DNA of 64,000 nt. Source: Maribacter arenosus. Its GTDB lineage: Bacteria; Bacteroidota; Bacteroidia; Flavobacteriales; Flavobacteriaceae. Positions within the stretch are counted from its first letter, which is position 1, and every line of letters starts with the position of its first letter. Location of the stretch: NCBI RefSeq assembly GCF_014610845.1, contig NZ_JABTCG010000002.1, forward strand, positions 1 to 64,000, written 5' to 3'. Position numbers and translations under genes: made by a program. This document shows, piece after piece, positions 1 through 64,000 of this stretch. The notes beneath the pieces were generated by a model. The model was given only the letters and a program-made list of their open reading frames with translations, was not told the DNA's origin and did no database searches.

Positions 1-444
1 CCCTTCGGCTGCGCTCAGGATAAACTTCTCGTCCTAGCTTTTATACAAAAATAAATCCCGATATGTAAAAATACATCGGGATAAGGGAATATTCGTTGGC
101 CTACTAGGACTCCCTTCGGCTGCGCTCAGGATAAACTTCTCGTCCTAGCTTTTATACAAAAATAAATCCCGATATGTAAAAATACATCGGGATAAGGGAA
201 TATTCGTTGGCCTACTAGGACTCCCTTCGGCTGCGCTCAGGATAAACTTCTCGTCCTAGCTTTTATACAAAAATAAATCCCGATATGTAAAAATACATCG
301 GGATAAGGGAATATTCGTTGGCCTACTAGGACTCCCTTCGGCTTCGCTCAGGATAAACTTCTCGTCCTAGCTTTTACGCAAAAATAAATCCCGATACGTA
401 AAAGAACATCGGGATTAGGGAATATTCGTTGGCCTACTAGGACT
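1..444. repeat. Four tandem 111-bp repeats carrying the tRNA-Gln 3' end
   Basis: Four head-to-tail units begin at 1, 112, 223 and 334, each exactly 111 bp. Units 1-3 look identical; unit 4, next to the tRNA gene, differs at several bases. Every unit holds a CCTTCGGCT(G/T)CGCTCAGG segment, a hairpin (ATCCCGAT paired with ATCGGGAT), and ends with TGGCCTACTAGGACT, the last 15 bases of the adjacent tRNA-Gln read on the other strand. Unit 4 runs into the real tRNA. The array therefore multiplies the tRNA 3' end and its terminator. It may continue left of the window. No open reading frame is supported inside it. Confidence 0.95.
378..416 (-). terminator. Intrinsic terminator of tRNA-Gln
   Basis: Read on the minus strand just after the tRNA, AATCCCGAT and ATCGGGATT form a nine-pair stem over a 12-base loop, followed by a T-rich run (TTATTTTT). 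The same hairpin recurs in the other three tandem units, so the tRNA transcript faces up to four terminators in series. Confidence 0.75.
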
Positions 445-500
445 CGAACCTAGAACGACTGGACCAAAACCAGCTGTGTTGCCAATTACACCATAGGCCA
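430..500 (-). tRNA. tRNA-Gln (anticodon TTG)
   Basis: A 71-nt cloverleaf on the minus strand. The acceptor arms TGGCCTA and TAGGCCA pair over 7 bp, the T arm holds GGTTCGAGTCC, and the anticodon arm has the 7-base loop TTTTGGT, giving anticodon TTG at positions 34-36. CCA is not encoded after the acceptor stem apart from the stem's own GCCA end. The 3' terminal 15 bases are repeated three more times downstream in the tandem array. Confidence 0.95.
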
Positions 501-552
501 TTACCTTGCCTAACGAAAAAAAATCTATTGATTATTTCAGCATTAGAGCGTG

Positions 553-583
553 CAAATTTAAGACAAAGTTTGGTTTGCACAAA
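553..583 (-). promoter_or_regulatory. Bacteroidota-type promoter for tRNA-Gln
   Basis: On the minus strand TTTG (580-583) is followed after exactly 19 bases by TAAATTTG (553-560), a perfect match to the Bacteroidota sigma-A consensus TTTG-N19-TAnnTTTG. Transcription would start near 546, about 45 bases before the mature tRNA. Confidence 0.8.
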
Positions 584-703
584 CATTTTTAAAAACATTC
601 ATTCAAAAAAACAGCAGTCACCGCTGTTAAAGGTTTATCAAAAATATGGGAGCATATCTATATTAATTACTAAATTCGCCCACAAGGTAAAACCACGAAT
701 TGC

Positions 704-3700
704 ATGTTTTCAAAGAACTTCGAAAAATGGGACACCATACTCGGATGGGTCGTCTTCTTTATAGCCCTTATAACTTATAGCATTACCGTTGAACCCACCA
801 GTAGTTTTTGGGACGCCGGGGAATATATTGCCACCTCTGCCAAATTACAGGTTGGGCACCCTCCTGGGGCACCCTTGTTGCAAATGATAGGTGCCTTTTT
901 CGCCATGTTCGCCCTAGATCCCGATCAAGTTGCCCGTATGGTCAATTATGTTTCCGGTGTTAGCAGCTCATTCACCATTCTTTTCTTGTTTTGGACCATT
1001 ACCAATCTTACCAGAAAACTGATAGGAAAGAATGATACATTGACCAATAGCAAGTCTATTGCCGTTTTGGGTAGCGGACTTGTTGGCGCTTTGGCGTTTA
1101 CCTATTCGGACAGCTTTTGGTTCAATGCCGTAGAAACCGAAGTGTATGCCAGTGCAAGTTTTATTATGGCCCTGTTGCTCTGGTTAGGATTAAAATGGAC
1201 GGACCATTTAGACACCCCTCGTGGCAACCGCTGGCTTATTCTCATTTCATTTGTTGTAGGCTTGACCTTCGGGATACAATTTATGGGCTTTTTGGCCATA
1301 CCTTCCATTGGCCTGTTGTATTACTTTAAAAAATATAAAACCGTTACGGTAAAAAATTTCCTGCTAGCCAATATATTGGTGGTCGCCGTTCTAATGTTGG
1401 TCTACAAATTTTCATTGACCTATGTGCTAAAACTGTTTGGCTGGGCAGAGGTCTATTTTGTCAATAGCATAGGATTGCCCTTCAATTCCGGTTCCTTGAT
1501 TATGGGATTCCTTTTTATAGCCGCTTTTTATTTTGGATTGCGCTATACCCGTAAAAATGATTTTCGAATTGCCAATACCATTGTGCTTTGCATCATGTTT
1601 TTGTTTTTTGGTTTCTCCACGTGGTTACTATTGCCGATCCGGGCCAATGCCAATGTAGTGATCAATGAAAACAATCCGTCCGACGCGAGGTCATTATTGG
1701 CTTATTACAATAGGGAGCAATATCCTGGCGTAGATAGTCCTGTTTACGGGGCATATTATTCAGATATATTCGCGCCTGCCGGAAAGGAAATGGATGACAA
1801 ACCCAAGTATGAAAAAGATTTTGAGCAAGGTAAATATGTGATTGTCAACTATTATAAAAACGCCTTGCAGGACTCCAATGAAAAACACAAAGGTATTTTG
1901 CCCCGAATGTGGAGTGGTCAACATGCCGAAAACTACATGCGTTATTTTGGACCGTTGGATTTTAAGATGAAACAATCCAATGAAGAGCTACGACAAGCGG
2001 TAAACCAAGTAAAAACGGGTTATGCCAATGGCGAGATCGATGCAGAACAATACATCAGCTTTCTTAAGCGATTCGATGAATACCTCGAAGTACAACCCCC
2101 TACGGTTTGGCAGAATGTCAAGTACATGTTCGAGTTTCAGTTTGGGTATATGTACTGGCGTTATTTTATGTGGAATTTTGTCGGAAAGAACAACGATGTG
2201 CAAGGCCGATATGATGAAAATGGAAAATGGTTATCGGGAATACCCATCATAGACAGTGCTTTTCATGGCAGTCAAAAGAACTTGCCGAGTGACATCAAAG
2301 ACAATAAAGCCAGGAACACCTATTTCTTTTTACCCTTGATTCTTGGCATTATCGGGATCTTGTTCCAGGTATCGAAAAACCCAAAACAGTTTTGGGTTTT
2401 GTTCGTTTTCTTTTTGTTCACCGGTATCGCGATCCAGTTTTATACGAATCCGTATATATTCCAACCGCGGGAGAGGGATTATTCCCTTGTAGGATCATTC
2501 TATGTTTTTGCCTTGTGGATAGGATTGGGAGTCTATGGTCTGTTCGATGAATTTAAAAAATGGGTAAGTCCAAAAATATTGGCCCCGGCCGTAACCCTTG
2601 TGTGCCTATTGGCGGTGCCAACGGTAATGGCCGTACAAAATTGGGATGACCATGACCGATCCAACCGATACACGGCCGAATCCTCGGCGAAATCGTATTT
2701 GGATTCTTGCCAAAAAGATGCAGGGGCCATTCTGTTCACTATTGGGGACAATGATACTTTTCCGCTATGGTATGCCCAAGAAATCGAAAATTATAGGACC
2801 GATGTGCGTATCGTTTGCACCAGTCTTTTCGAGACAGATTGGTATGTTGACCAAATGAAACGCAAGGCTTATTCAAGTGACCCGATACCATCCCAAATCA
2901 CCCATGATAAATATCGATGGGGATCCAGGGACGTTCTATACTTTCAAAATGTAGACCCTTTATTCAGTCGTGAAGTATCTAAAAGCAGATGGAATATCAA
3001 GGATTTTATCGACTGGATCGATAGCGACAAGCCCCAGACCAAGTTCAAATTTTTCTTGGAACAACAAGATGTCGATGTTGACGAATATCCAGAGAATACA
3101 CAAAACCTAGTGTATTACCCAACCCAGAAAATTCGTATCCCGGTTAATAAAAAGAATGCATTGGAAAGTGGACTTGTAAAAGCCAAGGATTCGGCTTTGA
3201 TCGTTGATTATATCGATATCGACCTGCCGGGGGCGATTACCAAGAAAAGTATGATGATGTTGGATATTGTCGCCAATAACGATTGGAAACGGCCCCTTTA
3301 TTTCTCCGGTGGAAGTTTTGATGATGCCGAATTCATTTGGATGAAAGACTATCTGCAATTAGATGGAATGGCCTATAAACTGGTGCCGATCAAAACAGAA
3401 CGCAGCAATTCCTTTGATATGGGTAGAATAGATACCGACCTTATGTACGATATCGTCACAAAATGGGACTGGGGCAATTCTGGTAGTCATGATATTTACC
3501 ACGACCCGCAAACCAGGGTTCAAGGTATTTCGTACCGAAGTAATTTAGCGCGCTTAATGGAAAAGTTGATCCAAGAAAACAAAATAGATAGAGCCAAGGA
3601 TATCATAAACTTGGCGATGGAGAAAATGCCTGTGGCCTATTTTGGCTATTACCATTTTGTAGTGCCGTTCATTGATGGTTATTATAAGGTTGGGGAAACC

Positions 3701-4069
3701 ACAAAGGCCCATGACCTATATGCCACCCTAAAGAAAATATACCAAGAGCGATTAGAGTACTATGAAGGAATTCCGTTAGATCAGCAATACGACAAAATCG
3801 ATGCTATTATATCTGATATGGAATCGTACCGCAGATTGATCGATGTGCTTATTGGGAACAATGATAGGGAAATGGCCGAAAAGGAAACCTTGATCTTTAA
3901 TGAATACATTGACAAATTCAGTCATTTCTATAAAGATGAAATCCTAGAAGAAGAACCGGTCATGGACGCCGATCCAGATATGACAGATAGCAATGCAGTC
4001 GATAATACCAAAACGGGTAACAATGTACAGGAATTGGATACTGTTCTGGAAATGGATGGAAACCAATAA
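704..4069 (+). CDS. DUF2723 family multi-spanning membrane protein (putative GT-C glycosyltransferase)
   Basis: 1121 residues. The N-terminal half is strongly hydrophobic with many membrane segments (about residues 10-340 and 540-660). Its first external loop carries SFWDAGEYIATSAKL and GHPPGAPL, the hallmark of the DUF2723 family, which is related to protein O-mannosyltransferase-like GT-C enzymes; the acidic WDAGE motif sits where GT-C enzymes place their catalytic carboxylate. The second half (about 660-1121) is soluble with an acidic tail. Such proteins are near universal in Flavobacteriia, and a role in envelope glycan or glycoprotein assembly is inferred, not proven. It is a stand-alone gene, divergent from the tRNA. 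ATG at 704 keeps the first membrane helix intact. Confidence 0.85.
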   Translation: MFSKNFEKWDTILGWVVFFIALITYSITVEPTSSFWDAGEYIATSAKLQVGHPPGAPLLQMIGAFFAMFALDPDQVARMVNYVSGVSSSFTILFLFWTITNLTRKLIGKNDTLTNSKSIAVLGSGLVGALAFTYSDSFWFNAVETEVYASASFIMALLLWLGLKWTDHLDTPRGNRWLILISFVVGLTFGIQFMGFLAIPSIGLLYYFKKYKTVTVKNFLLANILVVAVLMLVYKFSLTYVLKLFGWAEVYFVNSIGLPFNSGSLIMGFLFIAAFYFGLRYTRKNDFRIANTIVLCIMFLFFGFSTWLLLPIRANANVVINENNPSDARSLLAYYNREQYPGVDSPVYGAYYSDIFAPAGKEMDDKPKYEKDFEQGKYVIVNYYKNALQDSNEKHKGILPRMWSGQHAENYMRYFGPLDFKMKQSNEELRQAVNQVKTGYANGEIDAEQYISFLKRFDEYLEVQPPTVWQNVKYMFEFQFGYMYWRYFMWNFVGKNNDVQGRYDENGKWLSGIPIIDSAFHGSQKNLPSDIKDNKARNTYFFLPLILGIIGILFQVSKNPKQFWVLFVFFLFTGIAIQFYTNPYIFQPRERDYSLVGSFYVFALWIGLGVYGLFDEFKKWVSPKILAPAVTLVCLLAVPTVMAVQNWDDHDRSNRYTAESSAKSYLDSCQKDAGAILFTIGDNDTFPLWYAQEIENYRTDVRIVCTSLFETDWYVDQMKRKAYSSDPIPSQITHDKYRWGSRDVLYFQNVDPLFSREVSKSRWNIKDFIDWIDSDKPQTKFKFFLEQQDVDVDEYPENTQNLVYYPTQKIRIPVNKKNALESGLVKAKDSALIVDYIDIDLPGAITKKSMMMLDIVANNDWKRPLYFSGGSFDDAEFIWMKDYLQLDGMAYKLVPIKTERSNSFDMGRIDTDLMYDIVTKWDWGNSGSHDIYHDPQTRVQGISYRSNLARLMEKLIQENKIDRAKDIINLAMEKMPVAYFGYYHFVVPFIDGYYKVGETTKAHDLYATLKKIYQERLEYYEGIPLDQQYDKIDAIISDMESYRRLIDVLIGNNDREMAEKETLIFNEYIDKFSHFYKDEILEEEPVMDADPDMTDSNAVDNTKTGNNVQELDTVLEMDGNQ

Positions 4070-4163
4070 AAAAAATCATTCCAACTGTCCTACGGCAGTA
4101 AAACAGAAACCGAATTGAAGTCCTAAGCTAACAAATTCCTAATAAAAGGGAATCACTAATCGA

Positions 4164-4460
4164 TTACACGTATTCATTAAGGATACCGATAAGGGTATTG
4201 GCATCCTGTTCCCCGCTCTGGCGCCATACCATTTCACCCTTTTTGTAAATCATAAGGGTGGGCAATCCCTTGACACGAAGGGCTTGGGAAAGTTCCTTAT
4301 TCTTATCAACATCGATCTTAATGACCTTGCCTTTATCGCCAAGGGCGGCAGCAACATCCCTAAGTACAGGATGCATTGCCGTTGATTGTTCGTTCCATTC
4401 TGCATAGAAATCCAACAAAACTGGAACTTGTAAATCTATCAGTTCACCAAACTTAGACAT
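4164..4460 (-). CDS. Thioredoxin-fold protein lacking the CXXC active site
   Basis: 98 residues, full thioredoxin length. The fold signature is clear: VLLDFYAEW before the active-site helix, KVIKIDVDKNKEL in the third strand, and the cis-proline segment VKGLPTLMIYK. Where thioredoxins carry WCGPC this protein reads WNEQS, so both redox cysteines are gone, and no other cysteine is present in the chain. It therefore cannot be a disulfide reductase. It may act as a protein-binding scaffold or chaperone-like factor. It has no signal peptide, so it should be cytoplasmic. It lies between a convergent DUF2723 gene and a phosphoesterase gene on its own strand. Confidence 0.9.
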   Translation of the reverse strand: MSKFGELIDLQVPVLLDFYAEWNEQSTAMHPVLRDVAAALGDKGKVIKIDVDKNKELSQALRVKGLPTLMIYKKGEMVWRQSGEQDANTLIGILNEYV

Positions 4461-4552
4461 ATGTAGTTCTTTCGGTTACAATCCAAATGTAAGAAAAAAT
4501 GTTAAAAAACCTGTTTTTACTACGCTTTTGTAACTTTTTCTTGAAGTTAAAG

Positions 4553-5782
4553 TCATGTTAACGATTTTCTTTTCAATGTAATCACCGAAATTTCAGGCCA
4601 AATACCTACCCTTCCAGGATAACCTAAAAAGCCGAATCCACGATTCACATTGATAAATTGCCCCATTTCCTGATAAATACCTGCCCAATATTTATAGCGC
4701 CATTTAACCGGGCTCCATTTTACCCATCCTGGGATTTCAATTCCAAACTGCATCCCATGGGTATGACCGCTTAAGGTAAGATGATAATGGTAATCGTCGT
4801 TAATGACCACATCTTCCCAATGCGATGGATCATGGCTCATCAAGATTTTAAAATCATTCTTGGAAATGGCTTCCGTAGCTTTTGTTAGGTCACCTGCCTT
4901 TTTGAATCCGCCCCTACCCCAATTCTCAACACCGACCAAGGCAATTTTATCTTCCCCTTTTTCCAAATACCTACTTTCATTCAACAAAAGATCAAAACCG
5001 ATTTCACGCTGAAGGTTTTTTAGCGTTTCAAGATTTTCGCTTTTCAATTCCTCGGTTTCCCAAGTTACATAATCCCCATAATCATGGTTGCCCAAAATAG
5101 AGTATTTACCTTCTTTGGCCTCCAATCTGGCAAAGGTATCTTTCCATGGCATCATTTCCTCGGCCTTATTGTTCACAAGATCACCCGTGAACAAAATAAC
5201 ATCGCTCTGCTGCTCATTAACAAGATCGATGGCATATTCTATTTTCTTTCGGTTATCGAAACTACCGCTATGCACATCCGAAATCTGCGTAATCTGAAAT
5301 CCGTCGAAAGCCGCTGGCAGATCATCAAACTCCAATTGGTATTTTAGTACCTGAAAATTATATTTTCCACGATACATGCCATAAAGTAGAGCCCCAAACG
5401 GGATAGCGGCAATCCCCATGGCAATCATGCTTAAGAAACGTCTACGCTCAGGGAAACTGAATTCTTTACTGCCTCCGAACAACTTGTGATAGCTACCACT
5501 CAAAAAACGAAAAAGGTCTTCGGAGAAAAGAAAGATCACAGTGATTATATTAAAGGTAATTATGGTCAACAAAAAACCAAACGCATAACTTTTAGGACGG
5601 CTCAAGACCCGACCTGCATCATCACCCCAAGTAAATTGATATACAAAATTCAATAGTATTAACAAAGCAATACCTATATATGTAAAATACACCCAAGGGA
5701 ATCTGGTCACCGTTCTAAGGGCCTGTAGGGCATAGAAACAAAGAGCGCTATAAATCGCTATAAAAATTATCCAACGCAGCAT
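4553..5782 (-). CDS. Membrane-anchored calcineurin-like metallophosphoesterase
   Basis: 409 residues. About four hydrophobic segments occupy the first 140 residues, followed by a calcineurin-like phosphoesterase domain with the metal-ligand series SDVHSG (D-x-H), FTGDLVNN (GD), LGNHDYGD (GNH[DE]), MSHDPSHW (H) and GHTHGMQ (GHxH). All metal-binding residues are present, so a two-metal phosphoesterase is expected. The layout resembles the YkuE/YaeI family, some members of which hydrolyse lipid-linked phosphate such as UDP-diacylglucosamine; the substrate here is not known. It lies upstream of the thioredoxin-like gene on the same strand with about 90 bp between them, so cotranscription is possible. 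Confidence 0.88.
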   Translation of the reverse strand: MLRWIIFIAIYSALCFYALQALRTVTRFPWVYFTYIGIALLILLNFVYQFTWGDDAGRVLSRPKSYAFGFLLTIITFNIITVIFLFSEDLFRFLSGSYHKLFGGSKEFSFPERRRFLSMIAMGIAAIPFGALLYGMYRGKYNFQVLKYQLEFDDLPAAFDGFQITQISDVHSGSFDNRKKIEYAIDLVNEQQSDVILFTGDLVNNKAEEMMPWKDTFARLEAKEGKYSILGNHDYGDYVTWETEELKSENLETLKNLQREIGFDLLLNESRYLEKGEDKIALVGVENWGRGGFKKAGDLTKATEAISKNDFKILMSHDPSHWEDVVINDDYHYHLTLSGHTHGMQFGIEIPGWVKWSPVKWRYKYWAGIYQEMGQFINVNRGFGFLGYPGRVGIWPEISVITLKRKSLT

Positions 5783-5839
5783 AATGGGGTTTTTAACAAA
5801 GATATTTCTTTAAAAAATGTTGTTGCTACCATTTACGGT

Positions 5840-6562
5840 TTATTTAACTTCCTTCACTACTTTTCGCAAGACGTCGACATTCGAGACAAAAACACCCTCA
5901 TCCCTCAAGAACGAAGGGGTGTTCATCGAAATGTGTGGGGTGGCATTCAGGCGCTTTTCATAAACTGTTCCCGATAAATGCACTGCAAGAAACCCACCGA
6001 TCTTAAATTGATGAACGTTATCGGCGGTTACACCGCTTCCTGGCATTATAATGCATGAGGATGCTTGCCTGTTCAATTCGGACAATAGACCGATTCCTTC
6101 CAAGGCCGATTTTTTCTGGCCTGACGAAAGAATATAATCCACTCCTAAATCTTCCAATTGTTTTAAGGTTTCTGTGGGATTTAACACCCAATCAAATGCC
6201 CTATGGAAGGTAAATTTTAAATCCCCTGAGGCATCAACCAATTTTTTGGTTCGTTCAACATCCAAGGTCAAATCGGTATTCAATACCCCCGAAACAATAC
6301 CATCGAAACCCATTTTAACGCAAAGTGCGATATTCATAAGCATAATATCGAATTCCCCATCGGTATAGGAAAAATCCCCACTTCGTGGACGAATAAGCAC
6401 ATGCACAGGGATATTAATTTGCCCTTTTATCGCCTTCAAAAGTCCATACGAAGGCGTAATTCCACCTACGGCCAACTCAGAACAAAGCTCAATTCTATCG
6501 GCTCCACATTTTTCCGCATTCAAGGCAGATTGCAATGAATTGGCACAAACTTCTACTAACAT
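5840..6562 (-). CDS. cutC: Copper homeostasis protein CutC
   Basis: CutC family, a TIM-barrel cytoplasmic protein of about 240 residues. The start MLVEVCANSLQSA is the family's typical N-terminus, followed by GADRIELCSELAVGGITPSYG and IPVHVLIRPRSGDFSY, both diagnostic. I chose ATG at 6562 because the longer frame (to 6598) adds twelve residues that do not belong to the family and crowds the divergent gene at 6605. CutC was first linked to copper tolerance, but its biochemical function is still disputed. The last residues (VVKEVK) are complete. Confidence 0.92.
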   Translation of the reverse strand: MLVEVCANSLQSALNAEKCGADRIELCSELAVGGITPSYGLLKAIKGQINIPVHVLIRPRSGDFSYTDGEFDIMLMNIALCVKMGFDGIVSGVLNTDLTLDVERTKKLVDASGDLKFTFHRAFDWVLNPTETLKQLEDLGVDYILSSGQKKSALEGIGLLSELNRQASSCIIMPGSGVTADNVHQFKIGGFLAVHLSGTVYEKRLNATPHISMNTPSFLRDEGVFVSNVDVLRKVVKEVK

Positions 6563-6604
6563 ATTGCTTATATTTAACACTCTAAAATTAAGTAACACCT
6601 GCCG

Positions 6605-7600
6605 ATGAAACGAAGAAAGTTCTTAAAAAATTCCAGTACGCTTACCGCCGGAATGATTTCTGCCCCTTTATTGGCATCATGCCAGGACCCTAAAATTATT
6701 GAGACAAATCTAGCTGAAAATCCCAGCGGTACGAAACCTATTGCTATCTGTACGTGGAATTTTGAAAATGCCACTGCGAAAGCTTGGGAAGTGCTCAAAG
6801 AGGGAGGCAGTGCTTTGGATGCGGTTGAACAGGGTGTTATGGTCGAAGAGGCCGATATTAACAACCAGACGGTTGGTAAAGGAGGCCGACCTGACAGGAA
6901 TGGAAACGTGACCTTGGATGCCTGTATCATGGATAAGGATGGCAATTGTGGGGCCGTGCTTTGTATACAGAATATTGCACACCCTATCTCGGTAGCAAGG
7001 AAAGTAATGGAAGAAACACCCCACGTGATGTTAGCTGGTAAAGGTGCCGAACTGTTTGGGTATGAAATGGGCTTTGAGAAAACCAGCCTACTTACCGAAA
7101 AATCGAAATTGGAATGGTTGGAATGGAAAAAAACATCGGAATACAAACCCATAATAAATATCGAAAACCACGATACCATTGGTATGTTGGCCATTGATAA
7201 GAACGGGGATATTTCGGGAGCATGTACAACAAGCGGTATGGCCTATAAATTTGCTGGGCGTGTTGGGGATTCCCCGATTGTAGGGGCCGGACTGTTTGTC
7301 GATAATGAAGTCGGCGGGGCAACAGCTACCGGGGTTGGCGAGGAAGTGGTACGTACGGTGGGCAGCTTTTTAATCGTAGAACTCATGCGACAGGGCAAAT
7401 CGCCACAAGAAGCCTGTGAAGAAGGTGTAAAGCGAATTTTGGCCAAAAACAAAGAAAATACCGACTTTCAAATTGGTTTTATCGCTATGAACAAAAAAGG
7501 GGAAACCGGTAGTTATTGCATTCAACCCGGGTTTACGTACCGGCAATATTCAGAAAGTGGACATGTGAATACCCCTTCGGATTCCTTTATAAAATCTTAA
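6605..7600 (+). CDS. N4-(beta-N-acetylglucosaminyl)-L-asparaginase (glycosylasparaginase), Tat-exported
   Basis: 331 residues. The N-terminus KRRKFLKNSS followed by a hydrophobic stretch and LLASC looks like a twin-arginine signal ending in a lipobox. The mature enzyme has the Ntn-hydrolase asparaginase layout: GGSALDAVEQGV early in the alpha chain, then NHDTIGMLAI, where cleavage before Thr191 would free the catalytic N-terminal threonine, followed by GACTTSGMAYKFAGRVGDSPIVGAG, the substrate-binding region. The close relative from Elizabethkingia removes GlcNAc-Asn from N-glycan-linked asparagine. A role in degrading glycopeptides outside the cytoplasm is inferred. It is divergent from cutC, 42 bp away. 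Confidence 0.9.
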   Translation: MKRRKFLKNSSTLTAGMISAPLLASCQDPKIIETNLAENPSGTKPIAICTWNFENATAKAWEVLKEGGSALDAVEQGVMVEEADINNQTVGKGGRPDRNGNVTLDACIMDKDGNCGAVLCIQNIAHPISVARKVMEETPHVMLAGKGAELFGYEMGFEKTSLLTEKSKLEWLEWKKTSEYKPIINIENHDTIGMLAIDKNGDISGACTTSGMAYKFAGRVGDSPIVGAGLFVDNEVGGATATGVGEEVVRTVGSFLIVELMRQGKSPQEACEEGVKRILAKNKENTDFQIGFIAMNKKGETGSYCIQPGFTYRQYSESGHVNTPSDSFIKS

Positions 7601-7750
7601 CCTATCTTTTATAGGGTACAAGACGAAACGCCCTTGTCCTTAGCCGATAAAAATTAACGACCCCTGCTAGAATGAAGTTTCTTTTCCAAGCATATGAATT
7701 AATGCCAAAAGCAATAATCTTCGTAGTTTTACGAAATTCAAAAAATTAAA

Positions 7751-10585
7751 ATGGCCGAACAAAAACGACTTTTTCTCCTTGATGCCTACGCCTTGATATT
7801 TCGTGGGTACTATGCTCTTATAAAAAACCCAAGAATCAATTCAAAAGGCATGGACACTTCTGCCATAATGGGGTTCACGAATTCCCTATTCGATGTGATA
7901 AAACGAGAGAAACCTGACCATTTGGCCGTATGTTTTGACAAAGGAGGAAGTACCGAGAGAACGGAAATGTTCCCAGAGTACAAGGCGAATCGGCTTGAAA
8001 CACCCGATGCCATAAAAATAGCCGTACCCTATATTCAGAAAATCTTAAAGGCCATGCATATCCCAGTCGTGGTTCAAGAAGGTTGGGAAGCTGATGACAT
8101 CATCGGAACGTTGGCCAAACAAGCTGAAAAAGAGGACTATAAGGTGTATATGGTTACGCCGGATAAGGATTTTGGACAATTGGTCTCTGAAAATATATTT
8201 ATGTACCGCCCTGCGCGAATGGGCAATGGTATCGAAATATGGGGGATTCCAGAAATACAAAAACGTTTTGGGGTTGAACGACCAGACCAGGTTATCGATT
8301 ATTTAGGAATGATGGGCGATGCAAGTGATAATATTCCTGGTCTCCCCGGTGTAGGTGACAAGACCGCCAAAAAATTCATTGAGGAATTTGGGTCCTTGGA
8401 AGGACTTTTGGCAAATACCGACAAGTTAAAGGGAAAAATGAAAGAGAAGGTGGAAGAACATGGCGAACTAGGTCTGCTCTCAAAAAAACTAGCCACTATT
8501 TGCACCACCGTAGATGTAACTTTTGATGCCGATGATTATATCCTTTCTGAGCCAGATGGTGGCAAAGTACAAGAAATTTTTGAGGAACTCGAATTTAGAA
8601 GACTAAAAGATCAGTTCCTTAAGATATTCTCGGGTGAGCCAGATATAACACCAAATAATCCAGAAGGTAAAACACCTATATCGAAGGCGCCCGTAGAAGC
8701 TGGCGGCGGACAGTTTTCTCTTTTCGGGAACGATGGCAATGCCCCGGCCACAATAAAGAAAACCTCCGGAAGAAAGACCATTAAAGACGTTCCGCATGTA
8801 TACCAGAGTGTTACCGGAACTATGGGCTTGAAGCTTTTTATGCAAAATGTAATGAAACAAACATCCGTTTGTTTTGATACGGAGACCACAGGTTTGAATC
8901 CACTTACTGCCGAGTTAGTGGGAATCGCCTTTTCATGGGAAACGGGAAAAGGATTCTATATCCCATTTCCTGAAAATAAAGAAGAAGCCCAAGAACTTAT
9001 AGAGCACTTGAGGCCCTTTTTCGAATCCTCGGCCATCGAGAAGATAGGTCAGAATCTTAAGTATGACATTAAAGTTTTACATAAATACGATATTCAGGTA
9101 AAAGGCAAATGTTTTGACACCATGTTGGCCCACTATCTGATTAATCCAGACATGCGCCACAATATGGACGTATTATCGGAAACTTATTTGAATTATACCC
9201 CGGTATCGATCACTGAACTCATCGGTAAAAAAGGTAAAAACCAATTGAGTATGCGAGATATTCCATTGGAGCAACAGACCGAATACGCTGTTGAAGACGC
9301 CGATATCACCTATCAATTAGCACAGCATTTTAGACCTGAATTGGCGGAAGCCAAAACAGAAGAGCTTTTTGAGACTATCGAAATTCCGCTCTTACATGTT
9401 TTGGCGGATATGGAATTGGAAGGGATTAATCTGGATCAGGAATTTTTGCATTCGCTCTCCGAAGACCTGGACAATGACATTAAAAATCTGGAGACAAAAA
9501 TCTATAAAGAAGCCGATCAAGAGTTTAATATTGCCTCCCCCAAACAATTGGGTGAGATACTCTTCGATAAATTGAAATTGGTCGATAAGCCTAAGAAGAC
9601 AAAAACAGGTCAGTATTCCACTGCAGAGGATGTATTGTCCTATTTGGCCAAAGACCATCAAATCATTCGGGATGTGCTCGAATATCGCGGTTTGAGCAAA
9701 CTCAAAAGCACCTATGTTGATGCATTGCCAGAACAGGTAGAACCGTCGACAGGTAGGGTACATACCGATTATATGCAAACCGTTGCCGCAACAGGACGTC
9801 TAAGCAGTAACAATCCCAATCTACAGAACATCCCTATAAGAACTGAAAGAGGGCGACAAGTGCGTAAGGCATTCGTGCCTAGGGATGGGAATTACACGTT
9901 GTTAGCCGCGGATTATTCACAGATTGAATTGCGGATCATTGCTGCTTTAAGTAAAGAAACCACAATGATCGAGGCGTTTAAGAATGGAGAGGATATTCAT
10001 GCATCAACGGCCTCCAAAGTTTTCAATATACCACTAGAAGAGGTGACACGTGAACAGCGTAGCAATGCTAAGACCGTGAATTTCGGAATCATTTATGGCG
10101 TATCGGCTTTTGGGTTGAGCAACCAGACCGACCTGTCACGATCCGAAGCCAAGGAATTGATAGAAACCTATTATAAGACCTATCCCAAGCTTCGAAACTT
10201 TATCAGCGAACAGATCGACTTTGCCCGTGACCATGGCTACGTGCAAACCGTTTTGGGAAGACGTAGGTATTTAAAGGATATCAATGGAAGCAATCAAGTG
10301 GTTCGAGGTGCCGCCGAACGGAATGCCGTTAATGCCCCCATACAAGGCAGCGCTGCGGATATCATCAAAATTGCGATGATCAACATCCATAAAAAACTTA
10401 ACAAGGGCAAGTATAAAACCAAGATGTTATTACAGGTTCACGATGAATTGGTCTTTGATGTCTATAAACCCGAGCTAGAGGAATTAAAAACCCTTATAAA
10501 ATCCGAAATGGAGAACGCTTATAAACTTGATGTTCCCCTAGATGTGGATTTGGGCGTAGGGAATAATTGGTTAGAGGCACATTAA
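7751..10585 (+). CDS. polA: DNA polymerase I
   Basis: 944 residues, full length, with all three activities. The 5'-3' exonuclease domain covers about 1-300 (LLDAYALIFRGYYAL, EADDIIGTLA, GDASDNIPGLPGVGDKTA). The 3'-5' proofreading site is intact: FDTETTG near 374, NLKYDIKV near 435 and YAVEDADITY near 512. Polymerase motif A is AADYSQIELR near 720, motif B RSNAKTVNFGIIYG near 769, and motif C QVHDELVF near 895. It repairs gaps and removes Okazaki primers. ATG at 7751 is preceded by an A-rich stretch rather than a Shine-Dalgarno sequence, normal for this phylum. Unlike many bacterial PolI enzymes, proofreading residues are retained. Confidence 0.98.
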   Translation: MAEQKRLFLLDAYALIFRGYYALIKNPRINSKGMDTSAIMGFTNSLFDVIKREKPDHLAVCFDKGGSTERTEMFPEYKANRLETPDAIKIAVPYIQKILKAMHIPVVVQEGWEADDIIGTLAKQAEKEDYKVYMVTPDKDFGQLVSENIFMYRPARMGNGIEIWGIPEIQKRFGVERPDQVIDYLGMMGDASDNIPGLPGVGDKTAKKFIEEFGSLEGLLANTDKLKGKMKEKVEEHGELGLLSKKLATICTTVDVTFDADDYILSEPDGGKVQEIFEELEFRRLKDQFLKIFSGEPDITPNNPEGKTPISKAPVEAGGGQFSLFGNDGNAPATIKKTSGRKTIKDVPHVYQSVTGTMGLKLFMQNVMKQTSVCFDTETTGLNPLTAELVGIAFSWETGKGFYIPFPENKEEAQELIEHLRPFFESSAIEKIGQNLKYDIKVLHKYDIQVKGKCFDTMLAHYLINPDMRHNMDVLSETYLNYTPVSITELIGKKGKNQLSMRDIPLEQQTEYAVEDADITYQLAQHFRPELAEAKTEELFETIEIPLLHVLADMELEGINLDQEFLHSLSEDLDNDIKNLETKIYKEADQEFNIASPKQLGEILFDKLKLVDKPKKTKTGQYSTAEDVLSYLAKDHQIIRDVLEYRGLSKLKSTYVDALPEQVEPSTGRVHTDYMQTVAATGRLSSNNPNLQNIPIRTERGRQVRKAFVPRDGNYTLLAADYSQIELRIIAALSKETTMIEAFKNGEDIHASTASKVFNIPLEEVTREQRSNAKTVNFGIIYGVSAFGLSNQTDLSRSEAKELIETYYKTYPKLRNFISEQIDFARDHGYVQTVLGRRRYLKDINGSNQVVRGAAERNAVNAPIQGSAADIIKIAMINIHKKLNKGKYKTKMLLQVHDELVFDVYKPELEELKTLIKSEMENAYKLDVPLDVDLGVGNNWLEAH

Positions 10586-10704
10586 GCTTTTATAAAAAGC
10601 TGTTACGTTAAAACTAAGCTAAAATATAGGTTTATAATCCGAATCATATACTATTCAATAGTCGTTGGGCGTTGAAGATAAACTAGCCGTAACGGAGGAT
10701 TGAT

Positions 10705-11046
10705 ATGAAAAGGGCAATTTCAATTTTAGCATTGATTTTTTTCTGCGCTGTCGGATCGGGCCAAGTGAATTCTGATTCTTTTGGAGGTCAAGAAAACCAA
10801 ACGGTTCAAAAGATCAAGGTTTTTCCGAATCCAGCGACCAACGTGGTCAATATTCTAGGACTTACAAACAGTGCTAAAGCAGATATCCTGATATCGGATG
10901 TTTACGGAAACGCCCTATTAAAACATCAGTGGCATATTAAAAACAATGCCATTAATATTCCTATTGCTACTTTAGAACCAGGAATTTATATGGTAACAAT
11001 AATATCCCCAGAGCAAAAAGTACAGACCAGGTTCTATAAAAAATAA
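10705..11046 (+). CDS. Small secreted protein with T9SS type A sorting domain
   Basis: 113 residues. An N-terminal signal peptide (about 1-19, ending GSGQ) is followed by a short linker and then a type A T9SS C-terminal domain that fills nearly the whole protein: KVFPNPATNVVNI, then ILISDVYGNALL, and the ending LEPGIYMVTI...QTRFYKK. Such domains route passenger proteins across the outer membrane through the Por/gliding secretion system, but here almost no passenger remains. Unusually for the phylum, a good Shine-Dalgarno sequence (GGAGG) lies 7 bases before ATG. Either a tiny secreted protein or the end of a shortened gene; the intact signal peptide and ribosome site favour the former. Confidence 0.85.
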   Translation: MKRAISILALIFFCAVGSGQVNSDSFGGQENQTVQKIKVFPNPATNVVNILGLTNSAKADILISDVYGNALLKHQWHIKNNAINIPIATLEPGIYMVTIISPEQKVQTRFYKK

Positions 11047-11074
11047 AAGTCCACCCCGTAAAAAGGTAGACTTT
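11046..11074. terminator. Bidirectional terminator between convergent genes
   Basis: AAAGTC and GACTTT flank ACC/GGT in an imperfect hairpin with a C/A mismatch. It lies between two convergent genes ending at 11046 and 11101, and A/T-rich flanks could serve both directions. Confidence 0.5.
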
Positions 11075-11100
11075 GAAATCTTCAAAACACATTTTTCAGA

Positions 11101-11622
11101 TTATTTTCTTGTGAAAATAGCTTCTGCCCCTTCTAAATTGTCTTCGTTTACAACTTCGGCTGGAATAGTTAAGGTGTCACCATCCAATTTTATAGTAATT
11201 GTTTCCTCCATAGCATTTTCATCTATAAAAGTCAATTGGTCACCGTCTAACTCCCAAGTAGAAGAACTGGTTTCAACATTGGTAGGGCATTCTATCAATA
11301 GCCCGTTACCTTCGGGGTTAACATCTCTTCCCGTTTCCGTGAAATCCTTGGCCACTGCAGTTACCGTGTTGTCCGATTTAAATTCAAAAACCAGGATTTC
11401 GCAACCTGAAGCGGTTAAAACTTCGATAACATCATTCGCCAACCTTATTTCGTTGGGTGAACTTGCATTATCTATATTCAACTGTGTGAACTTCCATGTC
11501 CCTACAATGGAATCTTCATTTAGCAAATCATCTCCCTTATCCGTAGAGCAAGAAAAAACAAAGAAAAAAGCAAATAGATATAATATAGTAGTACGTTTCA
11601 TCATCTTTCGTTTAGTTAGCAT
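11101..11622 (-). CDS. Lipocalin-like lipoprotein
   Basis: 173 residues from the first ATG; internal ATG codons at 11604 and 11601 give a more typical lipoprotein start (MKRTTILYLF). A hydrophobic segment ends in FVFSCST, a lipobox with the lipidated cysteine. The body matches the lipocalin-like pattern common in Flavobacteriia: IVGTWKFTQL near the mature N-terminus, then FEFKSDNTVTAV, STWELDGDQLTF and KLDGDTLTIPAE, a row of beta strands around a ligand pocket. The two cysteines in the body (SGCEI, IECPT) could form a disulfide. Ligand and role are unknown. Its only near neighbour on this strand is the DUF5916 gene upstream. Confidence 0.8.
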   Translation of the reverse strand: MLTKRKMMKRTTILYLFAFFFVFSCSTDKGDDLLNEDSIVGTWKFTQLNIDNASSPNEIRLANDVIEVLTASGCEILVFEFKSDNTVTAVAKDFTETGRDVNPEGNGLLIECPTNVETSSSTWELDGDQLTFIDENAMEETITIKLDGDTLTIPAEVVNEDNLEGAEAIFTRK

Positions 11623-11678
11623 TATCTAGGCCTAAACGTAAAAATGAAGAATTTAGTATAAATAACAAGAATAACGGA

Positions 11679-14330
11679 TTACAAAATAAACCGATACGTT
11701 GCCTTGATCAAGAAAATGTTCTGTGGTTTCTCCTTATTGAAAACAGTCTCCCGCAAATCTTGAAATAGCATTTCCTGTGGATTGCCTGATTGCGACAAGT
11801 CTTGGGACCAAACCAAGTAAATCTCGGATCCAGGAGTGTATTCCCAACGTACTACCAGGTTAGAACGGAATTGGACAAAAGAGAAATCAGGATTATCAAA
11901 GCTGAAGTCGGTGGCACCGTCCAAATCTGCATCTACGGCATACACATCTTCCGTTAATGAAACCTGGTTATCTGAAAATTGGGTGATGCGATCTCTAAAA
12001 TTTTTTGCCAAAGGATCGGTTACTTCCTTGAAATCGGTATATCGCCCCCTGGAAATAAAGGGTTGCCCCCAATATTGAATCGTCAGATTGGGGTTTATGG
12101 TATAATTAAGACGGAAAGACATACTCAAGGTCCTTTGGTCAACCGTCCCGTTCAAATAACGGGTATCACCATTGACATCGAGATTATCTATGTACTGCAA
12201 CTTGTTTTTATTGACCCCATATTCAGGGGATGCAGAAATTCGAAGTGAATTTATAGGTTGGTAGACCACACCGAATTCCGCATAATAGGAACTGAATGAA
12301 TCGTCGACGGCTTTGTTCCCGTTATGGAAAAAATCGAATCTTAACTTTTTTCGCTCATCCATACTGATTCCATTCCAAAAGCTGAATTGAGGTGATTCCC
12401 TTAATCTGGGCCCTCCCCGTAAGGCGAAATTTGAATAGGATACCGTTTCATAGTTCATTCCAATATTACTGAACCAATTGTTTTTCCAATTTTGCCATGA
12501 ATTGGTATTGAACATCAAGCTATTATGATTTCCCCCGAAATCCCAGACACTCCAATGATTATAATTGATCCCTACTTTTCTAAAAGTATTATCGGGTCTC
12601 AAGGTTTGATACCCGATCCATGTGTAATGACGAATGTCATCGGCACGTCTTTGAAAACCTATATCGTTCAATTCAAGTTCCGGTGATCGCCAGGTCGCCC
12701 CAGTTTCAAACTTCCAGTGCCCATTACCTATTTTTCCAAGTTGCAGGTTGCCCCCTGTTCCGGTTAACGAGGTTCTTTCCGGATCAACTTCCACATGCCC
12801 TGCCCCGACCCTTTGAAACAAATGTGCGATGGATTCCTGGGTGTTCTGTATCGCTACTTCACTTCCTTTAACGTGACTCCATATAAAATTACCCCCAACG
12901 TACCAATCGCGTTCATTCCATTGATGTTTAAAATCGAACCCTCCTGAATAGGCCGACCTATGTAAAAAATCAAGGTCTTCGGTCAATCGATCCCTATTGG
13001 TTGCCGTAAATATTCCCCCTATAAAGCTATTTCGGTCATTGAAATCTTTTTGTAACCGACCCACAAAATAATTGGTCAAGGGTTCTACCACTTCTTTTCT
13101 ACGCTGTCCATTAGTATCTATAGTGGCATATTTTTTTGCGGTAACACTCTCTAACACCCCAATAGACCATCCGTTCTTGGTCTTACCACTGAATTTGGCC
13201 GCTCCTAATATATTGGTGTTTTCGGGTTGATCCACATATTCATTGTCCCCAGCATCAGGATACCCTTGCGGACTTCGCCCAATACGGCGCGAGTAGAACA
13301 AATTATCAGAGCCAAAGGTATTTCCTGCTTGGGAAGAAGACACACTGTAATCGAAAATGTTTTTGTTCTCAACAAAAAACGGTCGTTGTTCTTCAAAGAA
13401 AATCTGGAAACCGTCCAAGGCGATGGCCGAGGGATCAGCTTCTACCTGTCCAAAATCCGGATTTATGGTCAGGTCCATAGTCATATCATTGGTTATTCCA
13501 ATTTTCGCATCTAGACCCACGGTCAACTTACCATCGCTCCCATCGCGAAAGGGATTGCCTTCTTCGGCCTCATAGGTTCTTACACTCCCCACGGTATAAG
13601 GCTGTATTTCAAGTTGCTTTTGGGGTTCCAAATTCAATAATCCGTGCAGTTCACCAAATTCACTGACGAAACCTCCGGTATCCGGTGGTAAGCGTTGCCA
13701 CACCGAACGCTCTTCTTCCCTGAAATGTCTTCGCATCACTTCAAATCCCCATACCTGTTCTTTAGACTTACCGAATTTCAATTGGCTTAAAGGTATTTTC
13801 ATTTCGGCTGTCCAGCCGTCTGCACCTATATGTGTTTTGGTATACCAAATAGGATTCCAACTATCATCTTCATTTCCACCATTATTCGATTCAAATACAT
13901 CGCCCTTTACCCCTGCTGCCGATACAATGAATCCGAAGGCAGTTCGCTTATCATGGTAGCTATCGATGAAAATACCCACCCAATCCCCATCAAAACCATC
14001 GCGACGCGAAAGTCGTTTTACAATTTTTTCGGGTTCGCTGTCCAAACAATGTATGCCTACATAAATGAATTTTTGATCATAAGTGAGCTTAAATCGGGTC
14101 TGGTTGCTCGGTGCGGTATTTTCATCAGGTCTAGATTCTATAAAATCATTTTCCCAATCAACAATATTCCAAGAAATATCATCTAGAACACCATCAATAA
14201 TCGGTGGTTTTGCAGCTTCCAAGGCCCTCGTTGTATAAATTCTTTTAGGTACGACTTTCGTTGAATCCTGTGCAAGTGAAGTTGTTTGTACAATCAATAT
14301 CGAACAAATTAATAGAAGGCCGGTCCTCAT
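11679..14330 (-). CDS. DUF5916 outer-membrane protein with N-terminal CBM9-like domain
   Basis: 883 residues. A signal peptide (1-20, ending SLAQ) precedes a carbohydrate-binding family 9-like domain (about 30-220), recognisable from AKPPIIDGVLDDISW, FKLTYDQKFIYVGIHCLDSEP and WTAEMKIPLSQLKFG. From about 240 on comes the DUF5916 region, rich in alternating aromatic strands and ending in an aromatic residue-leucine tail (TYRFIL), as expected of an outer-membrane beta barrel. Proteins of this architecture are abundant in Bacteroidota; function is not established, perhaps sugar or lipid transport or binding. It is monocistronic, with about 230 bp to the divergent rplM promoter region. Confidence 0.85.
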   Translation of the reverse strand: MRTGLLLICSILIVQTTSLAQDSTKVVPKRIYTTRALEAAKPPIIDGVLDDISWNIVDWENDFIESRPDENTAPSNQTRFKLTYDQKFIYVGIHCLDSEPEKIVKRLSRRDGFDGDWVGIFIDSYHDKRTAFGFIVSAAGVKGDVFESNNGGNEDDSWNPIWYTKTHIGADGWTAEMKIPLSQLKFGKSKEQVWGFEVMRRHFREEERSVWQRLPPDTGGFVSEFGELHGLLNLEPQKQLEIQPYTVGSVRTYEAEEGNPFRDGSDGKLTVGLDAKIGITNDMTMDLTINPDFGQVEADPSAIALDGFQIFFEEQRPFFVENKNIFDYSVSSSQAGNTFGSDNLFYSRRIGRSPQGYPDAGDNEYVDQPENTNILGAAKFSGKTKNGWSIGVLESVTAKKYATIDTNGQRRKEVVEPLTNYFVGRLQKDFNDRNSFIGGIFTATNRDRLTEDLDFLHRSAYSGGFDFKHQWNERDWYVGGNFIWSHVKGSEVAIQNTQESIAHLFQRVGAGHVEVDPERTSLTGTGGNLQLGKIGNGHWKFETGATWRSPELELNDIGFQRRADDIRHYTWIGYQTLRPDNTFRKVGINYNHWSVWDFGGNHNSLMFNTNSWQNWKNNWFSNIGMNYETVSYSNFALRGGPRLRESPQFSFWNGISMDERKKLRFDFFHNGNKAVDDSFSSYYAEFGVVYQPINSLRISASPEYGVNKNKLQYIDNLDVNGDTRYLNGTVDQRTLSMSFRLNYTINPNLTIQYWGQPFISRGRYTDFKEVTDPLAKNFRDRITQFSDNQVSLTEDVYAVDADLDGATDFSFDNPDFSFVQFRSNLVVRWEYTPGSEIYLVWSQDLSQSGNPQEMLFQDLRETVFNKEKPQNIFLIKATYRFIL

Positions 14331-14513
14331 TTGAATGATTGTTTATGATCGATGTGTTACTAAAAGACTAGTGGTATAAGGAAACGTTACACTACCTTTG
14401 CTTTTTAAGATTATTTTAACAGAAATAATCGAACTCTTGCCACCCAAATAATGGAAAAATAGAAAGTCACTTTACATCCTTTTTTAATTCGAAAAAATAT
14501 TCCGAATTTAGCA

Positions 14514-14544
14514 TTTGTATTTCTGCATATTAATTGTACATTTG
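14514..14544 (+). promoter_or_regulatory. Bacteroidota-type promoter of rplM-rpsI
   Basis: TTTG at 14514-14517 and TACATTTG at 14537-14544 are separated by exactly 19 bases, a perfect match to TTTG-N19-TAnnTTTG. A transcript start near 14551 leaves a leader of about 40 bases before the GTG start of rplM. Confidence 0.85.
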
Positions 14545-14591
14545 CACCCCGTTTATAGGGATTGGAGTATTTAATCAATAAAAATATTAGT

Positions 14592-15047
14592 GTGGACACA
14601 TTAAGCTACAAGACTATATCTGCCAATAAAACTACTGTAAACAAGCAGTGGTTATTGGTCGATGCTGAAGGAGAGACATTAGGACGTCTTGCTTCTAAAG
14701 TTGCCAAATTACTTAGGGGCAAACATAAACCTAATTTTACTCCCCATGTTGATTGTGGAGACAACGTTGTTATCATCAATGCTGAAAAAATTTACCTTTC
14801 AGGAAATAAATGGGAAAGCAAAACATACAGTCGCTACACGGGTTACCCAGGTGGTCAACGTACGTCAACGGTAAAACAAGTGTTGGACAAGAATCCTGAA
14901 AGGATTGTAGAAAAAGCTATCAAAGGAATGCTCCCAAAAAATAAGTTAGGTGCGGATCTTTTCAGAAACCTTAAGGTAAATGTAGGGCCAAGCCACGATC
15001 AGGAAGCCCAAAAACCAACTGTTATAAATTTAAACGACCTTAAATAA
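14592..15047 (+). CDS. rplM: 50S ribosomal protein L13
   Basis: 151 residues when started at GTG 14592 (read as [15 protein letters not shown]), the usual N-terminus of flavobacterial L13. A longer frame begins at a TTG at 14562, but those ten residues are not conserved in L13 and would start about 11 bases after the predicted transcript start. Conserved features include [38 protein letters not shown] and [10 protein letters not shown]. It assembles early onto 23S rRNA. It is translationally coupled to rpsI: its TAA overlaps the next ATG by one base. Confidence 0.97.
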
Positions 15048-15433
15048 TGGAAGTAATTCACAAAATAGGGAGAAGAAAAACGGCCGTTGCACGAGTTTAT
15101 CTTTCAGAAGGCAAAGGAGACATCACAGTAAATGACAGGGAGTTAGCCAAATATTTTCCTACGGCTACCCTTCAATACAAAGTGAAGCAAGCATTTGCTT
15201 TGACCAATACCGAGGACAACTACAATGTTAAAGTCAATGTATACGGGGGAGGTATAACCGGTCAGGCCGAAGCTATTCGATTGGCTCTTTCCAGGGCTTT
15301 GTGCGAAATTGATGCAGAAAATAGAGCTGCGCTAAAACCTGAAGGTCTATTGACCAGGGATCCCAGAATGGTGGAACGTAAGAAATTCGGTCAGAAGAAG
15401 GCCCGTAAGAAGTTCCAGTTCTCCAAGCGTTAA
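15047..15433 (+). CDS. rpsI: 30S ribosomal protein S9
   Basis: 128 residues, normal for S9. The N-terminus carries IGRRKTAVARVYL, the middle VYGGGITGQAEAIRLALSRAL, and the end is the characteristic basic tail GQKKARKKFQFSKR that reaches the P-site tRNA. The ATG overlaps the rplM stop codon (TAATG), so the two proteins are coupled as in most bacteria. Confidence 0.98.
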   Translation: MEVIHKIGRRKTAVARVYLSEGKGDITVNDRELAKYFPTATLQYKVKQAFALTNTEDNYNVKVNVYGGGITGQAEAIRLALSRALCEIDAENRAALKPEGLLTRDPRMVERKKFGQKKARKKFQFSKR

Positions 15434-15695
15434 TGGCATTGCTGAACTTGTTTCAGCATCATTACAATATTGAATACATACTGAATCGAGTTCAGTATTA
15501 ACCCAGTTCATTGAAAGTCCCTTTTTTGGGGCAATTAAAAAATCCTGATTTTCATTTCCGATGAAAGTATCGATTCGAACAATGAATCGATTTTCAGGTA
15601 AATTAGTTTAGCATCTAAATGCTTGAGGCTTTGCGTCATAGGCGCGATACCACTCTAGCATTGCTAATTCAAAAGAACGTAAACTAAATTTAAAA
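15434..15695 (+). promoter_or_regulatory. Hairpin-rich spacer ahead of rpsB (candidate S2 leader)
   Basis: This 262-bp gap has no gene but several hairpins: GCTGAA/TTCAGC (15441-15457), TACTGAA/TTCAGTA (15479-15497) and TCGATTC/GAATCGA (about 15571-15591). None ends in a clear T-run, so they do not look like simple terminators. In many bacteria S2 represses its own rpsB-tsf mRNA through a structured leader; that this region does so is inferred from position and structure only. Confidence 0.4.
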
Positions 15696-16868
15696 ATGGC
15701 GAAAGTCGAAGTAAAAGAATTATTGGAAGCAGGTGTGCATTTTGGCCACCTAACAAGAAAATGGAATCCCAACATGGCGCCCTACATCTACATGGAGCGC
15801 AACGGAATCCACGTTATCAACCTTTACAAAACGGTAGCAAAACTAGATGAGGCCAATGAGGCCCTTAAAAAAATTGCTGCCTCAGGCCGAAAAATACTTT
15901 TTGTGGCCACTAAAAAACAAGCCAAGGATATCGTTGCCGAAAAAGTAGCAAATGTAAACATGCCATACATCACTGAAAGATGGCCAGGAGGCATGTTGAC
16001 CAACTTTGTGACAATACGTAAAGCTGTTAAGAAAATGGCTTCGATCGACCGAATGAAGAAAGATGGAACGTTCAATACACTTTCTAAAAAGGAACGATTA
16101 CAAGTTGACCGTTTGCGTGCCAAATTAGAAAAGAACTTGGGGTCCATTTCTGAAATGACCCGTCTTCCTGGGGCGCTTTTTATCGTGGACACCATGAGGG
16201 AACACATTGCGGTCAAGGAAGCCCAAAAATTGAACATCCCCATTTTCGCCATGGTCGATACCAATTGCGACCCTAGGGATATCGATTTTGTGATTCCATC
16301 GAATGATGATGCCTCCAAGTCCATAGCCATAATAATGGGCCAAGTCACTGATGCTGTTGCCGAAGGTCTATCTGAAAGAAAGGCTGAAAAACAGGTTGAT
16401 CCTGAAGAAGGAAAGGGCAAGAAGAGGGAAAAAATCACACAAGAAGCTCCAAAAGTCGCATCTTCAAAGATTGAATCTGCCCCAAAAGCAAAGAAAATCG
16501 AGGAAGCACCTGTCGTTGCCGAAGCACCAGCTGTAAAGGACGATACAAAACCGACCAAAGTAGCCGAAGAGAAAAAAGTAGCCGCAGAGAAAGCTGTTGA
16601 ATCGAAAATGACCAAAAGTGATGATTTTACAAAAATAGAAGGGATTGGTCCCAAAGCAGCGGAAGCCATAATTAACGCCGGCATTAAATCCTTTGCAGAA
16701 TTATCAAAGGCCAAAGCTGATGAAATCAAGGAAATTTTGACCGAGGCAAGTTCAAGAATGGCTCATTTAGATCCAACTTCTTGGCCGAAGCAAGCTAAAA
16801 TGGCAGCAAAAGGCAAGTGGGACGAGCTTAAGGAATGGCAAGACAATGCCAAAGGGGGTGTTGAATAG
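15696..16868 (+). CDS. rpsB: 30S ribosomal protein S2 with C-terminal helix-hairpin-helix extension
   Basis: 390 residues, about 150 longer than a typical S2. Residues 1 to about 225 are canonical S2 (LLEAGVHFGHLTRKWNP, ERWPGGMLTNF, PGALFIVDTMREHIAV, IPIFAMVDTNCDP). A Lys/Glu/Ala/Pro-rich linker follows (about 225-305), then a compact domain, FTKIEGIGPKAAEAIINAG and HLDPTSWPKQAKMAAKGKW, of the helix-hairpin-helix type known from the tails of Bacteroidota L21. The frame is continuous to the stop codon at 16868, so this is a real fusion. The tail probably binds RNA or DNA at the ribosome periphery; its role is unknown. It is followed 77 bp later by tsf. Confidence 0.97.
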   Translation: MAKVEVKELLEAGVHFGHLTRKWNPNMAPYIYMERNGIHVINLYKTVAKLDEANEALKKIAASGRKILFVATKKQAKDIVAEKVANVNMPYITERWPGGMLTNFVTIRKAVKKMASIDRMKKDGTFNTLSKKERLQVDRLRAKLEKNLGSISEMTRLPGALFIVDTMREHIAVKEAQKLNIPIFAMVDTNCDPRDIDFVIPSNDDASKSIAIIMGQVTDAVAEGLSERKAEKQVDPEEGKGKKREKITQEAPKVASSKIESAPKAKKIEEAPVVAEAPAVKDDTKPTKVAEEKKVAAEKAVESKMTKSDDFTKIEGIGPKAAEAIINAGIKSFAELSKAKADEIKEILTEASSRMAHLDPTSWPKQAKMAAKGKWDELKEWQDNAKGGVE

Positions 16869-16945
16869 ATAGCCACAAAGCAGGGATTAAATGAAATAAC
16901 AACATTATTGTCATATACCTATGACAGTATTAAATAACAAATAAG

Positions 16946-17770
16946 ATGGCTAAAATTACCGCCGCAGAAGTAAATAAGTTGAGAAAGACCACCGGAGCAG
17001 GAATGATGGACTGCAAAAATGCCTTGGTCGAATCAGAAGGGGATTTCGAAAAAGCTATCGAGATTCTTCGTAAAAAAGGTCAAAAAGTGGCCGCTAAAAG
17101 AGCCGATAGGGAATCGTCGGAAGGAGCAGCCATTGCAAAAGTTAATGAGGACAACACCTTAGGTGTAATCATTTCCTTGAACTGTGAAACCGATTTCGTT
17201 GCGAAAAATGAAAGCTTTGTTAATTTAGCCAATGATTTGGCTACGTTGGCCTTGAAATATGACAATAAGGAAGAATTCCTCGCAGCATCCTTCAATGGCT
17301 TAAGTGTCCAAGAAAAACTAACAGAGCAAACCGGTGTGATTGGTGAAAAGATAGAAATTGGTGGTTTTGCCAAGTTGAACGCCCCTTATGTGGGTTCCTA
17401 TATCCATGCAGGAAATAAAATTGCGACATTGGCAGGCCTCTCGGCCGCTGTTGATGGAGCTGCCTTAATTGCGAAAGACGTTGCCATGCAAGCCGCAGCG
17501 ATGAACCCTGTCGCTTTGAATGAAGAAGGAGTCGACCAATCGGTAATTGATAAGGAAATCGAAATAGCGAAAGACCAATTACGCCAGGAAGGCAAACCAG
17601 AAGCCATGTTGGATAACATCGCTAAAGGCAAGTTAAAACGATTCTTTAAGGATAATACCTTAGTGAACCAAGATTTTATTAAGGATAGTAAGCAAAGCGT
17701 CGCTCAATATGTGAAGTCGGCTGATGCCAATTTGACCATAACAGGATTCAAAAGGGTTGCTTTAGGATAA
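16946..17770 (+). CDS. tsf: Translation elongation factor Ts
   Basis: 274 residues. The N-terminal UBA-like domain KITAAEVNKLRKTTGAGMMDCKNAL is diagnostic, and the central TDFVAKNESF motif contacts EF-Tu to release GDP. The dimerisation region (about 130-220) follows, then MNPVALNEEGVD and a basic C-terminus. The gene sits in the classical order rpsB-tsf-pyrH-frr. A small hairpin (TGTCATA/TATGACA at 16909-16926) lies in the rpsB-tsf gap. A strong terminator follows the gene. Confidence 0.98.
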   Translation: MAKITAAEVNKLRKTTGAGMMDCKNALVESEGDFEKAIEILRKKGQKVAAKRADRESSEGAAIAKVNEDNTLGVIISLNCETDFVAKNESFVNLANDLATLALKYDNKEEFLAASFNGLSVQEKLTEQTGVIGEKIEIGGFAKLNAPYVGSYIHAGNKIATLAGLSAAVDGAALIAKDVAMQAAAMNPVALNEEGVDQSVIDKEIEIAKDQLRQEGKPEAMLDNIAKGKLKRFFKDNTLVNQDFIKDSKQSVAQYVKSADANLTITGFKRVALG

Positions 17771-17792
17771 ATAAAGCCTTTCATAACCTATA

Positions 17793-17829
17793 AAAACCAC
17801 CTTTCTTACATTAAGGTGGTTTTTTTTTG
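17793..17829 (+). terminator. Intrinsic terminator after tsf
   Basis: AAACCACCTT and AAGGTGGTTT form a ten-pair stem over a short loop and run into eight or more T residues. It closes the rpsB-tsf unit and separates it from pyrH. Confidence 0.9.
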
Positions 17830-17901
17830 GATGTTTCACTTGGAAATAAACCCGGCACTTTTTATACAGTGTATCTAAACTATATCATAAGTTTTTTTGA
17901 T

Positions 17902-17909
17902 TATTTTTG
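17902..17909 (+). promoter_or_regulatory. Likely -7 box of the pyrH promoter
   Basis: TATTTTTG matches TAnnTTTG and lies 18 bases before the pyrH ATG, right after the tsf terminator. I found no good -33 TTTG at the usual 17-23 base spacing, so this is a weaker call than the rplM promoter. Confidence 0.45.
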
Positions 17910-17921
17910 TTAAAACAATAA

Positions 17922-18635
<714 letters not shown>

Positions 18636-18678
18636 TTTTGGTATACTTTGTGCTATTTTTAGTTATAAAATTTAGGTT

Positions 18679-19236
18679 ATGAACGAAGAAATCAGATTCA
18701 TTTTAGATGCTGCGAAGGAAAGTATGCAGGCAGCAATTGTACACCTTGAAAAAGAGTTTATAAAGATTCGGGCAGGTAAGGCCAGTCCTTCCATGTTATC
18801 ATCCGTGAAGGTTGAATATTACGGATCACAGACACCTTTGTCCCAAATTGCCAATATCAATACCCCTGACGGAAGAACATTATCGGTACAGCCTTGGGAA
18901 AAATCCATGTTGCAAGAAATAGAAAGGGCGATAATGAATGCCAATCTTGGATTTAATCCTATGAATAACGGGGATTTCGTAATCATCAATGTCCCTCCAT
19001 TGACTGAAGAACGAAGGATACAATTGGCCAAGCAAGCCAAGGCAGAGGCAGAACATGCCAAAGTAGGTGTACGAAATGCCAGGCAAGAGGCCAACAAAGA
19101 AATTCGGGATATGGATGATGCTTCCGAGGACGCAAAGAAAAATGCAGAAATGGATATCCAGGAGCTTACAGACAAATATATCATCAAGATAGACAACTTT
19201 TTAGCTGCCAAGGAAGCAGAAATCATGAAGGTATAA
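18679..19236 (+). CDS. frr: Ribosome recycling factor
   Basis: 185 residues, the usual length. It contains IRAGKASPSMLSSVKVEYYG, IANINTPDGRTLSVQPW and, near the middle, NVPPLTEERRIQLAKQAK, all family signatures, and ends in a charged three-helix-bundle strand. It splits post-termination ribosomes together with EF-G. It is last in the pyrH-frr pair and is followed by a strong hairpin terminator. Confidence 0.98.
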   Translation: MNEEIRFILDAAKESMQAAIVHLEKEFIKIRAGKASPSMLSSVKVEYYGSQTPLSQIANINTPDGRTLSVQPWEKSMLQEIERAIMNANLGFNPMNNGDFVIINVPPLTEERRIQLAKQAKAEAEHAKVGVRNARQEANKEIRDMDDASEDAKKNAEMDIQELTDKYIIKIDNFLAAKEAEIMKV

Positions 19237-19257
19237 GACTCAATGTACATAATTACA

Positions 19258-19293
19258 ATTCAAAAAGGCGACCTATAGGTCGCCTTTTTGAAT
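19258..19293. terminator. Terminator after frr
   Basis: A long symmetric hairpin: AAAAAGGCGACC, loop TATA, GGTCGCCTTTTT. It ends in a T-run on the plus strand and would close the pyrH-frr transcript. The A-run on the other side makes it potentially bidirectional. Confidence 0.92.
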
Positions 19294-19354
19294 ACATGGT
19301 ATTTTTTACATTTTATTTAATTGATGCAATTTAGGAAGAGAGGCTTGCATTCTT

Positions 19355-19362
19355 TACATTTG
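19355..19362 (+). promoter_or_regulatory. Likely -7 box for the MMPL gene
   Basis: TACATTTG matches TAnnTTTG perfectly. Nineteen bases upstream is TTAG rather than TTTG (19332-19335), a weak -33. A start near 19369 would give a 98-base leader that contains both hairpins described separately. Confidence 0.5.
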
Positions 19363-19386
19363 CAATGCTTTAAACTAAAAACATAA

Positions 19387-19453
19387 GACCCCGCAGTACT
19401 GCGGGGTCAGTTCGAACCAACTGTTCCGATGTAAGTAAGTTACATTGGAACAG
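19387..19453 (+). promoter_or_regulatory. Two strong hairpins in the MMPL leader
   Basis: The first hairpin (19387-19408) is a 22-base near-perfect palindrome built on GACCCCGCAG and CTGCGGGGTC. The second (19421-19453) pairs CTGTTCCGATGTAA with TTACATTGGAACAG, 14 pairs including one G-T. It ends 13 bases before the ATG at 19467. Neither has a T-run, so they are not simple terminators. They could control translation or mRNA stability. Confidence 0.55.
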
Positions 19454-19466
19454 AAGTCATACTGAA

Positions 19467-21866
19467 ATGGTTGCTAAACTTACACAGGGCTTTTGGGAAA
19501 GGGTTGCCCGGATAATTCTTAGGAATAGGATCCTTATCTTATTTTTGGTTGCCGGCCTTACTTTCTTTTTTGCCATGCAATGGGATAATATGCGATTCAG
19601 CAATTCCCAAGCCAACCTCCTACCCGATGACCACCCTATAAATATCGAATACCAGAATTTTTTACGTCAGTTCGGTGAAGAAGGTAATGCTGTAGTATTC
19701 GCTGTGAACGATAGTGCGCTTTACTCCCCGACCAACTTTAATAGATGGAATAAGTTAAGCAAACAACTAAGTGCTTTTCCAGAGGTTGATTTTGTTATCT
19801 CTACCGACAACCTTCAAGAATTGGTAAAAGACCAAACAAATCAAAAATTCATTTTTGAACCTTTTATTAAATCAGAAATCATTACGCAAAAAGATGTTGA
19901 TACGCTCATAAACCATCTGTTCAACGACCTGCCGTTTTACAACAGTCTTTTGTATAACAAAGAAAGTAGAACCATAAGAACGGTAATTTACTTGGACAAG
20001 GACATCGTTAACACTTCTGTTCGCAAAGATTTTATCCTGGAAGACCTAACCCATCTCATTAATAAATTTGAAGATGAAACCGGTTTGGATGTACGGGTAT
20101 CGGGTATGCCCTATATAAGGACCAAAAATTCGCAAAACATCATCGATGAAATAGGAAAATTCATTCTAGCCGCTCTTGGTGTCACTTCCTTGATTTTCTT
20201 TTTCTTTTTCCGAAGTTTTCGAGCCACACTGATCTCTATGTTTGTTGTGATTATTGGGGTTATGTGGGCCTTTGGTGTTTTAGGGTTATTGCAATATGAA
20301 ATTACCGTGCTTACGGCTCTGATCCCCCCTTTGATTATTGTCATTGGCATACCAAACTGTATTTTCCTCATCAATAAATACCAGCAAGAGGTTAAAAAGC
20401 ATGGCAATCAAGCACTGTCACTTCAACGTGTAATTTCCAAAATAGGCAATGCTACCTTGATGACCAATATTACTACGGCTTCGGGTTTTGCTACCTTTAT
20501 AATTACAGATAGTAAATTATTAAAGGAATTTGGTATTGTTGCTTCCATTAATATCATCGGCATATTCATTTTATCGCTCTTGATCATACCCATAGTGTAT
20601 AGTTTTATGTCCTTACCCAAAACAAAGCACTTGAAACATTTGAACAAAAAATGGATTGATGCTTTTGTAAGTTGGATGGAGCATATTGTACGTGAAAAAA
20701 GAATTACGGTCTATGTGACCTCTATTATTTTACTGGTGGTGAGCATTATCGGAATCTATCAAATAGATATCTCAGGAAGTCCTATCGAGGACATGCCAAA
20801 AAAGGCCGACTTTTTTCAGGATATCCGCTTTTTCGAAAAGGAATTTGATGGTATTATGCCCGTCGAAATCGTAGTGGACACTAAAAGACCCAAAGGTGTT
20901 TTAAAACCGACAACGCTCAAAAAAATAGATGAACTTAGTACGGTTATCGAAGAAATTCCAGAATTATCCAAACCCGTTTCCGTAGTAAATCTGGTAAAAT
21001 ATTCGAAGCAAGCTTTTTACAATGGCATCCCGAAATACTATCAATTACCGACCACCCAGGAGAACAATTTTATTATGGATGTGGTCCGGAAATCATCAAA
21101 CGACGGTAACCTATTAAAGAGTTTTGTCGATAGCACAGGTCAAATTGCTAGGATAACCACCTTCATGAAAGACGTTAAGACCGAACGCATGGAAGCTATC
21201 GAAGCTCGATTGCTGGAAAATATCACCAAAATATTCCCATCGGATAGATATACAGTTTATATGACAGGGAGCGCCCTTTTGTTTTTAAAAGGGACCAAAT
21301 ATCTAGTAAAGAACCTCGTACTATCCTTAACTTTTGCGATTTTCCTGATTGCCCTTTTTATGGCATTTCTTTTTAGATCATTCAGAATGATCATTATTTC
21401 CTTGATCCCTAATTTATTGCCCCTTGTTATTACTGCAGGTGTTATGGGTTTTGTCGGGGTCCCCATTAAGCCCTCAACAATTTTGGTATTCAGTATAGCT
21501 TTTGGTATATCGGTCGATGATACGATACACTTTTTGGCAAAATACCGCCAAGAACTCACCGCAAATCGTTGGCAGATTAAAAAATCGGTCTATGCTGCTT
21601 TAAGGGAAACCGGCGTTAGTATGTTCTATACGTCCATTGTCCTCTTTTTCGGGTTTTCAGTGTTCGTCATCTCAAATTTTGGAGGTACCGTAGCGTTGGG
21701 AGCATTGGTATCGGCCACTTTGATGTTCGCGATGCTGGCAAACCTGATTTTGCTACCGTCATTGTTGCTTTCCTTGGAACGCAGTATTGCCAATAAAAAA
21801 GTTTTGCGTGAACCCCAAATCGATATTCTTCCAATAGAAGAGGACAATATCAATGAAATGGACTAA
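19467..21866 (+). CDS. RND/MMPL-family exporter
   Basis: 799 residues with about twelve membrane segments in two homologous halves: one helix near residue 25, five from about 225 to 385, one near 415, and five from about 610 to 760. Large periplasmic loops lie between (about 45-215 and 435-605). Each membrane block holds the RND pattern (LGVTSLIFFFFFRSFRATLISM; FGISVDDTIHFLAKYRQEL, where the paired aspartates lie in a proton-relay position). This is the MMPL-type branch that exports lipids or hydrophobic compounds; the substrate is unknown. No periplasmic adaptor or TolC gene lies nearby, so it probably works alone or with distant partners. Confidence 0.88.
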   Translation: MVAKLTQGFWERVARIILRNRILILFLVAGLTFFFAMQWDNMRFSNSQANLLPDDHPINIEYQNFLRQFGEEGNAVVFAVNDSALYSPTNFNRWNKLSKQLSAFPEVDFVISTDNLQELVKDQTNQKFIFEPFIKSEIITQKDVDTLINHLFNDLPFYNSLLYNKESRTIRTVIYLDKDIVNTSVRKDFILEDLTHLINKFEDETGLDVRVSGMPYIRTKNSQNIIDEIGKFILAALGVTSLIFFFFFRSFRATLISMFVVIIGVMWAFGVLGLLQYEITVLTALIPPLIIVIGIPNCIFLINKYQQEVKKHGNQALSLQRVISKIGNATLMTNITTASGFATFIITDSKLLKEFGIVASINIIGIFILSLLIIPIVYSFMSLPKTKHLKHLNKKWIDAFVSWMEHIVREKRITVYVTSIILLVVSIIGIYQIDISGSPIEDMPKKADFFQDIRFFEKEFDGIMPVEIVVDTKRPKGVLKPTTLKKIDELSTVIEEIPELSKPVSVVNLVKYSKQAFYNGIPKYYQLPTTQENNFIMDVVRKSSNDGNLLKSFVDSTGQIARITTFMKDVKTERMEAIEARLLENITKIFPSDRYTVYMTGSALLFLKGTKYLVKNLVLSLTFAIFLIALFMAFLFRSFRMIIISLIPNLLPLVITAGVMGFVGVPIKPSTILVFSIAFGISVDDTIHFLAKYRQELTANRWQIKKSVYAALRETGVSMFYTSIVLFFGFSVFVISNFGGTVALGALVSATLMFAMLANLILLPSLLLSLERSIANKKVLREPQIDILPIEEDNINEMD

Positions 21867-22058
21867 AATGGCGAAAGTGCCTTATATCATTCTGGAAATC
21901 TAACAATAGTAGGAGACCTGAAAAAATAGGGCTGTCTGAAGTTCCTTATTCTATCGACTTGCCCATGGCTCATAGTCATTATTGGAGTACACTTTGCATA
22001 AAACCCCATTCTTACCGTTTTAAACATTTTAGAACTCGCTTCTTTTTATGCAAAAGGC

Positions 22059-22066
22059 TATCTTTG
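22059..22066 (+). promoter_or_regulatory. Likely -7 box for asnS
   Basis: TATCTTTG fits TAnnTTTG and lies 25 bases before the asnS ATG. No convincing -33 TTTG is seen at normal spacing. Confidence 0.45.
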
Positions 22067-22091
22067 CCCTTTTAATTTTATTTAGATTCAA

Positions 22092-23525
22092 ATGAAATCC
22101 GCAAACGTAAAAGAACTGCTTTCAATGACTCCCAAGCTTCAAGAAGTTACGGTGAATGGTTGGGTCAGAACCTTTCGAAGCAATAGGTTTATTGCTCTGA
22201 ATGACGGGTCGACCATAAACAATATTCAATGTGTTGTTGACTTTGAAAATTTAAAGGATGACATTTTAGATCAAATAAATACAGGCGCAGCTCTAAGAAT
22301 AAAAGGCACTTTGGTCGAAAGTAAAGGCAAGGGACAAAGCGTCGAAATTTTGGTAAATGACATCTTTGTCCATGGCATTGCCGATCCTGAGACTTACCCC
22401 ATCCAACCTAAGAAACACTCCCTTGAATTCTTAAGGGAAAAGGCCCATTTACGTATACGGACCAGTACCTTCTCGGCGATTATGCGCGTACGTTCCGCAC
22501 TAGCTTTTGCGGTACATCAGTATTTTAGACAGAATGATTTCTTTTATTTCCATGCCCCTATTGTTACTGGATCTGATGCCGAAGGTGCTGGTGAAATGTT
22601 TAGGGTAACCACCTTGGATGACAAGAATCCTCCTTTGAACGATGAGGGTGAGGTAGACTATAAGAAAGACTTCTTTGGCAAAGAAACCAATTTGACCGTT
22701 TCAGGGCAATTGGAGGCAGAGACCTATGCAATGGCCTTAGGCAAAGTATATACTTTTGGACCTACTTTTAGGGCTGAGAATTCTAATACTTCTAGACACC
22801 TTGCAGAGTTTTGGATGATCGAACCGGAAATGGCCTTTTATGATTTGGATGCCAATATGGATTTGGCCGAGGATTTCATAAAATATGTAATCAATTATAT
22901 CTTGGAACATTGTATGGAAGATTTGCAATTTCTGGAACAAAGATTACTTGATGAGGAAAAATCTAAACCGCAAGCCGAACGCAGTGAGATGGCATTGATC
23001 GAAAAATTAAAATTCGTTTGTGAAAATAATTTCAAACGGGTTACGTATACTGAAGCTATTGATATTTTAAGAAACAGTAAGCCCAACAAAAAGAAAAAAT
23101 TCAAGTATACTATTGATGAATGGGGAGCAGATCTACAGAGCGAGCATGAGCGTTTTCTTGTTGAAAAACATTTTAAGTGTCCGGTAATTTTGTTCGATTA
23201 TCCGGCTAAAATAAAAGCGTTTTACATGCGTTTGAACGAAGATGGTAAAACGGTAAGGGCCATGGACATTCTTTTTCCAGGTATTGGTGAAATTGTCGGA
23301 GGTTCGCAACGTGAAGAACGTCTCGATATCCTCAAGGAAAAAATGGCCGCTTTGGGCATAGATGAAGCAGAATTATGGTGGTATCTAGACCTTAGGAAAT
23401 TTGGGACTGCCGTTCATAGCGGATTTGGTCTCGGTTTCGAGCGTTTAGTACAATTCGCTACGGGCATGGGAAATATCCGTGATGTAATTCCATTCCCAAG
23501 GACACCACAGAATGCGGAGTTCTAA
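22092..23525 (+). CDS. asnS: Asparagine--tRNA ligase
   Basis: 477 residues, normal for bacterial AsnRS. The N-terminal OB-fold anticodon-binding domain (about 15-115) has VTVNGWVRTFRSNRFIALNDG. The class II catalytic core includes motif 2, FGPTFRAENSNTSRHLAEFWMIEPE, and motif 3, FGLGFERLVQFATGMGNIRDVIPFPR. The AsnRS rather than AspRS identity follows from the absence of the bacterial AspRS insertion and the ending FPRTPQNAEF. Presence of asnS means Asn-tRNA can be made directly. It is 40 bp upstream of rpoN on the same strand. Confidence 0.97.
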   Translation: MKSANVKELLSMTPKLQEVTVNGWVRTFRSNRFIALNDGSTINNIQCVVDFENLKDDILDQINTGAALRIKGTLVESKGKGQSVEILVNDIFVHGIADPETYPIQPKKHSLEFLREKAHLRIRTSTFSAIMRVRSALAFAVHQYFRQNDFFYFHAPIVTGSDAEGAGEMFRVTTLDDKNPPLNDEGEVDYKKDFFGKETNLTVSGQLEAETYAMALGKVYTFGPTFRAENSNTSRHLAEFWMIEPEMAFYDLDANMDLAEDFIKYVINYILEHCMEDLQFLEQRLLDEEKSKPQAERSEMALIEKLKFVCENNFKRVTYTEAIDILRNSKPNKKKKFKYTIDEWGADLQSEHERFLVEKHFKCPVILFDYPAKIKAFYMRLNEDGKTVRAMDILFPGIGEIVGGSQREERLDILKEKMAALGIDEAELWWYLDLRKFGTAVHSGFGLGFERLVQFATGMGNIRDVIPFPRTPQNAEF

Positions 23526-23565
23526 TCTGAAATCGTTAACTTTATAAGGCATACAAACAATCCTT

Positions 23566-25026
23566 ATGCTTAAACAGCACTTACAGTTCAAATTATCACA
23601 AAAACTTTCTCCTCAGCAAATTCAGTTGATGAAATTGATACAATTGCCAACGCAGGCTTTTGAGCAACGATTAAAACAGGAATTGGAGGAAAACCCTGCC
23701 TTGGAAGGAGGTAAGGAAGAAAGTGATAGCATTGAGGATGAATTTGACGATCTCTATGATGACAATGAACTCGACGGTGACAACATCAATACCGAAGACA
23801 TAAATATCGATGAATATCTGAGTGATGATGAAATTCCTGATTATAGGACCAAGGCAAACAACTATAGTGCGGATGATGATGAAAAAAGCGTTCCTTTTGC
23901 CGCTGGAATATCATTCAATCAGTATTTATTGAATCAACTGAATACCGTGTATCTCAATGATGAAGAATGGAGCATTGCAGAATTCCTGGTAGGCAGTGTG
24001 GACGAGAGTGGATACATTAGAAGGCCATTGGCAGATATTATGGACGATTTGGCATTTACCCAAAATATCTATACCGATGAGAAAACCATAGATTCGATAT
24101 TAAAAATAGTTCAATCCCTAGATCCCCCTGGTGTGGGCGCACGATCATTGGAGGAGTGCCTTATCATCCAATTAAAACGAAAGGAAATGAATCCCAATAT
24201 TGAAATGGCCATTGCAATATTGGAAAAATCATTCGACCACTTTACCAAAAAACATTATAAAAAGCTGCTTCAAAAGCATAACATATCAGAGGATAGGCTT
24301 AAGGAGACTATAGCGGAAATTGAAAAACTGAATCCTAAACCAGGGGGATCTTATGCCGGCAACAATCGCATTGTAGAACATGTGGTTCCCGACTTCTCCA
24401 TAAAGATTGTTGATGGGGAGCTGGAGCTTACCCTGAATGGGAGAAATGCCCCAGAATTGCACGTCTCCAAAGAATATAACAATATGCTCAAGGGATTCAA
24501 GGCCTCTAAGGAAAAATCCAAATCCCAGAAAGATACGGTCATGTTCATTAAGCAAAAGTTGGATGCTGCCAAATGGTTTATCGATGCCATTAAGCAAAGA
24601 CAACAGACCTTATATATAACGATGAATGCCATAATGGAATATCAGAAAGAATATTTCTTAACCGGTGATGAACGTAATCTTAGGCCTATGATCCTCAAGG
24701 ATATAGCGGATGAAATAAATATGGATGTCTCTACAGTATCAAGAGTTGCCAACAGCAAATATGTCGATACGCCCTACGGTACAAAATTGATTAAGGATTA
24801 TTTTTCAGAATCAATGAAAAATGAACAGGGGGAAGATGTGTCCACCAAGGAAATAAAAAAGATCTTGGAAACCGTCATTACCGATGAGGTCAAGAAAAAA
24901 CCACTTACCGATGACAAACTCGCGGCCATATTAAAAGAAAAAGGCTATCCCATAGCACGAAGAACGGTAGCAAAATACCGCGAACAATTAGGTATACCCG
25001 TAGCAAGATTGCGTAAACAGATTTAA
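23566..25026 (+). CDS. rpoN: RNA polymerase sigma-54 factor
   Basis: 486 residues. Region I is the Gln/Leu-rich start LKQHLQFKLSQKLSPQQIQL, which interacts with enhancer-binding ATPases. An acidic region II follows (about 45-105), then the core-binding domain. The helix-turn-helix lies near MDVSTVSRVANSKYV, and the RpoN box ARRTVAKYRE near the C-terminus reads the -24 element. All regions are intact. Its stop codon overlaps the next ATG by one base, so the membrane protein downstream is coupled to it. Confidence 0.97.
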   Translation: MLKQHLQFKLSQKLSPQQIQLMKLIQLPTQAFEQRLKQELEENPALEGGKEESDSIEDEFDDLYDDNELDGDNINTEDINIDEYLSDDEIPDYRTKANNYSADDDEKSVPFAAGISFNQYLLNQLNTVYLNDEEWSIAEFLVGSVDESGYIRRPLADIMDDLAFTQNIYTDEKTIDSILKIVQSLDPPGVGARSLEECLIIQLKRKEMNPNIEMAIAILEKSFDHFTKKHYKKLLQKHNISEDRLKETIAEIEKLNPKPGGSYAGNNRIVEHVVPDFSIKIVDGELELTLNGRNAPELHVSKEYNNMLKGFKASKEKSKSQKDTVMFIKQKLDAAKWFIDAIKQRQQTLYITMNAIMEYQKEYFLTGDERNLRPMILKDIADEINMDVSTVSRVANSKYVDTPYGTKLIKDYFSESMKNEQGEDVSTKEIKKILETVITDEVKKKPLTDDKLAAILKEKGYPIARRTVAKYREQLGIPVARLRKQI

Positions 25027-25631
25027 TGAGAATTTTTCTAAAGGCTATTTCCTATATCTTTCACCCACTATTAATTCCTATTGCCGGGACTTTTGCTTAT
25101 TTCATCATTACACCCAAATATAGTCCACTTGAACTGCAGAGCGGTAATATTATACCGATTTTCATTCTTACAGTGATCATACCTATCATTACCTTCCTGA
25201 TTTTAAAGAATGTCGGATATGTAAACTCTGTACAGCTTCCCACCATCAAAGAACGTAAGTATCCCTTGTATATCAATCTTATACTGTTATTCATGATTGT
25301 CTATAAGGTCATTCCCAATAACTATGTTATTGAACTGTATTTTTATTTCGTAGGACTCATAGGAGGCATATTTGCGACGATTATTCTCCTATTTTTCAAA
25401 ATTAAGAGTAGTATGCACTTGTTGGGCCTGGGCAGTATGTTTATGTTCTTAGTAAATCTCAGCATTCATTTTGAAATTAATATTACCATTGCCCTAAGCC
25501 TTTTTATTATGATAATTGGTTTAGTCGCTACTTCCAGATTATACTTAAAAGCCCATAGCAAAATGGAACTATTTATCGGCCTTTGTATAGGAATGATCTC
25601 ACAGCTACTGACCGTCAAGTATTGGTTATAA
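25026..25631 (+). CDS. PAP2-like integral membrane protein
   Basis: 201 residues with about six membrane helices and little soluble sequence. The distal part contains SSMHLLGLG and SRLYLKAHSKME, resembling motifs 2 (SGH) and 3 (SRxxxxxHxxxD) of PAP2 phosphatases. Motif 1 (KxxxxxxRP) is not seen, and the SGH glycine is methionine, so activity is uncertain. The segment TIKERKYPLYIN is reminiscent of Bacteroidota PAP2-related proteins. The start codon overlaps the rpoN stop codon, suggesting coupling to sigma-54, but no functional link is known. Confidence 0.6.
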   Translation: MRIFLKAISYIFHPLLIPIAGTFAYFIITPKYSPLELQSGNIIPIFILTVIIPIITFLILKNVGYVNSVQLPTIKERKYPLYINLILLFMIVYKVIPNNYVIELYFYFVGLIGGIFATIILLFFKIKSSMHLLGLGSMFMFLVNLSIHFEINITIALSLFIMIIGLVATSRLYLKAHSKMELFIGLCIGMISQLLTVKYWL

Positions 25632-25665
25632 CCTAACTAACATAACCCTTTTGTTGCGCTCGCCG

Positions 25666-26376
25666 TCATAGAATATAAAAGATAAACCCAATGCGCATCG
25701 GCTTCATTTCCAGGCTCTCGCCATCTACTGAAGTGCTGTCTTTTAGAAGGCTACTGAGAGAATAATAAATATGGGCATTGAATGTATTGTACCCTATATT
25801 AAAAGTAAGACCATATTGAAATTTTCGTACATCCGGATTCCTAAAAGATGTTTTGTCCAACGATGTGACCAATTTTGATTGGGCACTAAATATATACCCC
25901 AATTTCATTCCGGCATAGATCCTTGTAAATTTATGCTCTTTGGGTGAAGAGTTTCTCCAGCGCAATTCCAACGGTAATTCCACCAAATGGGTTTCGATCT
26001 TATTTCTTTTTACGGTTATTTCTTCGTCCCCAACCATGATTACATCCTGATCAATAATGCTATATGTAACTCCATCCGAAGATTCCGATGCCCACAAATT
26101 CGAATAATATGAATTTATTGCATAACCAAGCCCTATCCCAATAGCAAAAGTCCTTTTTGGATTAACTGGTATATCCTTTATGATTCCGCCTTGTAAGCCG
26201 TAAGATAAATTCCTCTGGGTAAAATCAGCAGGTTTATTAAGTAGGAAATTATAGGTGATCCCTAAATAAAATTGATCTTCCAAGTACTTTAAATCCCCAG
26301 TCTCGAATTCTTGGTTCGTTTGGGCACACACCCCTAAAACACCGAATAAAAGTAACCCAAGAACTATTTGTTTCAT
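25666..26376 (-). CDS. PorT-like outer-membrane beta-barrel protein
   Basis: 236 residues with a signal peptide (about 1-18, ending GVCAQ). The mature part alternates short strands with aromatic edges (YLGITYNFLL, IGIGLGYAINSYYSN, RIYAGMKLGYIFSA, YGLTFNIGYNTFNAHIYYSL) and ends in FIFYIL, the terminal strand of a small eight-stranded barrel. This fits the PorT/outer-membrane protein beta-barrel family. Whether it is the T9SS component PorT is not clear from sequence alone. It sits downstream of the ExbD genes on the same strand but after a strong terminator, so it is probably expressed separately. Confidence 0.65.
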   Translation of the reverse strand: MKQIVLGLLLFGVLGVCAQTNQEFETGDLKYLEDQFYLGITYNFLLNKPADFTQRNLSYGLQGGIIKDIPVNPKRTFAIGIGLGYAINSYYSNLWASESSDGVTYSIIDQDVIMVGDEEITVKRNKIETHLVELPLELRWRNSSPKEHKFTRIYAGMKLGYIFSAQSKLVTSLDKTSFRNPDVRKFQYGLTFNIGYNTFNAHIYYSLSSLLKDSTSVDGESLEMKPMRIGFIFYIL

Positions 26377-26481
26377 CTATTTCCAAGATTTATTATCATG
26401 ATACACTGGGAATTTTTAGAATCTTCATTCAAATCAATCCTTTCACTAATACCCATTTCTTGAAAGTAAAATTAAGGAAAT

Positions 26482-26516
26482 AAAAAACGCCCTGATACGT
26501 TAATCAGGGCGTTTTT
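26482..26516. terminator. Terminator of the ExbB/ExbD operon
   Basis: AAAAACGCCCTGAT and ATCAGGGCGTTTTT form a long stem around a short loop, with A and T runs on both sides. It lies 20 bp past the last exbD stop codon on the minus strand. Confidence 0.9.
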
Positions 26517-26535
26517 AAAGTTTGAAAGAATGTAT

Positions 26536-27018
26536 TTATTGTATATTTCTAAAAGCATCACCTTCATAGGTGGTATAATTCACTTTCAGTGCGTTGACTT
26601 TTCTTAACTCTAGCTTAATATCAGATATCAACCCCATGTTGGCATTTTTATCAACTTTCAAGGCCGTTGTCAAGACATTTTGCAATTCCTGGGATTTCTT
26701 GGCCCTTTCAGCCAAAATATAATCCCCAACTTCTGAAGGGTTCGCGAATTTATCATTTAACTGAATCTTAGGTTCAGTTCCGAATACTTTTTGATATTCT
26801 TGGGTAGGTTTACCCACATATATATAAATTACACGATCTTTTTTCTCCAGTTTCTTGACCTCATTGGCATTCGGAAGTACGTTTTCTACCTTCAGCGAAC
26901 TATCTTTCATAACCGTAACCGTCATAAAAAAGAACAACAACATAAACACGATATCGGGTAAAGATGCCGTAGATACTGGTGGAAGTTCCCCACTTTTTTT
27001 CTTACTAAATTTAGACAT
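26536..27018 (-). CDS. ExbD/TolR family biopolymer transport protein (second copy)
   Basis: 160 residues. A short cytoplasmic N-terminus (SKFSKKKSGELP) precedes a single membrane helix with the family's essential aspartate: ASLPDIVFMLLFFFMTVTVM. The periplasmic part has the ExbD fold, here with a moderate insertion. ExbD couples the proton flow through ExbB to outer-membrane TonB-dependent transport. It is last in the order exbB, a 143-residue membrane protein, exbD1, exbD2, with 19 bp to exbD1. Confidence 0.9.
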   Translation of the reverse strand: MSKFSKKKSGELPPVSTASLPDIVFMLLFFFMTVTVMKDSSLKVENVLPNANEVKKLEKKDRVIYIYVGKPTQEYQKVFGTEPKIQLNDKFANPSEVGDYILAERAKKSQELQNVLTTALKVDKNANMGLISDIKLELRKVNALKVNYTTYEGDAFRNIQ

Positions 27019-27037
27019 AGCTTAGCTTTAGATATTA

Positions 27038-27649
27038 TTAATTCGCGGAAGAAGTTTCTGCCTCTGACAATTTTTGAGGAAACAGGTCCTGTATTTTCTT
27101 CACCTTATCCTTTAAATCATCCTTGATAGCTTGCGGCGTTTCAGGATTTAGATACTCAGCTTCCATTTCGGTGAAATCACGGCCGAATAAGCGTTGCGCT
27201 TCCCTATTACGTAAATCATTATAGGCGCCGACCAATTCATTTTGAACCGTTATATAGGTCCCATATTTGGTTTCCCTATCATTCTTCAAGGAAATAATAG
27301 CTTTGCTAGGATTATCAGAAGATTCCGCATTCCTTTTTCCTTTACAATAAGTGCACGTACCATCACCACCATTATCCAAAAATGCCATGGCCTTTGTTCT
27401 TAATTGTTTTAGGTCTATCAATTCCTCATCAGCCAACAATTGCCCATTTTTGTTGATGTTCACCTGAAAGATGTTCTTTTGTTTAATAACAACATCAATA
27501 TCCTCAGGTGGCTCAATAGGTGGCAACATACGATCCAACCCAGCGTCAGTTTCAATGGTTGTCGTAACCAAGAAAAAGATCAATAGTAAGAAAGCTATGT
27601 CCGCCATGGACCCGGCATTTACCTCTGGTGCTCCTGCTCTTCTAGCCAT
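27038..27649 (-). CDS. ExbD/TolR family protein with CxxC insert
   Basis: 203 residues, longer than usual ExbD (about 140-150). The single membrane helix near residue 15 carries the family aspartate in GSMADIAFLLLIFFLVTTTI. The periplasmic domain (about 40-203) contains an insert with a CTYCKG motif near residue 100, a possible disulfide or metal site, and a charged C-terminal helix. It lies second of the two exbD genes in transcription order after exbB and the 143-residue membrane protein; paired exbD genes are common in Bacteroidota, where they can form mixed complexes. Confidence 0.9.
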   Translation of the reverse strand: MARRAGAPEVNAGSMADIAFLLLIFFLVTTTIETDAGLDRMLPPIEPPEDIDVVIKQKNIFQVNINKNGQLLADEELIDLKQLRTKAMAFLDNGGDGTCTYCKGKRNAESSDNPSKAIISLKNDRETKYGTYITVQNELVGAYNDLRNREAQRLFGRDFTEMEAEYLNPETPQAIKDDLKDKVKKIQDLFPQKLSEAETSSAN

Positions 27650-27660
27650 AGTTTAATTAT

Positions 27661-28092
27661 TTATTTACTAAACATTTTTTTAATCCCAGGTAATATAATA
27701 GAAATTACCGCTACTACAGTAAGGATAAAGAACACATTAAGTCCCATTCCTATTTTCTTCACTGTGCTTTCATCTGACATTGCCATATAATCATCCGCTA
27801 CATCAGTTCCACTTGCCAAAACATATGATATAACAACAACCAAAAGAAAACCTCCTATAACAAACAAGGTCTTTTTAAGGCCTGCTGGATTTGCAAAAAG
27901 ATTCTTTAAGGTAAATACCAAACTAGCGACTACGGCAATGCCCAGCAAAAGATAGGTGATCATGAACATGGTGTTCATGGCCCCACTTTGGGCGGCTTCA
28001 GCAACTGGCATATCCTTCTCGGGCAATAAATACCAGAGTATCGCGGAGACAATACCAATAATTAACAAAAATAATTTTAAAAATTTATGCAT
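27661..28092 (-). CDS. Four-helix membrane protein between exbB and exbD
   Basis: 143 residues with four predicted membrane helices, at about 4-21, 43-64, 77-95 and 119-138. A short acidic periplasmic loop (about 96-115) separates the last two. I recognise no catalytic motif or named family. The position inside the exbB-exbD operon (24 bp after exbB, 11 bp before exbD1) is a recurrent Bacteroidota arrangement and suggests it is a subunit or assembly factor of the energising complex. No function can be assigned. Confidence 0.75.
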   Translation of the reverse strand: MHKFLKLFLLIIGIVSAILWYLLPEKDMPVAEAAQSGAMNTMFMITYLLLGIAVVASLVFTLKNLFANPAGLKKTLFVIGGFLLVVVISYVLASGTDVADDYMAMSDESTVKKIGMGLNVFFILTVVAVISIILPGIKKMFSK

Positions 28093-28116
28093 GATACAAT
28101 TTGTATTAAGTCCGAC

Positions 28117-28866
28117 TTATTTTTTATGGTCTACCAACATATCAATCAATGAGATTGAAGAATCTTCCATATCATTGACTATACTGTCAATTTTAGCAAT
28201 GATATAGTTGTAGAAGATCTGGAGTATGATAGCCGTAATAAGACCAAATACCGTTGTCAATAATGCCACTTGGATATCTCCTGCAATTAATGATGCGCTC
28301 AAGTTACCAACCGCACTAATTTTTTGGAAGGCCTGAATCATACCGATTACCGTACCCATGAAACCAAGCATTGGTGCAATCGCGATAAATAAGGATAACC
28401 AAGAAACGTTTTTCTCCAATTGGCCCATTTGTACTCCACCGTAAGCAACAACGGATTTCTCAGCAGACTCTACACTTTCACCTGCCCTATCCAAACCTTG
28501 ATAGTATATCGAGGCAACTGGTCCTTTTGTGTTTCTACACACTTCCTTCGCAGCTTCAACACCACCAGAAGCCAAAGCATCCTCAACTTGTTGCTTTAGT
28601 TTCGTAGTATTGGTTGTAGCCATATTCAAATATATGATCCTTTCGATGGCAACTGCCAAACCAAGTATCAAACATAAAAGAACAATACCCATGAAACCGG
28701 CACCGCCTGTTATGAACATTTCTTTTAAAACTTGAGTAAAACCTTTAGAAGCCTCTGGAGCCGCATCTTGAACAGCAACCATTGCAGAAGCAACATTTGC
28801 ACTTACCGTATTTGTACCTGCTACAAATAACCCAGCAACAGCTAGGGTAGAGAATAATTTTTTCAT
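28117..28866 (-). CDS. ExbB/TolQ/MotA proton channel family protein
   Basis: 249 residues from ATG at 28866; a TTG start at 28875 would add three residues. A signal-like hydrophobic N-terminus (about 1-25) is followed by a membrane helix near 55-80 and two long helices near 150-180 and 195-225, the usual ExbB arrangement. The MotA/TolQ/ExbB signature is GFMGTVIGMIQAFQKISAVG followed by IQVALLTTVFGLITAIILQI. The pore-lining residues of this class are therefore present. It heads the operon with the two exbD genes. It uses proton motive force to power TonB-dependent import or another outer-membrane process. Confidence 0.92.
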   Translation of the reverse strand: MKKLFSTLAVAGLFVAGTNTVSANVASAMVAVQDAAPEASKGFTQVLKEMFITGGAGFMGIVLLCLILGLAVAIERIIYLNMATTNTTKLKQQVEDALASGGVEAAKEVCRNTKGPVASIYYQGLDRAGESVESAEKSVVAYGGVQMGQLEKNVSWLSLFIAIAPMLGFMGTVIGMIQAFQKISAVGNLSASLIAGDIQVALLTTVFGLITAIILQIFYNYIIAKIDSIVNDMEDSSISLIDMLVDHKK

Positions 28867-28943
28867 TTCTTTCAAACTTAAATTTAGTTAGTATATAGGG
28901 TTAAAGATAAAAAAAAAACATGACAATAAAAGTAATTTTTTTG

Positions 28944-29031
28944 CAGAGAGGAAGGGATTCGAACCCTCGATACACTTTTGGTGTATACACACTTTCCAGG
29001 CGTGCGCCTTCGACCACTCGGCCACCTCTCT
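28944..29031 (-). tRNA. tRNA-Ser (anticodon GGA)
   Basis: An 88-nt class II tRNA on the minus strand. The acceptor arms AGAGAGG and CCTCTCT pair over 7 bp with a G discriminator. The anticodon arm CACGC-CTGGAAA-GTGTG gives GGA, and a long variable arm with GTGTATACAC... and a T arm with GGTTCGAATCC follow. The long variable arm and GGA identify serine. A T-rich stretch follows on the minus strand. Confidence 0.95.
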
Positions 29032-29099
29032 AGTTTAGCCTTAAAGGTTGGCCAATTAACAAAAAAATAATCAAGTAAAGAAATTTAAACCATTATTTT

Positions 29100-30128
29100 T
29101 TATTGCATTTCTCCCCGCAGCGATGTTTCAAAAATCGTTTTAAACAACTTTGGGGAAACTTTATCACCCAATAAGTACATCAACTTCGCAATGGCGGCCT
29201 CGGTTGTAATATCCTTACCATTAATTACTTGCATTTGCATTAGTGCCTTACTGGTTTCATACTGACCCATAATGACGCTACCTCCTGAACATTGTGTAAC
29301 ATTCACCAAATGTAGATTTCTACCGATCGCCTTTTCTAAGCTCTTTAAAAGCCATTTTTCGGTAGGAGCGTTTCCTGCTCCATAGGTCTCAAGGACCAGT
29401 GCCTTTAAATCAGGAATATTGAGCACACTGTTCAAGACCGATTCATTTAGTCCGGGAAACATTTTCAAAATGGCTACATTCGTATCCATATGCTTGTGGA
29501 CCTTTAACTTTTTAGATGCCTTTGGTTTTAAAAGGTATTCATTATAAACTTTCAAGTGCACACCCGATTCTGCCAAGGGCGGATAATTTGGAGAATCAAA
29601 TGCCTGGAAATGCTCGGCATTGATCTTTGTGGTCCTATTGGCTCTATATAGTTTATATTCAAAATACAGTCCCACCTCCTGGATTACCGGCCTACCTTTT
29701 TCTTGCAGCGCCGCTATTTGAATAGATGTAATGAGATTTTCTTTGGCATCGGTTCGTAAATCGCCAATGGGCAATTGCGAACCTGTAAAAATCACCGGCT
29801 TTGTTAAATTCTCAAGCATAAAGCTCAATGCCGATGCCGTATAACTCATGGTATCACTACCATGCAAAACAACAAAGCCATCATATTTGGGATAATTGTC
29901 TTCTATCAACTCGGCGATCCTGACCCAATGAGAAGGATTCATGTTGGATGAATCCAAAGGTGACTTGAAGGATACACTATCAATGCTACAATCCAATTGG
30001 TTCAATTCGGGAATATTCTTCATCAAGGTTTTGAAATCAAAAGCCTTTAAAGAACCGGACTCATAGTCCTTAACCATACCAATGGTACCCCCTGTATAAA
30101 TTAATAATATGTTCGATTTTTTATTCAT
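29100..30128 (-). CDS. ansA: Type I L-asparaginase
   Basis: 342 residues, cytoplasmic (no signal peptide). The N-terminal active-site motif ILLIYTGGTIGM carries the catalytic threonine, and the second site VVLHGSDTMSYTASALSF holds the Thr-Asp of the second triad. The conserved FTGSQLP and TDAKENL (catalytic Lys) follow. The C-terminal domain is complete. It converts asparagine to aspartate and ammonia. It lies 5 bp downstream of the TatD gene on the same strand, so the two are probably cotranscribed. Confidence 0.95.
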   Translation of the reverse strand: MNKKSNILLIYTGGTIGMVKDYESGSLKAFDFKTLMKNIPELNQLDCSIDSVSFKSPLDSSNMNPSHWVRIAELIEDNYPKYDGFVVLHGSDTMSYTASALSFMLENLTKPVIFTGSQLPIGDLRTDAKENLITSIQIAALQEKGRPVIQEVGLYFEYKLYRANRTTKINAEHFQAFDSPNYPPLAESGVHLKVYNEYLLKPKASKKLKVHKHMDTNVAILKMFPGLNESVLNSVLNIPDLKALVLETYGAGNAPTEKWLLKSLEKAIGRNLHLVNVTQCSGGSVIMGQYETSKALMQMQVINGKDITTEAAIAKLMYLLGDKVSPKLFKTIFETSLRGEMQ

Positions 30129-30133
30129 CTAAA

Positions 30134-30901
30134 TTAAATTCCGAATACCGTTTTGGTATTTTCTGTAGTAATCTCGGCAATCTCCTCAGCATGCTTCCCG
30201 TAAATATCCGATAATTTAGCGACCACATGGACGAGATAGGCGCTTTCATTTCTTTTTCCCCTATAGGGTACCGGCGCTAAATAGGGTGCATCGGTTTCGA
30301 GAACTATATGCTTCATATCAAGTTCTTTTAAAAAAGCATCGATTTTACCATTTTTAAAAGTCGCTACCCCCCCTATGCCCAATTTCATGTTATACGAAAT
30401 GGCTTTTTTTGCTTGTTCCAGCGTTCCCGTAAAGCAATGGAAAATACCATATAAGCCCTTACCTTTCTCGCCTTCAAGAACCTCGAATATTTCATCAAAT
30501 GCATCCCTGCAATGAATTACTATCGGCAATCGATGCTTCTTGGCCAATCTGATTTGATATCGGAAAGCTTCTTGCTGCTCCTTTAAAAAAGTCCTGTCCC
30601 AATAAAGGTCTATCCCAATTTCCCCAACAGCATAAAACCTTCTTTTCGACAAAAGATTTTCAACATGTCGAAGTTCCTCCAAATAATTCCCCTTTACATG
30701 TGTAGGATGCAGTCCCATCATTAGGAACATATTTTTGGGATAGGCCTTTTCCAAAGCAAACATTGCATCGGTATATGAAGAGTCTATAGCCGGAATAAAA
30801 AAACGTTCCACCCCATTATCAAGCGCCTTTTTTATAACCTCGTCCCGATCCTCATCAAAAGCCTCGCTATAGAGATGGGTATGTGAATCTGTCAAAACCA
30901 T
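30134..30901 (-). CDS. TatD family metal-dependent hydrolase
   Basis: 255 residues, amidohydrolase-type TIM barrel. The metal ligands are all visible: DSHTHL (H-x-H) at the start, GEIGIDLYWD (Glu), IVIHCRDAF (His), FHCFTG (His) and LETDAPYLAP (Asp). TatD enzymes are 3'-5' DNA exonucleases or related phosphodiesterases used in repair or nucleic-acid scavenging. It precedes the asparaginase gene by 5 bp and is divergent from the retropepsin-like gene. Confidence 0.95.
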   Translation of the reverse strand: MVLTDSHTHLYSEAFDEDRDEVIKKALDNGVERFFIPAIDSSYTDAMFALEKAYPKNMFLMMGLHPTHVKGNYLEELRHVENLLSKRRFYAVGEIGIDLYWDRTFLKEQQEAFRYQIRLAKKHRLPIVIHCRDAFDEIFEVLEGEKGKGLYGIFHCFTGTLEQAKKAISYNMKLGIGGVATFKNGKIDAFLKELDMKHIVLETDAPYLAPVPYRGKRNESAYLVHVVAKLSDIYGKHAEEIAEITTENTKTVFGI

Positions 30902-30937
30902 TGAACAAAAATAGCCTTATCTTTGGCAAAAAAATAA

Positions 30938-31375
30938 ATGTTGAGCCTCAAAAAGTTGTTAAGGAAGAAAAACTATATACGAATACCCTTGGACTATACG
31001 GCTACGAACCATTTTGAGGTAGTTGCCAAAATCAATGGCATTTCTGGCCGATTCATTTTAGATACAGGTGCATCGAATACATGCATTGGTTTCGATAAAA
31101 TTGAATTCTTCAATCTAGTTTCAAAGGAATCCGAAATAAAGGCTGCAGGTGCAGGGGCCACCAATATGAAAACGCTGTTATCTACCAAGAATACTATTAA
31201 AATCGGTAAATGGAACAAACGAAAACAAAAAATAGTATTGTTTGACCTAACGCATGTAAACGAGGCGCTTACCACCCATAAGGCCTTACCTGTAGATGGC
31301 ATCATCGGTGCCGATGTTTTAAAACGGGGAAAAGCCCTAATCGATTACAAAGGCAACTCCCTTTACTTAAAATAA
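30938..31375 (+). CDS. Retropepsin-like aspartic protease (clan AA)
   Basis: 145 residues. The catalytic motif GRFILDTGASNTCIG (DTGA) lies about a third of the way in, followed by the second hydrophobic-hydrophobic-Gly signature PVDGIIGADVLKRG. This is the single-domain retropepsin fold, which should work as a dimer with one DTG from each subunit. There is no signal peptide, and the N-terminus is basic (LKKLLRKKNYIR). The biological substrate is unknown; such small proteases are common in Bacteroidota. It is divergent from tatD. Confidence 0.85.
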   Translation: MLSLKKLLRKKNYIRIPLDYTATNHFEVVAKINGISGRFILDTGASNTCIGFDKIEFFNLVSKESEIKAAGAGATNMKTLLSTKNTIKIGKWNKRKQKIVLFDLTHVNEALTTHKALPVDGIIGADVLKRGKALIDYKGNSLYLK

Positions 31376-31516
31376 AAGCAACCCTAACTAAAAGCTTTTC
31401 CCCTAAATGCATGGAGCAAGTATAGACTATGCATTTCGATTCCCAAAAGAACCATTCCAAGATTGAGCTTTTAAAAAGATGGGGGTTTAAATAGCGTTTA
31501 TCGACCAAATAACCCT

Positions 31517-32263
31517 CTATTGTTTTTTGGTATTGATGGCCCAAGTTAGGATTGCTCCTGTATAAAACATATCATGCAAAAGACTTTTGGCAGCTGAGAA
31601 ATCGACTGCCATATTATTGTCCAAAGCAATCCCAAAACCTACTCCCAAACAATTGGATTGCATGGTATCAAAATTCAAATTCACGGCATTTTCGAGAAAA
31701 AAATGTATTTGGGGAGTTGGGGCATAGTCAAGGTTCAAAACATAAAAACCCGTGGTGTATTTATCGATATTGGTTGTTGCCCCTATATTATAACCTATTG
31801 TGAATTTTTCATTAATGGAATTCGAGAAATTCAAAGAAACCATACTCCCGATTTGATCAAAACCAAATGACGCTGTTGATGATATGGCCCTTACCATTAC
31901 AGCCATTTCTGGGATGAGATTTTTTTGCTTCCATAAATTGACTGAAAACCCCAGTTCAACTTCATTAAAACTGAAAATGGTACTGGTCAACTCTTTATTT
32001 TCAAAACAACGCTCTTTGGTAAAAGGGGTATGCAGTTGCATTTCCAAATTATCCGACAAACCATATCTTATTAAAACATTAGGGATGTTCCATGTGGTGT
32101 TCCTTTGTACCCTGGATTCTTCAACTGAATACAGCGTTTCAAATTCCAGCTGTACTAAATTCTTTCGCACAGCGGAAGAAGGTTCTATGGTTTGGCCAGT
32201 CAAGTTGCCGCTTAATAATACAGTTGCTAGAATACCTATAACCGATTGCCTCATTTTCAACAT
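31517..32263 (-). CDS. Outer-membrane beta-barrel protein (transporter-like)
   Basis: 248 residues with a signal peptide (about 1-25, ending NLTGQ; an internal Met gives MRQSVIGILA as the alternative start). The mature protein alternates strands ending in aromatic residues (LVQLEFETLYSVEESR, TWNIPNVLIRYGLSDNLEMQLHTP, VELGFSVNLWKQ) and resembles the family often annotated as MetA-pathway phenol-degradation or transporter-like outer-membrane proteins (COG4313-like). The closing repeat ILTWAIN is consistent with a barrel. No substrate can be inferred. It stands alone between the retropepsin gene and the odhB terminator. Confidence 0.65.
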   Translation of the reverse strand: MLKMRQSVIGILATVLLSGNLTGQTIEPSSAVRKNLVQLEFETLYSVEESRVQRNTTWNIPNVLIRYGLSDNLEMQLHTPFTKERCFENKELTSTIFSFNEVELGFSVNLWKQKNLIPEMAVMVRAISSTASFGFDQIGSMVSLNFSNSINEKFTIGYNIGATTNIDKYTTGFYVLNLDYAPTPQIHFFLENAVNLNFDTMQSNCLGVGFGIALDNNMAVDFSAAKSLLHDMFYTGAILTWAINTKKQ

Positions 32264-32322
32264 TTATCATTGAATTGGGGCAAAGTTATTTTTATTGAGT
32301 CTAAATAAAGATGATATTTGTC

Positions 32323-32357
32323 ATAAAAAAAATCCCGAACCGAGCAGTCCAGGATTT
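32323..32357 (-). terminator. Terminator downstream of odhB
   Basis: On the minus strand, ATCCTG and CGGGAT form a six-pair stem (one G-T) around a 12-base loop and are followed by a run of T residues (AAAAAAAA on the plus strand). Modest stem, good T-run. Confidence 0.55.
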
Positions 32358-32380
32358 ATATTTTAAAAAAATCGATTCAA

Positions 32381-33595
32381 CTAGAACTCCAAGGCCTTTT
32401 TAACATCATTGTCCATCAAAATTTCCTCAGGATTTTCCAATGCCTCCTTAACGGCCACCAAAAAGCCTACCGATTCTTTCCCGTCGATAATCCTATGGTC
32501 GTATGATAAGGCAACATACATAATAGGGGCAATTACAATTTCACCGTTTCTAACAATCGGTCGTTCTACAATATTGTGCATTCCTAAAATCGCACTTTGT
32601 GGCGGATTGATAATTGGAGTGGATAACATAGATCCGAATACACCTCCATTTGTAATTGTAAATGTCCCTCCGGTCATTTCATCCACTGTGATCTCACCAT
32701 CCCTAGCCCGGATAGCCAAACGCTTTACTTCGGCCTCAATCCCTTTAAATGTTAATTTCTCCGCATTTCTTATCACAGGCACCATTAATCCTTTGGGACC
32801 TGAAACCGCAATACTGACATCGGCGAAATCATAGGATATCATCTCCTTACCATCGATCATGGAATTAACGGCCGGGAACATATCCAAAGCTCTCACAACA
32901 GCTTTGGTGAAGAAGGACATAAACCCTAGACTCACGCCATGTTTCTCCTTAAAATCTTCCTTATATTTCTTACGTAGTTCAAAAATAGGCGTCATGTCTA
33001 CTTCGTTAAACGTGGTCAACATAGCCGTTTCATTCTTGACTGAAACCAATCGCTCGGCCACTTTTCGGCGTAGCATGGAAAGTTTAGAACGCTTTTCCCC
33101 GCGATTTCCTCCAGGAGGTGGCGTGCCCATGGAAGGCACAGCCTTTACCGCATCTTCCTTTGTTATTCTTCCATCCTTACCCGTACCCTTGATATTGACA
33201 GCATCGATATTCTTTTCGGCCAATATTTTTTTGGCTGCTGGTGAAGCACTTCCCGTAGCATAGGTTTGTTCTTGCTTTGATGCGGGTTTAGGTGCTGTTT
33301 CTTCGGATTTGGCAGCTACCGGGGTCGTACTTTTCGTAGTACCTCCTTCAGGTTTTGTTGCGGATGTATCAATCAAACACACAACGGCCCCAACCTCAAC
33401 GGCATCCCCTACTTCGGCCTTTAAGGTAATGGTTCCGCTTGCTTCAGCAGGCAGTTCCAAGGTCGCCTTATCCGAATCCACTTCGGCTATTGCCTGATCT
33501 TTTTCCACATATTCCCCATCTTCGACCAGCCATTCCGCAATTTCAACCTCGGTAATAGATTCTCCCGGCGAAGGGACTTTCATTTCTAAAATCAT
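32381..33595 (-). CDS. odhB: 2-oxoglutarate dehydrogenase E2, dihydrolipoyl succinyltransferase
   Basis: 404 residues. The N-terminal lipoyl domain has [17 protein letters not shown] with the lipoylated Lys. A Pro/Lys/Thr-rich linker (about 80-120) leads to the peripheral-subunit-binding domain ([32 protein letters not shown]). The catalytic acyltransferase domain ends with the active-site [17 protein letters not shown] (His and Asp of HxxxDG). It lies 22 bp downstream of odhA on the minus strand, so the two form one operon. The E3 subunit is not in this window. Confidence 0.97.
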
Positions 33596-33617
33596 TCTTC
33601 TACAATTAAATGTTTTT

Positions 33618-36413
33618 TTATTTAGGTCTTGTCATATTATCCTTGCTCTTATCAAAAACAAAATCCAAAACTTGTTGATGCCTATTTTTGGAACGTACGG
33701 CACTTCCTGCAGCTGGGGAAGCATAGTATCGTCTTGATGCCACCCTAAAGCCCTGAGCCCCTTTATAATGCATCATGAGATGACTCCAAGCACCCATATT
33801 CCGGGGTTCTTCCTGCGCCCAAACCACATCAGTTGCTTTATGATATTTACCCAAGATAGTGTCTATTTGTTCAACGGGCAATGGAAATAATTGTTCTATC
33901 CTTACCAAAGCTACATTATCTCTATCCAATTTCTCACGTTCAGCCAAGAGATCATAGTAGAATTTACCGGTACAGAACACCAGTGATTCTACTTTATCGA
34001 CATTTACGGAAACATCGTCCAATACCTCCTGAAATCTTCCTGTTGCAAATTCATTGACTGATGAAACGGCCTTCGGATGACGCAATAAACTTTTCGGGGT
34101 GAATATAATCAATGGTTTTCTATAGTTCACCTTCATTTGTCGCCTTAAAATATGGAACATTTGGGCTGGGGTAGTAACATCGGCCACGAACATATTATCA
34201 CGGGCACATAATTGTAAATACCGTTCCATACGGGCCGAGGAGTGTTCAGCACCCTGACCTTCATAGCCATGGGGTAAGAACATTACCAAGCCATTTTGCA
34301 ATTTCCATTTATCCTCTGCTGCGGAAATATACTGGTCGATCATAATTTGGGCCCCATTACTGAAATCACCGAATTGAGCTTCCCAAATGGTCAAGGTATT
34401 GGGACTAGCCATGGCGTAACCATAATCAAAGCCGACAACAGCGTATTCGGAAAGTAGCGAATTGTATATTTGAAAGGTCCCTTGGTTTTCCGAGATATGG
34501 TTTAAAAGCATCACCTCTTCTTCACTATCCTCCAATTTCATTACGGCATGCCTATGTGAGAAAGTACCTCTTTCAACATCCTGACCCGACATACGAACCC
34601 CGAAACCTTCTTCCAAAAGTGACCCGTAGGCCAATAATTCACCCATGGCCCAATCAAGATTATCGGTATCGAAGAACATTTTCTTACGATCGTCAACCAA
34701 CCTCACCACTTTCCTTATAAACTTTTTGTTTTCAGGAAGTTCGGTAAGGACCTTGGCTATTTGGGTGAGTTTTTCCTTGCTGTAGCCTGTGTCGACAGGA
34801 TCTAACATCTCCCATTCACGTACGGGTGTAAATTCTTTCCATTCATCTGCCATGAATGGGGTTATTATCGTTTTATCCTCTTTCCTGGAATCTTCAAGTT
34901 CTTCTTCCAAAGTAGCCTTGAATTCTTCTTCCAATTGTTTTACAAAACCTTCTTCTATAACCCCTTCAGATATCAACTTCTCGGCATAGATATCCCTGGG
35001 ATTCTTATGTTTTGCTATCGCCTTATACAATATGGGTTGTGTAAACCTAGGTTCATCACCCTCATTATGTCCGTATTTTCTATAACCCAATAAATCAATG
35101 AAAACATCGGATTCAAAACGCATGCGATATTCCAATGCAAATAAAGCGGCATGACAAACTGCTTCCACGTCGTCGGCATTTACATGCAACACCGGACTTA
35201 GGGTTACCTTGCCAACATCGGTACAATAAGTAGAACTCCTGGCATCCAAATAATTGGTGGTGAAACCAATTTGGTTGTTCACGACCATATGAATCGTTCC
35301 ATGGGTCTTGTAACCATCGAGCTTCGCCATTTGCACCACTTCATAGACCACGCCTTGACCGGCGATAGCTGCGTCACCATGAACAACGATTGGCAACACC
35401 TTGGAAAAGTCATCTTTATAGTGTGCGTCTTGTTTGGCCCGAACAATACCTTCTACAACGGCACCCACGGTTTCTAAATGGGATGGGTTTGGAGCGATGT
35501 TCATTTTGATCTGATTGCCATTATCCGATTTCCGATCGGATGTCCATCCTAAGTGGTACTTAACATCCCCATCAAAAATCTCTTGCTCATAATCCTTACC
35601 ATCAAACTCACTGAAAATATCCTTCGCCGATTTACCAAAGATATTCGTAAGTACATTAAGGCGACCCCTGTGGGCCATTCCCATGACAAACTGTTCGACC
35701 CCCATTGCAGCCGCCCGTTCAACAATGACATCCAAAGCAGGGATCAACGACTCGTTGCCCTCAAGCGAAAATCGTTTTTGACCTACATATTTGGTATGTA
35801 GAAAGCCTTCGAAAGCGACCGCTTGATTCAGCTTTTTTAAAATATGCCTTTTTTGATCCTTATTGAAATCTGGATGGTTGTCATTTATATTCACCCAGTT
35901 TTGTATCCAATCTACCAATTCAGGTTTGCGGATATATATATATTCAACCCCTATGGCATCGCAATAAATACGCTGTAGATGATTAATAATCTCACGCAGG
36001 CTCTTAGGTCCAAGCCCTATAATTTCCCCTGCGGTGAAAATGGTATCCAAATCTTGAGTGTTCAATCCAAAGTTTTCAATATCCAATGTAGGAACATAAG
36101 TTCTACGTTTACGAACCGGATTGGTCTTGGTAAACAGATGACCTCGTGTTCGATACCCATTAATCAAACGAACCACCTGAAATTCCTTGTGCATATGCTC
36201 GGACACCTCACCGCCAGTACCCGCGGTCTCCGTCATTAAGGTATGATGAGCCGGAACCTCAAGTTCATCCAAGGAACTTTCCACCCCAAAATCAAAACCT
36301 TGGAAAAACGCCCTCCAACTAGGTTCTACACTATCGGGATCCGTTAGATATTGGTCGTATACCTCCGCGAAATACGAAGTATGTGCCGCGTTTAAAAAGG
36401 AATATTTATCCAT
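33618..36413 (-). CDS. odhA: 2-oxoglutarate dehydrogenase E1
   Basis: 931 residues, typical E1o length. The N-terminus [21 protein letters not shown] is the E2-binding region of this family. The thiamine diphosphate site is [26 protein letters not shown] followed by [11 protein letters not shown] (GDG...NN). The C-terminal transketolase-like half includes [31 protein letters not shown] and [17 protein letters not shown]. It decarboxylates 2-oxoglutarate and loads succinyl onto the E2 lipoamide, a TCA-cycle step. The promoter region is shared with the divergent gene at 36631. Confidence 0.98.
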
Positions 36414-36630
36414 GTAAGTGCTCTATCTTATAATAAGAAATAAATCCCGCCAGATGACGAGATTAATTCTTCATAAATTTGTTCGAAAATAATGATTTCC
36501 AACTTTCAAATACAGTTTCAATAACAAAACCAGTCCAAAAATACAATATTTCGCATATCTAGGCGTATCTTAATGGGTTATATTGCTAAAAAGCCCGATC
36601 ACTTAACATTATGCATAAAAACATTACAAA

Positions 36631-37131
36631 ATGAAACATTTTATTGTAGGCGTACTATTGCTTATCGGATTTTCGGGCACAAGTCAGAAAATTTCCAATG
36701 ATTTTTGGGATAATGTTCGCTTTGGTGGCGGAATTGGTTTGGGTTTCTCAAACAATTATTTTAATGGTTCAATCTCGCCAAGTGCTATTTATCAAATTAA
36801 TGAGCAGTTCTCAAGTGGGGTCGGACTTAATTTCAATTATGCCAAATTCAATGATGACACACTTCTTGCTTATGGAGGTAGTATTTTAACCCTTTACAAT
36901 CCTATTCCTTATATACAAATATCCGGCGAATGGGAACAACTCAGAATCAACAGGACCTATGCCCTTGAAGGAGGAAATTTGAAGGATAATTATTGGTCTC
37001 CCGCCCTTTTTCTCGGTTTAGGGTATAGCCAACGAAATGTGACTTTTGGACTTCGGTATGACGTATTGTACGATGAAAATAAAAGCATATATGCCAATGC
37101 ATTGACTCCGTTTGTACGCCTATATTTTTAA
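36631..37131 (+). CDS. Small outer-membrane beta-barrel protein
   Basis: 166 residues with a signal peptide (about 1-19, ending GTSQK). The mature part is built from short amphipathic strands rich in Gly and aromatic residues (FGGGIGLGFSNNYFNGSI, SGVGLNFNYAKFND, ALFLGLGYSQRNVTFGLRYDVL) and ends in FVRLYF, a classic terminal strand of an outer-membrane barrel. No named function is visible. It lies divergently next to odhA and overlaps the stop codon of the convergent gene at 37128-37484 by four bases. Homologues of this type have sometimes inherited misleading names from their dehydrogenase neighbours. Confidence 0.75.
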   Translation: MKHFIVGVLLLIGFSGTSQKISNDFWDNVRFGGGIGLGFSNNYFNGSISPSAIYQINEQFSSGVGLNFNYAKFNDDTLLAYGGSILTLYNPIPYIQISGEWEQLRINRTYALEGGNLKDNYWSPALFLGLGYSQRNVTFGLRYDVLYDENKSIYANALTPFVRLYF

Positions 37132-37484
37132 GAGGAATAGTTCGCCTTTAACCATACCTTTTGGAGCTCCCTTCTTAGGATCAATAATGAAACCTGTTCG
37201 GCAACTTCAACAACGTCGGTCACCTGGATTTGTTTAAACGCTTTTTCAGGAACATCAACTATATACAATAGATTAAGGTAATCGGTAAACTTCTCCAGGA
37301 TCAAATAGTATATTTTCTCATGCAGGAAGGCTTGTAAATTCTCTGGTGAAACATCTTTGGCCAAATCTATTGGGATATTGGCAAGTCCGAAATCTTTCTT
37401 GATCTGCACCACCAGTTTACCATATAGGTTTCCTTTCTGCGCATTGGTCAATAGCTCAATACTATTTGGAAAATCAAGTTTCAT
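37128..37484 (-). CDS. Conserved cytoplasmic protein of unknown function
   Basis: 118 residues, no signal peptide, no membrane segment. The sequence is mostly helical, with an N-terminal stretch MKLDFPNSIELLTNAQKGN and a repeated pattern of hydrophobic and acidic residues in the middle. I do not recognise a family or active site. The C-terminus overlaps the convergent beta-barrel gene by four bases, and galE starts 57 bp further along the plus coordinate. Confidence 0.65.
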   Translation of the reverse strand: MKLDFPNSIELLTNAQKGNLYGKLVVQIKKDFGLANIPIDLAKDVSPENLQAFLHEKIYYLILEKFTDYLNLLYIVDVPEKAFKQIQVTDVVEVAEQVSLLILRRELQKVWLKANYSS

Positions 37485-37541
37485 AAACTAAATACGTATC
37501 GCAGCACGTTTTTGGTTTATTCAATATGGCTAATCAAAAAA

Positions 37542-38558
37542 TCAATTTCGTATTTTCTTCTCCCAATCCCATGCCGATTTCATGGCTTCATCCAACGTAT
37601 ATTTCGCTTTCCATCCAAGTTCCTTATTGGCAAGGGTGGTATCGGCAAAGGCAGAGGTTATATCGCCTGGTCTTCTATCTACAATCTTATAATTGAGTTT
37701 TTTACCCGATACTTTTTCAAAACTTTTTATGACCTCTAGTACCGTACTCCCTTTTCCGGTACCAACATTGAACACCTCATAATTGGCTTTGTTCTTTTCG
37801 GCCAATAATCTTTGTAGTGCCACAACATGGGCTTTGGCCAAATCAACGACATAAATATAATCCCTTACACAAGTACCATCCGATGTAGGATAATCATCCC
37901 CAAAAACGGACAATTGTTCTCTAATCCCTATACCTGTTTGTGTGATAAATGGTACCAAATTTTGTGGCACTCCAATTGGTAATTCCCCAATCTCGGCACT
38001 GGGATGCGCGCCCATAGGATTGAAATAACGCAAAGCAATGGCCCCTATATTCGGAGTGACTTTACAGGTATCGCGGATAATCTCCTCTCCCATTTGTTTG
38101 GTATTCCCATAAGGGGATTCTGCTACCTTTACAGGGGCATCCTCAGTAATCGGCATTTTATCGGCTTGGCCATATACGGTACAACTTGAGCTAAATATAA
38201 AGCTAGCTTTAGGTTTCTTTGAGAGTTCTTTCAACAAATACACCAAGGTGCCGATGTTGTTTTCGTAGTATAACAAGGGTTTTTCCACACTTTCACCTAC
38301 AGCCTTCGAAGCGGCAAAATGAATAACCCCTTCTACATCGGCATGTCTTTTGAAAAAATCCTCGACTTTTGATTTTTCTTTTAAATCGAGTTTTTCAAAC
38401 AAGGGTTTTTTACCTGTAATAGCCGTTATACCTTCAAGGACTTTTTCTGAAGAATTAGAGCAATCATCGATGATCACCACTTCATATCCTTCATTTTGAA
38501 GCTCTACAACGGTATGGGAGCCTATAAATCCCAAGCCACCGGTAACCAATATTTTCAT
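37542..38558 (-). CDS. galE: UDP-glucose 4-epimerase
   Basis: 338 residues, extended SDR fold. The N-terminal NAD site is ILVTGGLGFIGSHTVVEL; the catalytic serine and tyrosine-lysine motif is FIFSSSCTVYG...ESPYGNTKQMGEEI. Further family features are ALRYFNPMGAHPS and GVPQNLVPFITQTGIG, and CVRDYIYVVDLAKAH near the C-terminus. The Ser-Ser-Cys before the Tyr motif is typical of GalE. It interconverts UDP-glucose and UDP-galactose for envelope polysaccharide. It lies 41 bp downstream of the aminotransferase gene on the same strand, so the two likely form an envelope-sugar pair. Confidence 0.95.
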   Translation of the reverse strand: MKILVTGGLGFIGSHTVVELQNEGYEVVIIDDCSNSSEKVLEGITAITGKKPLFEKLDLKEKSKVEDFFKRHADVEGVIHFAASKAVGESVEKPLLYYENNIGTLVYLLKELSKKPKASFIFSSSCTVYGQADKMPITEDAPVKVAESPYGNTKQMGEEIIRDTCKVTPNIGAIALRYFNPMGAHPSAEIGELPIGVPQNLVPFITQTGIGIREQLSVFGDDYPTSDGTCVRDYIYVVDLAKAHVVALQRLLAEKNKANYEVFNVGTGKGSTVLEVIKSFEKVSGKKLNYKIVDRRPGDITSAFADTTLANKELGWKAKYTLDEAMKSAWDWEKKIRN

Positions 38559-38599
38559 CTATTTTCGTTTAGTTGATGAATCAAATCTAGTAAAACCCT

Positions 38600-39757
38600 T
38601 TATTTACCATTCACAAAACCGATAACGGTATCCGTAATATAGTCGATCTGTTCTTTATCGAGTTCAGTATGCATGGGCAGTGAGATAACTTCTTTAACCA
38701 ATTGATTTGTAACGGGGAAATCGGATTCCTTATACCGTGCATCGGCATAAGCCTTTTGCAGGTGTAAAGGAATAGGGTAATATACCCCACATGGAATTTG
38801 ATGTTTGCTTAAATGTTCTACCAATGCATCACGTTTTCCATTCGTGATCCGCAAGGTATATTGATGAAACACATGACAGTCACAAGTATCACAAATTTCC
38901 CCACAATTATTCACAGTTACGGGAACAATGATATGATCCTGGCCTTCAAAGGCCTTGGTGTAAGCCCTTGCCGCCTTTCTCCTAGCATCGCAATAACTAT
39001 CCAAGAGCGGAAGTTTTGCCCTTAAAACCGCAGCCTGAATGGAATCGAGCCTGGAATTAACGCCGACGACATCATGATGGTATCGTTCGTACATTCCGTG
39101 GTTCACGATACCCCTTATGGTGTGTGCCAGTGCATCATCATTCGTGAAAATGGCGCCTCCATCGCCATAACAGCCCAGATTCTTTGAAGGAAAGAATGAA
39201 GTAGCGCCAATATGCCCTATGGTTCCTGCTTTAAGTTTGGTACCGTCATTGCGTTTGTAATTTGCGCCAATAGCTTGGGCATTATCCTCAATAACAAACA
39301 ATTTATGTTTTCTGGCCAAGTCCATGATGGCATCCATATTGGCACATTGACCAAAGAGGTGAACCGGCACTATAGCCTTTGTCTTCGGGGTTATGGCCCG
39401 TTCGACGGCAGCAATATCAATATTGAACGTATCTTTTTCAACGTCGACCAAAACAGGAGTCAATTGAAGCAAGGCGATGACCTCGACGGTAGCAGCAAAA
39501 GTGAAATCCGCGGTAATGACCTCATCACCTGGTTGCAACCCCAATCCCATCATAGCTATTTGAAGGGCGTCCGTGCCATTGGCGCAAGGTATAACATGTT
39601 TAATTCCTAAATAGGCCTCCAATTCCTTTTGAAAGGCATGCACTTCTGGGCCATTGATGAAAGCAGAAGTCTCCAGGATATTCGAAATCGAAGAATTTAT
39701 TTGCTGTTTGATGGATTGGTATTGACCATTAAGGTCTACCATTTGTATTTTCCGCAT
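38600..39757 (-). CDS. DegT/DnrJ/EryC1/StrS family aminotransferase with Cys-rich insert
   Basis: 385 residues from ATG at 39757 (a TTG at 39763 would add two). The PLP-enzyme core is clear: IPCANGTDALQIAMMGLGLQPGDEV, FTFAATVEVI, VVPVHLFGQ-type sequence, IEDNAQAIGA and the Schiff-base lysine in SFFPSKNLGCYGDGGAIFTN. Family members make amino sugars for O-antigen or surface glycans. An insert holds Cys287, Cys291, Cys294 and Cys296 (numbered from 39763) followed by His, which could bind metal and is not needed by the PLP fold. It precedes galE and is divergent from the Kdo transferase gene. Confidence 0.93.
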   Translation of the reverse strand: MRKIQMVDLNGQYQSIKQQINSSISNILETSAFINGPEVHAFQKELEAYLGIKHVIPCANGTDALQIAMMGLGLQPGDEVITADFTFAATVEVIALLQLTPVLVDVEKDTFNIDIAAVERAITPKTKAIVPVHLFGQCANMDAIMDLARKHKLFVIEDNAQAIGANYKRNDGTKLKAGTIGHIGATSFFPSKNLGCYGDGGAIFTNDDALAHTIRGIVNHGMYERYHHDVVGVNSRLDSIQAAVLRAKLPLLDSYCDARRKAARAYTKAFEGQDHIIVPVTVNNCGEICDTCDCHVFHQYTLRITNGKRDALVEHLSKHQIPCGVYYPIPLHLQKAYADARYKESDFPVTNQLVKEVISLPMHTELDKEQIDYITDTVIGFVNGK

Positions 39758-39839
39758 CTGCAAGATTTAGCATAGTATGATTGCAAAAATAAGGAACAAT
39801 TCTGGAAAGAACCGTATTTTAGCCACAAACGATGACCTA

Positions 39840-41075
39840 GTGAATTATATCTACAATATCTTTGCACACATCACATGGTTCCACTTGAAAATAGTGGCTC
39901 TTTTTCACCCAAAGATCAAACTCTTTGTACAAGGTAGAAAGGAGACATTTTCTATTTTAAAGCATAAAATCCATAAAGGGGATCACGTCATCTGGGTACA
40001 TGTTGCTTCCTTGGGCGAATTTGAGCAAGGCCTTCCGGTAATCGAGAAAATCAAGAGCGAATTTCCAACATATAAGATTTTGATCACCTTCTTTTCACCC
40101 TCGGGTTATGAGGTAAAAAAGAATACATCTGTAGCCGATGCCGTAGCATATCTGCCGATTGACACCAAAGCTAATGCTAAAAGTTTTATTTCGAAGGTTA
40201 ATCCCAAGCTCGCAATATTCGTTAAATACGAAATTTGGCCAAACTACCTAAAAGTTCTGGAAGAGCATAAAATTCCCGTCTTTTTAATCTCGGCGGCATT
40301 CAGAAAAGACCAGCTATTCTTTAAATGGTATGGTGGTATCATGCGAAATGCACTCGGCACATTCACCCATTTCTTTGTGCAGGATGAAAAATCCGTCGAG
40401 CTTTTAAAAGGTATTGGCTATTTGAATGTTACCATCAGCGGGGATACCCGATTTGACAGGGTTTCGGAGATTTTGGAAAGGGACAATGAACTCCCTTTCA
40501 TGGAACAATTCAAAGGAACCAACAGTTGTTTTGTTGCCGGAAGTACTTGGCCGGAAGATGAGGAAATTATGCTGCCCTTCATCAATGAAACCAAAAAATC
40601 GTTGAAATTCGTACTTGCACCCCATAATATCAAGTCTGAGCACATTCTTGCCTTAAAAAAATCAATCTCAAAAAAAACAGTACTCTACTCTGAAATCGTA
40701 AAAAATGACCTCAGCCAATATGATGTGTTGATCGTTGATACCATTGGCTTATTGACCAAAATCTACAGTTATGCAGACATTGCATATGTAGGCGGGGCCT
40801 TTGGCACTGGATTGCACAACACCTTGGAACCAGCTGTTTTTGGGATACCTATTATCATTGGCCCTGATTACCATGGGTTTAACGAGGCTGAAGCCTTGGT
40901 AAGGCAAAAGGGCATTATTACCGTAAATAATAAGGATGCCTTCCAGGAGATCATCTCCGATCTTTTAGTCAATCCAGACCACATTTCGAAAACTGGAAAA
41001 ATCAATTTCGATTTTGTACATAAAAACAAAGGGGCAAGCATCCAAATCATGGAATACATTCGTAGATTATTATGA
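39840..41075 (+). CDS. waaA: 3-deoxy-D-manno-octulosonic acid (Kdo) transferase
   Basis: Family GT30 enzyme of about 411 residues. I prefer GTG at 39840, giving (M)NYIYNIFAHITWFHLKIVALFHPKIKLFVQGRKE, the family's normal N-terminus; an in-frame ATG at 39777 would add 21 hydrophilic residues and nearly touch the divergent aminotransferase gene. The first domain has IWVHVASLGEFEQGLPVIE with the catalytic Glu; the second has FVAGSTWPEDEEIMLPF and YVGGAFGTGLHNTLEPAVFGIPIIIGP, which binds CMP-Kdo. It adds Kdo to lipid A, so this organism makes lipopolysaccharide. It is followed 18 bp later by a small lipoprotein gene. Confidence 0.93.
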   Translation: MNYIYNIFAHITWFHLKIVALFHPKIKLFVQGRKETFSILKHKIHKGDHVIWVHVASLGEFEQGLPVIEKIKSEFPTYKILITFFSPSGYEVKKNTSVADAVAYLPIDTKANAKSFISKVNPKLAIFVKYEIWPNYLKVLEEHKIPVFLISAAFRKDQLFFKWYGGIMRNALGTFTHFFVQDEKSVELLKGIGYLNVTISGDTRFDRVSEILERDNELPFMEQFKGTNSCFVAGSTWPEDEEIMLPFINETKKSLKFVLAPHNIKSEHILALKKSISKKTVLYSEIVKNDLSQYDVLIVDTIGLLTKIYSYADIAYVGGAFGTGLHNTLEPAVFGIPIIIGPDYHGFNEAEALVRQKGIITVNNKDAFQEIISDLLVNPDHISKTGKINFDFVHKNKGASIQIMEYIRRLL

Positions 41076-41093
41076 TACGAATAATTAGTAGCT

Positions 41094-41345
41094 ATGAGAT
41101 TTCCCCAAATTCTTGTGCTTTTGGCTTGTATATGCGCCCCATTTTTTTCTTGTAGGGAAACCTTAGGGAAAAAAGAGGGTTTTCCACATCAAGAAAAAAA
41201 CATCCCGTCTACGGAAGAATATCAGAAGGCTAAACCGACCCAAAAAAAAGGTCATCCAATTCCCGGAGGGCATTTACCGGATAGTATGATGAAAAAACAA
41301 CAAAAGTCAAAAGATATAGATACGCTAAAACCAAAAGTTGCATAG
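41094..41345 (+). CDS. Small lipoprotein of unknown function
   Basis: 83 residues. An N-terminal hydrophobic segment ends in CAPFFSC, a lipobox with a second cysteine, so the mature protein starts at that cysteine. The remaining 60 residues are charged, rich in Lys, Pro and Gln, without folded-domain signature. It follows waaA by 18 bp on the same strand, and a 9-bp stem (41378-41404) lies just downstream. Function unknown; it may be an envelope-associated accessory protein. Confidence 0.7.
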   Translation: MRFPQILVLLACICAPFFSCRETLGKKEGFPHQEKNIPSTEEYQKAKPTQKKGHPIPGGHLPDSMMKKQQKSKDIDTLKPKVA

Positions 41346-41377
41346 TTAAAAATAACAGGTGTTAGCAGTTGTTTATT

Positions 41378-41404
41378 TTTTATTGGATACACTTGCCAAT
41401 AAAA
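41378..41404 (+). terminator. Weak hairpin after the small lipoprotein gene
   Basis: TTTTATTGG and CCAATAAAA form a nine-pair A/T-rich stem over a nine-base loop, 33 bp past the stop codon. There is no T-run on the plus strand, so termination is plausible but weak. Confidence 0.4.
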
Positions 41405-41768
41405 TGACCCTAAGAATTCCAAAGTATTTCGCATCACCAAGGTAAGACCAATTTTCTTGAATTCGGTCAGAGGCACTCTTAGAGCTAATACTTGGATGCT
41501 ATTTGTAATTATATCGGAGTGATTGGGCTACCACTATTTTATGTGCTTTTAATTTCAGAAACAAAGGGGAAACTCTTTTGAAACACTACTAGATGCTAAA
41601 CTTGATGAACGTTTTATAAAGTCTTGATGATGCCCTTACGTTTTTTATCGATTTATTTTGCAGTATATCCTTGAAGCATACTAAACAACAGGCATTTAGT
41701 CGAAATAATCGCAAATATTGGCAGAATTTTGGCGACAATTCCCTACATTGTAGTAAATAAATTAAATC
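41405..41768. other. Gene-poor spacer
   Basis: About 360 bp with no reading frame that looks coding, no tRNA and no convincing promoter apart from a partial TACATTGT near the 42-codon gene that follows. Nothing else is recognised. Confidence 0.6.
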
Positions 41769-41897
41769 ATGGAGCACGAAATCACTTTTGGCACTAAGAT
41801 GCTCAACCTTTTTTTGGGCATTATGGTGGTGATTTTAATCGCGATTTTGCTATCCGTTGTGGGGGGTCTAATTTTGGCCGCCTTTGGAATCATTTAA
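41769..41897 (+). CDS. 42-residue single-span membrane peptide
   Basis: A short frame (43 codons with the stop): ATG at 41769, TAA at 41895-41897. The peptide starts MEHEITFGTKMLNLF, then has a roughly 25-residue run of Leu, Ile, Val, Ala, Gly and Phe (GIMVVILIAILLSVV and onwards) that can span a membrane once, and ends with FGII. An A-rich stretch precedes the ATG, and a good hairpin terminator follows 57 bp later. No family is recognised; a small regulatory or stress peptide is possible. The composition of the hydrophobic run and the flanking terminator support a real gene. Confidence 0.55.
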   Translation: MEHEITFGTKMLNLFLGIMVVILIAILLSVVGGLILAAFGII

Positions 41898-41954
41898 TGC
41901 GGTTGAATTTACGATTTCCCCAAATTTTATCTCCTATCTGTTTTGAAAAATAAC

Positions 41955-41982
41955 CAAGCCCATCCTATTTGATGGGCTTTAT
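41955..41982 (+). terminator. Terminator after the 42-residue peptide gene
   Basis: AAGCCCATC and GATGGGCTT pair in a nine-pair stem over a six-base loop, ending in a short T-run. It fits an intrinsic terminator for the peptide gene upstream. Confidence 0.75.
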
Positions 41983-42160
41983 TGCTTGAATCCGGTAAAC
42001 TGGGATACTGGGTTTTTACTTTGTTCTACCTCATTGAAAAGACCTATGAATTAGTACTGAACACCGCGATTGTCCTTGACCCTTTTTTAAGGTTTTATCT
42101 TTTATTGTTCAGAACATTGAAATCCATGTTGTAATTTGTCGCCCTTTTAGATTTGTGATT

Positions 42161-44272
42161 ATGGTTCGAAAATTGAAATTAAAGAAGTATTCCTATATTT
42201 TAACGCTGTTTTTAATTGTTTTATTTATGTCATGTCAGCAGAATACTGCCCAAAATGAAGAATACCCTTTTACCAATGACCTGATCAATGAGACCAGCCC
42301 TTATTTATTACAACATGCACATAACCCTGTAAACTGGAGGCCATGGAATGATGATGTTTTCGAAGAGGCCACGAAAGATGATAAGTTGGTGATTATAAGT
42401 ATCGGCTATTCCTCATGCCATTGGTGCCATGTTATGGAGGAAGAGACCTTTGAAGATGAAAAGGTGGCCGAAATCATGAATAGGGATTTTATATCAATAA
42501 AAGTCGATCGTGAAGAAAGGCCCGATGTAGATCAAGTGTATATGACCGCAGTGCAATTAATGACCGGTAATGGTGGTTGGCCATTGAATGTAATAGTACT
42601 ACCCAATGGAAAACCCATGTATGGTGGAACCTATCATACAAATGAACAATGGACCTCGGTACTTCAAAAGATACATCAACTATATAAGGACAATCCACAA
42701 AAGGCCAATGAATATGCCGAAAAGGTGGCCCAAGGCATTAAAGATGTAAACCTTATCGTACCGACTGAAAAGACAAACGACCTATCCGTCACCGCCATAA
42801 ACGAAGGTCTTTCCAAATGGAAATCTGATTGGGATTTGGAATGGGGAGGAAATGTAGGAAGGGAAAAATTCATGCTGCCAGGACAACTTGAATTTTTACT
42901 GGATGAAGCGACCATAGCTAATGATTCAACTTCCCTTTCCTTCGTAAAAACAACCTTGGACCAAATGGCCAGAGGTGGCATTTATGACCATGTCGCCGGT
43001 GGTTTTTATCGGTATAGCACAGATCCAAAATGGCATATTCCACATTTCGAAAAAATGCTGTATGACAACGCGCAATTGGCTAGTCTTTATGCAAAGGCCT
43101 ATACTATTTTCAAAAAACCAGCTTACAAAAAGATTTCAATGGAAACCCTGGCTTTTTTAAAGAAGGAAATGAAAAACGTGGATGGCGGTTATTTTGCTGC
43201 GATCGACGCCGATAGTGAAGGGGAAGAGGGCAAGTATTATGTTTGGACAGAAGAAGAACTTGAGCACATTATTCAAAAGGATTATTCCTTGTTTAAGAAA
43301 TATTACAGCATCGACTCAAGTAAAAAGATGGAAGGTGGTAAAATTGTTTTATACCAAAGTTTGGAAGATGAAACGTTCATTAAAGAACATCAAACGACTC
43401 AAAAACACTTAGGAGATTTAAAGGCATCATGGAGGGCAAATTTATTGGAAGTAAGAAAGAATAGGGTTAAACCCAATATCGATGATAAAATTATCGTTTC
43501 TTGGAATGCACTTTTGATCAATGGGTATGTTGATGCCTATAAAGCTTTTGGAACTGATGAATATTTAAATGAAGCCAAGTCTATTTACAATGCTATCATC
43601 GAATCCGCCTATTTGGATGACCAACTTATACATTCCTACAAAAAAGGAAGTAAACGCTCTAAGGGTTTCTTGGAGGATTATGTCTTTATGGCAAATGCTT
43701 CGATAAACCTGTATACTGCTTCCATGGATCCACGCCATTTGGAATTCGCACAAAAATTGATCAAAACCACCTTGATCCAGTTTAAGGACGATAGTTCTGA
43801 CTTTTATAGATTCACTGCTGACGAATCTCTAATTGCGAAGATCATTAAGAACGATGATGGGGTCATCCCCTCCCCCAATGCAGTTTTGGCCAATTCGTTA
43901 TTTTTATTGGGACATATCGAATACAATAGGGACTATATGGCAAATGCTAAAGCCATGCTCTTGGCTATGCAACCCTATTTAAAGGACGGTATTCGCAGTT
44001 ACACCCATTGGGCTTCCTTACAGTTGAAAATGACATATCCATACTACGAAATAGCCGTAGTAGGGGACAAAGCATATGTACTTCGTAAAGAGCTTCAACA
44101 AAAGTTCTTGGCCAACACCTTAATCGTAGCGAGTACCCAAGAAAGCAACCTACCCCTATTCAAGGGTAGATATGTTTCTGATGGCACGTATATTTACGTG
44201 TGCAAGGACAACACGTGCAAACTCCCTGTAGAAAATATAGAGGATGCCCTAGAACAATTACATGGTTTTTAA
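42161..44272 (+). CDS. DUF255 thioredoxin-fold/glycosidase-like lipoprotein
   Basis: 703 residues from ATG (GTG at 42155 would add two). The N-terminus ends in LFMSCQQN, a lipobox, so the protein should be lipidated at the envelope. The DUF255 thioredoxin-like domain (about 35-200) starts with [20 protein letters not shown] and carries the CHWCH motif in [19 protein letters not shown], with NGGWPLNV and GGTYH after it. The C-terminal half has the (alpha/alpha)6 glycosidase-like fold typical of this family (YyaL/spermatogenesis-associated protein 20). The function in bacteria is not known. It stands alone; araA converges on it from the minus strand, 93 bp away. Confidence 0.88.
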
Positions 44273-44365
44273 ACTATCCGGATTTAGTCAAAAAACTCTA
44301 GGTTATCACTCCTAATTTATTTTATTGGGTGCCTCACTGCATTGGACAGAACCTATGGTCATTAC

Positions 44366-45877
44366 TTATATCCCATGCTGAAACAAATGATAATACGCCT
44401 CGTTGGCATTGATTTTATCTTTGAACTCCCTGACGGATGTTTTTTCATCGATGACCAGTAATTCTACCCCTGCCATATCGGCGAAATCTTCCATAAACTC
44501 GGTCGTTAGCGCCTGACTGTAGGCCGTGTGATGTGCCCCTCCTGCCAATATCCATGCCGTCGCGGCGATCTCCAAATTAGGTTTGGCATCCCATAAGACC
44601 CTTGCTACGGGTAATTTGGGCAATTGCCCCATCGGCCTTACCGCTTCCACCTCATTTACGATAAGTCTGAATCGATTTCCCATATCAACCAAGGATGCAT
44701 TTATCGCTGGACCTGCAGGGGAATTGAATACCAAACGAACAGGGTCCTCTTTACCACCAATGCCTAAAGGATGTACCTCACATGAAGGTTTAGAATCCGA
44801 AATTGACGGGCAAATTTCAAGCATATGTGACCCTAATACATAGGCTTTTTTAGGTGTGAAGTGATAGGTATAATCTTCCATAAATGAGGTTCCGCCTTCC
44901 AATCCAACATTCATAACTTTCATGGCACGTACAAGGGCCGCGGTTTTCCAATCTCCTTCAGCTGCGAAGCCGTAACCATCTGCCATTAGTCTTTGGGTGG
45001 CTATTCCCGGCAACTGTTTTAACTCCCCCAGATTTTCGAAGGTATCGGTAAATGCCTTAAAGCCTCCTTCTTCCAAAAAGGCGCGAAGCCCCAACTCGAT
45101 TTTAGCGGCATCGACCAAAGAACTTCTTTTTTCACCACCGACTTTTAACGAAGTGGTGAGGGTATAGGATTCTTCATATTCTTTTAACAAAGCTTCCAAC
45201 CTACTTTCGGATATGTTTTGGATATGGCGTACCACATCCGATGAATCATAACCATTGACCGAAAACCCGAAACGGATCTGAGCATCAACTTTGTCGCCTT
45301 CGGTAACGGCAACCTCGCGCATATTATCACCCAGTCTTGCCACTTTTAGGTTCTGGAACTCGTCCCAACCCAAAGCCACTCTCGACCATATCCCTAATTT
45401 TTTCTGGACACGATCTTCTTTCCAATGTCCTACAACGACCTTCCGTTTCTTCCTCATTCTAGACATCATATAACCAAACTCGCGATCTCCATGGGCCGAC
45501 TGGTTCAAGTTCATAAAATCCATATCTATGGACTCCCAGGGTATTTCAGGATTGAATTGCGTATGTAAATGGCATATTGGCTTGGTCAGAACGGTTAGGC
45601 CCTTGATCCACATTTTTGATGGGGAAAACGTATGCATCCATGTAATGATGCCGATACAGTTTTTATTGGAACTTGCCCCAAGGCATAAATCGGTTATTTC
45701 ATTTGGTGTTTTTACCGTAGGCTTGAAGATAATTTTCACGGGGATATGAATAGAAGTATCCAAGCCATTGGCAATCTCTTTGGAATTTTTTGCGACCTGT
45801 TTTAATGTATCCTCCCCATACAAATGTTGGCTTCCGGTTACGAACCAAATCTCCTTTTCTGATATATCGATACTCAT
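44366..45877 (-). CDS. araA: L-arabinose isomerase
   Basis: 503 residues, standard for AraA. The N-terminus [20 protein letters not shown] is diagnostic. Further conserved parts are [59 protein letters not shown] with metal-ligand Glu, [10 protein letters not shown] with the second metal Glu, and [13 protein letters not shown] near the C-terminus. It converts L-arabinose to L-ribulose, the first step of the pathway. It is last in araBDA, 23 bp after araD. Confidence 0.98.
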
Positions 45878-45900
45878 TAATTGTTTGTTTTTTTAAAATA

Positions 45901-46602
45901 TTATTGACCGTAATAGGCATCCTTACCATGTTTACGTTCGAAGTGTTTCTTAATTAGTGATTCTTTCAACCTTGGAGCTTTAGGGTTTATTTGAAGGGTC
46001 AAATACGCCATTTCGGCAATCGCTTCAAGCACCTTGCTATTGTACACCGCTTTTGCCGCGTTCTTTCCCCAGGCAAACGGACCATGGTTGCCCAATAGGA
46101 CCATTTCTACCTCGGTATGTGAAATTTGTTTTTCCTTAAAACATTCCAATATTTGAATCCCGGTATTGTGCTCATAATTTCCTTGAATAAGATCATCCCC
46201 CATGGGCGGGGCACATGGAATATCCGCTGTGAGATGGTCGGCATGGGTAGTACCAAAAATGGGGATGTCGCGTTGTGCCTGTGCCCATGCTACGGAATAG
46301 GTAGCATGGGTATGTGCGATACCGCCAATATCCTCCCAGTTTCTATACAAACAAGCATGGGTCTTAGTATCGGATGAAGGCCGCATACTCCCTTCAACGA
46401 TTGTAGCATCGTAATCTAAAATGACCATATCCTCGACTCTTAAATGCTCGTAGGGAACCCCGCTAGGTTTTATGGCAAAAACACCCGCGGCCCTATCCAA
46501 GGCGCTTACATTACCAAAAGTATAGATCACCAGCCCCAATGCATTGAGTTGCATATTCGCTTCATAACACTCCCTTTTTAGTTCTTTAAACTTGGAACCC
46601 AT
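45901..46602 (-). CDS. araD: L-ribulose-5-phosphate 4-epimerase
   Basis: 233 residues, class II aldolase fold. The active-site features are FTYGNVSA-type (YTFGNVSALDRAAGVFAIKPSG) near the N-terminus, the metal ligands IAHTHATYSVAWAQAQRDIPIFGTTHADHL (HxH and the distal His), and MVLLGNHGPFAWGKNAAKAV. It converts L-ribulose-5-phosphate to D-xylulose-5-phosphate, feeding the pentose-phosphate pathway. Its start lies 25 bases inside the end of araB, so the two are translationally coupled. Confidence 0.97.
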   Translation of the reverse strand: MGSKFKELKRECYEANMQLNALGLVIYTFGNVSALDRAAGVFAIKPSGVPYEHLRVEDMVILDYDATIVEGSMRPSSDTKTHACLYRNWEDIGGIAHTHATYSVAWAQAQRDIPIFGTTHADHLTADIPCAPPMGDDLIQGNYEHNTGIQILECFKEKQISHTEVEMVLLGNHGPFAWGKNAAKAVYNSKVLEAIAEMAYLTLQINPKAPRLKESLIKKHFERKHGKDAYYGQ

Positions 46603-48284
46603 GGACGTTTGTTTTTAGAATTAGTGTTTTCTTGAATAAATTCTCCCAAATCATTATAATATTCCATCAACTGTCGATATGTTTCAATGGTTTCTGGTTG
46701 TGGCTGATATTCAGCTTCAAAACTACTACCCATGCGTTGACTGGCCTGGAACACATTATCATAGATTCCAGATGCGACGGCTGCATAAATGGCAGCGCCT
46801 AGGGCAGGAGCTTGGTCAGATTCAGCCACCTTAATGGGCATGTTCAATACGTTGGCCAATGTCTGCATAATGAATGGGGATTTTCTGGCCACACCCCCAA
46901 TTCCGATTACAGTATCTATTTTTATACCCTCTTCTTGAAATCTGTCCACTATTTTTTTCGACCCAAAACAAATGGCATTGACCAATGCCTTAAAAATTTG
47001 TGGAGCCTTACTTCCTAAGGAAAGATTTGATAGGGCACTTTTAAGGCCTTGATCGGCATCAGGGCTTCTTCTTCCATTGATCCAATCCAGTGCAATGGGA
47101 ATGCTTTTGCTCAAAGGAATGGCTTCTGCCTGCTCCGATAATTCTTTAATGAAATTGGCTTCCATTTCTGCCCTCAGTTGTTCCTTTTGAATATCAGATA
47201 AAATAGTTGAAGTCATCACGAGGTTTTCTATAGGCCATGACAATACATCCTTGAACCATGCCAGAACATCACCAAAAGCGGATTGTCCGGCTTCCAGTCC
47301 CACCATTCCCGGAATTACGGAACCATCTACCTGCCCACAGATCCCTTTTACAGTCTTGGAGCCAACAGCCTCCTTGGATGCCACAATAATATCACAAGTT
47401 GACGTACCCATGACTCGCACCAAGGCATGCTCTTCAATTTTTGCCCCGACCGCCCCAGCATGGGCATCAAAGGTACCGACAGCGACCACCGTATCCGTTG
47501 TAAGGCCCAGTCTATCTGCCCATTCTTGGTTTAAGTGTCCGGCAACCTCATCAGACGTATATGTTTCGACATACAGGTTTCTTCTTAGTTGGGCCAGGTA
47601 GGGATCTAATTTGCCCAGAAAATCCTCTGAGGGCAATCCGTTCCAATCAGGATGCCACATGGCTTTATGCCCTGCTGCACATCGACTTCTTTTAAAGGAT
47701 TTTAAATCAGGTTTATCTATGAGCAAAAAGGTCATAAGATCACAATGTTCCAGCCAGGTATGGGCCGCTTTCTTGACGGATTCATCTTCGCGGGCAACGT
47801 GCAATATCTTGGCCCAAAACCATTCTGAGGAATAAATACCCCCTTCGTATTTGGTATAGTCTTCACCTCCCCAATTAGCGGCAAGCGCATTTATCTCATT
47901 AGCTTCAGCAATGGCGGTATGGTCCTTCCAAAGCACCATCATGGCATTGGGGTTTTCCTTATAACCCTCAACCAAGGCCAAAGGGGTGCCATCTTCGGTA
48001 ACGGGAATCGGTGAAGAGCCTGTGGTATCGACACAAATACCTTTTACCGATTTAGGTTCCACCTTACTTTTCGAGATAACCGTTTTAATGGTAGACTCCA
48101 AGCCTTCAATGTGGTCTAACGGGTGCTGTCTAAATTGATTGATAGAGGCATTACAATATAAATTGTTTTTCCATCGCTTATACCAATGAACCGCCGAGGC
48201 CATTTCAGACCCATCTTCAGTGTCTATCAAGACGGCCCTAACGGAATCAGAACCATAATCCAATCCTATAACGTATGTTTTCAT
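46578..48284 (-). CDS. araB: Ribulokinase
   Basis: 568 residues from ATG at 48284. The longer frame begins at a TTG (48311) and adds nine non-conserved residues. The FGGY-kinase N-terminus is TYVIGLDYGSDSVRAVLIDTEDG; then KGICVDTTGSSPIPV, HTWLEHCDLMTFLL, GTFDAHAGAVGA and the C-terminal ATP site VIGIGGVARKSPFIMQTLANVLN. It phosphorylates L-ribulose. It is first of the araBDA operon and lies opposite the regulator gene, with the inverted-repeat operator in the gap. Confidence 0.97.
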   Translation of the reverse strand: MKTYVIGLDYGSDSVRAVLIDTEDGSEMASAVHWYKRWKNNLYCNASINQFRQHPLDHIEGLESTIKTVISKSKVEPKSVKGICVDTTGSSPIPVTEDGTPLALVEGYKENPNAMMVLWKDHTAIAEANEINALAANWGGEDYTKYEGGIYSSEWFWAKILHVAREDESVKKAAHTWLEHCDLMTFLLIDKPDLKSFKRSRCAAGHKAMWHPDWNGLPSEDFLGKLDPYLAQLRRNLYVETYTSDEVAGHLNQEWADRLGLTTDTVVAVGTFDAHAGAVGAKIEEHALVRVMGTSTCDIIVASKEAVGSKTVKGICGQVDGSVIPGMVGLEAGQSAFGDVLAWFKDVLSWPIENLVMTSTILSDIQKEQLRAEMEANFIKELSEQAEAIPLSKSIPIALDWINGRRSPDADQGLKSALSNLSLGSKAPQIFKALVNAICFGSKKIVDRFQEEGIKIDTVIGIGGVARKSPFIMQTLANVLNMPIKVAESDQAPALGAAIYAAVASGIYDNVFQASQRMGSSFEAEYQPQPETIETYRQLMEYYNDLGEFIQENTNSKNKRPWVPSLKN

Positions 48285-48308
48285 GTGAAAAACACCATTT
48301 TGATTACT

Positions 48309-48316
48309 CAAATATA
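48309..48316 (-). promoter_or_regulatory. Likely -7 box of the araBDA promoter
   Basis: On the minus strand this reads TATATTTG, a perfect TAnnTTTG. There is no TTTG at the expected -33 spacing; that position is occupied by the inverted repeat at 48331-48355. Transcription would start near 48302. Confidence 0.6.
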
Positions 48317-48330
48317 CTGCAATATTATTT

Positions 48331-48355
48331 AATAAGTGTCTATTTTACACTTATT
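48331..48355. promoter_or_regulatory. Inverted repeat, candidate AraR operator
   Basis: AATAAGTGT, seven bases, ACACTTATT: a perfect nine-base inverted repeat with a 7-base spacer. It lies immediately upstream of the araBDA -7 box, covering the -33 region, centred about 41 bases before the predicted start. The adjacent divergent gene encodes a Nudix-type AraR-like regulator, so this is the natural binding site. The spacing could suit a repressor blocking polymerase or an activator. Confidence 0.65.
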
Positions 48356-48533
48356 TTGGCTTAACTTTACCTTCGTCACCCAATATACTCCAAATTGTAC
48401 AAATTGTCCTATATGACCCGGTCTGCCAATAGTGCTTTAAGTCTATGGGGTTCTATACGATTCATGACGTTTTATGAGGGCAAAATAGTTTAGATTAGTA
48501 CCTTTGGATTTGGGCAAAATCATTTAAAGATAT

Positions 48534-49226
48534 ATGGTATTAAAGGATTATAACAAAGAGGACAAAGTCTTACTAGCGGTAGATTGCATCATCTTTGGAT
48601 TTGATGAAGAGGGCTTGAAGATACTATTAATAAAAAGGGATTTTGAACCCAAGAAAGGATGCTGGTCTTTAATTGGAGGATTTCAAAAAAAGGATGAGAA
48701 CTTAGACCAGGCCGCCATTCGGATTTTAAATCATCTGACCGGACTTCATGATATTTATATGGATCAACTATATGCTTTTAGCAAAGTTGACCGAGACCCC
48801 AAAGAACGTACCATCTCTGTTGCCTATTATGCTTTAATTGATATTGCCACCCATGATAGCGATTTAATACGTTTGGATTCGGCCCAATGGTTCAGTCTTA
48901 AAAAAGTTCCATCCCTGATTTTTGATCACAACCTCATGGTTAAAAAGGCCATTGCCCGTTTACGTCAGAGCGCCATGACAAAACCGATCGGTTTTGAGCT
49001 ATTACCAGAAAAATTTACGATGCGTCAACTACAGCAATTATATGAGTCGATCTTGAATAAAAAATTGGATAAACGAAATTTCATCAATAAGGTGAATTCA
49101 CTCGATATTCTGATAAAATTAGAAGAAAAGGATATGACAGTCTCAAGAAAGGGAGCCTATTTGTACCGGTTCGATAAAGATAAATATTACAAAAAGTTAT
49201 TGGAAGGCTTTAGTTTTAAGCTTTGA
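48534..49226 (+). CDS. araR: Nudix-fold transcriptional regulator, AraR type
   Basis: 230 residues. The N-terminal Nudix domain (about 10-145) has VDCIIFGFDEEGLKILLIKRDFEPKKGCWSLIGGF, but the Nudix box is degenerate: the REUxEExG segment reads RILNHLTG, without the catalytic glutamates, so hydrolase activity is not expected. The C-terminal part (about 155-230) is a winged helix (FTMRQLQQLYESILNKKLDKRNFINKV). This is the architecture of NrtR-like regulators, of which the Bacteroidota AraR controls arabinose genes. It is divergent from araBDA with the operator in the gap, which supports the name. The sugar or phosphate effector is likely arabinose, by analogy. Confidence 0.88.
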   Translation: MVLKDYNKEDKVLLAVDCIIFGFDEEGLKILLIKRDFEPKKGCWSLIGGFQKKDENLDQAAIRILNHLTGLHDIYMDQLYAFSKVDRDPKERTISVAYYALIDIATHDSDLIRLDSAQWFSLKKVPSLIFDHNLMVKKAIARLRQSAMTKPIGFELLPEKFTMRQLQQLYESILNKKLDKRNFINKVNSLDILIKLEEKDMTVSRKGAYLYRFDKDKYYKKLLEGFSFKL

Positions 49227-49313
49227 TACCTTAGGCCTTAGTTAATTCATCCGCGCCACAATACTTCTCACGTATTAAGATTACATTCGCGATATAATCT
49301 TTGAACATAACCC

Positions 49314-50369
49314 ATGAAAGTTTTTCAATGTGGTCATTGCAATCATCCGTTGTTTTTTGAAAACGATAGATGTGGGAATTGCGGGCATTTATCCGGTTAT
49401 TGGGACCTAGACCGAAAGATGCTCACCTTTAATGCTTTTAGTTCTTCCCTGTTTTCTGACCGCGAAAAAATTGAATATAAATATTGTAAAAACAAGGAAC
49501 ATGGGGTTTGTAATTGGCTATTAGTGAAGAATAGTCTTCAGGATTATTGCAGTGCTTGCCAACTCAATCGAATTATACCTGATCTTTCCGATGAAAAGAA
49601 TTATCCCAAATGGCAGAATTTGGAAGTTGCCAAACACCGTCTCATTTATCAACTTCAAAAAATAGGTCTTGACCTTCCGAATAAAATGACCAATGATGAG
49701 GGGTTATGTTTTGATTTTATCGCCAAATACGATGATTCAAAAATCATGACGGGACACAAAAATGGGGTTATTACCATACTACTCCGGGAAGCTGATCCGG
49801 TCCTAAGGGAAAAAGCGAAAAAGGAGATGCGAGAGTCTTATCACACACTTATTGGGCACCTTAGGCACGAAGTTGGCCATTACTTTTGGGAACGTTTGGT
49901 TTTAAGCGATCAAAATGTACTATCGGCATTTAGAAACACATTCGGAAACGAAAAAGCCAATTATGGTGAAGCCCTGGAAACCTTTTACAAGATTGGGGCA
50001 CCTGATGATTGGCGTAGTTGTTTTATCAGTAAATATGCCACCTCACATCCCTGGGAAGATTGGGCTGAAACCTGGGCCCATTACCTACATATAATGGATA
50101 TGGTCGAAACTGCCCACTTCTTTGGATTGGAGGTGAATCACAAGGATATATCCAAGAATATTAATACAACGTCAACATTTGACCCTTATACCATAAGAGA
50201 TTTTGAAACCATCGTTCGAACAGGTGTCCCCTTATCGTTTGCGGTCAATAGCATTAATCGGGCCATGGGAATCCCCGATGTTTATCCGTTCGTAATTACA
50301 CCAGTAGTCGTAAAAAAAATGAATTTTATTCACGAACTCTTATTGCCAAAACGAAAATTATTTTTTTAA
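49314..50369 (+). CDS. Zinc-binding metallopeptidase (COG4307-type)
   Basis: 351 residues, cytoplasmic. The N-terminus carries two zinc ribbons: FQCGHCNHPLF/DRCGNCGHLSGYW, then CKNKEHGVCNW with DYCSACQLNRIIPDL. The peptidase motif LIGHLRHEVGHYFWERLV holds HExxH at about residue 185. A distal acidic motif, EDWAETWAHYLHIMD, would supply the third zinc ligand. The family is annotated as putative zinc-binding metallopeptidase with no known substrate. It starts 87 bp after araR on the same strand, so it may share its transcript, but no arabinose link is known. Confidence 0.85.
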   Translation: MKVFQCGHCNHPLFFENDRCGNCGHLSGYWDLDRKMLTFNAFSSSLFSDREKIEYKYCKNKEHGVCNWLLVKNSLQDYCSACQLNRIIPDLSDEKNYPKWQNLEVAKHRLIYQLQKIGLDLPNKMTNDEGLCFDFIAKYDDSKIMTGHKNGVITILLREADPVLREKAKKEMRESYHTLIGHLRHEVGHYFWERLVLSDQNVLSAFRNTFGNEKANYGEALETFYKIGAPDDWRSCFISKYATSHPWEDWAETWAHYLHIMDMVETAHFFGLEVNHKDISKNINTTSTFDPYTIRDFETIVRTGVPLSFAVNSINRAMGIPDVYPFVITPVVVKKMNFIHELLLPKRKLFF

Positions 50370-50392
50370 GCTACTGAACAAGATACGCTTAA

Positions 50393-51307
50393 TTAAAAAA
50401 TGGTGAAATCTGAATGTGTAGTGAACTCCTCCAGAAACTTCATGCCTTTGAAAGAATTTCCATTAGGGTTCAAAAGTGGGCTCCAAACGGCAATGGTATA
50501 GCTATGCGGACATACTGCCACGATGCCCCCACCTACCCCACTCTTACCTGGTAAGCCAACTTTAAAGGCAAACTCCCCTGACTCATCATAAAAACCGCAG
50601 GTGAGCATTAGGGCATTTATTCGCTTTGATTGAGGTTTCGTAATGATTTTCGAACCGTCTGAAATTTTAAGACCTCCGTTGGCCAAATACGTAAATGTAT
50701 ATGATAGTTGCTGACAGTTCATTTCAAGAGAACACATATCAAAATAAAAGTCGAGCACCTCGGTGGGGTCGTTCTCGATATTACCAAGTGACTTTATAAA
50801 GTTACACAAGGCCACATTTCGGTATCCATGTGCTTTTTCAGAATCGGCAATTTTATCTGAGTACGTTAGGTTCGGCAGATTGCTTACATCTCTCACGAAA
50901 TCGAGAAATTCTTCCTTGGCATTTCCCAAGTGTGAAACTAGGATATCGCAAATTACAATAGCTCCTGAATTTACAAATGGGTTCCGGGGAATACCGTTGA
51001 AGATTTCTAACAAAAGAAGGGAATCGAACTTGGTTCCTGAAGGTTCTACATCGACCCGTTTCCAAATCTTTTCACCCATAATTTTATAGGCCAAGGTTAA
51101 AGAGAGTACTTTGGCGATACTTTGAATGGAGAATTTTACCAAATTGTCTCCTATTCCGAATCCCTCACCTTTTAAATTAGTCATATGCACTCCAAACATC
51201 GTGGGGTCTACATTGGCCAATTCTGGAATATAGGTGGCTATTTTTCCTTCGTTTGAAATTTCTTTGGTTTCATTGTAGACCTTTTCGATAATGTCTTTAT
51301 AGTTCAC
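50393..51307 (-). CDS. glsA: Glutaminase
   Basis: 304 residues, family of serine-dependent beta-lactamase-related glutaminases. The Ser-x-x-Lys motif is in VKFSIQSIAKVLSLTLAY. Other conserved features are VDVEPSGTKFDSLLLLE, RNPFVNSGAIVICD and GLPGKSGVGGGIVAVCP. It hydrolyses glutamine to glutamate and ammonia. The start is GTG at 51307. It is convergent with the zinc peptidase gene, with 23 bp between the stop codons. Confidence 0.95.
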   Translation of the reverse strand: MNYKDIIEKVYNETKEISNEGKIATYIPELANVDPTMFGVHMTNLKGEGFGIGDNLVKFSIQSIAKVLSLTLAYKIMGEKIWKRVDVEPSGTKFDSLLLLEIFNGIPRNPFVNSGAIVICDILVSHLGNAKEEFLDFVRDVSNLPNLTYSDKIADSEKAHGYRNVALCNFIKSLGNIENDPTEVLDFYFDMCSLEMNCQQLSYTFTYLANGGLKISDGSKIITKPQSKRINALMLTCGFYDESGEFAFKVGLPGKSGVGGGIVAVCPHSYTIAVWSPLLNPNGNSFKGMKFLEEFTTHSDFTIF

Positions 51308-51741
51308 GTTATTCTATTTTAGTAAGTAAATTGGCAGTAAAGGTCAAAAAATTTATCCGACATTCAGCCCATATTACGCTTTGTTTCCCCCATTGCAAAA
51401 AATTGAGGTTCTTAATGCTTAGATTAGCTAGACTAGTCCGATATTGGGTAATCACTTTTTTGTATTTGATCGCTATCAAAGAACCCAATAATTTTCGGAA
51501 GACTGTTACCTAAGTAGCTTTGGATATTGATTTTTTTATTTATCTTATTGACAATACCAAATTTATTATGTGCAAAATTTAACAACTATGCAATTCTTTG
51601 AATTATTATTGGGCAACATATAAATAACCTACATTTTAATAGTATATTATTTCAATTACATTTTAAAATGAATGCTGATGGGTTATTCATATTAAATAAT
51701 GACCTTAAAATTCTAATTACACAACAAACAAAACCTTTTAC
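51308..51741. other. Divergent promoter region upstream of the Anbu operon
   Basis: A 434-bp AT-rich region between the divergent glsA and ATP-grasp genes. TAGCTTTG at 51515-51522 matches TAnnTTTG, with TTTT 19 bases upstream (51492-51495), a possible Anbu-operon promoter with a long leader of about 210 bases. I see no gene, tRNA or strong hairpin otherwise. Confidence 0.4.
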
Positions 51742-53187
51742 ATGGCCAAAGTAGATTTTACCAAATATGAAACCACAGGTTTTTACGATGAAATGTTCAA
51801 TGAAACCAATAAGGTAAGACCTTACTATGAACAGTTCAAAACGCGTTTGGAAAAATTGAGCAAAAACAAACTCAAATATTTACAACACGGCACGGAAAGG
51901 GCTCAACTGTCATTAGGCATGACGTTTAATGTTTATAACGATAATCAAGGGGTTGAACGCATTCTTCATTTAGACATCATACCTAGAATTATTGAGGGTA
52001 ACGATTGGGACAGATTGACAAAAGGTCTTGAACAACGCATTGTGGCATTGAACTTATTCATCAATGATATCTACAATGAACAAAAGGTCTTGAAAGACAA
52101 GATAATTCCAAAAGAGTTGGTGCTTTCAAGTGCCGGATTTCTCAAGGAATGTATCGGATTAAATCCTCCAAAAAACGTTTGGAGCCATATTTCGGGTACC
52201 GATCTAATCCGAGGGGACGATGGAAGTTTTTATGTCTTGGAAGACAATCTCAGATGCCCCTCAGGAGTATCTTACATGCTTGAAAACAGGGAAATTCTAA
52301 AACGTACTTTTCCGGAATTGTTCGAAAAGCTGCATGTTAGGCCTGTTCATGATTACACCCACCACCTAAGGGATATGTTAGAGTCGCTTACCAAGGCTTC
52401 CCCAGCTAATATAGCAGTGCTCACACCCGGCACCTACAATTCCGCTTATTTTGAACACGCTTATCTTGCCCAACAGATGGGCGCCGAATTGGTCGAAGGA
52501 AGGGATTTGGTCGTAAAAGACGACTTTGTATATATGATTACAACAAAGGGCCTACAAAGGGTCGATGTTATTTACCGCAGGGTCGACGACGATTTTATAG
52601 ACCCATTGGTATTTAATAAAGAATCTTTGTTGGGCACTCCGGGTCTTTTTCGAGCCTATTGCAAAGGCAATGTGGTTTTGGTCAATGCACCTGGAGCAGG
52701 GGTTGCCGATGACAAGGCTGTTTATGCCTACATACCCCGATTGATCAAATATTATTTGGGGGAAGAGGTACTCTTGCCCAATATCAAAACCTACATTTGC
52801 GCCGAGAAAGATGATTGTAATTATGTACTGGAAAATATCCCAACCTTAGTCATAAAACAAACTGATGGTTCGGGAGGTTATGGTATGTTGATAGGCCCTA
52901 AAGCCACAAAAAAAGAATGCGAGGAATTTGCTGTTAAAATTAAAAACAACCCAAGAAACTATATCGCGCAACCCATGATCAATCTTTCTAGAGTCCCGAC
53001 CTTGGCAGGTGATACTATTGAGGGGCGACATGTTGATTTAAGGCCTTATTGCCTCTATGGAAAGGATATTAAAATTGTTCCAGGTGCACTGACAAGAGTG
53101 GCTTTGACCAAAGGGTCATTGGTCGTAAATTCCTCTCAAGGAGGAGGAAGTAAGGACACGTGGGTATTGGATTCCAACTTTAAATAA
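51742..53187 (+). CDS. Circularly permuted ATP-grasp protein (CP_ATPgrasp type 2)
   Basis: 481 residues, COG2308-type. Diagnostic features are MTFNVYNDNQGVERILHLDIIPRII near the start, then GGDGSFYVLEDN-type (RGDDGSFYVLEDNLRCPSGVSYMLENR), LTPGTYNSAYFEHAYLAQQMG, VIKQTDGSGGYGMLIGP and GRHVDLRPYCLYG. The enzyme probably makes an amide or peptide bond using ATP. It is first in the four-gene operon with alpha-E, Anbu and transglutaminase genes, a conserved set proposed to form a peptide-synthesis/proteolysis system (Iyer, Aravind and colleagues). Its real product is unknown. The alpha-E gene starts 7 bp later. Confidence 0.92.
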   Translation: MAKVDFTKYETTGFYDEMFNETNKVRPYYEQFKTRLEKLSKNKLKYLQHGTERAQLSLGMTFNVYNDNQGVERILHLDIIPRIIEGNDWDRLTKGLEQRIVALNLFINDIYNEQKVLKDKIIPKELVLSSAGFLKECIGLNPPKNVWSHISGTDLIRGDDGSFYVLEDNLRCPSGVSYMLENREILKRTFPELFEKLHVRPVHDYTHHLRDMLESLTKASPANIAVLTPGTYNSAYFEHAYLAQQMGAELVEGRDLVVKDDFVYMITTKGLQRVDVIYRRVDDDFIDPLVFNKESLLGTPGLFRAYCKGNVVLVNAPGAGVADDKAVYAYIPRLIKYYLGEEVLLPNIKTYICAEKDDCNYVLENIPTLVIKQTDGSGGYGMLIGPKATKKECEEFAVKIKNNPRNYIAQPMINLSRVPTLAGDTIEGRHVDLRPYCLYGKDIKIVPGALTRVALTKGSLVVNSSQGGGSKDTWVLDSNFK

Positions 53188-53194
53188 TTAGTGT

Positions 53195-54160
53195 ATGTTG
53201 AGTAGAGTAGCGAATACGATGTATTGGATGAATCGATATATTGAGCGGGCCGAAAATTACGCCCGGTTTATGGATGTACATTTCAATCTTTCCTTGGAAT
53301 CCCCACCAGATGCCGAGGAACAATGGAAACCATTAGTGATCATTACGGGAGATTGGCCGTTATATCAAAAATTATATAAAAAAGTCAATAAATCCAGGGT
53401 CATTTTCTTTTTAGGTTTTGAGCCTAAAAACCCAAACTCCATCTATAGTTGTATAACAAATGCAAGGGAAAATGCCCGGTCAATTAGACCGGAAATTACA
53501 AAGGAAGTTTGGGAACAAATCAATTCGATCTACTTCTTTGTAAAAGAAGGGATGGAAAGAAAACTATGGAAAAACAATGACCCTAGAATTTTCTTTAAAA
53601 AAATAAAAGAGGATTGTCAGCTGCTTTATGGCATTTTTGATGCTACCATTTCAAGGAGCGATGGTTGGCACTTTGGTAAGATCGGGCAATTGATCGAACG
53701 TGCCGATAAAACCTCTCGGGTTATGGATGTGAAATACCATATTCTACTGACTACCCCACAAGATGTTGGTAGTTCTATAGATTTGATGCAATGGGCTGCT
53801 TTATTGAAATCGGTTAGCGCTTATGATATGTACCGTAAAAAATATGGCAAACTAACCGCATTGAATATTTCAGAATTTTTAATTCTGGACAAGAAATTTC
53901 CGCGATCAATGCTATGCTGTTTAATTCATGCAGAGCAATCTTTACAGGAAATTACCGGAAGTATGGGCGGTTTTAGCAATGAGGCGGAAAAGCAATTGGG
54001 GAAACTCAAATCAGAACTGGAGTTTGTCGATATCAATGATATTTTTGCGGATGGGCTTCATGAATATCTTGACGAGTTTCAACAACGCCTCAACGGGGTT
54101 TCGATAAGCTTTTACAATTCCTTTTTTGCTGTACAATCGCAAATACAAGGACAACAATAA
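53195..54160 (+). CDS. Alpha-E domain protein
   Basis: 321 residues, COG2307. The N-terminus MLSRVANTMYWMNRYIERAENYARFMDVHFNLSLE is the family signature, with the arginine/glutamate pairs characteristic of this all-helical domain (YIERAENYARF). A second copy of the pattern is GWHFGKIGQLIERADKTSRVMDVKYH near residue 160. The protein is cytoplasmic, and its exact role is unknown. In many genomes it is fused to, or lies next to, the ATP-grasp protein, as here, so it probably acts in the same amide-ligation step. The Anbu gene starts 26 bp later. Confidence 0.92.
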   Translation: MLSRVANTMYWMNRYIERAENYARFMDVHFNLSLESPPDAEEQWKPLVIITGDWPLYQKLYKKVNKSRVIFFLGFEPKNPNSIYSCITNARENARSIRPEITKEVWEQINSIYFFVKEGMERKLWKNNDPRIFFKKIKEDCQLLYGIFDATISRSDGWHFGKIGQLIERADKTSRVMDVKYHILLTTPQDVGSSIDLMQWAALLKSVSAYDMYRKKYGKLTALNISEFLILDKKFPRSMLCCLIHAEQSLQEITGSMGGFSNEAEKQLGKLKSELEFVDINDIFADGLHEYLDEFQQRLNGVSISFYNSFFAVQSQIQGQQ

Positions 54161-54186
54161 CTTTTCATTTTTAGTAATCACCTTCA

Positions 54187-54951
54187 ATGACATACTGTTT
54201 AGGCATCAAACTGAAATCAGGAATAGTAGGAATCTCCGACACGCGAATCACTTCGGGGTCAGAGACTACCAAAGCCAAGAAGGTGTTTAGGGTCAATAAA
54301 AAAAAGCATTCCTTTTTTATAATGACCTCAGGGCTAAGAGGGGTCAGGGATAAGTCTTTGACCTATTTCAAGGAAATTATCGAAGCGAACGATGAGTCCT
54401 TCAATAAACTTTACAAGGTCGTAAACGCATTTTCCGATCAAATAAAGCGTACCGCCAACGAAGACAAAAATTCATTAAAGGAAGCAGGCCTTAGTTTTAA
54501 CCTCTTTTCGATAATCGGGGGTCAATTACAAGATGATGAAGAACACAAAATCTATTTGTTATACCCTGAAGGAAATTGGATTGAGGTCACCGAAGGTTCT
54601 CCCTTTGTGATTATTGGGAATAGCGGATATGGGAAGCCAATTTTAGATCGAGCCATCACCTATGAATCTACCATTAAATTTGCCTTAAAGGCGGGGTTTC
54701 TTTCATTTGATGCCACCCGAATAAGCGCCAATGACGTTGATTACCCCATTGATGTAATTACCTATGAAAAAGACTCCTTTCTTATCGTAGAAAAAAGATA
54801 CGAGGAAAATGAACTTAAAAAAATCTCACAAATTTGGGATAGTATCTTGAGCAATGCTATAAAAAACCTTCCAGAAGATTGGATTGATAAATTATTGGAA
54901 GATTCGTATCGAGAAGGTGAAAAAAATGTTTATCAATCCCAGCATCCATGA
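54187..54951 (+). CDS. Anbu (ancestral proteasome-like beta subunit) hydrolase
   Basis: 254 residues. It starts MTYCLGIKLKSG; removal of Met leaves Thr1, the proteasome-type nucleophile. Asp17 follows in ISDTRITSG, and a lysine two residues short of the usual Lys33 position (KAKKVF) completes the likely triad. The fold continues with FFIMTSGLRGVRDKSL and the family's mid-region IIGNSGYGKPILDRAI. Anbu is a bacterial relative of HslV and proteasome subunits known to form open rings or helices in other bacteria. Peptidase activity of Anbu is weak or unproven, so its substrate is open. Its last bases overlap the transglutaminase start (ATGA). Confidence 0.93.
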   Translation: MTYCLGIKLKSGIVGISDTRITSGSETTKAKKVFRVNKKKHSFFIMTSGLRGVRDKSLTYFKEIIEANDESFNKLYKVVNAFSDQIKRTANEDKNSLKEAGLSFNLFSIIGGQLQDDEEHKIYLLYPEGNWIEVTEGSPFVIIGNSGYGKPILDRAITYESTIKFALKAGFLSFDATRISANDVDYPIDVITYEKDSFLIVEKRYEENELKKISQIWDSILSNAIKNLPEDWIDKLLEDSYREGEKNVYQSQHP

Positions 54952-55796
54952 GGTTCAAAATCATCCATGAAACGGAATACGAGTTTAACGAGGCTGTTTT
55001 TCTTGAGCCGCATTACCTAAGGTTCAAGCCAAAAAACACGCCCCATCTTGAATTGGAATCCCATTCCTTGATATTGTCGATACAGCCGGCAGGAATTTCG
55101 GAACAGATGGATGCAGAAGATAATTATATTCATTTTTGTTGGTTCGAGGGGATGCATAGAAAAATACATATCCGGTCAGAATCCATATTGAAAAGTAGTC
55201 CCTACAACCCATTTAATTTTTTAATCTATCCACTTGGGCTCAATACGATTCCTTTTTCATATTCGAAACCATTACTTGAATTGCTTCAAAAGTACATGAC
55301 AGCCATGCCTATAAATGCTGAATTAGAAGCATATGGCAAGACAATTCTTGTTGGGGCGAAAAATGCTACCATCCCTTTCCTTACTGAGTTGACCAAACGA
55401 ATTCATGCTGATTTCATAGTAGAATCCCGGGAGGAGGGAATTCCTTTCGAGGCCGACGAAACATTTGGTTTTAAAAAGGGCTCATGCCGTGATCTGGTCT
55501 GGATGCAAATCCAACTTCTGCGTACTTTAGGAATAGCTTCACGATTTGTGAGCGGCTATTATTATGTCGATGTCGAAAATCCACAATATGAATTACATGC
55601 ATGGATAGAGGTTTATTTGCCCGGTGCGGGTTGGATCGGTTTTGACCCCAGCAATGGCATTGTAACGGCACACACCCATATCGCCGTAGCTTCAAGCAGT
55701 CACTATGTTCATACGATGCCTGTTTCCGGAACAGTACGTGGAAATGCGACGTCTAAACTAGGTACGAAGTTGATTATTGATGTCTTGGATATCTAA
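54948..55796 (+). CDS. Transglutaminase-family protein (Anbu operon)
   Basis: 282 residues. An N-terminal domain (about 1-90; MRFKIIHETEYEFNEAVFLEPHYLRF) precedes the transglutaminase-like core with Cys180 (KKGSCRDLVWMQIQLLRTLG), His217 (LHAWIEVYLPG) and Asp233 (GWIGFDPSNG), an intact papain-like triad. Members cleave or form amide bonds. It overlaps the Anbu stop codon by four bases, so the two are translated together. In the proposed system it would process the peptide product of the ATP-grasp/alpha-E enzymes, but this is inference. There is no signal peptide, so the protein is cytoplasmic. Confidence 0.93.
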   Translation: MRFKIIHETEYEFNEAVFLEPHYLRFKPKNTPHLELESHSLILSIQPAGISEQMDAEDNYIHFCWFEGMHRKIHIRSESILKSSPYNPFNFLIYPLGLNTIPFSYSKPLLELLQKYMTAMPINAELEAYGKTILVGAKNATIPFLTELTKRIHADFIVESREEGIPFEADETFGFKKGSCRDLVWMQIQLLRTLGIASRFVSGYYYVDVENPQYELHAWIEVYLPGAGWIGFDPSNGIVTAHTHIAVASSSHYVHTMPVSGTVRGNATSKLGTKLIIDVLDI

Positions 55797-56202
55797 ATTG
55801 TTCGCGAAAAATGATTGGGATTTGGGCTCAATGCCAAAAGTGACTGCTACTTAGGTAGCGGTTCGAGGATTCGCAAATCTGTAATTTTGTTAGTTAATAC
55901 GACGTTAAACCTCAAAGCTAGGCTTTTGAATATCATCTATATTAGTGAAAGAGAAGAAGATGAGCACGACTATGGGATTTTAACCTATAAAATCGTTGAT
56001 TTGTAACATGTGGAAAACTAAAATAATGCCCTTGGGATAGCTCTTAGTTCGATTTCTCCTCTGGCAGCATGTCAAAAAAAACAAAAAATTAACATATACA
56101 ATATTATTAACTATTGATGTATCCCCATTTTATTGGGTTGTTCGCCAAAATGCACTACGCTAATATTAACAGTACATCAGACGTTATATAGCATAAATTT
56201 GA
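55797..56202. other. Spacer with possible gene remnants
   Basis: About 400 bp after the Anbu operon. A 63-codon frame (55815-56006, TTG start) ends just before another start at 56008 that reads MWKTKIMPLG and then stops; a one-base frameshift would continue it as a lipoprotein signal with LAAC and end at 56117. No full gene is present. These look like degraded or chance reading frames. A perfect TAAATTTG (56194-56201) lies at the end, next to the following gene. Confidence 0.4.
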
Positions 56203-57144
56203 ATGATTAAAACCTTGTTTTTTACTATGAAATTGAATTTTAAAATATCCTTATTATTCTTAGTGGTAACTGCGGGTGTAACGGCCCAAAACGAGTTGCC
56301 TATTATCATCGACGATTCCAAGATTAGGCCATTGCGCAAAGTAATTGATACCTCGTTGCAGACCAATTTGGAATATGAGTTGAGGGCCAATCCGCAATGG
56401 AAGAAATTGATTGACCAAAAGAAAATGGCGGTCGGCATCGTAGATCTTAGCAATACTGACCAAGTGCGATTCGCACGTGTTAATGGCAACCACATGATGT
56501 ATGCCGCCAGTTTGCCTAAAATCGCCATACTTTTGGCAGCTATGGATGCTATAGAAAAAGGCAAGTTAAAAGAAACCACCGAAGTAAAAAAAGATATGCG
56601 ATTGATGATCAGCAAATCGAACAACGCGGCCTCTACCCGAATGATCGATCGAGTGGGTTATGAACAGATAGAGGCCGTAATGACCGACCCTAAATATGAG
56701 TTTTACGATGAAGACTATGGTGGCGGTCTTTGGGTAGGCAAACGTTATGGTGGTGGAGGAAATACCAATAGGGAACCTTTGAAAAACTTAAGTCACGCCG
56801 CATCGGTCACTCAAGTATGTCGTTACTATTACCTTTTGGCCAATGGCAAATTGGTCAATGAAAAACGCTCTAAACAAATGTTAGACATCATGGAAAAACC
56901 CGAACTACATCACAAGTTCGTAAATACGCTAGACCAGATAGCACCTAACGCCAGACTGTTTCGAAAATCAGGTTCTTGGAAAACCTATCACTCCGATTCT
57001 GTCTTGGTCTGGGGTGAAAATCCTAATAGACGCTATATTCTAGTTGCACTAATAGACGACGCCAGAGGGGAACAGATAATTCGGAATTTGGTAATTCCTG
57101 TAGAAAAAGTCCTGAAAAAGAGCTTAACTTTGACTGGTAAATAG
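56203..57144 (+). CDS. Class A beta-lactamase-fold serine hydrolase
   Basis: 313 residues with a signal peptide ending GVTAQ; an internal ATG at 56227 gives MKLNFKISLLFL, an equally good signal start. The serine hydrolase motifs are Ser-x-x-Lys in MYAASLPKIAILLA (Ser about 103), SxN in MISKSNNAASTRM and KSG in FRKSGSWKTYHSD, so the active site is present. It resembles class A beta-lactamases, but related Bacteroidota proteins may be peptidoglycan or other amidases. It is the first of a group of envelope genes (transporter-HEAT, PBP, second beta-lactamase-fold protein). A TAAATTTG lies two bases before the first ATG, so that box cannot be a normal promoter for that start. Confidence 0.85.
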   Translation: MIKTLFFTMKLNFKISLLFLVVTAGVTAQNELPIIIDDSKIRPLRKVIDTSLQTNLEYELRANPQWKKLIDQKKMAVGIVDLSNTDQVRFARVNGNHMMYAASLPKIAILLAAMDAIEKGKLKETTEVKKDMRLMISKSNNAASTRMIDRVGYEQIEAVMTDPKYEFYDEDYGGGLWVGKRYGGGGNTNREPLKNLSHAASVTQVCRYYYLLANGKLVNEKRSKQMLDIMEKPELHHKFVNTLDQIAPNARLFRKSGSWKTYHSDSVLVWGENPNRRYILVALIDDARGEQIIRNLVIPVEKVLKKSLTLTGK

Positions 57145-57167
57145 TCTCAAGGTGTCCCATAAATTTG

Positions 57168-59984
57168 ATGATTAAACATATAATTCAAAAAGTATTCGAC
57201 GTTCGAGAGGGGGAATTCAAGGTTTCCTTTTTAATGACCGGGTATATTTTTTTAATAATTGCCGTTCTCCTTATCATAAAGCCAACGGTCAATGCTCTTT
57301 TCTTATCGGCACTTGGCGTTGAACAACTTCCGATTGCCTTCCTTCTAGTCGCTTTAACAGCCGTTTTAAGCTCTTTTGCCTATTCTAAGGCCCTGACTAA
57401 ATTTTCGCTTCAAAAGCTCATTGAAGTAACCCTTATTTCTTCAATCGTAGTGCTGCTTTGTTTGGCAATACTGTTATATCTCAATCTGGTCAACGGGTGG
57501 GCTTTATACTTTTTTTATGTTTGGGTGGCCATATATGCGGTATTGTCAGCTTCACAGTTTTGGGTTTTGGCCAATATGGTATTCAACGTGAGAGAGGCCA
57601 AGCGCCTTTTTGGCTTTATTGGTTCAGGAGCTATTTTAGGAGGTATTTTTGGCGGATATGCCACCTCCTTACTTGCGCCCTTTGTAGAAACCGAAATTCT
57701 TCTTTTCTTGGCTGCCACCTTATTGCTGTCGTGCATCCCATTACTTCGAAATATTTGGAAGCTTCGGGTTTCTAAATTGAACATTTACAAGCAAACAAAA
57801 CGTAGCCTGGTTTTAGATGAAAGACCTTTTGCCCTCATCAAAAAGTCCAAACACTTAACGTATATCGCTTTGATGGTTGCAGTAAGCGTTTTAGTGGCCA
57901 AACTGGTCGATTACCTGTTTAGCGACTTTGCTTCGAATGCGATTCCCGATACCGAGGAACTAACTTCCTTTTTCGGTTTTTGGTTTTCAACCTTCAATTT
58001 GGTATCGCTGATGGTACAGCTCTTTATCACGCATCGAATTGTGGGAATATGGGGAGTTGGTTTTTCTTTGTTCCTACTTCCTTTTGGCATTTTTTTGGGA
58101 GGCGTTACCTTTTTTATACTACCAGAGCTTTCCGTTGTTGTGGCGATCAAGGCCATGGACGGTATCTTAAAACAATCGATACATAAAAGTGCTACGGAAC
58201 TTTTGGCTTTGCCTTTGCCCTTTGACCTTAAGAACAAGACTAAATCGTTTATCGATGTGGTCGTAGATAGTATCGCAACGGGCTTGGCAGGGTTTGTTCT
58301 GATTTTCGTGGTGAAGGGTCTGGAACTTCCATCAGCATATATAGTAGGCATTATACTGGGTTTGGTCTTGGTTTGGGTGTTCATCATTTTTCAAGTTCGA
58401 AAGGAGTATTTCAAGACATTTAGGAATAACCTTGAACGTATTACGCAAAAAACAACCAAAAATTCAAAAACCAAAGTTGGAAAGGCTTCGGTCGTCGATG
58501 GGATGCGCACTGTTTTTCGGCACGGAACGGAACAACAAATTCTATTTATGCTGGGAAAATTACTCGAAATCAACGACAAACGTTTTTTAGAGGATGTTCA
58601 AGGCTTGTTGACCCACCATTCGAACAAAGTACGTACTTTGGCCATACAGAACCTTTACTATCTTGATGGAGCTACTGTGATTTCAAATATACCAGAGCTG
58701 TTGGCATCGGAAGATGAGGACTTAATACTCGCAACCCTAGAGTATTTATTAAGACATGCCGGAAATGATAGTGAATATGTATACACTAACTATTTAACGC
58801 ATAAGAACCAAGCCATTGCAGATGCAGCATTATATTGTCTGGCGCGTGAAGCTCGGGACAACTATACCCTTAGGAACACCTATCGTTTGAAAGAGCGTAT
58901 TCAAGAAAAAATCACTCTTTTTGACCAAAGTGACAAGGCTTCCAAATCATTTCAATTACTGTTAAGGACTATTGGGTTTTCGAACTTTAGGGAATTTTAT
59001 CCATTAATTTCCGAAGCGTTCAAAAATGATAATGTTGAAGTGGTACATGTTGCCATCGAAGCAGCTGGCACAAGTATGGATAAATCTTTCCTTACCGACC
59101 TGCTAAGCTTTCTACCACAAAAGCAATATCGAAATGCCACAACGACCGCACTGCGCAACTACGGTGTGAAAATGGTTTCGGAATTGACCGATATAGTTAA
59201 AGAACGCAAGGTCTCTACAGAGACTTTGAGGTTTATTCCTATGGTGATTGGTTCTTTTGGTTCGCAAGAGGCGGTGCGCCATCTATTCCTGTTATTGAAT
59301 GATCCCGATTTGGCCATACGACTTGAAGTTATCCGAGCTTTGAGTGAAGTACGGGCAAACAATCCGGTTGTAAAACTGAACAAGTACAAAATTGTCGATG
59401 TAATTTTTGAAGAATGCAAATTGTACCATCAGACTTTATCATCAATGCATACGCAGATTATCATTTCATACCGCAATCGCAAGAAATCGAACAAAGAGAT
59501 CAGCATTGAAGAACGTGATGCGCGTACTAGCCTTTTAGAGCTTTTAGAACGGCGATTGGATGCCGGCCTTGAACGTATTTTCAAATTACTAGGACTTAAA
59601 TATGCCCAAAATGATGTAGAAATCGCTTATCAAGGACTCCTGAGTGATAAAGCAGAGGCACGTACCAACGCTATCGAATTTCTAGACAATCTCCTCACTG
59701 GAAATCTTAAGCGTACCTTATTGCCCATCATCGAGGATTCATCCTTGGATATTTCTTCGGAGGAGGTACAACAAAAAATCAAACACAAAATTCCCACCGA
59801 GCAGGAGTGTTTTCAATTGTTATTACAAGGAAATGACCTGAAGGTGAAGCTTGCTGTACTATACTTGATCAAACAACAATCAGATAATAGATACCTACCT
59901 CTACTTCTTCCTCTGCTCAAGGATGAGGATAAAAGAATAGTAGAGTTTGCAGAAAAAGCTTATAATGCATTATCAAAAAAATAG
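57168..59984 (+). CDS. NTT-type nucleotide transporter fused to HEAT-like repeats
   Basis: 938 residues from ATG at 57168 (TTG at 57165 would add one). The first 440 residues have about twelve membrane helices in the ATP/ADP translocase family pattern: MTGYIFLIIAVLLIIKPTVNALFLSALGVEQLPIAFLLVALTAVL, then RLFGFIGSGAILGGIFGGYATS. The rest (about 445-938) is a soluble array of helical HEAT-like repeats (DGMRTVFRHGTEQQILFMLGKLLEI; FLDNLLTGNLKRTLLPIIEDSS). Such NTT-HEAT fusions are known from Bacteroidota; free-living cells have no need of host ATP, so the transported molecule is unclear. The repeats may bind another envelope protein. Between two beta-lactamase-fold genes and a PBP gene. Confidence 0.85.
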   Translation: MIKHIIQKVFDVREGEFKVSFLMTGYIFLIIAVLLIIKPTVNALFLSALGVEQLPIAFLLVALTAVLSSFAYSKALTKFSLQKLIEVTLISSIVVLLCLAILLYLNLVNGWALYFFYVWVAIYAVLSASQFWVLANMVFNVREAKRLFGFIGSGAILGGIFGGYATSLLAPFVETEILLFLAATLLLSCIPLLRNIWKLRVSKLNIYKQTKRSLVLDERPFALIKKSKHLTYIALMVAVSVLVAKLVDYLFSDFASNAIPDTEELTSFFGFWFSTFNLVSLMVQLFITHRIVGIWGVGFSLFLLPFGIFLGGVTFFILPELSVVVAIKAMDGILKQSIHKSATELLALPLPFDLKNKTKSFIDVVVDSIATGLAGFVLIFVVKGLELPSAYIVGIILGLVLVWVFIIFQVRKEYFKTFRNNLERITQKTTKNSKTKVGKASVVDGMRTVFRHGTEQQILFMLGKLLEINDKRFLEDVQGLLTHHSNKVRTLAIQNLYYLDGATVISNIPELLASEDEDLILATLEYLLRHAGNDSEYVYTNYLTHKNQAIADAALYCLAREARDNYTLRNTYRLKERIQEKITLFDQSDKASKSFQLLLRTIGFSNFREFYPLISEAFKNDNVEVVHVAIEAAGTSMDKSFLTDLLSFLPQKQYRNATTTALRNYGVKMVSELTDIVKERKVSTETLRFIPMVIGSFGSQEAVRHLFLLLNDPDLAIRLEVIRALSEVRANNPVVKLNKYKIVDVIFEECKLYHQTLSSMHTQIIISYRNRKKSNKEISIEERDARTSLLELLERRLDAGLERIFKLLGLKYAQNDVEIAYQGLLSDKAEARTNAIEFLDNLLTGNLKRTLLPIIEDSSLDISSEEVQQKIKHKIPTEQECFQLLLQGNDLKVKLAVLYLIKQQSDNRYLPLLLPLLKDEDKRIVEFAEKAYNALSKK

Positions 59985-60010
59985 CACCGCTATTCAGGAC
60001 GTAATCACTC

Positions 60011-62377
60011 ATGTATCTATTAAAGACAAAGTTGTTGAAACTATTGAAGTATATTAAAAAGCATCCCTTTAAATTTTTGGGGTATTTGATGTTCACGGGA
60101 GCTTTTTTTGTGATTCTTTTATTTCTAATGACCTATTGGGGTATGTTTGGTAAAATACCCAATGAGATTGAACTGAAGTCTTTAAGAAACCCTATAACTT
60201 CAACAATATATGGTAGTGATGGGGAGCCCATTGGATATTACTATCTGCAAAACCGATCAAATATAGATAGCACTCAAATGAATCCGTTTCTAGTGAATGC
60301 TTTGGTTGCTACTGAAGATTCCCGGTTTTATGACCATAGTGGAATTGATTATAAAAGTTATGTCAGAGTTCTAATTAAATCGGTTTTATTGCGGCAAGAT
60401 GCGGGAGGTGGAAGTACTATAACCCAGCAAATTGCAAAAAACCTGTTTGGCAGAAAAAAACAGTTTTTTATGTCGACCCCCATAAATAAAATACGTGAGC
60501 TCTATATCGCACGAAGACTGGAAAACATTTATACCAAAAATGAACTGATATTACTTTATTTAAATACGGTTTCATTTGGCGAAAATTTATATGGTATAGA
60601 AAAGGCGGCCTACCGTTTTTTTGGAAAAAAACCCGAAGAACTCACCTTAACTGAAAGTGCAACGTTGATCGGTGTTTTAAAGGCACCTACTTTTTATAAT
60701 CCCAGAAACAACCCTGAACGGGCAGAAGAACGTCGCAATGTGGTACTACAACAAATGTTGAAACACCAATATATTGATGAACAATTATATAATGATGCTA
60801 AGGTGCAATTAACGTTGAATTACACGCCTCCTGAAAAAATATCATCCCTAACTACGTATTATAAAGAATATGTAAAGGAAGAATTTAACAAGTGGGCACA
60901 GGAGAACCCTAATGAAGAAGGACATATATTTAATCTTGAATCGGACGGCTTAAAAATTTATACTACGATTAATCCTTTTGTACAAAAATATTTGGAAAGG
61001 GCAATGACCAGACAAATAGAGCGCCTTCAACAACAGATGGAAACGTATTGGACTAGTGAAACGATTGAGGGAGGGAAAGAAGCACTTATCCAAAAATTGA
61101 TTGAGGATCTTCCACAAATAAAGGCGCTAAAAGCCAAGGGCAGAAGCCCTGAAGAAATAGAAGGGTTCGTAAATGCCAAAAAAGAAAGGAAGTACTGGGA
61201 AATGGGTAAAGGTTTGGCCTCAAGGCAACAATCCTTGAAAGACTCCATAGTAGCGGCAATTACCAGATTGCATACCGGTATAGTAGCTATCAACAGCAAA
61301 AGCGGTAGGATTATGGGGTATCTTGGTGGCATAGACTATGGCTATTCACAAACCGACCATAATCAAGACAAAAAACAAGTAGGCTCGCTCTTTAAGCCGA
61401 TAACTTACTTGACCGCATTGGAAAGCGGTGAAGATCCATGTAATTATTATGATAATGTACTGCGAACCTATTCGGAATTTGAAAATTGGAAACCTAGGAA
61501 TGCGGATAATACTTATGGCGGAAGCTATAGTATGCATGGTGCGCTGGCTAATTCGGTGAATACGACCTCTGTAGCATTGCAATTTAAAATTGGAAACGAG
61601 AGGGTATTAAAAATGGCAAAAAAAATGGGGATTTCTTCGGAAATACCCGATGTACCCTCTATGGTTTTGGGTACCGCAGAACTTACCTTGCTAGAAATGG
61701 TTCAAGCTTATGCAAATATTTCGAATGGAGGCAATGCGATTACCCCTTTTGCCATAGATAGGATAGAAACCCAGGATGGCGAAGTTCTTTATGAAGCAAA
61801 AATCAATTACGGAGGACGTATAGCCAGCGAAGAAAGTATTCAAAAATTACAAAAAATGATGGAGGAGGTAACAACCGAAGGTAGTGGAAAAGGGTTAAGT
61901 TTCTTTGATATTCCATTTAATATTATAGGTAAAACGGGTACCACACAGAATAATGGCGATGGCTGGTTCATAGGATGTTCCCCTGAAATTGTGGTAGGAT
62001 CCTGGGTAGGAACTATGGACAAGCGTGTACAATTCGGAAGAGGCTCAGGGGCTCAGACCGCACTGCCTATTGTAGCCTCAATATTTAAAAGCTTGAGCAG
62101 TTGGAAAAACCCAATGTTGACCAATTTTGAATATGATACTCCCTATTTCAACTGTCCCATGTACTCAGAACTACCGGCAAATGAAGCTTATCCCTTTTAT
62201 AAATCAGATACCACTTATATTCAACAAATGAAAATAAGGGATTCATTAAAAAAAATGGAAAATACTAAAATTGATACGCTTTCTACTGAACCCATCAAAG
62301 GTATCGATTCATTGCAAATTGATGCTTTTCCTGCTTTGGACAGTCTAGTTCCGAACAACTCTAATCTTCGAACTTAG
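60011..62377 (+). CDS. Class A penicillin-binding protein (transglycosylase/transpeptidase)
   Basis: 788 residues, PBP1A/1C-like. A single N-terminal membrane anchor lies near residues 20-45. The GT51 domain has the catalytic Glu in VATEDSRFYDHSGID and GGGSTITQQIAKNLFGRK. The transpeptidase domain has the SxxK motif in QVGSLFKPITYL, SxN in ALANSVNTTS and KTG in IGKTGTTQNNGDGWF. All four motifs are intact, so it should polymerise and crosslink peptidoglycan. Starts 26 bp after the NTT-HEAT gene on the same strand, so the two may be cotranscribed. Confidence 0.96.
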   Translation: MYLLKTKLLKLLKYIKKHPFKFLGYLMFTGAFFVILLFLMTYWGMFGKIPNEIELKSLRNPITSTIYGSDGEPIGYYYLQNRSNIDSTQMNPFLVNALVATEDSRFYDHSGIDYKSYVRVLIKSVLLRQDAGGGSTITQQIAKNLFGRKKQFFMSTPINKIRELYIARRLENIYTKNELILLYLNTVSFGENLYGIEKAAYRFFGKKPEELTLTESATLIGVLKAPTFYNPRNNPERAEERRNVVLQQMLKHQYIDEQLYNDAKVQLTLNYTPPEKISSLTTYYKEYVKEEFNKWAQENPNEEGHIFNLESDGLKIYTTINPFVQKYLERAMTRQIERLQQQMETYWTSETIEGGKEALIQKLIEDLPQIKALKAKGRSPEEIEGFVNAKKERKYWEMGKGLASRQQSLKDSIVAAITRLHTGIVAINSKSGRIMGYLGGIDYGYSQTDHNQDKKQVGSLFKPITYLTALESGEDPCNYYDNVLRTYSEFENWKPRNADNTYGGSYSMHGALANSVNTTSVALQFKIGNERVLKMAKKMGISSEIPDVPSMVLGTAELTLLEMVQAYANISNGGNAITPFAIDRIETQDGEVLYEAKINYGGRIASEESIQKLQKMMEEVTTEGSGKGLSFFDIPFNIIGKTGTTQNNGDGWFIGCSPEIVVGSWVGTMDKRVQFGRGSGAQTALPIVASIFKSLSSWKNPMLTNFEYDTPYFNCPMYSELPANEAYPFYKSDTTYIQQMKIRDSLKKMENTKIDTLSTEPIKGIDSLQIDAFPALDSLVPNNSNLRT

Positions 62378-62404
62378 TTATACGATTAATAAGTTAACAA
62401 GCCT

Positions 62405-63664
62405 TTACTTTCGAATTATTTTATCGATATTTCCAGCAAGATACATATGGTCGCTTGCTGAATTTTTGCGCAATACATTGGTCATCAACACGACTATGTA
62501 TTTACAATTATCTGGATGTTCCACTATAATCACGGAGTTCATGAAATTTGTGACATTGCCCATATACTTACCACAGGCTTCGCCCTTTGAACGATCACAT
62601 TTGTAAAGACTTCCCGACTTAAAATAGACCGCAGCTTCTTTAAGAGCCGGTGATTGGGCATAACGTATCCGTCGATCGGTCATGTACATCAATCGTTTCA
62701 TTTCAAGACTTGATTGCTCATCAACCACATTGCCTTGTTCCAATTGAATCAGGAATTTCATAAGTCCAACTGGCGTTCCAATGCTTCCTCCTTTATCGCC
62801 CACATAGGTGTTAGCTCCTCTGGTAAAGAAACTGCCCAAACGCCACTCGTCCGCTGAAATACCCAAATCCCGTAAGGGTAGGTTTACCACATCGTTCCCT
62901 AAATCGGTCAACTCTTTTCTTGGCGTTGTTTTAAAGTACTCCAAGGCTTGTTCTTCTGTAAGTTCTGGATAATTTTGTCCAAAAGCGGCCATCAGTAATA
63001 CTTCACGCCACACAATGCTCGCAGCCCCGTTGTTACTGACCGAAAGCATATGGTCGGTCCATTCATAAAGGGAAAAAACGTCACTTGCTATGACCTGTCT
63101 TTTAACCAAAGTATTCTTTTCGATATTGTAGATGGGAATGGTATGTTCATCAGTCAGACCCCACACTCCCGCTTTTACCGATTTATTGCGTAATAATTCG
63201 GTACGTTTCTCCCAAGAATCTGGATAGATTTTGGCCAGCTGGGTGAACAGTCCGTTTAAAACGGCCAATTTGCCAACGCTTCCGGGTTGATATCCGGCCG
63301 TCTCATTTCTACTTGCATACCGAACACTATACGGATTCGAAATATCAAGCACGGTCAACGAATAACTTTTGTCCAAACCCCTGAATAGAGTGCCTATTTC
63401 TTTTTGAAAATCTTCATCAGGAATCAAGAAAGCGCCCACACTATCAGCTTCGCGACCATTAAGGTTCAATTGAATCTCACTCCATGATTTCATCGCCCCT
63501 TCCGGAATTTTGGCAGCGTCCTTAATCTCCCCATTTTTAATCAGTTCCAATCGTTTCAAACGTTTGATCCCTGTATATTCGTACCCATCTATGGGATAAA
63601 ATGAAATAGTGGCAAACGAAAAACAAAGTAGTATGCAGATAGTAAATAAAATAGGTTTACTCAT
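62405..63664 (-). CDS. Class A beta-lactamase-fold serine hydrolase, second copy
   Basis: 419 residues with an N-terminal hydrophobic segment (about 1-20). The motifs are Ser-x-x-Lys in YQPGSVGKLAVLNGLF, SxN in MLSVSNNGAASIVWRE and KSG in AVYFKSGSLYKCDRS. A Cys pair (KCDRSKGEACGKY) follows the KSG motif. It is the same class as the gene at 56203 but longer, with an N-terminal extension of about 120 residues and no close similarity outside the motifs. It faces the PBP gene, stop to stop 27 bp apart. It may be a peptidoglycan-modifying enzyme rather than an antibiotic-resistance enzyme. Confidence 0.85.
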   Translation of the reverse strand: MSKPILFTICILLCFSFATISFYPIDGYEYTGIKRLKRLELIKNGEIKDAAKIPEGAMKSWSEIQLNLNGREADSVGAFLIPDEDFQKEIGTLFRGLDKSYSLTVLDISNPYSVRYASRNETAGYQPGSVGKLAVLNGLFTQLAKIYPDSWEKRTELLRNKSVKAGVWGLTDEHTIPIYNIEKNTLVKRQVIASDVFSLYEWTDHMLSVSNNGAASIVWREVLLMAAFGQNYPELTEEQALEYFKTTPRKELTDLGNDVVNLPLRDLGISADEWRLGSFFTRGANTYVGDKGGSIGTPVGLMKFLIQLEQGNVVDEQSSLEMKRLMYMTDRRIRYAQSPALKEAAVYFKSGSLYKCDRSKGEACGKYMGNVTNFMNSVIIVEHPDNCKYIVVLMTNVLRKNSASDHMYLAGNIDKIIRK

Positions 63665-63695
63665 ATAGGTTAATCTTAAAAATGTCCTTGTTACT

Positions 63696-64000
63696 TTATG
63701 ATTTATCTATTACCTTTTTTTTAAGTTCAAAAAGGTCTTTTCTTCTATCCTTTAGATTTCTAACACTACCAAATTGGTTCAGTTCGCGCAATAGGGCAAC
63801 ATCGACATCAGCAATCAATATCATTTCGGTGTTTGTTGTGGCTTCAGCCTTGATTCCGTTTACGGGAAAAGGGAAATCACATGGGGTAAACACCATCGAT
63901 TGTGCAAATTGTATATCCATATTATGCACCTTTGGCAAATTACCAACACTCCCTGCGATGGCCACATAACACTCGTTCTCTATGGCCCTTGCCTGTGAGC
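63696..64000 (-). CDS. Carbon-nitrogen hydrolase (nitrilase superfamily), 3' end, cut by the window
   Basis: Only the last 101 codons are in the window; the gene continues past 64000. The frame reads through SQARAIENECYVAIAGSVG, PKVHNMDIQFAQSMVFTPCDF and IADVDVALLRELNQFGSVRNLKDRR, which matches the C-terminus of Bacteroidota nitrilase-family enzymes, often fused to an N-terminal acetyltransferase domain. The catalytic Glu-Lys-Cys are expected outside the window. It ends 31 bp before the start of the gene at 62405-63664 and lies upstream of it on the same strand. Confidence 0.85.
   Translation of the reverse strand, partial: SQARAIENECYVAIAGSVGNLPKVHNMDIQFAQSMVFTPCDFPFPVNGIKAEATTNTEMILIADVDVALLRELNQFGSVRNLKDRRKDLFELKKKVIDKS

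Follow-up and report, generated by a model that had tools for sequence, protein, structure and literature searches.

A probable array of Bacteroidota-type tRNA-linked repeats downstream of a tRNA-Gln gene in Maribacter arenosus

The array beside tRNA-Gln

The window analysed here, a stretch of 64,000 nucleotides of Maribacter arenosus DNA, opens with a tandem array at positions 1-445 (period 111, 4.0 copies, 97% matches in Tandem Repeats Finder). The array adjoins its parent gene, an intact tRNA-Gln(ttg) on the minus strand at 428-500 (ARAGORN; Rfam RF00005, 61.6 bits in L001). Three parts make up each unit, all on the minus strand: the 3' portion of the tRNA, starting at A58 in the T-loop, then a terminator-like hairpin, and a pseudo-T-arm module. 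Scored with the model R1, whose seed includes units 3 and 4, the module is found at 316-373 in the tRNA-proximal unit 4 (75.1 bits, E 1.9e-17; also in the alignment), at 205-262 in unit 3 (74.5 bits) and at 94-151 in unit 2 (74.5 bits), and the contig end truncates the module of unit 1 at 1-40 (34.4 bits for 1-31).

Within the units, the last 18 nt of tRNA-Gln are displaced as complete and exact copies at 317-334, 206-223 and 95-112, making four occurrences when the gene is counted; an earlier note on this DNA had given the repeated tail as the last 15 bases, which is too short. The left arm, CTAGGAC, complementary to tRNA nt 59-65, was read and aligned at 364-370, 253-259, 142-148 and 31-37, and the alignment places the inner REP-like hairpin of the module at 335-352, 224-241, 113-130 and 2-19. 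The earlier note had also reported a terminator hairpin in each unit, and a hairpin scan agrees: one terminator-like hairpin lies immediately 3' of tRNA-Gln (387-416) and others lie inside units at 277-304, 166-193 and 55-82. Over positions 1-700 the scan found five such hairpins, of which the array holds four, all minus-strand, against a shuffle mean of 0.6.

Units 1-3 have one and the same sequence, from which unit 4 departs at seven positions, none of which falls within the tRNA tail or the left arm. Hence the description of the array as four exact 111-bp units was slightly wrong; direct comparison agrees with the same note that copies 1-3 are identical and the tRNA-proximal copy different, and the segment CCTTCGGCT(G/T)CGCTCAGG that it singled out is present in the units.

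The first base of the window is also the first base of contig C12, in a draft of 24 contigs, and lies inside the array. The array resumes on contig C23, at its right end; C23 overlaps the end of C12 by 28 bp and bears the downstream flank orthologous to the flank in relatives, and the outer complete unit there departs from units 1-3 at two positions. Because the array extends from C12 onto C23, it holds at least five modules (three complete on C12, one complete on C23 and one severed at the junction), a number that is a lower bound from a draft assembly.

Architecture of the module

In the module the T-stem is re-formed by the left arm, and the T-loop TTCG is replaced by GAGAAGYYTRY together with a short hairpin. 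Such modules are found after many tRNAs and a tmRNA, and their arms fit each host tRNA. Among the 52 distinct units of a hand list of 53, Watson-Crick pairs between the left arm and tRNA nt 59 to 65 number 44, 39, 51, 43, 42, 28 and 24, respectively; nt 61 is nearly invariant and therefore uninformative for pairing, and from nt 66 onward pairing is at shuffle level. Since the helix, which is the T-stem plus two pairs, ends at nt 65, the unit mimics a T-arm in which TTCG has been replaced. This mimic, with a stem that fits each tRNA, was absent from the earlier note, whose overall interpretation is partly supported.

Covariation of the closing helix was measured on three sets of units, and by the count of double-change cells the helix covaries. 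Double-change cells, a count that relatedness of the sequences can inflate, number 37 against 19.1 in shuffled alignments for 36 Flavobacteriaceae units, 41 against 22.4 for all 41 tRNA-linked units (the smaller alignment leaves out L100:2984, L111, L114:1359, L120:1487 and L123:1371) and 44 against 15.0 for 16 phylum-wide units, which were hand-picked by eye and partly found with R1, a model that already scores the stem; for each set, none of 500 shuffles was as high. By the pair and pair-type measures, the Flavobacteriaceae sets show no excess over shuffles (275 and 56 of 500 with 36 units; 292 and 207 of 500 with 41 units). The phylum set alone exceeds shuffles, for pairs only, with 10 pairs changed on both sides versus 6.8 shuffled (3/500), and the inner hairpin covaries in this set as well. 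Four single Bacteroidota units, when folded as RNA, showed no clear gain over shuffles (z -0.60, -1.48, 0.08 and -0.69), and the structural case thus depends on covariation.

It should be noted that left-arm pairing may be partly inherited from the tRNA's own T-stem. At positions with a tRNA 5' base that is not complementary to the right-arm base, the left-arm base matches the tRNA 5' strand in 13 cases, pairs with the right arm in 11 and does neither in 5, counts that do not favor one origin of the left arm over the other. The pairing may be needed in RNA or in single-stranded DNA, or may in part be a relic of the T-stem.

Copies elsewhere in the genome

The sequence CCTTCGRCTNCGCTCAGG, allowing at most one mismatch, has 12 sites in the draft genome. 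Eleven lie in arrays at tRNA-Gln, tRNA-Leu and tRNA-Met, and the twelfth has no tRNA within its 3-kb locus. Matches to R1 at E<1e-5 number ten in the genome, all of them at the tRNA-Gln array (on both contigs), at tRNA-Leu(tag) or at a tRNA-Asn 3' half. Partial same-strand tRNA copies of at least 12 nt accompany 9 of 34 tRNA genes versus 40 of 949 control windows (Fisher p 1.8e-5), in a search of the fetched stretch of about 1.5 kb on either side of the tRNA, with control windows taken from partly overlapping stretches. On the 3' side these copies begin in the T-loop (Gln, Leu-tag, Lys, Arg-acg, Ala-ggc and Ser-tga), and three lie upstream, at Met, Leu-caa and Pro. For example, tRNA-Leu(tag) and tRNA-Gln have the module in common, and at tRNA-Met the first 17 nt are repeated with the upstream flank, a similar hairpin standing at the D-loop position.

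Several loci, most of them in this genome (G000), deserve description in their own right. At G000:C12:347082-350139 (L142), an ORF whose product has an Arm-DNA-bind_5 domain of the integrase type (E 4.4e-5) adjoins the tRNA-Asn 3' half, which retains one repeat unit and the beginning of another; this locus is probably the end of an integrated island. At G000:C20:178778-179008 (L050, L089), a GIY-YIG ORF (PF01541, E 5.2e-12) terminates within tRNA-Pro(tgg), upstream of which lies a pseudo-tRNA-Pro disrupted by a hairpin. By our count, 25 of 32 relatives (L199-L230), L212 being loosely included, continue directly into the 5' end of tRNA-Pro or pseudo-tRNA-Pro; two others are truncated by contig ends, and L226 and L228 continue into other tRNA-like sequences. 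The ORF looks like a tRNA-targeting homing-type element, on which a literature search of titles and abstract beginnings found no publication. A second GIY-YIG ORF, at G000:C12:261396-261587 (L062, L091), has an intact tRNA-Leu(caa) on one side and, upstream, a 5' fragment of tRNA-Leu that is followed by a CTGTCTGCCGACAGGCAG palindrome, and a third, at G000:C18:146204-146410 (L090), stands amid copies of another palindrome family, TGTCACTTCGAGTG ... TATCGAGAAG, at a locus with no Rfam match, for example to a tRNA. In genome G424 (L165), the end of a GIY-YIG-like ORF is apparently joined, as read by eye, to a pseudo-tRNA with a GAGAAG module in its T-loop.

Variation at the orthologous locus in the genus

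The tRNA-Gln locus was located in 11 of 12 genomes of the genus, and reading the sequences by eye gives from none to at least five units. Units are present in six of the 11: our own genome, G003 (no fewer than five units, together with a run of N), G010, G007, G008 (truncated by a contig end) and G011 (a single decayed unit). A decayed left half is left in two others (G001 and G004), and no unit was seen at the orthologous locus in the remaining three (G002, G005 and G006). In a tree of the flanking gene, arrays are present on either side of the midpoint root, and hence the simplest reading is that the array was ancestral and was then lost in places. The element, absent or decayed at five of the 11 orthologous loci, is dispensable. 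The module is common to the species, whereas the terminators differ between them. The earlier note had interpreted the array as the 3' end of a tRNA, terminator included, expanded in tandem, which is correct, the unit number differing among species; it had also proposed a search of the whole genome and near relatives for the unit, and this search found modules at other tRNAs and counts that vary.

Adjacent units diverge at 5 of 378 positions in tRNA ends versus 136 of 1103 in spacer across 11 arrays whose modules were ascertained by pattern, and at 4 of 342 versus 75 of 983 (p 1.8e-6) when the Leu array is left out. Without the functional tRNA's own interval, the counts are 3 of 198 versus 83 of 582 with the Leu array in and 3 of 180 versus 22 of 522 with it out. 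As a signal of constraint, the low divergence of the tRNA ends is thus mixed, most of its force being gone once the functional tRNA interval and the Leu array are removed.

Distribution in the family and phylum

The pattern CCTGAGCGNAGYCGAAGGGAGTC (at most one mismatch), which ends in GAGTC and is thereby biased toward T-loops, was found in 46 of 397 family genomes, and its reversed control gave none among the matches listed. When one locus was taken from each of 30 of the 46 genomes, 27 of the 30 had a same-strand tRNA just upstream, for Thr, Gln, Leu, Lys, Ile, Trp or Met. Across the phylum, R1 matched 34 of 296 genomes at E<=1e-3, some of these matches being plain hairpins without a tRNA, and R2, a model built from Bacteroidota only, matched 26 of 395 at E<=1e-4. 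Applied to another phylum, R2 matched none of 297 genomes at E<=1e-3; searches of many genomes lose weak matches, and such an empty result by itself proves nothing. Two single genomes from outside Bacteroidota gave only matches of E 0.01 and E 1, with no tRNA near.

Loci outside the family have a different inner hairpin, mostly CCCG..CGGG, and keep both GAGAAGYYTRY and the T-stem rule; their modules follow tRNA-Leu, Arg, Lys, Ala, Ser and Gln as well as tmRNA (L157). A near-exact tRNA or tmRNA tail, beginning after GTTCGA upstream, was recovered at 24 of 29 selected module loci, a set made up of 15 of the 29 loci L149-L177, 13 of the 15 loci L231-L245 (in which L232 duplicates L152 and L245 is a second unit on the contig of L231) and L142. 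Left out of this set were hairpins without a tRNA (L158, L160, L161, L163, L167, L169, L172, L173 and L176), L168, where something other than a tRNA tail forms the right arm, L174, which has no neighbouring tRNA, and partial model matches without a tRNA (L170, L171 and L175). The five misses are L149, which lacks a parent in the nearest 450 nt, L162, which a contig start precedes by 66 nt, L237 (12 of 16), and L231 and L244, whose best match is the preceding unit.

Unit length across the arrays is 64-157 bp. Units lie between two same-strand tRNA genes at L107, L108 and L110 (Thr) and at L114, L115 and L122 (Ile); at L114 a tRNA-Ile unit measures no more than 64 bp. To regard the units as a series of terminators, as the earlier note had offered, suits the tRNA-Gln array but, judged from position and unit length, does not suit the whole family. 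A literature search, limited to titles and abstract beginnings and mostly outside subscription journals, found no description of such units in Bacteroidota.

Comparison with the tRNA-linked repeats of E. coli

According to PMC8144298, tRNA-linked repeats (TLRs) have been known from E. coli since 1978 and still lacked a known function in 2021. Their hallmark is a stretch of 18-19 bp that exactly repeats the end of the gene upstream, on its 3' side; a locus holds one to five of them, downstream of a tRNA or rRNA gene, and K-12 has 22 TLR genes at ten loci (PMC8144298). The paper also presents evidence for transcription, processing and binding of Hfq and CsrA for rrA/rrB/rrF, places the rrnB TLR between terminators T1 and T2 and suggests recognition of the repeat by RNase E; the word beginnings bacteroid, proteobacteria and phyla are absent from the text searched (PMC8144298).

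The present array agrees with TLRs in position, lying downstream of tRNA-Gln on the same strand, and in sequence, with an 18-nt exact tail in three complete displaced copies. The RtT model (RF00391, representing the tyrT/tyrV TLRs) found no match at E<=10 in L001, L005, L006 and L019, the units of the window included, and we therefore regard the feature as a variant of TLR and not as a member of RtT. As a positive control, this model matched four units at tyrTV, and it matched seven units at proK, the lysT operon and lysV. Rfam matches on the arrays at E<=10 consisted of four tRNAs and five matches under gathering scores.

As in the Bacteroidota units, the left arm of RtT, which reads GAAGGAT, is the complement of tRNA nt 59-65 and leads into GAGAA, and a tRNA tail stands at the 3' end; the K-12 tyrV units read GAAGGAT-GAGAAGCTT ... 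ATCCTTCCCCCACCACCA. Unlike the Bacteroidota units, RtT has a long multi-hairpin interior. More generally, the two kinds of repeat belong to different phyla, differ in their interior and differ in unit length, the Bacteroidota unit being shorter (64-157 bp against 178 bp at E. coli tyrV), and the Bacteroidota modules also follow tmRNA. When 48 K-12 tRNAs were tested, 14 displaced tails (Tyr, Arg, Lys and Pro) were found in 13 stretches, which were picked by tRNA position and contain 14 tails at five loci versus the 22 TLRs at ten loci in print, the rrnB TLR being outside the set. All 14 have a left arm within one mismatch of the complement to nt 59-65, where chance would give an estimated 0.26 or so such 7-mers per 190-nt region; the arm is exact in four, and GAGAA stands next to it in five. 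R1 gives E. coli units 5-8 bits. With R2, the three RtT units 3' of tyrV are the top matches of a 3.3-kb search (14.8 bits, E 0.006), but in a search of 69 kb their E value is no better than 0.13, and at E<=3 R2 did not find the remaining displaced tails of E. coli. The Bacteroidota and E. coli elements thus agree in architecture and motif, an agreement by which common descent is not proved.

Alternative explanations

The main rival is a selfish REP-like hairpin, that is, a palindrome that inserts in tRNA hairpin loops (the T-loop, sometimes the D-loop), with a tandem duplication regenerating the tRNA; the module would then be conserved because a mobilising enzyme reads it, and not for any cellular use. 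We regard this as rather unlikely, although several observations are in its favor. Copies occur away from tRNAs (one of the 12 sites in the genome, two of the 30 pattern loci, L109 and L113, and nine R1 loci), occupancy of the genus locus is patchy and units have been lost there, one hairpin type stands at different tRNAs inside a family, other palindromes are nested in the modules of L093, L096, L128, L132 and L133, and the version at tRNA-Met is a 5'-side one in the D-loop position. At L172 in G005, moreover, CCTGTCCTGAGCGCAGACGAAGGG is flanked by two copies of about 23 bp, by eye apparently of a gene 3' end, as if the hairpin insertion had been accompanied by tandem duplication. The inner hairpin, CCTGAGCGNAGYCGAAGG, resembles the dispersed flavobacterial palindromes and is of a kind that we would liken to REP. 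REP/RAYT elements are palindromes associated with a Y1 (RAYT) transposase. The dispersed palindromes are not tied to a tRNA tail, unlike the modules, and no transposase link was found: the two matches to the Y1 transposase domain in the genome (PF01797, E 1.1e-6; C12:475942 and 477204) lie far from the arrays. Further against a selfish hairpin, no linked enzyme was found for the modules, viral contigs contain no exact module match (0, with one pattern), and the left arm is limited to nt 59-65 and fits each tRNA, a fit that simple insertion does not explain.

It is far less probable that the units are attachment-site scars left by integrated islands crossing over in the T-loop, the att-like reading of the earlier note. 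The displaced tRNA ends do start in the T-loop, which we take to be a known crossover position of integrases, and the tRNA-Asn array adjoins the ORF with the integrase-like domain (E 4.4e-5) described above. However, units of 64-157 bp are too short for an integrase, the 111-bp units have no room for a gene and no integrase lies between the repeated tRNA ends, a conserved module takes the place of the T-loop core at many tRNAs, and the tRNA-Asn remnant starts just 5' of the anticodon, not in the T-loop. An assembly artefact or purely local slippage accident scarcely merits belief, although the window begins at a contig end within the array and arrays of relatives likewise abut a run of N or the end of a contig (L096, L126 and L100), since other genomes, including contigs of more than 1 Mb (L115, L121 and L131), carry such modules at tRNA-Gln and other tRNAs and confirm the existence of the array, its copy number being given only as at least five.

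Proposed mode of action and significance

We conclude that the feature is very probably a tandem array of Bacteroidota-type tRNA-linked repeats. That this TLR array has multiplied by tandem duplication and acts as a 3'-trailer RNA is the fuller reading that we favor, with some reserve, and a role of the module in RNA processing is put forward tentatively, by analogy. Under this proposal, unequal recombination or slippage between units would add and remove copies. In a transcript that reads past the tRNA terminator, or in that of a tRNA cluster, the 3' trailer could fold as a pseudo-T-arm whose tail equals the mature tRNA 3' end, which would make it a substrate for RNA 3'-processing enzymes, and such processing would release a small trailer RNA. 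This part of the proposal is modelled on that made for the rrnB TLR in PMC8144298.

A broader possibility, which we advance tentatively, is that TLRs are trans-phylum structured elements that sit on tRNA tails, pseudo-T-arms in which the GAGAAG loop is conserved and the closing stem is rewritten for each host tRNA; they would be either trailer RNAs that undergo processing or mobile hairpins parasitic on tRNAs. In practical terms, tRNA-linked arrays can fragment draft assemblies at tRNA genes, as contigs C12 and C23 exemplify. If the broader statement is true, Bacteroidota and Enterobacteria alike would hold one class of TLR. The presence of this architecture in Bacteroidota, with its closing stem on tRNA nt 59-65 and its conserved loop, makes what had been a peculiarity of enterobacteria accessible to comparison, with exact residues to mutate.
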